From Alphaproteobacteria bacterium (GTDB taxonomy: Bacteria > Pseudomonadota > Alphaproteobacteria > RF32 > CAG-239): a DNA stretch of 34,595 nucleotides. Within the stretch, counting starts at the first letter, position 1. Each line of letters begins with the position of its first letter. Positions 1 through 34,595 of this stretch are shown one piece after another. A program made the translations under genes and the position numbers. Location of the stretch: the NCBI GenBank assembly GCA_017484225.1, contig JAFUTN010000036.1, forward strand, positions 1 through 34,595, given 5' to 3'. The notes under the pieces are model-generated. The model did no database searches and was not told the DNA's origin. It saw nothing but the letters and a program-made list of their open reading frames with translations.

Positions 1-44
1 CGCCAGCGTTCGTTCTGAGCCAGGATCAAACTCTCAGATTAATT
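1..44 (-). rRNA. rrs: 16S ribosomal RNA, 5' end only
   Basis: The reverse complement carries the nearly universal 16S start, AGAGTTTGATCCTGGCTCAG, followed by AACGAACGCTGGCG, and then runs off the window edge. Only the first ~44 nucleotides are present and the exact mature 5' end is estimated. It is transcribed away from the atp operon, in the same direction, after a leader of about 190 nucleotides. Confidence 0.95.
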
Positions 45-244
45 GATTGTTTCAATCCTGTCTATCATCTTTTACTCATAAAGAATTTCTTAGGTTCCTT
101 TACTTTTATATGCTAGACTTTATATTTATATATACCGTCTGCATATCCTCTTAAACTTATCTACGATGTTTTATAACTCCTTGCTTCTCCGCAAGAACCC
201 TGCCTCGTCTCTGCTTCCTTGCTTCCTCGCGGCTGGTGATGTGT

Positions 245-273
245 CTTATATGTCATTCCTCTCTTCTTGTCAA
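245..273 (-). promoter_or_regulatory. rRNA operon promoter
   Basis: On the minus strand a consensus -35 TTGACA (273-268) is followed after 17 bases by TATAAG (250-245). This is a near-consensus housekeeping promoter about 200 bases upstream of the 16S gene, as expected for an rRNA operon. The leader between them is otherwise AT-rich. I could not identify a clear antitermination boxA. Confidence 0.75.
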
Positions 274-438
274 CACCTTTTTTAAAAAAAAATTAAAAAT
301 TTTGATTTTCTTTACACTCACCTGTGCCATAATATCAGAAACCAATATCTTTTCAAGTAGATAAATGTAATTAAATCAATGTATTACAATAACAGGTTTA
401 ATTTTTCATGATTGTGGATAACTTTTGCGTATATATAT

Positions 439-473
439 AAAAAAGACGTATATTTTCACAATATACGTCTTTT
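439..473 (-). terminator. Terminator of the atp operon (bidirectional palindrome)
   Basis: GACGTATATT (445-454) pairs with AATATACGTC (460-469) around a 5-base loop. On the minus strand the stem is followed by six T residues. It lies just after the atpC stop and ends the F1-ATPase transcript before the rRNA promoter. The remainder of the 45-491 gap holds no gene. It has one perfect DnaA-box-like TGTGGATAA at 413-421, which alone means little. Confidence 0.8.
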
Positions 474-491
474 CCAGTAGAAAAAGCTACT

Positions 492-866
492 TTATGAATG
501 AACAGGATAATCAGTATAGTATTTCACTATCATTCCATAATATCCGGCACTTTCCGGCTCCGATTCCATTTTTGACCTTGCCGCAGATTCGCTGATTTTA
601 TCCAACGCAATCAAATGCAATGTGGAGATTTTACATTCATTCAATGCAATATCTGCGACTCCGCTATCCACAAAATACGCTTCCACCACATTATCGTGTT
701 CATCCAAAATTTTAAGCACACCGGCAACCAATGCCAAAGATGTCGGAGCTCTGTCTTTGATAACCGTCAAATTTTGGCCACCGTCAGGCAGCACAACACG
801 ATAAACGGATTTATCTACTGCCAATTTTTCCGGTGTATATATCTTCAAGCTTATATTTTTTGCCAT
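492..866 (-). CDS. atpC: F1-ATP synthase epsilon subunit
   Basis: This is the central-stalk subunit of F1, which contacts gamma and can inhibit ATP hydrolysis. The N-terminal beta-sandwich is recognisable (residues 4-85, with LKIYTPEKL and the VLPDGGQNLTVIKDRAP region). It is the last gene of atpHAGDC and starts one base after the atpD stop. At 124 residues it is slightly short for the family. The C-terminal helical hairpin is reduced and lacks the usual Ala/Glu/Arg-rich pattern, so the inhibitory function of that domain may be weak or lost. The identity rests on both sequence and operon position. Confidence 0.93.
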   Translation of the reverse strand: MAKNISLKIYTPEKLAVDKSVYRVVLPDGGQNLTVIKDRAPTSLALVAGVLKILDEHDNVVEAYFVDSGVADIALNECKISTLHLIALDKISESAARSKMESEPESAGYYGMIVKYYTDYPVHS

Positions 867-867
867 T

Positions 868-2325
<1,458 letters not shown>

Positions 2326-2328
2326 TCA

Positions 2329-3240
2329 CTAAACAGCTTCTGCTCCGGCAATAATTTCTATTAATTCCGTTGTAATGGCCGACTGACGCAAACTGTTATA
2401 GCGCAAAGTAAGATCACTTATCATATCTTTTGCATTGCGAGTCGCATTATCCATAGATGTCATTCTGGCGCTATGTTCGGAAGCCGCGGCATTAACCAAC
2501 AAGCGAAACAAGTTGTCTATAAACAATATCGGCACAATTCTTTCCAAAATAGAAAGTTTATCCGGCATATATTCGTAAAATGCACCGCCTGCCATATTCA
2601 ATGTCTGAGCATTCTCTGCCGTATTCAAGGGCAACGGACAAATTTGTTCACAAATAAAATTACGAGTCACAACCGTAATAAAATCGGCATAAACAACTTC
2701 GCACACATCAAACAAATGCCTCCTATACGCCCCCAATAGCAGATGAGACATTTTTTCGGCTTCTTTGGCATAGGCAACATTTTTATCCAATGCTTCACGA
2801 ACCGAAAAATCAACATCCGTAAAGATATGACGCAAAATATCATAAGATTTTTTGCCCCAGCATAATACCTTAACATTTTTTCCATCATTTTTCAGCTGGC
2901 GGATTCGCTCTGCCGCTTTTTTTGCCGCATTGGTATTATATGACCCGCACAAACCGCGGTCTGACGATATAACAACCAACAGATAATTTTTCGGATTTTT
3001 TACCGTTTGCAAAATTGTCGGCCGCACATATTTAATGTGTTTTTCTCGTTCTTCAGCTTCAATGTCAGCCAAAACACGTGCCGCAGAATTCCGCAAATTA
3101 TCGGCATATCCTTGATTTTTATCTACCAATATCTGCACTCGGCGCAAACGAGAAGCCGCCACCATTTTCATTGCCGCAGTAATCTTCTGCGTTGACTTAA
3201 TGGCGTCTATTCGCATCCTTAATTCTTTTAATCCGGCCAT
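2329..3240 (-). CDS. atpG: F1-ATP synthase gamma subunit
   Basis: This is the rotor shaft of F1. The conserved N-terminal helix (ELRMRIDAIKSTQKITAAMK, residues 6-25) and C-terminal helix (RYNSLRQSAITTELIEIIAG) that form the coiled-coil shaft are both present. The middle part is divergent. It is 303 residues long, typical for the family. Its ATG overlaps the atpA stop by one base (TAATG), which implies translational coupling. Confidence 0.98.
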   Translation of the reverse strand: MAGLKELRMRIDAIKSTQKITAAMKMVAASRLRRVQILVDKNQGYADNLRNSAARVLADIEAEEREKHIKYVRPTILQTVKNPKNYLLVVISSDRGLCGSYNTNAAKKAAERIRQLKNDGKNVKVLCWGKKSYDILRHIFTDVDFSVREALDKNVAYAKEAEKMSHLLLGAYRRHLFDVCEVVYADFITVVTRNFICEQICPLPLNTAENAQTLNMAGGAFYEYMPDKLSILERIVPILFIDNLFRLLVNAAASEHSARMTSMDNATRNAKDMISDLTLRYNSLRQSAITTELIEIIAGAEAV

Positions 3241-4793
3241 TATGCTGCCTTTTCCTTATTCTTTAAATACTCAGAAACAAAATCTTCAAAATATTTTTTC
3301 AGCTTATCGCTCAATTCCGGAGAAATTACTTTTTTCTCTTTAATTTCTTCCAAATATTCCGGATGCGAAATTTTGATATCTGCAAGACTTTGTTTTTCAA
3401 AATCTTTTACATTTTCGGTTTTAATTTTCGCCAAAAAACCGTTAACACCGGCAAAAATAGATACCACCTCATCTTCGGTTGCCATAGGTTGATGAACCGG
3501 TTGTTTCAAGAGTTCAGTCAATTTTTCACCTTTATCAAGCAACTGTTTTGTAAGTTTATCCAAATCCGAGGCAAATTGCGAAAATGCAGCCATTTCACGA
3601 TATTGAGCCAAATCCAGTTTCATTGAACCTGAAACTTGCTTCATTGCCTTTATCTGAGCGGCCGAACCTACACGAGACACGGAAATGCCGACATTAACCG
3701 CCGGACGAATACCCTGATAGAACAAATTCGTTTCCAAAAAGATTTGTCCGTCCGTAATGGAAATCACATTAGTCGGAATATATGCCGAAACATCACCGGC
3801 TTGAGTTTCAATTACCGGCATAGCCGTCAATGAACCGGAACCGTATTTTTCATTCATTTTGGCAGCACGCTCCAATAAGCGTGAATGCAAATAGAACACA
3901 TCACCCGGATATGCTTCACGTCCAGGCGGACGACGAATCAGTAAAGACATCTGTCTGTATGCAGTTGCTTGCTTTGATAAATCATCATAAAAGATAACGG
4001 CATGCATTCCGTTGTCACGGAAATATTCACCCATGGCAGTTCCGGCATACGGAGCCAAAAACTGCAACGGAGCGGCATCAGATGCCGTAGCCGCAACCAC
4101 TATTGTATAATCCATTGCTCCATATTCACGCAGAGTTTTAACAACCTGAGCAACAGATGAACGTTTTTGTCCGATTGCAACATAAATGCAGAACAATTTT
4201 TCTTTATCATCTTTGGCCGCATCATTAAGATGTTTCTGATTAATGATGGTATCCGTGATAATTGAAGTTTTACCGGTGTGTCTGTCACCGATAATCAGCT
4301 CACGTTGCCCTCTTCCGATAGGAATAAGAGAATCAATAACTTTTAATCCTGTCTGCACCGGTTCATGCACACTTTTTCTCGGAATGATACCGGGAGCTTT
4401 AACTTCGGCATAACTTGATTTTTGAGCTTTAATTTCTCCCAATCCGTCTATCGGATTACCCAAAGCATCAACCACACGACCAAGCAATTCTTTTCCGACC
4501 GGAACGCTCACAATCTTGTCTGTTCTCTTAACCAAGTCGCCTTCCTTAATTCCGTCATCAGAATCAAACAGCACAACGCTCACGGTATCTTCTTCCAAAT
4601 TAAGCGCCATACCTTTAACTCCGTTAGGAAACTCCACCATTTCATTAAGTTGAACATTATCAAGACCATAAACACGGGCAATACCGTCACCTACAGAAAT
4701 AACTTTTCCGACTTCAGACATATCGGCGCTCAAATCAAACTCTTTGATTTTTTCCTTCAATATTGACGATATTTCACTGGCTTGCACTGACAT
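3240..4793 (-). CDS. atpA: F1-ATP synthase alpha subunit
   Basis: This is the regulatory, nucleotide-binding partner of beta in the F1 hexamer. The P-loop GDRHTGKT is at residues 169-176, with His where most homologues have Gln. The family region around [20 protein letters not shown] is intact. At 517 residues it is full length. It lies one base downstream of atpH and overlaps atpG by one base, so the three are a tightly coupled transcript. Confidence 0.99.
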
Positions 4794-4794
4794 C

Positions 4795-5349
4795 TTATTG
4801 AATTCCTTTCATTGTTTGTTCTAAACATTCTAATTTATTTTTTATTGAACCGTCTATTAAAAGTGTTCCGCATTTAACGACCAATCCACCCAAAATTTCC
4901 GGATTTATAACATATTTAACGGTTATTTTTTTCTGCAGAATTTCCGCTAATTTTTGTTTTAATGCCTTATCTTGTTCCGGCGTCAAAGAAACAACGGTTT
5001 CCACTTCCACCTCGGCAATTTCCCTTTTGGCATTATATAAACCGATATAAGCACTGAGAACACCGTTCAAATCGGAAAAATGTCCGTTTTCAGCTAACAA
5101 TTTCAGCATATTTTCTAATTCCGAACAAGTTCCAACTGCCTTGCATACGGCCGATATCATACTGAATTTTTCGGCATTTTCTACAATCGGACTGCTCAGA
5201 TAAGATAATTCATCAATTTTTTCATCCAGAAGTCCGGCAAATTTGCTTACATCATTAAAAACCCGTTCCGTAATCCCGAGTTGCTCCGCCGCACCATACA
5301 GCGATTCGGCATACAGCATTGATGTTTTTTGTTTTGACCTTTGTTTCAC
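4795..5349 (-). CDS. atpH: F1-ATP synthase delta subunit
   Basis: This is the peripheral-stalk subunit that ties F1 to the b subunits. It is 184 residues with an OSCP-like N-terminal helical domain and the C-terminal region [22 protein letters not shown], which is diagnostic. It is the first gene of the F1 operon. The reading frame opens with GTG at 5349. An alternative ATG lies ten codons in (5319), and neither has a strong ribosome site, so the start is uncertain. No F0 genes (a, c, b) are nearby, as usual in Alphaproteobacteria where F0 and F1 operons are separate. Confidence 0.95.
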
Positions 5350-5461
5350 GTTTTCAACTCTATATTACAAAATTAAACTTTATCATACTTACGAGCAACC
5401 GCGCAAATAATCAACCCGTTGAGCGATTAATACACAATATTTTAGCTCAATGCAAGCAAAA

Positions 5462-6253
5462 TTACTTATTCAGTTTTGACCACCCTTTTTTAACAGGTTG
5501 ACTTGCACCGGATGTATTTGCTGCCGCAGGAGCGGAAGCATTTTGAGGTGTATTACTTTGATTCTCCCATTTTTTCAGACTTGGAGCCGCGCTATTTTTT
5601 CTGACAAGTTCTTTTTGACCTTGAGAAACAGCCATTCCGTTTGCAACCATCTGATCCATCAACGCCGGAGATAAAAATTTTTCCGACAAACCGGAATATG
5701 CTTTTACCAACTCATCTATAATCTCTTTTGACGGTGAAGCATTAAGAATCACCGCTTCATTATCATGGAAAAAGGTCAGAGAATGACAAGGAGACGAAAA
5801 AATAACGTCCGTGCTGTCTATACCGTAAAAATATCGTAACAAAATTTTCGGCGAAATAACACAAGATTCCGTTGATGATGAAAAAGCATATCCGTTATTA
5901 AGAACGGCAGTTTGAAACAAATTAATTCCTTCCTTTGATAATTCGCCGCAGGATCCGGTAATTTTCATCCCATGGATTTTATACCCCTTGTATTCGGCCT
6001 CCGGCAAATCTATCGTGTAACAAAAAACCTTTTCCGCTTTTTCTATATTTTCCGCCGTTGCGGAAGAAATTCTGCTGGAAATAAAATTAGAGAGAACTTT
6101 TTCATTTTTTTTCGGTAAATTGTCGTCGGCAACAACCACTCCGACATCATCTTCATCTATATCCAACCCCAAAAATTCTCCGCTTTCATCCGCTGCATAC
6201 ACCGGCAACGCAACAGCAATCATTAAAGCCGCAAAACTTGTTTTTTTCATCAT
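5462..6253 (-). CDS. Exported protein of unknown function
   Basis: I do not recognise a family. The protein has 263 residues and begins with a clear signal peptide (MMKKTSFAALMIAVALPVYA, probable cleavage before ADESG). An acidic stretch (DIDEDDVGVV) follows, then a globular middle with four Cys that could form two disulfides. The C-terminal ~60 residues are Asn/Ala/Pro/Ser-rich and probably disordered, ending in a basic KKGWSKLNK. It is likely periplasmic. It is divergent from mraY and 112 bases upstream of atpH in the same direction. A GAGG site precedes the ATG pair. Confidence 0.7.
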   Translation of the reverse strand: MMKKTSFAALMIAVALPVYAADESGEFLGLDIDEDDVGVVVADDNLPKKNEKVLSNFISSRISSATAENIEKAEKVFCYTIDLPEAEYKGYKIHGMKITGSCGELSKEGINLFQTAVLNNGYAFSSSTESCVISPKILLRYFYGIDSTDVIFSSPCHSLTFFHDNEAVILNASPSKEIIDELVKAYSGLSEKFLSPALMDQMVANGMAVSQGQKELVRKNSAAPSLKKWENQSNTPQNASAPAAANTSGASQPVKKGWSKLNK

Positions 6254-6397
6254 AATTACCTCGTTTTTTGTTCACTTACCTCATGTCTACAAACATAATA
6301 GTAAAATTCTCGTAAATTTAAACATATTTTATGTTTTTTTAAGAGTTATTTTAGATATTGGGCATAAAATACAAAAAATTACATTAGGAGACTTTAC

Positions 6398-7444
6398 ATG
6401 ATTGCGTTGTATTTTGCACAATTTCCGATTTATTACCGCATACTCGGAGCGTTTTTGTTTGCACTTATTTTAAGTTTAGCTCTCGGAGGAAAGTTGATAG
6501 AGGTTTTACGCAAGCACCAAAAACTCGGGCAACCGATTCGTGAAGACGGTCCGCAAAGCCACCTCAAAACCAAAAAAGGAACTCCGACTATGGGCGGTTT
6601 GCTCATATTGGGAACTTCTGTATTATCCGTTTTTTTATTTGCCAATATTTCATATCACTTTGTTTGGGTAAGCATTCTTGTATTGATAATGTATGGTCTC
6701 ACCGGATTTATTGACGATTATTGGAAAGTAACACGTCAAAATTCCAACGCAATGACGGCAAAAATGAAATTGTTTTTACAATTTTTAACAGCCTTATTGG
6801 CTGCCAGCATCATAACGGCAGCAACACCGCGCGGCATTCAAACAATCGTAACGTTTCCTTATTTGCGTGATTTTTTCATCAATCTATCATGGCTATATGT
6901 TCCCTTTGCCGTTGTGGTTATTTCCGGAGCATCAAATGCCGTTAATTTGAGTGACGGTTTGGACGGACTGGCATCAGGTTTACTGATAATTGCATTTTCG
7001 GTTTTCGGAGCGGTTGCTTATTTTTGCGGTCTGCATAATGCCGTGGATTACAACATGGTATTTATTCCGCGTTGCAGCGAAATTGCGGTTGTATGCGCAT
7101 CATTAATCGGCTCTTGTTTGGGATTTTTGTATTTCAACAAACCCAAAGCAAGAGTATTTATGGGAGATACCGGTTCTTTGGCACTGGGAGCAATTTTAGG
7201 AACTGTCGCCGTAATGACAAAACACGAAGTGCTGTTAGCCGTTGTCGGAGGTGTTTTTGTTGCCGAAACAGTATCCGTAATAATTCAGGTGTTATATTTC
7301 AAAAAAACAGGTAAACGTTTTTTCAGAATGGCTCCGATACATCACCATTTTGAACAACTCGGATGGTCGGAAAAGAAAGTTGTTTTTTCATTCTGGGGAA
7401 CAGCCTTGGTTTTGGCTTTAATCGGCTCTTTAATTTTTATCTGA
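6398..7444 (+). CDS. mraY: Phospho-N-acetylmuramoyl-pentapeptide transferase
   Basis: This membrane enzyme transfers phospho-MurNAc-pentapeptide to undecaprenyl phosphate, making lipid I. The diagnostic motifs are DDYWK (106-110), NLSDGLDGL (183-191), MGDTGS (255-260) and HHHFEQLGW (315-323), with about ten membrane segments. It has 348 residues, near the family norm. A strong AGGAG site lies 9 bases before the ATG. It opens the wall/division operon, with ftsW beginning 18 bases after it. murE, murF and ftsI, which often precede mraY, are not upstream here. Confidence 0.98.
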   Translation: MIALYFAQFPIYYRILGAFLFALILSLALGGKLIEVLRKHQKLGQPIREDGPQSHLKTKKGTPTMGGLLILGTSVLSVFLFANISYHFVWVSILVLIMYGLTGFIDDYWKVTRQNSNAMTAKMKLFLQFLTALLAASIITAATPRGIQTIVTFPYLRDFFINLSWLYVPFAVVVISGASNAVNLSDGLDGLASGLLIIAFSVFGAVAYFCGLHNAVDYNMVFIPRCSEIAVVCASLIGSCLGFLYFNKPKARVFMGDTGSLALGAILGTVAVMTKHEVLLAVVGGVFVAETVSVIIQVLYFKKTGKRFFRMAPIHHHFEQLGWSEKKVVFSFWGTALVLALIGSLIFI

Positions 7445-7462
7445 TGAATAGGAAAAAAACGG

Positions 7463-8593
7463 ATGGTTAATTTTTCAAGACAAAGTCGTAATGCTTTCGT
7501 AAAGTGGTGGTGGACCGTTGATAAAGTCATTTTATTTGTTTCGTTGGCCTTAATGGCCATCGGTATAATTTTAGATATTACGGCCAGTCCTGCAGTTGCC
7601 CGCCGTGTGAGCGGTAACGACTATTTTTTTGTGCGCAAACAGGTAGTTTTTGTTCTTATTTCTGTTTTTACAATGATCGGATTATCTTTATGCAGACTCA
7701 AAACAATCCGCCGTATTTCCATAGTCGGATTCGTTTTATTGGTAGGCTTGCTTATCATCACCGATATATGGGGATTTGAAACCAAAGGAGCCAGAAGATG
7801 GATAAGTTTACCGGGAATGTCATTACAACCGTCAGAACTAATAAAACCGATATTTATTGTTTTCACGGCATGGTTGCTGGACTGCGGAAAAAAATACGAC
7901 TACTTTCCCGGTGCGCGTATTTCCGTTGCTTGTTTTATAGCAATCGCCGGACTTTTACTTGTTCAGCCTGACGTGGGAATGACTGTATTGGTAACACTGA
8001 TTTTTGCTCTGCAACTTTTTTTGGCCGGATTACCGATTATCTTAGTAGTATTAATGGGAATCGGCGGAATTTTAGGATTAATCAGCCTTTATTTTTTGTA
8101 TCCTCACTTCAGAACGCGTGTTGATCAATTTTTGTATGGAGATAATGAAACAAGTTATCAAATTACCCGTGCCATGGAGGCATTTCAAAACGGCAATCTG
8201 GTAGGAAAAGGTCCGGGAGAAGGAACCGTTAAGTTACTTATTCCCGATGCTCATACCGATTTTGTGTTTGCGGTTGCCGGCGAAGAATACGGGGTATGGT
8301 TATGTCTGATAATTATTGCACTTTTTGCCGTAATTGTTATCCGCTCATTAAAATTATCCTTAAAAGAAACAAATTTGTTCGTGATGTATGCCGAAGTCGG
8401 GCTTGCATCATCCCTCGGTCTCCAAGCCATTGTCAATATGGCATCTTCATTGCACCTGATGCCGACAAAAGGTATGACTTTACCTTTCATTTCCTACGGA
8501 GGCTCATCACTTTTGGGAACAGCGTTGGAAATCGGCATGCTATTGGCAATAACTCGTAAAAACACGGCTTCCGAAGATAAGGATATGTTTTGA
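7463..8593 (+). CDS. ftsW: Septal peptidoglycan glycosyltransferase FtsW
   Basis: This is a SEDS-family lipid II polymerase acting at the division septum with a class B PBP. Visible SEDS motifs are KGARRWI (108-114), QPSELIK (122-128), QPDVGMT (168-174, holding the presumed catalytic Asp) and PFISYGGSS near the end. It has about ten membrane segments and 376 residues. I call it FtsW rather than RodA because of its place between mraY and murB/ftsQAZ. In most proteobacteria murD separates mraY from ftsW, and here it does not. Confidence 0.95.
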   Translation: MVNFSRQSRNAFVKWWWTVDKVILFVSLALMAIGIILDITASPAVARRVSGNDYFFVRKQVVFVLISVFTMIGLSLCRLKTIRRISIVGFVLLVGLLIITDIWGFETKGARRWISLPGMSLQPSELIKPIFIVFTAWLLDCGKKYDYFPGARISVACFIAIAGLLLVQPDVGMTVLVTLIFALQLFLAGLPIILVVLMGIGGILGLISLYFLYPHFRTRVDQFLYGDNETSYQITRAMEAFQNGNLVGKGPGEGTVKLLIPDAHTDFVFAVAGEEYGVWLCLIIIALFAVIVIRSLKLSLKETNLFVMYAEVGLASSLGLQAIVNMASSLHLMPTKGMTLPFISYGGSSLLGTALEIGMLLAITRKNTASEDKDMF

Positions 8594-9501
8594 TGACAAA
8601 ATACACAATCAACAATCTGCCAAAAATTCGCGGGGAATATATTTTTGACGAACCGCTGAAAAAACATACATGGCTCAATGTGGGCGGCAATGCCGACGTA
8701 ATGTTCTGTCCCGCCGATTCGGATGACTTACGCAATTTCATAAAAAACAAGCCGAAAGAAATGCCGGTATTTGTGCTGGGCGGCGGTTCCAATATTTTGG
8801 TCCGTGACGGAGGAATAGAAGGTGTTACCATAAAACTTAAAAGCAAAAATTTTGCCGATATAAGCATACAAGACGGCTGTATTTCTTGCGGGTGCGGTCT
8901 CATAAATTCGCAACTGAAGAAATTTCTGCCGCAGCATAATATCGGAGGCTTGGAATTTCTCTGTTCAATCCCCGGCACCATAGGCGGCGCATTCGCATCT
9001 AATGCCGGATGTTTCGGAAAAGAGCTGAAAGATGTGTTAATTTCCGCCTTGGTGATGGACGGAACGGGAAATATTTTTACTGCAAATACCGGTGATTTTA
9101 ACTTTGCCTACAGACACAGCGATTTTCCTCAAGATTGGATTATTTTGGAGGCAAAACTCAAGGTATTTGAACAAAAAGCGGATATAACTGAAGAAATTAT
9201 CAGGAAAAATGATGAATACCGCCGCACTCATCAACCGCAAAATATCCGCACTGCAGGTTCCACTTTCAAAAATCCGGAAGGATATCGGGCGTGGGAATTA
9301 ATCAAAAATGCCGGTGGAGATGTTTTAGAATTCGGTGGAGCAAGATTTTCGCCTCAACACTACAACTTTTTGCAAAATGACGGTTCGGCTACGGCTCGGG
9401 ACATTGAAAAATTAACCGAAACAATTATGCAAAATGTATTTGAGCAAACGGGAATCCGCTTAGAACCGGAAATCAAAATCATAGGAAAGCCAAAGGAATA
9501 A
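8593..9501 (+). CDS. murB: UDP-N-acetylenolpyruvoylglucosamine reductase
   Basis: This FAD enzyme reduces UDP-GlcNAc-enolpyruvate to UDP-MurNAc with NADPH. Motifs are GGGSNILV (63-70), SIPGTIGGA (125-133), YRHSDF (173-178) and AGSTFKNP (221-228), whose Ser223 is the presumed proton donor. The C-terminal PEIKIIG carries the expected Glu. I chose the ATG at 8593, which overlaps the ftsW stop (TGATG). The frame could formally open one codon earlier with TTG. It is 302 residues, and the neighbours are translationally coupled. Confidence 0.97.
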   Translation: MTKYTINNLPKIRGEYIFDEPLKKHTWLNVGGNADVMFCPADSDDLRNFIKNKPKEMPVFVLGGGSNILVRDGGIEGVTIKLKSKNFADISIQDGCISCGCGLINSQLKKFLPQHNIGGLEFLCSIPGTIGGAFASNAGCFGKELKDVLISALVMDGTGNIFTANTGDFNFAYRHSDFPQDWIILEAKLKVFEQKADITEEIIRKNDEYRRTHQPQNIRTAGSTFKNPEGYRAWELIKNAGGDVLEFGGARFSPQHYNFLQNDGSATARDIEKLTETIMQNVFEQTGIRLEPEIKIIGKPKE

Positions 9502-9503
9502 TC

Positions 9504-10292
9504 ATGTCACCGTCAAATCGTATATATATGCCGGTTTTATGGCCATATCGCTTAATAGGAAACCTTCTTCTGTTGGTCGGAATCGGCTTACTGACATTCG
9601 GGATTATCACAATTCGCCACAATTTAGTCGGACAGCATATAGATTCGCTTATGGAAGGAGTATATAAAAATATGGCATCTTCCGGATGGGGACTTGATGA
9701 CATCACGCTGGAAGGAAGAGACAAAACCTCATTAACCGACATAAACGAACTCATCAATTTAAAACGCGGCGATAACATTTTGGAAATAAATTTAGAAGAT
9801 TTAAGAAGCAAAATCCTCACGCTTCCGTGGGTTAAAAACGTTAATATCAGCCGCACTTATTCTCCAAACGTTATCCACATTTTTCTGCAGGAAAAAATTG
9901 TAAAATCAATCTGGCAATATCAAAACAATTTTTATCCCATTGATGAAGACGGTAAAATCATTGAAACGGAATACGTTCCGCAAAAAGGGTTGTTACAACT
10001 GGTCGGAGAGGATGCTCCCGAACACATTAACGAACTGCTGAACATTACGGAAAGAGATGCACTGTTCTCTCGCGTAAAAGCGGCACGCTACGTATCTAAA
10101 CGCCGTTGGGATTTAATATTTGATGATGTGGAAAACGGTATAATCGTAAAACTTCCGCAGGAAAACGTGGAAGAAGCATGGAAAAAATTAATAAAATTAG
10201 ATAAAACCAAAGGAATTCTTAAACGTAAATTAACCTTCATTGATTTAAGATTAAAAAACAAAGTAGTGGTTAAAATCAGCAACGAAGATTAA
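9504..10292 (+). CDS. ftsQ: Cell division protein FtsQ
   Basis: FtsQ is a bitopic membrane protein that links cytoplasmic and periplasmic parts of the divisome. Its single membrane segment is at about residues 15-36. A POTRA-type domain follows (roughly residues 62-130), then the beta domain with the typical YPIDEDGKII stretch. At 262 residues it is normal in size. It follows murB by 2 bases. In many relatives a ddl gene stands between murB and ftsQ, and it is absent here. Confidence 0.93.
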   Translation: MSPSNRIYMPVLWPYRLIGNLLLLVGIGLLTFGIITIRHNLVGQHIDSLMEGVYKNMASSGWGLDDITLEGRDKTSLTDINELINLKRGDNILEINLEDLRSKILTLPWVKNVNISRTYSPNVIHIFLQEKIVKSIWQYQNNFYPIDEDGKIIETEYVPQKGLLQLVGEDAPEHINELLNITERDALFSRVKAARYVSKRRWDLIFDDVENGIIVKLPQENVEEAWKKLIKLDKTKGILKRKLTFIDLRLKNKVVVKISNED

Positions 10293-10326
10293 TATTTGTT
10301 GCCGTTCTGGTTTGAGAGGTAAAAAA

Positions 10327-11565
10327 GTGAATCGTTCAACTATTGCAGCACTGGATATAGGATCATCCAAAGTTTGTTGTGTTATTGCTCATGTGATGCG
10401 TGATAAGCGGTTGAAGATTGTCGGCTACGGTTACAATGCCTCCCAAGGCATTAAAAACGGTATAATTACAGATATCAATCAGGCAACTCTTTCCGTTTGT
10501 AACACCGTAGAAGATGCCGAACAAATGGCAAACGAACGGATTGACGGCGTTATATTAAACATTTCCGGAGACAAAACCACCAGTAAGATTCGCAATGCCT
10601 CAATCAATTTGCGCAAAAACAAACCGATTAATGAAACAGATATTAACAAAGTTCTGGAAAAAGGATTATACAAAATCAATGTGGAAAATAATGAGCTTAT
10701 CCACTGCCAGCCTATGAACTATCGCATTGATAACGGCGAAGAACTGAAAGACCCGATGAACATATACGGCGAAGAGTTGTCTATGAACATATTACTCGGT
10801 ATGTATCCGAGCATATTGTATAAAAACCTCTCAATGGTAGTTGAAGAATCTCATCTTGATATAGATAACAAAGTTTTATCGGCGTATGCTTCCGGAATGT
10901 CTTGCTTGGTTGAAGACGAGAAAGAATACGGAGCAACAATCGTGGATATCGGCGGAGGAGTCACCAGTATCGCCACATTCAAAAATGGTTTTCCGGTAGC
11001 TTTTTCATCACTTCCGGTCGGCGGAATTAATATAACCAAAGATATTGTAATCGGCCTAAACACTTCATTTGCTCATGCCGAAGATTTAAAAAATCGCCAC
11101 GGATGTGCTTTTATGGTAAGCCATGATGAATACGAATCTCTGGATGTTTATCCGATGGGAGAAGAAGACGACAGCTCCATACGGCAAATTCATCGCTCGG
11201 ACCTTATCAGAATAATCGGACCGAGAGTAACGGAAATTTTTGAAATGGTATCCCGAAAACTGGCACTTCACGGCTTAGCCAATCAAAAAAATCACCGTGT
11301 TGTTTTAACAGGCGGTTGTTCGCAGCTGCCGGGGATTAATCAGGTAGCCGGAGTTGTTTTGGACAAACAGGTAAGATTAGGCAATCCGCGCAATATTCCC
11401 AACATTCCGGAAGCCTTAAATAACCCGACATTTTCCACCGTTCTCGGATTATTGTCTTTTGCCACCGGAAATGCCGAAAGAAAGCCTAAAAAGGTTATTA
11501 ACCGTCCGGCCGGTGAAACCGGAAAATTGTCCAAAATATTTAATTGGTTGCGCCAAAATTCATAA
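10327..11565 (+). CDS. ftsA: Cell division protein FtsA
   Basis: FtsA is an actin-fold ATPase that anchors FtsZ filaments to the membrane. Actin-family phosphate loops are visible near the N-terminus (AALDIGSSKVCC) and in the middle (VDIGGGVTSIATF), as is the adenosine motif TGGCSQLPGI. A C-terminal amphipathic helix (LSKIFNWLRQNS) serves as membrane tether. I chose the GTG at 10327 because GAGAGGT lies six bases upstream. A TTG five codons earlier would have no ribosome site. It is 412 residues. Confidence 0.96.
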   Translation: MNRSTIAALDIGSSKVCCVIAHVMRDKRLKIVGYGYNASQGIKNGIITDINQATLSVCNTVEDAEQMANERIDGVILNISGDKTTSKIRNASINLRKNKPINETDINKVLEKGLYKINVENNELIHCQPMNYRIDNGEELKDPMNIYGEELSMNILLGMYPSILYKNLSMVVEESHLDIDNKVLSAYASGMSCLVEDEKEYGATIVDIGGGVTSIATFKNGFPVAFSSLPVGGINITKDIVIGLNTSFAHAEDLKNRHGCAFMVSHDEYESLDVYPMGEEDDSSIRQIHRSDLIRIIGPRVTEIFEMVSRKLALHGLANQKNHRVVLTGGCSQLPGINQVAGVVLDKQVRLGNPRNIPNIPEALNNPTFSTVLGLLSFATGNAERKPKKVINRPAGETGKLSKIFNWLRQNS

Positions 11566-11645
11566 AAATAGTAACTAAAACTTAATTTATTTATATTAAT
11601 CTCAAGAGCAAATGTTTGTAATAAATTTTTGCAGGAGAAACAATA

Positions 11646-13394
11646 ATGTCAATAAAATTAGGTGTTGCCGACACAACTGTTACTCATTTAAAACCGCGGA
11701 TTGCCGTTATCGGCGTCGGCGGCGGTGGCGGAAATGCCGTTAATAATATGATATCCCAAAAATTAGAGGGTGTGGATTTTATCGTTGCCAATACGGATGC
11801 GCAAGCTTTGGCTCATTCTTCAGCCAGCCGAAAAATACAGCTCGGTTTAGAGATAACACAGGGACTCGGCGCCGGTGCCCGTCCGGAAATAGGTAAGTTG
11901 GCGGCAGAAGAAGCCAGAGAAGAAATTGCCAAAGAACTTGAAGGCGTTAACATGGTATTCATCACAGCCGGAATGGGCGGCGGAACAGGTTCCGGTGCGG
12001 CTCCGGTTGTGGCACATATTGCAAAAGAAAAGGGAATCCTGACCGTCGGGGTCGTTACAAAACCTTTCAGCTTTGAAGGTCGCAAAAGAATGGAGACTGC
12101 CGAAAGTTCGCTTGCAAACTTTATTAATGAAGTTGACAGTATTATTGTTATTCCTAACCAAAATCTTTTCCGCATAGCCGATAAAAACACAACTTTGGCT
12201 GATGCATTTTTGTTAGCCGACAATGTTCTTTATTCCGGCGTGCGCTCCATAACCGATTTAATGATGATGCCGGGGTTGATTAATTTGGACTTTGCCGACG
12301 TTCGCAACATCATGCAGGATAAGGGTAAAGCGATTATGGGAACGGGCGAAGCCGAAGGCGAAAACCGCGCCCAAGAAGCTGCACGTCAGGCACTTTCAAA
12401 TCCGCTGTTGGACGACTGCACAATGCACGGTGCCAAAGGCGTATTAATCAATATTACCGGAAGTTCGGATATCACTTTAATGGAAATTGACGAAGCAGCT
12501 TCAATCATTAAAGAAGAAGTTGACGACAATGCCAATATCATATTCGGTTCCAGCTATGACGAAACTTTGTCCGGAAAAATAAGAGTTTCTATTGTTGTTA
12601 CCGGTATTGAAGACGGAACTCCGCAAAAAACGGCAGAACCTCGCACCAAAGAAGCTTCTTTGATTGACCAAAGTTATGACGACACAACTTTCGTTCCGAC
12701 CGTTGAAGTTGCTCCGCTACCGATAGTTGAAGATGTTGAGGAAACGCCTCAAAATCAAAATACCGAAGAGCAAAGCGAAACAACCGTTGATTTTGATTTG
12801 AATGATGAAACTAAATCCGATTCTTCCCTAACCGATATGTTGGCCGAGATTAAAGATGAAATAAAACCGGCGGAAGATACGGCTTTGGAAGAAGATTTTG
12901 CGTCTTTGGATAAGTCGGAAGAATTACCGGAAGTTCCGCAAGCAAGCGCATTGTTCAGTGCTATTTTGAATAATTCGCGCAAAAATGACGAAAAAGAAGA
13001 TGAAAGCAAAAAATTTGATTTCAGTTCTTTTGCACCGGAAAACAACGACTTTTTTGCCGGCTCCACAAAATTGCAAAATGTAGCTTCTACCGAAACAGAA
13101 GCAGAATTGTTTGCCGAAAACAATGATATCTCTGTATTCAAAGACACTCCGAAAGAAACTGCAGAAGAGCCGGAAATGCCGATAGCGGAAAGTTCGGCAA
13201 CAATCAAACCGTCTTTTATTAATATGTTTATTAACGGCATGACCAGACGGCATAAGAAAGAAGACGAAGAAAATGTTGAAGAATTAACACCTGCTTCGCA
13301 AGTTTCCAATTCTGATGCAGAAAATATTGACACTTCCGCCGACAGCGAAATTTCAAATGACAATCTTGAAATTCCGGCATTTTTAAGAAGATAA
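11646..13394 (+). CDS. ftsZ: Cell division GTPase FtsZ
   Basis: FtsZ is the tubulin-like protein of the Z ring. The tubulin signature GGGTGSG is at 111-117 and the T7 catalytic loop NLDFADV at 213-219. The polymerising core ends near residue 320. It is followed by an unusually long, acidic linker of about 250 residues. The conserved C-terminal peptide IPAFLRR (576-582) that binds FtsA is at the very end. Long linkers are common in Alphaproteobacteria. An AGGAG site precedes the ATG and the 80-base AT-rich gap after ftsA may hold a separate promoter. Confidence 0.98.
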
Positions 13395-13418
13395 TAACTG
13401 CTGTTGCAAACATTACAA

Positions 13419-13448
13419 AGAAGAGCATCATGAGATGCTCTTTTTTAT
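13419..13448 (+). terminator. Terminator after ftsZ
   Basis: AAGAGCATC (13421-13429) and GATGCTCTT (13434-13442) form a perfect 9-bp stem with a 4-base loop, followed by a T run. It ends the wall/division operon. A second, looser palindrome (ATTCCGG/CCGGAAT, about 13455-13490) follows and is unexplained. Confidence 0.9.
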
Positions 13449-13497
13449 TTATATATTATTCCGGTATTGTTAACCTGCTTATTGCCGGAATTTAAGC

Positions 13498-13526
13498 TTT
13501 ACAAACTCCGTTAATTTTGTTAACAT
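13498..13526 (+). promoter_or_regulatory. Promoter of RNA-LRR module 1
   Basis: TTTACA (13498-13503), 17 bases, then TAACAT (13521-13526). The same -35 and the same spacing occur in module 3. The predicted start, about 7 bases later, falls directly at the first hairpin of the leader RNA. Confidence 0.55.
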
Positions 13527-13532
13527 TTATCC

Positions 13533-13734
13533 CAGAGTGTGAAAAGACACACTTCAGGGCGTGAGAACCCTTTCAGTTAATAAGCAGTCGTCAACAAACA
13601 ACGACTTTGAGCCGATACGTTCATCACGGACGGATGTCGGCGAATAAGGTTATCAGCTAAATAAGCCGAGCCGGTTTTTGCTTATTGACTAACGGTTTCT
13701 CAACATCCGCCCACCGATTCAGGTGGCTTTTTTA
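13533..13734 (+). ncRNA. Structured leader RNA, module 1 (HEARO/omega-RNA-like, possible attenuator)
   Basis: About 200 nt between a promoter and a BspA-like gene. Hairpin AGTGTG/CACACT (13536-13553). Closing helix GGGCG (13557-13561) with CGCCC (13708-13712), extended by TGAGAACC with GGTTTCTCA (13694-13702), leaving ACATC bulged. An 11-bp helix AGTTAATAAGC (13575-13585)/GCTTATTGACT (13680-13690). Hairpin AGTCGT/ACGACT (13586-13606). Hairpin GCCGA/TCGGC (13611-13641) whose loop holds GGATGT, complementary to the bulged ACATCC. The copy at 33300 keeps every pairing with different bases. The order of elements and the motifs CGGATG and ATAAGCC recall the IscB/HEARO scaffold. That resemblance is from memory and not tested. 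The ORFs on this stretch are not coding. Confidence 0.75.
13711..13733 (+). terminator. Terminator hairpin inside the leader of module 1
   Basis: CCACC (13711-13715) pairs with GGTGG (13722-13726), followed by CTTTTTT. The first two C residues are also needed by the closing helix of the leader RNA, so terminator and closed RNA fold compete. It lies 36 bases before the LRR protein start. Confidence 0.65.
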
Positions 13735-13768
13735 TTAACTTTTTTAACTTAATGAAAGGATGTTTGAA

Positions 13769-14605
13769 ATGAAACATTTACCACTCCTGCTAATACTTAC
13801 ATTATTTTTTGAAATAAGCGAATCACCGGCGCAAGATGAAATAAATTGTAACGCAAATCAGCAATCATGCGGACAAAGTTGTTGTTGGTCTGTAGAAAAT
13901 ACCAAATTAGTCATAACCGGCGGAAAAGACGGAACCATTGGAACAATGGATGATTACGCTTGGGGAGGAACAGGACAAAATACACAATGGCCGGCAAACA
14001 TCACATCAATTTATGTATCCGGCGTGAACAATATCGGCAGCGAAGCTTTCAGAAATATGCGCAAAGTCAGAGACATAACCATCGGCGATTCGGTTAAGAC
14101 TGTAGGTATTGCTGCGTTTGATAATGACAACAGTCTGAGATATGTTGATTTTGGTGATGCCGTAACAAGTATCGGAGGTTCTGCTTTTGAAGATGCCCCC
14201 AGTCTCATACAGATAATAGTTCCGGACACATTGAAAAATATAAACTATCAATCTCTCGGTAGTGGAAATATTGTTTCAAGAAATATTCAAATCATTTGCC
14301 GTGGTGATAAAGCATCTTGCTCCGGAGTTTATGAAAAACTGTCAAAATACTCATCATCATATGGAGAAGGGCCTTATGATGCCTCAAGTGTATTATCTTA
14401 TGCAAATTACGAGCAATGTATCTCCGGCAATTATTATTGGGATGGAACAAAATGCGTTAGAGAACCGGATGTATCAAAGCGCGCCTGCTGTCCGGTGTGT
14501 GCCGATTTGGACGGATATTGCAGCCGTATTCGTTACACCATACCGGAAGCAGATGAACTAACCTCAAACGACAATGAAAATATGATTGAATGGATTTTTG
14601 AGTAA
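13769..14605 (+). CDS. Secreted BspA-like leucine-rich repeat protein, module 1
   Basis: 278 residues: signal peptide (MKHLPLLLILTLFFEISESP), a Cys-containing N-terminal part, the usual BspA lead-in (WSVENTKLVITGG), then about four LRR_5 repeats (such as NIGSEAFRNM, TVGIAAFDNDNSL, SIGGSAFEDAPSL). A Cys-rich module (CCPVCADLDGYCSRIRY) and the tail SNDNENMIEWIFE close it. I chose the second ATG (13769) because AAAGGA lies 8 bases upstream. An ATG three codons earlier overlaps that site. The function is unknown. BspA-type LRRs of other bacteria bind host or bacterial surfaces. It has two paralogues in this window (27358, 33528). Confidence 0.8.
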   Translation: MKHLPLLLILTLFFEISESPAQDEINCNANQQSCGQSCCWSVENTKLVITGGKDGTIGTMDDYAWGGTGQNTQWPANITSIYVSGVNNIGSEAFRNMRKVRDITIGDSVKTVGIAAFDNDNSLRYVDFGDAVTSIGGSAFEDAPSLIQIIVPDTLKNINYQSLGSGNIVSRNIQIICRGDKASCSGVYEKLSKYSSSYGEGPYDASSVLSYANYEQCISGNYYWDGTKCVREPDVSKRACCPVCADLDGYCSRIRYTIPEADELTSNDNENMIEWIFE

Positions 14606-14611
14606 AAAACA

Positions 14612-14653
14612 CTGTCATTATCGGAATTACAAAGCAATAACCGATAATGACAG
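14612..14653. repeat. Perfect palindrome of the GTCATTATCGG repeat family
   Basis: CTGTCATTATCGG (14612-14624) and CCGATAATGACAG (14641-14653) are perfect 13-bp inverted arms around a 16-base loop. No T run follows on the plus strand, but one follows on the minus strand. The same core occurs at 19452 and 23638. It lies directly between module 1 and the foreign gene at 14751. Confidence 0.85.
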
Positions 14654-14750
14654 AAAAAATCAAAAAAAAATATTGACAAAAGACAAAAAGATGATATTTT
14701 GGAAAATACCGTGATAATAATTTATGTTTAACAATTTTAAAATTCTGCCT

Positions 14751-15269
14751 ATGAACCAGAAACAGAGTGCGCTGCAGGAGATTCTCAGAATCATGCAGAC
14801 AAGTGGTATCACCACAGAGGACATCATTACCGAACAGAAGCGTGTGAAGAACGAGAAGTTGCAGGCCTTTGACCTGTTGGTGGTCATTGACGGTGTCAAG
14901 CAACGTGTCCCGTTTGAACAAGGCAAGAACTGCCCCGACAAGCTGGGTATCTTCCCTCGTCCGAACAACTCCTCCTTCATTGAGCTGACAGAGAGTGGTC
15001 CGTGTTCCTGCCCGTTGGAGCTGGAAGAACGCCGCAAGTTCATCACCGAGAACCTGGCCGATTTGCTGGATGACGTCAAGGAAGAACTCAACGTTAGGCT
15101 TCGCGAGATCGGTGCTCCGGAGATTGACGGCAAGTACTGGGCCTATGCGCATGAGTGGTCCGGATGCGGCTACTATATCGCCCGCTTCAGCCCCAAGGAT
15201 CGCCTGGTCTTCACCTACTACGACGAGAAGCATGTCGCCAAGGTGCGCCGTGTCGGCCGGTTTGAGTGA
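14751..15269 (+). CDS. Hypothetical protein of foreign, Bacteroidota-like composition
   Basis: I do not recognise a family. There are 172 residues, no signal peptide or membrane segment, and several paired Cys and aromatic residues at the end (HEWSGCGYYIARF). The codons end in G or C far more than in neighbouring genes (CTGG, GACGTC, CGCCGC-type use) and there is no Shine-Dalgarno site. Both features fit Bacteroidota rather than the host. The frame is open from 14724, but those first nine codons are AT-rich, so I prefer the ATG at 14751. A promoter-like TTGACA (14673)-16-TATTTT (14695) lies upstream. Confidence 0.65.
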   Translation: MNQKQSALQEILRIMQTSGITTEDIITEQKRVKNEKLQAFDLLVVIDGVKQRVPFEQGKNCPDKLGIFPRPNNSSFIELTESGPCSCPLELEERRKFITENLADLLDDVKEELNVRLREIGAPEIDGKYWAYAHEWSGCGYYIARFSPKDRLVFTYYDEKHVAKVRRVGRFE

Positions 15270-15290
15270 TTATCTCTGTGCCATTCATTT

Positions 15291-15318
15291 CCCCCTATTG
15301 GTTTAGGGGGATTTTTTT
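15291..15318 (+). terminator. Terminator after the foreign gene
   Basis: CCCCCTA (15291-15297) pairs with TAGGGGG (15304-15310), followed by A and seven T residues. It is a strong intrinsic terminator 22 bases after the stop at 15269. Confidence 0.9.
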
Positions 15319-15351
15319 ATAATGAATGCCCTGTTTTTTGACAAAAAAATA

Positions 15352-15380
15352 TTGAAAGACCAAAAAAAATATGCTAAATT
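15352..15380 (+). promoter_or_regulatory. Promoter of the large Asn-rich protein gene
   Basis: TTGAAA (15352-15357), 17 bases, TAAATT (15375-15380). The gene's AGGAG site is at 15401 and its ATG at 15413. Confidence 0.5.
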
Positions 15381-15412
15381 AAGCCATAGTTTGTAAATGA
15401 AGGAGCAAAATC

Positions 15413-17863
15413 ATGGCTTATACTTTTCTGCAAAATCAGCAAATGCCGGAGTTAAATGAAGACTACACACCGGAAGCACTTGCGCTTGAGTATGAAAGAC
15501 GCAAACAGCAAATTGTGGAAAATTATCGTGCCAAAGCGACAGAACACCGTGAATATATGTCCGAAATGAAAAGCAGTGTTGTGGAGGACGAAAAACAAAA
15601 AATCAGTAACACATCCGAACATTTGTCGGCACTTGATTTTGAACCGGATGACATACAAAAAGAACGAGCCGGATATCAAAAACATTTATTTGACGTCAAA
15701 AAACAAATATCCGATCTCAACACGGAAATTAAATTGTTAAACCAATACGGCGAACAATTTGCTCAGCTTAAACAGATTTTTGATCGTGAAGCAAAATTCG
15801 GCGAAGGAGCGGTTATAGAATTTCAAGAAATCTCTCAGGCAAGCAACGACATTACACCGGAAGAAACCTACTACGCCGGTCTTGCAAACGGCGGAAACGG
15901 TTCCGAACGGTTAGCTTTGCATATAGAATTACCTGATGTTCCTGCTTTTGATTTATCCGTTATTCCTTTTGATGCTCCCGATTCTGCCGAGGGAAATCAG
16001 GGCGAGGAAAACGAAACGGATGATAAACCGCTGAAATTTCAGCTTTCCATGTCTGACGAAGATGCAGCAAGTTTAAGTGATGAAAATTGGGCTAAAATCA
16101 TTGCCTTTTGCGAATCCCACGGCTTACCGTCGTATGCAATGGATTTACCTTATTCCGGCGATGGAAATCTCACACATGAAAAGTTCAATTCTTTGCTTTC
16201 GGAATTACATAAAAAAGTTGAGGCCGAAGCAGCACACAACATGGAAGCAGAGCAAAAATTTGACGAACTTCAGGAGCAATGGGAGAATGAACACGAATTT
16301 TCAGCCGAACAAGCTCTCGGTAATGGTATGGGTGCGACTCGCAGCCGCAACGGTTCATCAGCTCAAAATAACAACGGCAACAACCAAAATAATAACAATA
16401 ATAATGATTTAAGCCCGCTTGACAGATTGATGCAATCACGAGCCTTCAGATTCGGTCGCCGAATTTTTGACAGCACCGCACAAGTTTATCGTGATGCCTT
16501 CAGCCAACAACAGGAGAGCGAAGGAAATAATACCGGCGGACAGCAAGTTGCCGCACCAAAAGTAAACGGTGAAGAAATAGTTGAAGATTTGTTGTTTAAC
16601 AGTCTCGGCAAAAGAGAAAATTTATCGTTTTTCAAAACCGGCGGCAGTATTTTAGGTGGCGGATATACCGTTTACACCGTATTTGACAGTGAAAATGCCG
16701 ATAATATGAAGGAAAACGGTGTCAAAACAAAAGGCAAAGTTAAATACACATACAGCTACAAATTATATGTCGGACACACCAATGACGGTGAGTTGTCAAT
16801 CATGTATCATGTCCGCGAAAATAAAAAGCTGGACGAAGGTTTAGCCGGTGCTTTGGCCGGTAAATTTAAGGATTTAAAATATACTCATATCAATATTCCG
16901 ACAAATATTCCGGACTGCGATAAAAAAACGATTCGCATTGCTCTGGCCGAAAAAGGTATTGTTCCGGTAGGAATGAGCTTGGACAAATCAAAAGCTCAAG
17001 GTATGATAAAAGCCGCAAAAGAAAAGCTGACTGCAGAAGATTTTGCTACATTCAAATACCGTTTGGCTCTGCAAATGGAAGAAAATGCCATGATAAAAGG
17101 CAAAAAGCTTGCTCCGTCGGAAAAAGATTTTATTGATTCACTGAAAAATGCGCATGATTATTCGGCATTTGTTGATGCCTACAACAATAATATCAAAAGT
17201 GTAATGCGTAAAAAATTATCCGAAGCCAATGACAACTATGATGACGGCGCAATAAACAAAATTGCCGTTTATATGACCTTAAACAAGTTGTTTGAAATAT
17301 ATGACACGCAAACAATGGCAAACAGTTCTTTGGTTAACAGTGATAAACTGACACCGGAAGAAAAACGCTTAATTACCGCAGCCGGCGCAGACAGAAAAAC
17401 TTCGCAGCTTTCTGCCGGTCAAATGACAAAAGTGTATGAGATTTTGTTTGAGCAATGCAAGAAAGATGCTAAAAAACGCGTTGATAAAGATTTGATTGAT
17501 GCCCGAGATATCGGTAACACCACATCAAAAGGTGCTAAGCGTCCGGATGATACCATTATTAAAAACGTGTTTAACAATATCAAAAACGGTTTTGATGACA
17601 TTAATGATGCCCTTGCCACCAAAGGGTGTGAAGAAATTGCTCCTCCGAAGGCATCCGGCTTTATGTATTATGACCAATTTTACCGCGAGCATCCGGAATT
17701 TACCAGAAGGAACACGAACAACAATAATAACACCAACAATAACGGCGGCAACGCCAGAAATGGCAACAACGGAGGTAATGGCGGCAACGGAGGTAATGGC
17801 GGCAACGGCGGCACAACCCCGCATACAACTCCTCCGCAAAATCAAAATACTGCGAGCCGATAA
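15413..17863 (+). CDS. Large Asn-rich protein of unknown function
   Basis: I do not recognise this 816-residue protein. It has no signal peptide and no membrane segment. Residues ~20-130 are charged and helical, probably coiled coil, with a second helical part at ~265-300. An Asn-rich linker is at ~318-333. A mixed domain follows at ~380-545 (including the LYVGHTNDGELSIMYHVREN and THINIPTNIPDCDKKTIRIA stretches), then a helical part at ~545-750. A Gly/Asn repeat region (~768-801) and a TTPHTTPPQ tail end it. The DNA of that repeat is a 15-18-base periodic GGTAATGGCGGC-type sequence. It has its own promoter and terminator, so it is monocistronic. Composition matches the host. An effector or scaffold role is conceivable but unsupported. 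Confidence 0.8.
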   Translation: MAYTFLQNQQMPELNEDYTPEALALEYERRKQQIVENYRAKATEHREYMSEMKSSVVEDEKQKISNTSEHLSALDFEPDDIQKERAGYQKHLFDVKKQISDLNTEIKLLNQYGEQFAQLKQIFDREAKFGEGAVIEFQEISQASNDITPEETYYAGLANGGNGSERLALHIELPDVPAFDLSVIPFDAPDSAEGNQGEENETDDKPLKFQLSMSDEDAASLSDENWAKIIAFCESHGLPSYAMDLPYSGDGNLTHEKFNSLLSELHKKVEAEAAHNMEAEQKFDELQEQWENEHEFSAEQALGNGMGATRSRNGSSAQNNNGNNQNNNNNNDLSPLDRLMQSRAFRFGRRIFDSTAQVYRDAFSQQQESEGNNTGGQQVAAPKVNGEEIVEDLLFNSLGKRENLSFFKTGGSILGGGYTVYTVFDSENADNMKENGVKTKGKVKYTYSYKLYVGHTNDGELSIMYHVRENKKLDEGLAGALAGKFKDLKYTHINIPTNIPDCDKKTIRIALAEKGIVPVGMSLDKSKAQGMIKAAKEKLTAEDFATFKYRLALQMEENAMIKGKKLAPSEKDFIDSLKNAHDYSAFVDAYNNNIKSVMRKKLSEANDNYDDGAINKIAVYMTLNKLFEIYDTQTMANSSLVNSDKLTPEEKRLITAAGADRKTSQLSAGQMTKVYEILFEQCKKDAKKRVDKDLIDARDIGNTTSKGAKRPDDTIIKNVFNNIKNGFDDINDALATKGCEEIAPPKASGFMYYDQFYREHPEFTRRNTNNNNNTNNNGGNARNGNNGGNGGNGGNGGNGGTTPHTTPPQNQNTASR

Positions 17864-17889
17864 ATTTGACTGCAAAACATTCTTAAAAA

Positions 17890-17928
17890 AAATGCCGGAA
17901 GCTAACTTGATTTTAACTTCTGGCATTT
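17890..17928 (+). terminator. Terminator after the Asn-rich gene
   Basis: AAATGCCGGAAG (17890-17901) pairs with CTTCTGGCATTT (17917-17928) over 12 positions with one G-T pair. The following sequence is ATTATATT, a weak T tract. The pyk promoter overlaps its 3' half. Confidence 0.7.
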
Positions 17929-17936
17929 ATTATATT
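17907..17936 (+). promoter_or_regulatory. Probable pyk promoter
   Basis: TTGATT (17907-17912), 18 bases, TATATT (17931-17936), nested in the preceding terminator hairpin, 34 bases before the pyk ATG. Confidence 0.45.
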
Positions 17937-17969
17937 GTGCAATGATTAAAATTCTGAAAGGAAAATAAG

Positions 17970-19391
17970 ATGCCCATAGATACACATTGCAAAATTTTAG
18001 CGACTGTCGGACCATCTACCGCCACTGCGGAAATGCTGGAAAAACTGGTAAAAAACGGCGCAGATGCTTTTCGTTTCAACTTTAGCCACGGCACTCGTGA
18101 AGAACACGCCGAAAGATATGCTACCGTGAGCAAACTGGCTGAAAAATATCACCGCAACCTGACAATTATCGCCGATTTGCAAGGCCCTAAACTCAGAATC
18201 GGAACATTTAAGAATAACAAAATTATCATCAAAAAAGGACAAACTTTCCGCCTTGATATGGATACCAAGGCCGGCGACGAAACCAGAGTGTGTCTGCCGC
18301 ATAAAGAAATTTTTGCCGTAATAAAAAAAGGCGACAAATTATTGCTTAATGACGGCAATATTGAACTGGAAATCAAAAATTGCGGCAAGGATTGGGCCGA
18401 AACTAAAGTTGTTGTCGGTGGTGAACTTTCGGCACATAAAGGTGTTAATTTACCAAACGTCAAATTACCGATTTCCGCCATTACGCAAAAAGACAAGGAC
18501 GATTTAAAATTTGCACTTGAACTCGGTGTAGACTGGGTTTGTCTTTCTTTTGTGCAAAGTGTAAAAGATGTTAAGGATGCCCGAAAACTCATTGGTGATA
18601 AGGCGTGGATTATTTCTAAACTGGAAAAACCGAGCGCCATTAATGAACTTGATGCCATTGTTAAGGAGTCGGACGGCATAATGGTTGCCCGCGGAGACTT
18701 GGGTGTAGAATGTCCGATTGCCACTGTGCCGGTTTTGCAAAAAGATATTGTCAAGACTTGCCGCAAATATGCCCGTCCGGTAATTGTTGCCACGCAAATG
18801 TTGGAATCCATGATAAAAAATCCATCCCCTACCCGCGCTGAGGTTTCGGATGTAGCTACCGCCGTTTATGACGGAGCAGACACAGTCATGCTTTCAGCGG
18901 AAACCGCTGCCGGAGATTATCCTGCCGAAGCGGTTGCCATGATGCACAACATAATCAAACAGGTTGAAGGTGATGATGACTATTATACGCGAGTTCAGCT
19001 GGATAAAGATATATCGGACTGCAACGATATGGCGGATGCAATCACCTTTGCCGCCTGCGAAATGACTAATGTATTGCCTAATATTGCAGCGATTGTAACC
19101 TATACCGCTTCCGGATTCACAACTCTTTCAATGGCACGAGAACGCCCTAACCTGCCTATTTTAACGGTTACCGGTTCTAAGGCAGTTGCTCGGAGAATGG
19201 GGATTGTTTGGGGTGTAAAGACTTTGGTAAATGAAGAAATTTTCCGCGATTTTTCCAAAATTGAACAAGCTTCTAAAGAAATTGTCAAAACACATAAAAT
19301 CGGGAAAAAGGGAGATTATATTATCATTACCGCCGGATATCCGCTGGGAGTAAAAGGAATGACCAATATGCTCCATACCGTAATGATTTAG
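17970..19391 (+). CDS. pyk: Pyruvate kinase
   Basis: This glycolytic enzyme transfers phosphate from phosphoenolpyruvate to ADP, giving pyruvate and ATP in the cytoplasm. Motifs are FNFSHG (36-41), DLQGPKLR (69-76), the active-site stretch IISKLEKP with the catalytic Lys217, and MVARGDLG (238-245), which binds metal and phosphate. There are 473 residues with A, B and C domains complete. A GAAAGG site precedes the ATG. It appears to be a single-gene transcript. Confidence 0.98.
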   Translation: MPIDTHCKILATVGPSTATAEMLEKLVKNGADAFRFNFSHGTREEHAERYATVSKLAEKYHRNLTIIADLQGPKLRIGTFKNNKIIIKKGQTFRLDMDTKAGDETRVCLPHKEIFAVIKKGDKLLLNDGNIELEIKNCGKDWAETKVVVGGELSAHKGVNLPNVKLPISAITQKDKDDLKFALELGVDWVCLSFVQSVKDVKDARKLIGDKAWIISKLEKPSAINELDAIVKESDGIMVARGDLGVECPIATVPVLQKDIVKTCRKYARPVIVATQMLESMIKNPSPTRAEVSDVATAVYDGADTVMLSAETAAGDYPAEAVAMMHNIIKQVEGDDDYYTRVQLDKDISDCNDMADAITFAACEMTNVLPNIAAIVTYTASGFTTLSMARERPNLPILTVTGSKAVARRMGIVWGVKTLVNEEIFRDFSKIEQASKEIVKTHKIGKKGDYIIITAGYPLGVKGMTNMLHTVMI

Positions 19392-19408
19392 TTTTGAACT
19401 TAAAGTTG

Positions 19409-19450
19409 AAACTGCCGATGGTTAAAATAATCACCGGCAGTTTTCTTTTT
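19409..19450 (+). terminator. Terminator after pyk
   Basis: AAACTGCCG (19409-19417) pairs with CGGCAGTTT (19435-19443), 9 bp, followed by a T-rich run. Confidence 0.85.
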
Positions 19451-19451
19451 C

Positions 19452-19483
19452 TGTCATTATCGGGCGCACTTTTTTCTGTCATT
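19452..19483 (+). repeat. Left copy of an inverted repeat flanking the Bacteroidota-like insert
   Basis: TCATTATCGGGCGCACT, then six T and CTGTCATT (19454-19483). It matches, in reverse complement, 23638-23669 except for a two-base TC insertion there. The two copies bracket the 19993-23246 genes. Confidence 0.8.
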
Positions 19484-19790
19484 CCGAGGAGCGTAGCGAC
19501 GTGGAAATCCCCCTCAACACGTGACTCTTACGGTCATTCCGAGGATCGTAGCGACGTGGGAATCTCCCTCAACACGTGACTTTTACGGTCATTCCGAGGA
19601 GCGTAGCGACGTGGGAATCTCCCTCAACACGTGACTCTTACGGTCATTCCGAGGAGCGTAGCGACGTGGGAATCCCCCTCAACACGTGACTTTTACGGTC
19701 ATTCCGAGGAGCGTAGCGACGTGGAAATCTCCCTCAACACGTGACTCTTACGGTCATTCCGAGGAGCGTAGCGACGTGGGAATCCCCTTC
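19478..19790 (+). repeat. Tandem array of 55-bp REP-like units
   Basis: Six units begin with GTCATTCCGAGGA at 19478, 19533, 19588, 19643, 19698 and 19753, each exactly 55 bp apart. The last is cut short in a CTTCAAGATGAC ending. Each unit has a palindromic core (ATTCC...GGAAT around GAGCGTAGCGAC) and a linker CTCAACACGTGAC. The linker alternates TCTTAC and TTTTAC from unit to unit, so the array seems to have grown by 110-bp dimers. It is not CRISPR: the 'spacers' are identical. The rest of 19790-19990 holds degenerate pieces of the same family and no gene. Confidence 0.95.
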
Positions 19791-19992
19791 AAGATGACAA
19801 TGGAGTGTTCTTCCGTTCGGGATTCAAGATGACGATAAGGAAAGAATCAGCCGAGATAGGTCGGGAATGACTGTAAATAAAAGTCGGGAATGACAATAAT
19901 AAAACTCATCCTTTTAAAAGGGGAAATCCCGCCTTGCATGGTGCAAAGGCGGGATTTCTATATATTGAATGCGTGGGGTTTTCCGCATGAAG

Positions 19993-20865
19993 TTATTTCC
20001 CCGATGCGCGCATCTGGTTGATGCGTGCATTTGCAGCTTTGAACTGCTCGTAGGCATCGTGAGAGCCGAATACCACATTCTGCGTCTTGGTCTTCTGCTT
20101 CCAAGACGAGAAGTTGTAGGTTACACCAATCATCAGATTGGCGATTGCTCTCTCTTCCGAGCCGGACTCATAATACTGAAGTCCGACACCGGCCTTAGCC
20201 TCGGCAAAGGCTGCAAATCCGGTTCCCCAGAAATGACGCGTATAGCGTAATCCGAGGCCACCCATGGCAGTGCTGCCCTTCACGTGGAAGCGGTTGTTAT
20301 TCACCGCTTCAGGAGTTTCAAACTCAACCTTGTTAGAGTTGCGGTTCAGCTTGTAACCGCCCCAAATGAAGGCGGTCCATACCTGCTGGTTTCGCTTGCC
20401 CCCAGCCGAAGCGTGGGCAAAATTTACACCAGCAGTAGCCTCAAACTGGACTGAAAAATATTTTTGTCCGGCCTGGTCGCTCTCGTCAACAAAGGTATCG
20501 TACGTGCCAAGCACGTTAAGAGAAAGATCAAACAGTTTTCCCTCAAACCGGCCAGTAAAACCGCCAAGAGGGGCCGCGTTGCCACGCCAGAGCTGACCAC
20601 CGGCAATGATACCGGCGGAGAAGCCGTTAATTCGGCGTGTCTCCGTGAGGACATCAATGGACTGAACCACTGAGTCCCCCTGCATCAGGTCAACACTTGC
20701 CAGATACTCGTCCTCGTAGTAACGAGACGAGTTCATGGCATCGTCTGACTCAGCAGCCTTGATGGCTGTGAGGATGTCGGTTGACTTGCTCTGGGCGTTC
20801 ATGTTCACGGGTGCTGCAGCGAATGCTGCGACTGCCATAATGGCAGCAAAGAAAAACTTCTTCAT
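19993..20865 (-). CDS. Bacteroidota-like outer-membrane beta-barrel protein
   Basis: There are 290 residues from the ATG at 20865, opening with a Bacteroidota-style signal peptide (MKKFFFAAIMAVAAFAAAPV, then NMNAQS). The rest alternates Gly and aromatic residues typical of barrel strands (GFSAGIIAGGQLW, TAFIWGGYKLNR, NLMIGVTYNF). Codons are GC-rich at the third position and the start is preceded by AT-rich sequence without a Shine-Dalgarno site, as in Bacteroidota and unlike the host genes around it. It lies 110 bases downstream of the lipoprotein gene and probably shares its transcript. The specific function is unknown. Confidence 0.75.
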   Translation of the reverse strand: MKKFFFAAIMAVAAFAAAPVNMNAQSKSTDILTAIKAAESDDAMNSSRYYEDEYLASVDLMQGDSVVQSIDVLTETRRINGFSAGIIAGGQLWRGNAAPLGGFTGRFEGKLFDLSLNVLGTYDTFVDESDQAGQKYFSVQFEATAGVNFAHASAGGKRNQQVWTAFIWGGYKLNRNSNKVEFETPEAVNNNRFHVKGSTAMGGLGLRYTRHFWGTGFAAFAEAKAGVGLQYYESGSEERAIANLMIGVTYNFSSWKQKTKTQNVVFGSHDAYEQFKAANARINQMRASGK

Positions 20866-20975
20866 ATCTGTAAATTTTAAATTCAAAAAAAATAATTAAC
20901 TAACTCAAATTTTAAGACGTCTGTCTGAGGGTGATGCCGGAATTGGCACCACCTCAGGCAAATATCTTGGCAAAA

Positions 20976-23246
20976 CTACTTAGCGGTCTTGTAGGAACCA
21001 ATAACGGTGTTGCCCTTCTTAATGGTCAGCACGTTGTTCTCAAAGGTATAAGAATAATCGTGATTGTGCACGGTAATCTTACCACCATAAGTGTACCAAT
21101 TCATTGCGGTTGCACTTATGTAGTTTAGAGAACGAACGGATGATCCATTGGAAGCTTTCCAGAGCATGTAATCGCCCTCATCGGAGGCGATCGTGTGCAT
21201 CCAAGCTCCCTTCTTATAGGCTCCGCCGTTCAGAGCAGCGTTTGTATCTGAGGTGAATACCTTGCGGGCACCCTCCTCAAACTTACCGATACTACTAGCA
21301 TTCTTGTCCAGCACAATGAGCCATGTTCCTTCCTCAAAGTGAACGCTCAGCGTCACATTGTAAGAAGCATTGTTCTCATCGGGAGCGTTGGTAACGCTCA
21401 TTGACTTGAAGTGCATATTTATATCTGGCACCCAAGGCTGCTCCTTGGTAACATAGATAGTGCCATAAGCCGTTGCCGACTTATTGTCACCGCCAAAATT
21501 AACACGAATATTGTCTGAATACTGATAGGTATCCAGAGTCTCCGTGCTATTGGTCTTTGTGACATTGGCACCACCGGCAGCTACGCTAACCTCTGCATCT
21601 GTAAGGGCGTGCTCTTTGCCTTCGTCGTCAACGAAAACGACACCCTGAATAACGTTGATGTTGAATACGTTATTCTTGGTATTGGCATTGAGCTTGGCGT
21701 TATCGCTTGCGCGATACACTACATTGTAGTAGCGCCAGTTACCCTCGCTCTTCTTCTCGCTTGAAGAAGACTTTGCACTAGACAACCCGCTGGTTGTCTG
21801 GTTGGCGTTGGCCTCATGGCTCTCCCATCCTGGCTGAGCGGTTACAGACCAAGGCTTAACAAGGTCTTCAAGCGGTGTATTCACAACATTACCATCTGTG
21901 TAAGTGGTTGTTTTCACAGCATGAGCTGTGTAGTAACCATTCTTAACCTCCCAAGTAATATTGTAGCTCACGCTCTTAACCTTCACTTCGGCCTGATAGA
22001 GACCAAGAGTCTCGCTCAGGGGCTGACTGAAACCTAAGTACAATGTTTTAATCTTGTTAGTAACGGTGGCACGCTTGTAGTTGCCATCGCTCGTAACGTT
22101 AGAAACATTCGTACCGGCCTCAGATACCTCGGGACGCACGTAGTCAAACTCCACCTTGCCATACTCATCCTCAAATGTTGCACGAGGAATCATATAGGTG
22201 TAAGCAGTTGTCCATGTGTCGACTGAGTTTCCAACGTTTGCGCCGGAAGCATCAGTAGTTACCCAACACTTCCAGTTCTTATCGCTGGTCTCAATCTGAG
22301 TCTCAGAGGAGCCTTTGACATAACCATTGTCTTTCTTCCATTTCCAAGCAAAATCAGTGGTCTCACGATCACTGAAAGTCTTGCCCTTAAATTCGCGCGG
22401 TCCTACGAAAGAATAGTCAACCACAACGGTCTGACCACCCTTATACTCAAAGGTGCGCTTGAAAGAGAACCGATCCTGAGTCTCTGAAATAGCTTCGTGC
22501 TTCTTGTCGCTATCAGTTACACTCTTAATATCGTTCTTAGACAACAGCTTACGAACTGCTGAAATGGCCATACGCTTCACGAAATTACGGGGGTTAGAGA
22601 TGTTTCTAACCTCGTGAGTGTAAACATCCACGTAGAACGTGGTGTTCATTACCTCACTAACGTAATATTCCGGAACGGAAGCGGCGCGAGTTGTTGCAGG
22701 GGCATTGTTGACAGCCTTGACGAACTTGATGCTGTCACATGTAAGTGTCGGCAGGTCATACGTATTATTAAAAATGCTATAATCCTTTGACCAGATGTCT
22801 ACATCTACATGCAACACATTGCCGTCATTAAGGACGATGTCACAATGCTTCTGCTCCCACTGCTTATATTGGGAGCGGTCGGTCATAACGTGGCTCAGAG
22901 CCACAACCTCACGCTGGCTTTCAACGATAAAGTAATTCGTTGAATCCTCAGAGAGGACAGCCTTCAAAACCTCTGTCTCAGAGGCACTTTCCTGCTTGCT
23001 ACCCATGGTAGCAGTAGCAGTAATAGATATAGTGTCCGTGAGGACACTGAGATTCTCCGGACTCCAATTGTGCTTGAGTCCGAAATCAACAGAAATTGAA
23101 TCACCACTGGGAGTGGGATATTTCTGAGTAGTGTTCCAGTCGATGCCCAACCCCTCGTCGGAGGAATTGCAAGACGTAAATACACAAACAATTACTGCGA
23201 GTGCCATCATGATGGTCAGCACGCTGTTCATAGCCTTCTTTGCCAT
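20976..23246 (-). CDS. Bacteroidota-like surface lipoprotein
   Basis: 756 residues with a lipoprotein signal (MAKKAMNSVLTIMMALAVIV, lipobox FTSC, lipidated Cys26), then SNSSDEG-like polar residues. Acidic residues after the Cys favour surface export in Bacteroidota. The body is rich in Thr, Ser, Asn and beta-strand pattern, suggesting stacked immunoglobulin-like domains. No catalytic motif is recognised. No Shine-Dalgarno site precedes the ATG and codon use differs from the host. It is probably co-transferred with the outer-membrane gene that follows. In the 23247-23637 gap I see only AT-rich sequence. Confidence 0.7.
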   Translation of the reverse strand: MAKKAMNSVLTIMMALAVIVCVFTSCNSSDEGLGIDWNTTQKYPTPSGDSISVDFGLKHNWSPENLSVLTDTISITATATMGSKQESASETEVLKAVLSEDSTNYFIVESQREVVALSHVMTDRSQYKQWEQKHCDIVLNDGNVLHVDVDIWSKDYSIFNNTYDLPTLTCDSIKFVKAVNNAPATTRAASVPEYYVSEVMNTTFYVDVYTHEVRNISNPRNFVKRMAISAVRKLLSKNDIKSVTDSDKKHEAISETQDRFSFKRTFEYKGGQTVVVDYSFVGPREFKGKTFSDRETTDFAWKWKKDNGYVKGSSETQIETSDKNWKCWVTTDASGANVGNSVDTWTTAYTYMIPRATFEDEYGKVEFDYVRPEVSEAGTNVSNVTSDGNYKRATVTNKIKTLYLGFSQPLSETLGLYQAEVKVKSVSYNITWEVKNGYYTAHAVKTTTYTDGNVVNTPLEDLVKPWSVTAQPGWESHEANANQTTSGLSSAKSSSSEKKSEGNWRYYNVVYRASDNAKLNANTKNNVFNINVIQGVVFVDDEGKEHALTDAEVSVAAGGANVTKTNSTETLDTYQYSDNIRVNFGGDNKSATAYGTIYVTKEQPWVPDINMHFKSMSVTNAPDENNASYNVTLSVHFEEGTWLIVLDKNASSIGKFEEGARKVFTSDTNAALNGGAYKKGAWMHTIASDEGDYMLWKASNGSSVRSLNYISATAMNWYTYGGKITVHNHDYSYTFENNVLTIKKGNTVIGSYKTAK

Positions 23247-23637
23247 AGTCGTATATATTTAGTTATTAAATTTCTCAAAATTTAACATACACGAGAATCA
23301 TGAAGAATTTTCATGTGAAACCTTCGCATTCTCACCAATTATAATCAAAATTTTAACTATAATATGTATGTTTTCAGTCTTTAAGTTAACACATTTTTTA
23401 CCCTAAAGCAAGCACAAAATCACAAAAAAATGAAAAAATTTGGCAATTTTGTTTATTTTGTCACATTTTTAAAACATTAGAACTTTTTAATTTGGATTTA
23501 TTGTTACGCACTGCATAACAACACACACTTTTCTGCTTAAAAAAAATCTTTACGGGGATTTCGCTAATCGCTCAACCCCTCAAGATGACAGAGAAACATT
23601 AATTTGCCGAGACTATCGGTTCGCTAAAGCGCCCGAT

Positions 23638-23669
23638 AATGACAGAAAAAAGAGTGCGCCCGATAATGA
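23638..23669 (-). repeat. Right copy of the flanking inverted repeat
   Basis: This is the reverse complement of 19454-19483 apart from two extra bases. Just before it, 23610-23645 holds a related dyad (ACTATCGG...CCCGATAAT) of the same REP-like family. Confidence 0.8.
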
Positions 23670-23767
23670 TTTTTATTATTAATTGCCATCATCTAAGCAT
23701 AACAACAAAAAAAACTGTTGCATTTAAAAAAAATATGCTCTATAACACATCCCTGATGAATGATTAT

Positions 23768-23844
23768 GCGTGCGTAGCTCAGTTGGCTAGAGCAACTGAC
23801 TCTTAATCAGTGGGTCCAGGGTTCAAATCCCTGCGCGCGTACCA
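23768..23844 (+). tRNA. tRNA-Lys (anticodon CTT)
   Basis: This is a complete cloverleaf. Acceptor GCGTGCG pairs with CGCGCGT (two G-U pairs), D arm GCTC...GAGC, anticodon loop CTCTTAA with CTT at 23802-23804, T arm CAGGG-TTCAAAT-CCCTG, and an encoded CCA end. It reads AAG codons. It lies just beyond the Bacteroidota-like insert, and tRNA genes are common integration sites, although no att duplication of the tRNA 3' end was seen. Confidence 0.97.
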
Positions 23845-23852
23845 ATAAACAG

Positions 23853-23874
23853 ACCGGCTTTATGCCGGTTTTTT
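23853..23874 (+). terminator. Terminator after tRNA-Lys
   Basis: ACCGGC (23853-23858) pairs with GCCGGT (23864-23869), followed by TTTTTATT. Confidence 0.85.
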
Positions 23875-23980
23875 ATTTGCCATATTCATTAATGCCGTGC
23901 GAATCGCACCCTTAAGCGAAGACCCCGGAATATATGCCGCATCGGTTGCCGGATTGCGGCTTTTTTGCTTATGCAGCTGC

Positions 23981-24018
23981 AAAAAAAGGGAATAAATCGC
24001 ACAACCGGATTATTCCCT
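23981..24018 (-). terminator. Terminator of the glycosyltransferase operon
   Basis: TTATTCCCT (24010-24018) and AGGGAATAA (23987-23995) form a 9-bp stem, and on the minus strand a run of seven T follows. It lies just past the stop at 24043. Between it and the tRNA are a further GCCGC/GCGGC hairpin with six T on the plus strand (about 23936-23966) and no gene. Confidence 0.85.
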
Positions 24019-24042
24019 ATTAAACAAACAGTTTATTAATTA

Positions 24043-25557
24043 TCAGTGATATGACTCTTCTAATATAGCCGTGCCTCTCTGCAGTATTTTCTCCGCAACA
24101 TCCGGAGTTATTTTTGATAAACATCCCATTGCTTGTCTTGAAGGTGCCACAATGAATTGACAACCCACATCAGGCTGATGAACTCCCTTTTTGTGGATTG
24201 TTCTGTAATAGTAAATCTCATCATATTCATTCAAATTTTTAAGATTTTTTTGATTTTCTTTTACTTCATCCTGCAACAACACCAATGTTTTTTCAATCGG
24301 AGCATAAGCATATTTATATTCCGGCAAATAAAAACGGGTAGATATATGTTCAAAAGTAAAATTGACGATAATCAACGAATTGGCAGAAATATTTTTTGCC
24401 GCATATTCACGCAAATTTTCCCATACTTTGTCTTGCATCTCATCATAGTTTGTCTGATAAGAACAAATAAAGGCAGGTAACATAACTAACGGCAGTAATT
24501 TCAAATATTTTCTAAAATATAAAAGAGCTATCGCCGAACATAAGAAAAACATCGGTGCAAACATATAAATATATCGTCCCACCAATACCGGACGCATAAA
24601 AATACTAATCAATACAGATATTACATAAAACAAAAAGCACACACTCAAAAACATTTTAACTGTTGTTTTTTCTGTCATTTTCACCCGCTTTTCAACCCAA
24701 AATTCAAGAATCAGTGTCCACAAATAACAAGCTAAAATAACGTAAAAAATATGTGTATCCCGAAAACAAAAGAAAAAAGCCCATCCCGCATTTTCTACAT
24801 TAATCATATTTGGATACCAAGCAGCTTTCATATCTGCATATTGCTCAACAAATATTACCAACCACGGAAAATAAAACAAACACACCAAAATACCGCACAA
24901 AAGCATTTTCCCGATACTTTTATATTCTTGTTGTTTTACTAAAATCACAAACAGACAAAACCAAATCAAAATATCCCACAAACCGCAGTAGTAGTGATTA
25001 TAAATCCCGAGTTCGGTAAACAAAAACAGCCAAAACCAATCGCTGTTGTTTTTCCGGTTAACAATACTTAAAGCGTAAACCATAACGCCGAGAACCAGCA
25101 TACCGGATAAAGCATAACCTCTGATATCCGTAACCAGATATTGCGAGGATGGCATAATAAATACAAGCAAACAAAACAACAAAGATATTTTATCGCCATA
25201 CAAACGGCGAATCGGAAAAACTCCCAGCAATGTCGTCATAATCAACACTGCAAAATTTGCCACACGAACCCAAAAAACATTATAGGAACCGGCATCTAAA
25301 ACATACCACAGCCGCTGATAAAGATAATACAACGGAGGATTGCCGTCATCTGAGACAATTATGCGCATCATCTCTGTCAAGGGTTTGCCGACCATCAAAA
25401 GTGTCCATTGTTCATCATGTGACAATGCATATCCGGAAAACAAAGGAAAATAGCAGGCAAACGACACCGCAATTAACAAAAAATACTTTTTCCAATAGCT
25501 CAGCGAAGAAATTGCCGCAAAAGAATCAATAAATATCTGTTTTATACCCATAACCAT
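24043..25557 (-). CDS. GT-C type membrane glycosyltransferase (PMT/ArnT-like)
   Basis: 504 residues with about eleven membrane segments. The first outer loop carries HDEQW (Asp48-Glu49), the acidic pair expected for lipid-phosphate-sugar-dependent GT-C enzymes of the PMT/GT39-like group. GNPPLYYLYQRLW follows, which is also typical. The C-terminal ~140 residues are soluble and presumably periplasmic. It starts 3 bases after the stop of the preceding glycosyltransferase gene. That gene probably makes the polyprenyl-phosphate sugar which this enzyme transfers to lipid A, protein or polysaccharide. The acceptor cannot be told from sequence. Confidence 0.8.
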   Translation of the reverse strand: MVMGIKQIFIDSFAAISSLSYWKKYFLLIAVSFACYFPLFSGYALSHDEQWTLLMVGKPLTEMMRIIVSDDGNPPLYYLYQRLWYVLDAGSYNVFWVRVANFAVLIMTTLLGVFPIRRLYGDKISLLFCLLVFIMPSSQYLVTDIRGYALSGMLVLGVMVYALSIVNRKNNSDWFWLFLFTELGIYNHYYCGLWDILIWFCLFVILVKQQEYKSIGKMLLCGILVCLFYFPWLVIFVEQYADMKAAWYPNMINVENAGWAFFFCFRDTHIFYVILACYLWTLILEFWVEKRVKMTEKTTVKMFLSVCFLFYVISVLISIFMRPVLVGRYIYMFAPMFFLCSAIALLYFRKYLKLLPLVMLPAFICSYQTNYDEMQDKVWENLREYAAKNISANSLIIVNFTFEHISTRFYLPEYKYAYAPIEKTLVLLQDEVKENQKNLKNLNEYDEIYYYRTIHKKGVHQPDVGCQFIVAPSRQAMGCLSKITPDVAEKILQRGTAILEESYH

Positions 25558-25559
25558 TT

Positions 25560-26294
25560 TTATCTCATCATTTGTTTAATTTTACCGCGAATAAAGGATA
25601 GTCTGATTACGTTTAAAACAGCCTCCTTAAATATGTTTGAACTCATCTTAGATTTACCGTTTACCCTATCGCAAAAAATAATCGGGACTTCTTTGATTTT
25701 AGCATGCAACAAAACATGACGGAACTTCATTTCAATCAGAAAACAATATCCTTTTGAAAAGATGGTATCTAAATTAAGCCGCTCTAAATAATCCTTACGG
25801 AAAGCATTATATCCGCCTGTAAAATCATGAACACCAGACAGTAAAATCACTCTGGCATAAAGGTTTCCGCCTCTTGAGATGATACGACGCATTAACCCCC
25901 AGTTTTTTGTGCCGCCGCCCTTAACATAGCGGGAGCCGATAACCAAGTCGTTTTTCTTGGCTTCTGCAATCATTTTCGGCAAATATTTCGGATCGTGCGA
26001 AAAATCGGCATCCATACTGAAGAGTATTGTATACCCTCTTTCCATTCCCCACTTAAAACCCTGAATATATGCCGTTCCCAAACCCAGTTTGCCGGAACGG
26101 TGCATAACAAACAAACGATTTTGGTAGGTATTATTTTCAATCAATTCATCTATCAGTTGCCCCGTTCCGTCGGGAGAATTGTCGTCAACTACCAGAATAT
26201 TAACTTCCGGAACGGTTGCATAAATATCACGCAACAAAAATTTTATGTTGTCTTTCTCGTTATATGTCGGAATGACTATCAGAACTTTTTCCAT
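25560..26294 (-). CDS. Polyprenyl-phosphate sugar synthase, GT2 family (Dpm1-like)
   Basis: 244 residues of a GT-A fold. VIPTYNE (7-13), VVDDNSPDGT (35-44) and the metal-binding DADFSHD (95-101) are characteristic of dolichyl/polyprenyl-phosphate mannose synthases. It likely charges undecaprenyl phosphate with a hexose from a nucleotide sugar at the inner face of the membrane. There is no C-terminal membrane anchor. It is the first gene of a two-gene operon with the GT-C enzyme. The sugar (mannose, glucose or other) is not determined. Confidence 0.88.
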   Translation of the reverse strand: MEKVLIVIPTYNEKDNIKFLLRDIYATVPEVNILVVDDNSPDGTGQLIDELIENNTYQNRLFVMHRSGKLGLGTAYIQGFKWGMERGYTILFSMDADFSHDPKYLPKMIAEAKKNDLVIGSRYVKGGGTKNWGLMRRIISRGGNLYARVILLSGVHDFTGGYNAFRKDYLERLNLDTIFSKGYCFLIEMKFRHVLLHAKIKEVPIIFCDRVNGKSKMSSNIFKEAVLNVIRLSFIRGKIKQMMR

Positions 26295-26387
26295 TATTTT
26301 GTCCTCTTACAATAATTTGTCTCGGATTCTATTGTATTTTATTGCGAGGTGCAATAAAATTTTTATATCGGCAAACAAAAATAATGC

Positions 26388-26416
26388 TTGATTTATAAAT
26401 TAATTTATGATAGATA
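26388..26416 (+). promoter_or_regulatory. Probable promoter of rplQ
   Basis: TTGATT (26388-26393), 17 bases, TAGATA (26411-26416). It leaves a leader of about 110 bases containing AACGTTT-cac-AAACGTT and GCTCCG-cccgc-CGGAGC hairpins. These could serve autogenous control, which is inference. Confidence 0.45.
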
Positions 26417-26534
26417 AGCTGCTGAATTGAGATGGTCTTTATGTATGAACGTTTCACAAACGTTTCCGTAGTAAGGGCTTTGTATTTATCCGCTCCGCCC
26501 GCCGGAGCATAGAGAAAAAGAAAGGAATTATCCC

Positions 26535-26987
26535 ATGAGACATGGTGATGCACATAAAAGATTTAATATGCCGAAAAGCCAAAGAAGAGCCTTGTTTTCT
26601 AATTTAACGGGTGCTTTGTTGGAACATGAACAAATTACAATCACATTGACCAGAGCAAAAGAACTCAGAACTTTTGCCGATAATATGATTACTTATGCCA
26701 AAAAAGGTGATTTGAACAGCCGTCGTCTTGCTGCTGCATTTTTGCGCAATGATGAGGTAGTTTCTAAGTTGTTCTCTACCTTGGCAGAACGCTACAAGAG
26801 CCGTAACGGCGGTTATACTCGCGTTTTGAAGGCCGGTTTCCGTTATGGTGACTGCGCTCCAATGGCAATCATTGAGTTGGTTGACCGCGACGTTAATGCA
26901 AAAGGCGCTAAAGATTTGGCAAGAGTTGCCGCTGAAAAAGCAGCTGCTGCCGAAGCAGAAAAAGCAGAACAATCTTCTGCCGAATAA
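26535..26987 (+). CDS. rplQ: Large-subunit ribosomal protein L17
   Basis: This 50S protein lies near the peptide exit tunnel. The N-terminal [20 protein letters not shown] and the motif [17 protein letters not shown] are diagnostic. The core ends near residue 120 and is followed by an Ala/Glu/Lys tail common in Alphaproteobacteria. It is 150 residues. AAAGGAA precedes the ATG. Normally rplQ follows rpoA at the end of the alpha operon. Here it stands alone after divergent glycosyltransferase genes, with its own promoter and terminator. Confidence 0.98.
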
Positions 26988-27012
26988 TAAAGTTTTAAAA
27001 ATAAAAAATCCG

Positions 27013-27040
27013 AGCCGGCCGAAAGGTCGGCTTTTTTTTT
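27013..27040 (+). terminator. Terminator after rplQ
   Basis: AGCCGGCC (27013-27020), GAAA loop, GGTCGGCT (27025-27032), then a run of T residues. Confidence 0.92.
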
Positions 27041-27055
27041 GTGCGCAAATAGATA

Positions 27056-27083
27056 TTGCAAAAACAAATTTATATGGTATGCT
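27056..27083 (+). promoter_or_regulatory. Promoter of RNA-LRR module 2
   Basis: TTGCAA (27056-27061), 16 bases, TATGCT (27078-27083). The predicted start near 27090 again coincides with the first hairpin of the leader RNA. Confidence 0.5.
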
Positions 27084-27089
27084 TGTTTC

Positions 27090-27328
27090 ATGACGATATG
27101 AGTTCGTCAAGAACCCGAAAAAGGGGTTCGGAGCTGTCAGAGGCTTTAATCGCAAGATACCTGAAGAGGTATCCTATTACGGATGCTTTTTTGGTATTTA
27201 AATATCCCCGCTTTGGTTGGGGAGATTGTGGTGTATGTTCAGGCATTTATGCTAAAGGCCACAATAGTCATTACTTGCGATATGATTTCTGAACTCTCCG
27301 ACCGTCCTTTTGAGGCGGATTTTTTTAT
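27090..27328 (+). ncRNA. Structured leader RNA, module 2 (different sequence, similar plan)
   Basis: Hairpins TGACGA/TCGTCA (27091-27109) and GAACCC/GGGTTC (27111-27129). Closing helix GGAG (27130-27133) with CTCC (27296-27299), and TCAGA (27137-27141) with TCTGA (27288-27292). Next is an 8-bp helix ATCGCAAG (27149-27156)/CTTGCGAT (27274-27281). Internal hairpins ATACCT/AGGTAT (27157-27172), TCCCC/GGGGA (27205-27223) and TTGTGG/CCACAA (27226-27264). A terminator hairpin (27302-27318) with seven T ends it. So many nested complementary segments are unlikely by chance. An open frame of 78 codons crosses it, but I consider it accidental. Whether it is a distant relative of the module 1 and 3 RNAs is unclear. 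Confidence 0.65.
27302..27326 (+). terminator. Terminator hairpin inside the leader of module 2
   Basis: CCG and CC (27302-27307, T bulge) pair with GG and CGG (27314-27318), followed by A and seven T residues, 29 bases before the LRR protein start. Confidence 0.55.
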
Positions 27329-27357
27329 TTTAAATTTTGCTTAAATGGAGAAAAATG

Positions 27358-28065
27358 ATGAAAAAAATTGTGTTAATGTTGGGGATTGTGATATGCTTTG
27401 CGAATAGAACTTATGCCGAAACATGGAACTGCGGACCGGCAACAGGAGGAGTATACAGTGACAGTGTGAAATGCACTTATGATGAAGCAAGTAAAACTCT
27501 TACTATTTCAGGCGAAGGCGAAATGGGGAATTATGCCCAAACAAGTGGTGACGGCTCATCTGCTCCATGGTATGGTAAAGACATTGTTCACGCAGTTATA
27601 GAAGGAAACGTAATCAGTATCGGAGACAGGGTATTTAAGAAGACGGCACTTGAAGATATAACCGGAACCGAAAATATAACCCGTGTCGGAGTTGGTGCCT
27701 TTGCCTATTCCTCACTAAAAAGTATAGATTTACCTAATGTTCAGGAAATAAGCGGTAGGGCATTTGGTTGGACATCATCTTTAGAGTATGTAGGTATTCC
27801 CGATAACATAAATTATACTACGGATGAAGATGGAACCCCGGGTGATACCTTTCAGGCATCTGCCCTTCCGAATTGTGAAAAAAGAAGTGACTGCGGAAAT
27901 TGCGGAGAAAAATTTGTGCAAGCTGGAGTTGGGTGTGTAAGTAGTTGTTATACAGGATATACTTCATATTACGGGTTTTGCACGCGCACTCGTTATACCA
28001 TACCGGAAGCAGATGAGGCAACATCAAATGATAACGAAAATATGATTGAGTGGATTTTTGAGTGA
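27358..28065 (+). CDS. Secreted BspA-like leucine-rich repeat protein, module 2
   Basis: 235 residues: signal peptide (MKKIVLMLGIVICFANRTYA), BspA lead-in (TLTISGEGEMGNYA), about three LRR_5 repeats (SIGDRVFKKTAL, RVGVGAFAYSSL, EISGRAFGWTSSL), a Cys-rich segment and the shared tail RYTIPEADEATSNDNENMIEWIFE-like (see the two paralogues). GGAG seven bases upstream favours the ATG at 27358 over the one at 27355. The Cys-rich segment (CEKRSDCGNCGEKF, CVSSCYTGYTSYYGFC) differs from the CCPVC form in modules 1 and 3. The role is unknown, presumably surface or extracellular. Confidence 0.8.
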   Translation: MKKIVLMLGIVICFANRTYAETWNCGPATGGVYSDSVKCTYDEASKTLTISGEGEMGNYAQTSGDGSSAPWYGKDIVHAVIEGNVISIGDRVFKKTALEDITGTENITRVGVGAFAYSSLKSIDLPNVQEISGRAFGWTSSLEYVGIPDNINYTTDEDGTPGDTFQASALPNCEKRSDCGNCGEKFVQAGVGCVSSCYTGYTSYYGFCTRTRYTIPEADEATSNDNENMIEWIFE

Positions 28066-28085
28066 AAAACAAATCCGGACAAGAA

Positions 28086-28727
28086 TCAAATCTTTTGCAT
28101 AAAGGCTTTTACCGGTTTATAGCTCAATCGGTGTTCGCCTTTAATAATTCCGTATTTTTGCAAACCGGCGACATGGTCCTTTGTTCCGTAACCGGCATTT
28201 TTTTCAAAACCATACCACGGATATTTTTGTGCCAATTCTTTCATCAAATTATCACGGAAAACTTTGGCAATAATGCTTGCTGCCGCAATAGAATATGATT
28301 TGGCATCACCGCCGATATGGCAAGATGCCGGACAAATAAACTCCGTCGGCAGACGATTGCCGTCAATAAGAGCAAAATCCGGAGTAATCGGCAGAGCGGA
28401 AACAGCTCGTTTCATAGCCAAAAAAGTAGCCTGCAAAATGTTTAAGGTATCAATTTCCTCAGCGCTGGCCTCCCCTACTCCGATATATACATTGCCGTTT
28501 TTTTCTTCTTCACGCAGTAACGCATACAATTTTTCACGTTTTTTGGCCGACAGTTTTTTTGAATCATTTAAATCAGCCGTTAATTCCGGATTAATCTCTT
28601 TTGTTTTAAAAACCACCGCACCGGCAACCACCGGTCCCACCCATGGACCGCGTCCGGCTTCATCTATTCCGCAAACAAAACCGGAGCATTTTTCTTCTAA
28701 AGTCCAATCAGGCATTTTGCAACTCAT
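28086..28727 (-). CDS. rnhB: Ribonuclease HII
   Basis: It removes ribonucleotides from RNA-DNA hybrids. The catalytic DEAGRGP (22-28) is followed by the conserved region SYSIAAASIIAKVFRD. 213 residues, full length. The ATG at 28727 lies within the end of the glutathione peroxidase gene. A second in-frame ATG (28715) also overlaps that stop. The two genes are thus translationally coupled. Its 3' end is only 20 bases from the convergent LRR gene. Confidence 0.96.
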   Translation of the reverse strand: MSCKMPDWTLEEKCSGFVCGIDEAGRGPWVGPVVAGAVVFKTKEINPELTADLNDSKKLSAKKREKLYALLREEEKNGNVYIGVGEASAEEIDTLNILQATFLAMKRAVSALPITPDFALIDGNRLPTEFICPASCHIGGDAKSYSIAAASIIAKVFRDNLMKELAQKYPWYGFEKNAGYGTKDHVAGLQKYGIIKGEHRLSYKPVKAFMQKI

Positions 28728-29262
28728 TCACAATGGCATCGGCAACATCATCCAAATTTGCCGTCGGCTCAAAGCGGGCAACAACTTCACCTTTTTTACT
28801 AATCAAAAATTTAGTGAAATTCCATTTAATATCGCTATTTTGGGCGTAATTCTTATCCAATTTTTGCAAATATTCATCCATAAATTTTCCGGTCTCGGTA
28901 GAGGTATCAAATCCTGAAAATCCTTTTTGCTTTTTCAAGTATGCAAATAAGGGCGATTGATGTTCTCCGTTCACCTCAATCTTGGCAAACTGCGGAAAGG
29001 TTACCCCAAAGCGAGAAGTGCAGAATTTGGCAATTTCTTTTTCCGTCCCCGGAGCCTGATGTCCGAACTGATTGCACGGAAAGTCCAAAACATCAAATCC
29101 TTTATCCTTAAAGGCATCATACATTCCTTGCAAATCATCATATTGCGGAGTAAATCCGCACTCCGTTGCCGTGTTAACAATCAACAAAACCTTACCTTTA
29201 TATTTTGCCAAAGAAACATCATTTCCGCTCATATCTTTTACCGTAAAGTCATAAATACTCAT
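28708..29262 (-). CDS. Glutathione peroxidase family peroxidase
   Basis: A thiol peroxidase of the GPx/BtuE type that reduces hydroperoxides. The peroxidatic Cys35 lies in NTATECGFTPQ. The motif FPCNQFG (61-67) and the Trp motif WNFTKF (147-152) complete the site. At 184 residues without a signal peptide it is cytoplasmic and uses Cys, not selenocysteine. The additional Cys63 and Cys81 may serve resolution with thioredoxin. It overlaps rnhB by 20 bases. Confidence 0.93.
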   Translation of the reverse strand: MSIYDFTVKDMSGNDVSLAKYKGKVLLIVNTATECGFTPQYDDLQGMYDAFKDKGFDVLDFPCNQFGHQAPGTEKEIAKFCTSRFGVTFPQFAKIEVNGEHQSPLFAYLKKQKGFSGFDTSTETGKFMDEYLQKLDKNYAQNSDIKWNFTKFLISKKGEVVARFEPTANLDDVADAIVNELQNA

Positions 29263-29373
29263 TTTCTGCTCCTTTCTTAAAATTTGCTTTTATTATATTC
29301 TTTAAGTGTTTGTCGTCAAGCGGTGCTTTAACGAGATGGACAATTTTATTGATGTATAACCTGAACAAAAGTC

Positions 29374-29401
29374 TTTACCATATCCGATATTGTTCTATAC
29401 T
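29374..29401 (+). promoter_or_regulatory. Promoter of the outer-membrane protein gene
   Basis: TTTACC (29374-29379), 16 bases, TATACT (29396-29401), 34 bases before the ATG at 29436. Confidence 0.5.
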
Positions 29402-29435
29402 TTGGCTGTTATTGCAATTTATTAAGGACTACAAA

Positions 29436-30308
29436 ATGAAAAACAAGTTATGGTTATTAATGGTTCCGGCTTTAGTTTTTGCCAATGCCGCTGCCGCCGA
29501 AGATGATTTTTATGATGACAACGGTTCAGAATACGGTTGGAGAGCAAATTTGAAAAAAGCTTCACTGGAAGTTTCTTCAACAGATGTTAAAAATGCCAAA
29601 GAATACAAAAATTCTCCGGATTCTCGTTTGAGCAGTGACAGCGAAACGGTTACCAAAGGAGTATTTGACTTTTCTCTTGACTACAATCAGGCCGATTATT
29701 TGTGGAGCAATTCTTTGTTTGCCGAATACGGTAAAACAAAAATTAAACCGGTTGACGGTCCGGATGTAACCAGCGAAAACTCCGATAAAATTTTACTTTC
29801 TACGGATTATTCCCGCAAAGTTTGGCGTTTTTGGGATGCTGACGTCGGTCCGTTTGCAAGAGCCGAATATCAAACCGAATTTGAGAAAAATGACGATGCA
29901 CCGCTGACTAAAATTGCTCGTGGCTTGACCGGTATGAAAATGTTTGAAGGTCAATACATTAAAGAATTTTATGTTGCCGGTGTCGGTGAATACGATTTTA
30001 CCTATAGCGACCACGTTTCCAAATACGGTTACCAAATCGGACTTAAAGCCGAATATCCGTTCCGTGAAGGTGTTAAATTTGATGTAGATACTTATTTCCG
30101 TGACTTTGTCGGATACAGCAGATACAACGCTAAAGATTTTGAATATGAATTCAATTTCACCGGCAGAATGTTGGTTAATATATACAACAATTTGGCATTT
30201 GGTCCGTATGTTCAATATTTACGCGCCCAAGACCGCGGCTCCAAAAAATACGGCAGCAGCACCATTATCGGCGTTGCCGTTGATTACAGCGGTTTATGGA
30301 ATCTGTAA
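29436..30308 (+). CDS. Probable outer-membrane beta-barrel protein
   Basis: 290 residues from an ATG preceded by AAGGA. The signal peptide MKNKLWLLMVPALVFANAAA (cleavage near AAA-EDD) is followed by alternating polar/aromatic strands and a final hydrophobic strand (TIIGVAVDYSGLWNL) ending in an aromatic-rich C-terminus, as in barrel proteins. The frame is open further upstream, but there is no signal peptide or ribosome site for a longer form. I do not recognise a specific family (DUF481-like barrels are similar in pattern). It is monocistronic with a strong terminator. Confidence 0.75.
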   Translation: MKNKLWLLMVPALVFANAAAAEDDFYDDNGSEYGWRANLKKASLEVSSTDVKNAKEYKNSPDSRLSSDSETVTKGVFDFSLDYNQADYLWSNSLFAEYGKTKIKPVDGPDVTSENSDKILLSTDYSRKVWRFWDADVGPFARAEYQTEFEKNDDAPLTKIARGLTGMKMFEGQYIKEFYVAGVGEYDFTYSDHVSKYGYQIGLKAEYPFREGVKFDVDTYFRDFVGYSRYNAKDFEYEFNFTGRMLVNIYNNLAFGPYVQYLRAQDRGSKKYGSSTIIGVAVDYSGLWNL

Positions 30309-30327
30309 ACTTAAAAATTGAAATTTC

Positions 30328-30358
30328 AAGCACTGCCGGAAGACAGTGCTTTTTTTTG
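30328..30358 (+). terminator. Terminator after the outer-membrane protein gene
   Basis: AAGCACTG (30328-30335) pairs with CAGTGCTT (30344-30351), followed by a run of T residues. Confidence 0.92.
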
Positions 30359-30432
30359 CAAAATTTTAATGATTTTTTTTGTTTTTGCTAATATAATTGC
30401 TTTGTAAAAAAAATTTTTTAAGGATTAATATC

Positions 30433-31146
30433 ATGATGTATGTTCTCTATGGCTTTGTTTTCGGGTGTCTTATTCCTTTTTTGGCTCGCAGAATAGGAAA
30501 ATTTTGTGCATATACTCCGGGGTATACTCTGCTCAAACTTTTTATACCAACCCATTATATGCCATGGAAAAAGCTGCAGACAAACCCTGCATACATGCAC
30601 TTATTTAATCGCTATCTGATGCGTTCTCTCGGCTGGGGAATTTTTACCGCGGCGGCAACATATTTATTTTCAGTTTGTTTTGATACATTTTACACGGTTT
30701 GGTATGTTGCTTTTCTGTGGATATTGTTGCTGTCGGTAGAAATTGACAAGCGTTTCATGCTGTTGCCGGATATTTTAACGCTTCCGCTGCTTATTTTAGG
30801 TTTCGGATATGCTGCCATCGGCGGTAACTGGCTTAATACTCTTGAACCGGAAATTATCAACAACGTTCAAAACAGTTTTTTAGGCGCCGCATTCGGCTAT
30901 ATTATGCCGACATTTGCCAGCATATTTATTGTTTGGAAACATCCCGATGCTTTCGGTGCCGGCGACATTAAGCTGTTGTCGGCAATCGGCGCATGGCTCG
31001 GTTTTGAATGTATTTCTTACGTAATATTGCTATCTTGCCTGATTTTTGCCCTTACCTGCCTGATATATAAACAAAAAGCCGGAGCTTTCGGTCCGGCAAT
31101 AGTGTATGCCGCACTGATTGTCAGTGTTTGTATGTTCGGATTTTAA
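30433..31146 (+). CDS. Prepilin peptidase (A24 family)
   Basis: This membrane aspartyl protease cleaves type IV pilin or pseudopilin leaders. The two catalytic Asp are Asp105 in SVEIDKR and Asp178 in the GAGDIK motif. About seven membrane segments, 237 residues. The N-terminal cytoplasmic loop lacks the CxxC...CxxC zinc/methylase part of classical PilD, so N-methylation activity may be missing. AAGGA precedes the ATG pair (30433/30436). No pilus genes are nearby. Confidence 0.88.
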   Translation: MMYVLYGFVFGCLIPFLARRIGKFCAYTPGYTLLKLFIPTHYMPWKKLQTNPAYMHLFNRYLMRSLGWGIFTAAATYLFSVCFDTFYTVWYVAFLWILLLSVEIDKRFMLLPDILTLPLLILGFGYAAIGGNWLNTLEPEIINNVQNSFLGAAFGYIMPTFASIFIVWKHPDAFGAGDIKLLSAIGAWLGFECISYVILLSCLIFALTCLIYKQKAGAFGPAIVYAALIVSVCMFGF

Positions 31147-31170
31147 AATAAAAAAATTTTTCTCAGCTCC

Positions 31171-31199
31171 TTGACTTTAAACATTCGGCTACCTAATTA
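31171..31199 (+). promoter_or_regulatory. Promoter of groESL
   Basis: TTGACT (31171-31176, preceded by CC), 17 bases, TAATTA (31194-31199, preceded by CC). CTTGACTT and CCTAAT resemble heat-shock sigma-32-type elements of Alphaproteobacteria, but a housekeeping promoter is equally possible. No CIRCE inverted repeat is present, so HrcA control is not indicated. Confidence 0.5.
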
Positions 31200-31237
31200 A
31201 GAGGTTAGTTAAAAACTTTAGTTGAAGGAGTTACGAT

Positions 31238-33183
<1,946 letters not shown>

Positions 33184-33264
33184 ATCTCGTTATTTTCCTT
33201 GATAAAAAAAACAGGTTGCAAAAAATCGCTCTTAAACGGGCGGTTTTTTGTTTTTAAAGGGATA

Positions 33265-33293
33265 TTTACAAGTTTGTATTTTTTTGCTAGAGT
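33265..33293 (+). promoter_or_regulatory. Promoter of RNA-LRR module 3
   Basis: TTTACA (33265-33270), 17 bases, TAGAGT (33288-33293). It is the same -35 and spacing as in module 1, again placing the start (about 33300) at the first hairpin. Confidence 0.55.
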
Positions 33294-33299
33294 GTAGGT

Positions 33300-33491
33300 G
33301 TAGAGTGACACAAACACTCTATAGGGCGTGAGAACCCTTAACACAATTAGTCATTATTCTGATAATGACTTGAAATTTGCTGGTATTCGTATCTGTGCGG
33401 ATGTCAGCTGAATAAGGCAATGCCCAATAGGCTGAGCCATCTGATTGTGTATGGTTTCTCAACATCCGCCCGTCTTTTGAACGGGTTTTTT
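33300..33491 (+). ncRNA. Structured leader RNA, module 3 (HEARO/omega-RNA-like, possible attenuator)
   Basis: Same architecture as 13533-13734. Hairpin TAGAGTG/CACTCTA (33301-33321). Closing helix GGGCG (33324-33328)/CGCCC (33467-33471) and TGAGAACC/GGTTTCTCA (33453-33461), with ACATC bulged. Helix ACACAATTAG (33341-33350)/CTGATTGTGT (33441-33450). Hairpin TCATTAT/ATAATGA (33351-33368). Hairpin GCTGG/TCAGC (33379-33408) with GGATGT (33399-33404) at its 3' side, able to pair with ACATCC (33462-33467). Three of these helices differ in sequence from module 1 but remain paired, which is direct support for an RNA structure. Confidence 0.75.
33469..33491 (+). terminator. Terminator hairpin inside the leader of module 3
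   Basis: CCCGT (33469-33473) pairs with ACGGG (33481-33485), followed by six T residues. Its first three bases are the last three of the closing helix CGCCC, so both structures cannot be complete at once. Confidence 0.65.
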
Positions 33492-33527
33492 GTTAACTTT
33501 TTTTAATTTAATGAAAGGATGTTTGAA

Positions 33528-34424
33528 ATGAAACATTTAAGATTTATCGGCTTTTTTACCTTAATGTTTGTAAATCCGGTGTTGGCGGAAACGGTAAGCT
33601 GCACAAACGGAGTGAGAGAAGACGGAATCACGGCTTGTGATAAATGCGGGGATAATTGCGATTGGAGTTTTGATACGGTAAGCGGTGCGTTAACCGTTTC
33701 CGGTAGCGGCAATATGAACGATTACGCACATTACGAAGAAGAAAAAACATATTATACCACTGCTCCTTGGGGAAAGTATCAAGGGCAAATAAAATCCATA
33801 GATGTTTCCGGATTATCAAACATAGGAGTACACGCATTTTCTGACTTAGGCTCACAACTGAACAATGTAAACATAAGTGATTCTGTAACTTATATCAAAA
33901 AATTTGCTTTTTGGGCTGATAATTCTTTATCAAGTATTGATTTACCGGATTCGCTTGTTTCTATAGGAGATGGTGCTTTCGCTTGGGATAGACTTACCAA
34001 GATAATCATTCCGGACACATTACAAACTTTTGGGAGTAGAAATTTAGGTTATTACGCTGAGGCTAATCGTGATGCCGTAGAAATAATATGCCGCGGTAAC
34101 AACGAAAGTTGCAAAAAACTAAATTCTTTGTTGGAACAATACGTATATTTTACGGAAAGGTATGATGCCAACGGTAAGGCTATATATTCAAAAAAAGATA
34201 TCAGCAACAGAATGACTTTAGCACAGGCTGAAGACTGCAGCAGTTTAAATTATTTTTGGAACGGTGTAGAATGTGTGCGTGAACCGGATGTATCCAAACG
34301 TGCCTGCTGTCCGGTGTGTGCTGATTTGGACGGCTTTTGCAGCCGTATTCGTTATACTCTGCCGGAAGCTGATGCGGCGACAAGTGATGATAATGAAAAT
34401 ATGATTGAATGGATTTTTGAGTAA
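33528..34424 (+). CDS. Secreted BspA-like leucine-rich repeat protein, module 3
   Basis: 298 residues: signal peptide (MKHLRFIGFFTLMFVNPVLA), a Cys-rich start (CTNGVREDGITACDKCGDNC), BspA lead-in (GALTVSGSGNMNDYA), about four LRR_5 repeats (NIGVHAFSDLGSQL, YIKKFAFWADNSL, SIGDGAFAWDRL), IICRGNNESCKKL as in module 1, then CCPVCADLDGFCSRIRY and the tail SDDNENMIEWIFE. AAAGGA eight bases before the ATG at 33528 sets the start. The 25 or so bases around the ribosome site and the last ~145 bases are almost the same as in module 1, while the repeats between differ. Confidence 0.8.
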   Translation: MKHLRFIGFFTLMFVNPVLAETVSCTNGVREDGITACDKCGDNCDWSFDTVSGALTVSGSGNMNDYAHYEEEKTYYTTAPWGKYQGQIKSIDVSGLSNIGVHAFSDLGSQLNNVNISDSVTYIKKFAFWADNSLSSIDLPDSLVSIGDGAFAWDRLTKIIIPDTLQTFGSRNLGYYAEANRDAVEIICRGNNESCKKLNSLLEQYVYFTERYDANGKAIYSKKDISNRMTLAQAEDCSSLNYFWNGVECVREPDVSKRACCPVCADLDGFCSRIRYTLPEADAATSDDNENMIEWIFE

Positions 34425-34484
34425 AAAAATATCCGCCGTCATCTTAAACCCCGAGCGGAAGAACCCCCTACCGTCATCTTGAGG

Positions 34485-34595
34485 GATTCCCACGTCGCTA
34501 CGCTCCTCGGAATGACCGTAAGGTAGGAAACGTCATTGCGAGGGAGTGAAACGACCATAAGGTATGGAGTGTCATTGCGAGGGAGTGAAACGACC
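34485..34595. repeat. REP-like palindromic repeats at the window end
   Basis: 34485-34516 is an inverted copy of the core unit of the 19478 array. The adjoining CATCTTGAGG (34476) mirrors the CTTCAAGATGAC ending of that array. Two copies of GTCATTGCGAGGGAGTGAAA plus CGACC follow at 34532 and 34571, 39 bp apart. All belong to one family with a GTCATT(C/G)CGAGG start. Confidence 0.9.

Follow-up and report, generated by a model that had tools for sequence, protein, structure and literature searches.

A highly repeated, elaborately folded leader RNA before surface-protein genes of an alphaproteobacterium, resembling in part the C4 RNA of phage P1

The window analyzed here, a 34,595-nt stretch of contig JAFUTN010000036.1, comes from an alphaproteobacterial MAG of 1.48 Mb in 57 contigs, which often end in leader repeats. 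It contains three modules with leader regions on the forward strand, at 13556-13711 (module 1), 27090-27328 (module 2) and 33323-33470 (module 3). The module 2 leader, the subject of this work, comes after the terminator that follows an L17-like gene and precedes an LRR_5 (BspA-type) gene (27355-28065, plus strand; Pfam PF13306, E = 9e-12) that has a signal-peptide-like start and, as originally predicted for the gene behind this leader, the MIEWIFE tail. The RNA probably starts near position 27090, from a probable promoter at 27056-27083 (TTGCAA, 16 nt, TATGCT); similar hexamers are found at the same place in the aligned copies, and the promoter is called on this basis because a strict consensus scan gave none. 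An open reading frame of 78 amino acids (27056-27292) spans the leader. The terminator expected before the ribosome site is present (27302-27326, with the stem at 27302-27318 and then a T-run), and a T-run is located 3' of the RNA in nearly all other copies. The ribosome site, GGAGA (27347-27351), is complementary to the TCTCC of the 3' strand of the long-range helix P0 described below. Elsewhere in the window (19969-23246), two minus-strand genes, 19993-20886 and 20976-23246, look like Bacteroidales proteins in an alphaproteobacterial contig, which has the look of either horizontal transfer or a chimeric contig.

The module 2 stretch encodes a real, elaborately folded RNA before a surface-protein gene. 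The minimum free energy of 27090-27330 is -85.9 kcal/mol, with z = -5.3 against dinucleotide shuffles, none of which (0 of 200) was as low, and the fold is proved by compensatory changes. Among 25 full copies of the same type (type B, defined below) aligned from the same genome, double changes occur in 25 of the 45 pairs, with 173 double-change cells compared with 54 in shuffles, and 95.9% of the cells are paired, a share that does not exceed 48% with slid partners. For 86 type B sequences from other genomes, the respective values are 34 of 45 pairs, 959 cells compared with 250, and 97.6% compared with at most 49%. It is hardly credible, then, that the stretch is merely untranslated or is a small coding frame with no RNA function: the 78-amino-acid frame does cover the leader, but the compensatory change is massive and the 25 copies disagree in their longest frame across the core, which falls, depending on the copy, in each of the three frames, has 19 to 299 amino acids and ends at differing stops, so that the conservation as a protein named in the original prediction as counter-evidence is not observed.

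The 5' half opens, as anticipated, with a hairpin, hp1 (TGACGA/TCGTCA, 27091-27109), which is seen in the fold and has a variable hairpin at the same place in other copies. It is followed by hp2 (GAACC/GGTTC, 27111-27129; 97% of the cells paired and double changes in 5 of 5 pairs in the 86 sequences) and S1 (27131-27146; GAGC 27131-27134 with GCTT 27143-27146), which is 97% paired, with double changes in 3 of 4 pairs in the same sequences, and occupies the position of a1 in the phage P1 C4 RNA. Within the 8-nt loop of S1 (27135-27142), TCAGA (27137-27141) pairs with TCTGA (27288-27292) to form the pseudoknot PK1 (27137-27292), which is 100% paired in the 25 paralogues, with many kinds of compensatory change, and 99.8% paired in the 86 sequences, and is one of the best supported helices. 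The next helix, P2 (27149-27281), joins the b1-like ATCGCAAG (27149-27156) with the b'-like CTTGCGAT (27274-27281); about 90% of its cells are paired over the 25 paralogues, again with many kinds of compensatory change, and 98.5% over the 86 sequences, with double changes in 8 of 8 pairs. The proposed 8-bp second helix is therefore real and among the best supported, but it is a pseudoknot that crosses S5 and P0, with its 3' strand within the S5 hairpin loop. Two further hairpins are P3 (ATACC/GGTAT, 27157-27172), a variable one drawn from the sequence and the alignment, part of which is paired differently in the single-sequence fold, and P4 (TCCCCG/TTGGGGA, 27205-27223), an alternative to P0 that is 97.5% paired with little double change in the 86 sequences.

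The 3' half is a three-way junction closed by P0 and containing P5 and S5. P0 (27215-27303) pairs GGTTGGGGAG (27215-27224) with CTCTCCGACC (27294-27303) and is 99.6% paired; its outer extension covaries both in the same genus and in other genera (p < 0.0002), and the helix is strongly covarying in the class-level alignment. P5 (27225-27232/27258-27265), which with the tip helix P6 spans 27225-27265, shows double changes in 8 of 8 pairs in the 86 sequences, and its internal loop, GTATGTTCA (27233-27241) opposite AAAG (27254-27257), is strongly conserved. S5 (27266-27287; AGTCAT 27266-27271 with ATGATT 27282-27287) is 97.5% paired in the 86 type B sequences, where the pairs themselves hardly vary; in type A, it is represented by the covarying GCCGT/ACGGT and GCCAT/ATGGT. 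Covariation shows that the 5' half, namely the S1 loop and the 5' strand of P2, pairs with the 3' half. The split closing helix that had been proposed is accordingly only partly retained, with TCAGA/TCTGA real, as PK1, and GGAG/CTCC unsupported. The latter can be drawn but shows few double changes and was rejected because S1, the covarying 4-bp hairpin of the same GAGC with GCTT, excludes it; the CTCTCCGACC strand is paired with GGTTGGGGAG in P0 instead.

The structured RNA claimed in the original prediction is confirmed as a whole, and the copies extend far beyond the three modules of the window, which are only three of about ninety relatives in this genome. A DNA search of the genome gave 38 matches for the module 2 leader and 43 for the module 3 leader, and covariance models recovered 34 type B and 60 type A matches, with no overlap; the module 2 leader belongs to type B, and those of modules 1 and 3 to type A. 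Searching for MIEWIFE-type tails, the check suggested with the original prediction, identified 85 genes, and a leader is found before 82 of these (55 A and 27 B); two of the other three are at contig ends and one has none. Most of the leaders are located 45-65 nt upstream of the start codon. Many G000 contigs (e.g. C16, C5, C31, C51 and C22) break inside leaders, and copy numbers in draft genomes are probably underestimated. The tail itself, RYTLPEADxxTSxDNENMIEWIFE, is nearly constant in the 85 otherwise diverse proteins (14519-14602, 27979-28062 and 34338-34421 in the window), and a related genus has the tail RIYTIEEAN...RLRYK instead; the MIEWIFE tail could be a sorting or anchoring signal. 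A Pfam search with two tail proteins detected LRR_5 only.

The relationship between the two types was assessed with three models: R1 (type B), R2 (type A) and R3, which was built from 23 class-level sequences, only from other alphaproteobacterial families, without any own-genome or type B sequences. The R3 alignment was fitted to R2, and the E-values of these home-made models are rough. The original statement that the module 2 leader shares almost no sequence with the other two holds for nucleotide searches and for the type-specific models, neither of which finds the other type in the window, but not for R3, which links all three leaders (module 1, E = 6e-21; module 3, E = 8e-21; module 2, E = 3.3e-6). 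Double changes occur in 27 of the 33 pairs of the R3 alignment, including those of P0 and S1, even though these two helices are absent from the model used for aligning. S1, PK1, P2, P5, S5 and P0 follow one another in this same order, with compensatory changes. Furthermore, R1 and R2 match the same place at several loci of other families (E = 4e-6 and 9e-8 at L248, 6e-5 and 1e-10 at L253, 7e-4 and 5e-7 at L251, and 9e-4 and 2e-8 at L247, respectively). By these models, A and B are two branches of one RNA superfamily, and given that R3, devoid of B sequences, finds all three leaders, module 2 is a distant member of it. That the types have separate origins and came to stand before the same genes by convergence is very improbable: the A and B models miss each other in the window, and P5 and P4 differ, but R3 finds both, members elsewhere are matched by both models, and the order of the helices is the same.

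Across the bacterial family, R1 detects the RNA in 126 of the 152 genomes and 14 of the 16 genera, each with at least the number of copies counted, the per-genome counts being lower bounds; R2 does so in 133 of the 152 genomes and 15 genera and also matches members in other alphaproteobacterial families. With R3, 51 of the 386 genomes of the class are positive. The named records with the leader are gut and rumen alphaproteobacterial MAGs, such as Azospirillum sp. CAG:239. Complete or nearly complete genomes of 3.7-3.8 Mb from another family (L246, L247 and L295-L297) carry several copies each, most of which precede a paralogous gene of about 100 amino acids with no function assigned.

The leader RNA is not restricted to MIEWIFE genes. 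In other genomes, it precedes genes for LRR proteins with a different tail, type-IV pilin-like and autotransporter-like proteins, lipoproteins, glycosyl- and acyltransferases, nucleases, methylases and regulators. The 146 downstream genes fall into 58 unrelated clusters, six of which have an A leader in one genome and a B leader in another. The presence of A before the same six families as B argues that both types do the same job, and gives no support to one alternative offered in the original prediction, namely that an independent regulator was recruited to the gene family. R3 and the shared R1 and R2 matches support the other alternative, distant membership of the same RNA class, so that the interpretation survives in part, without the GGAG/CTCC closing helix and without the limitation to MIEWIFE genes. 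In the same genome as the window, a pilin-like gene lies behind a type A leader (L098:576-1400), and the RNA there is untied from the LRR genes; in RGIG4773 (G109 loci L116, L120, L129, L131, L145 and L146), the RNA precedes an expanded type-IV pilin-like family rather than LRR genes.

Behind the closing 3' strand come a hairpin, which within the bacterial family is an intrinsic terminator, and then the ribosome site. In a set of 41 loci from alphaproteobacteria outside this family, most of them with unrelated genes, the 3' strand fits its own ribosome site better than those at other loci (12.80, compared with 10.64 in permutations, sd 0.36, p < 0.0005), as it does at 23 non-redundant loci (p < 0.0005) and in the own-genome B copies, where the own locus beats shuffled loci (p = 0.0005); these permutation tests leave some effect of relatedness in place. 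In type A, AACATCC matches an unusual ribosome site, GGATGY, which is found in 37 of 51 own copies and 11 of 18 other copies, compared with 0 of 25 and 1 of 105, respectively, in type B, where the match is weak evidence because it involves no more than an ordinary Shine-Dalgarno sequence. The leader is a conserved structured one with competing expression-platform helices, and P0 overlaps the terminator stem, in the window by 2 nt only.

Among known systems, the closest in layout is the C4 antisense RNA of phages P1 and P7 (RF01695), in which a1 and b1 lead into a three-way-junction RNA, with the controlled gene's ribosome site coming next; the order in the P1 record is a1, b1, C4, a2, b2. The likeness extends to the position of b' in a hairpin loop, of a' between that hairpin and the closing stem, and to the combination of two upstream decoys with complementarity to the ribosome site; in the module 2 leader, upstream sequences complementary to a' and b' are provided by the covarying PK1 and P2. 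At the gathering cut-off, RF01695 matches neither the window nor 79 loci, with no match to module 2 up to E = 10; R3 against P1 C4 gives a non-significant E of 0.4, and nucleotide similarity is absent at E = 0.01. Copies of a2 and b2 at the ribosome site are absent in the bacterial family of the window (A, p = 0.23; B, p = 0.93), and with them targeting of the C4 kind, for which reason we do not class the module 2 leader among the C4 RNAs. Over 22 sRNA-Xcc1-type loci of other classes, the ribosome site does repeat the S1 loop and the 5' strand of P2 (p < 0.0005), and many loci, e.g. L325, L339, L340 and L320, carry both repeats there. Unlike C4, the leaders described here precede LRR and other host genes, carry an intrinsic terminator and occur in about ninety copies. 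The module 2 leader would work like C4 only in part; it shares the design of C4 and may be homologous to it. C4 is excised by RNase P and blocks the ribosome site, and the reported RNase P site is GGW (PMC5320573); P0 begins with GGT, which fits this site, and RNase P may cut there as it does in C4. A phage origin was sought by exact pattern scans of viral contigs, which gave no hits; one relative has a short match in an Acinetobacter phage. Some genes behind the loci of other classes look, by eye, like phage antirepressors of the Bro-N or KilA-N kind, and the L302 gene is KilA-N by Pfam.

Rfam has no entry that matches type A or B at its cut-offs, and by E-value, modules 2 and 3 give weak matches only, of which that to sRNA-Xcc1 (RF02221), at 24 bits in module 3, turned out to be meaningful. 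RF02221 has no match in module 2 and scores 31-36 bits, below the cut-off of 53, in the own-genome A copies; class-level members pass its gathering cut-off. Conversely, R3 matches most of the RF02221 loci of other classes, usually at full length, with the 5' half located about 75-100 nt upstream of the Rfam match. The Rfam model covers the P0-P5-S5 half; neither the 5' half nor the link with the downstream ribosome site forms part of RF02221 as defined. Unlike the leaders described here, sRNA-Xcc1 has been described as a trans-acting, integron-encoded small RNA. Its position before symE in integron cassettes of Xanthomonas (PMC12444791) is in keeping with a leader role. At one locus (L328:24-1193), an sRNA-Xcc1-type RNA lies a short distance downstream of the end of a CRISPR array.

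On another reading, the terminated leader acts mainly in trans as a small RNA, and the gene behind it is either one of the targets or only incidental. An RNA of 88 nt was mapped for sRNA-Xcc1 (PMC2996969), Acinetobacter baumannii has many C4-like RNAs that are abundant and processed (PMC5320573), and the terminators lie immediately 3' of the leaders. The Group 1 RNAs of A. baumannii, which are processed from longer transcripts (PMC5320573), are similar to those described here in having many paralogues per genome, but they are reported as free small RNAs, whereas here nearly every copy is a gene leader. The position of most leaders 45-65 nt before a start codon, the presence of a leader at 82 of the 85 tail genes and the fit of the 3' strand to the ribosome site of its own locus make a mainly trans-acting role improbable.

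Given that the family is built like the phage P1 C4 antisense RNAs, the leader probably controls both the reading and the translation of the gene behind it. The reading that we prefer, with a probability of roughly 0.6, is that of a cis-regulatory two-state leader, of a widespread superfamily that includes sRNA-Xcc1 and has the C4 layout. With the 3' strand kept within the RNA by P0 and PK1, the terminator stem would be weakened, the ribosome site free and the gene on; upon release of this strand, the terminator would form and the gene would be off, and in the transcripts that read through, the released strand would cover the ribosome site, again with the gene off. This on/off polarity is inferred. 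Possible triggers would be C4-like cleavage by RNase P where P0 begins, an RNA acting in trans, or a ligand. Against such a switch, the predicted stability of P0 (-15.5) far exceeds that of the terminator (-6.9) and of the anti-Shine-Dalgarno duplex (-8.1).

If a ligand were the trigger, the leader would be a riboswitch, with the P5 loop (GTATGTTCA/CTAAAG) and the junctions as the pocket and binding that stabilizes P0 and PK1. Riboswitches that attenuate transcription or mask the ribosome site similarly combine a structured leader, competing helices, a terminator and a maskable ribosome site, and the loop and junction residues here are strongly conserved around variable helices, the terminator and the ribosome site form a platform, the regulon is rich in surface and secreted proteins, and the genome encodes one GGDEF protein. 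However, the P5 loop differs between A and B despite their common gene families, the 58 unrelated gene clusters suggest no common metabolite, the relatives outside the bacterial family resemble antisense systems and, in contrast to riboswitches in general, two of the fold-defining helices look like antisense/decoy pairs. We consider the riboswitch reading rather unlikely. Cyclic di-GMP was set aside as the obvious signal, with only one GGDEF protein in this genome, and a literature search for a riboswitch in these bacteria yielded nothing relevant.

The leader described here joins three separate things: the C4 layout, the Rfam family sRNA-Xcc1, which seems to represent half of a larger leader element, and an unlisted, highly repeated RNA. 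For a regulatory RNA, its number of copies is unusually high given the small size of the genome. As a tentative and somewhat doubtful scenario, a phage-type antisense immunity RNA may have been captured and amplified to about ninety 5' switches of surface genes, with private P2 and PK1 codes that would avoid cross-talk and, perhaps, a sensor gained in the P5 loop. The specific pairs in the leader are open to test by compensatory mutation. For the gut and rumen alphaproteobacteria, which are known mostly from metagenomes, these leaders predict that genes for adhesins, pilins and lipoproteins come under a layer of control by RNA.
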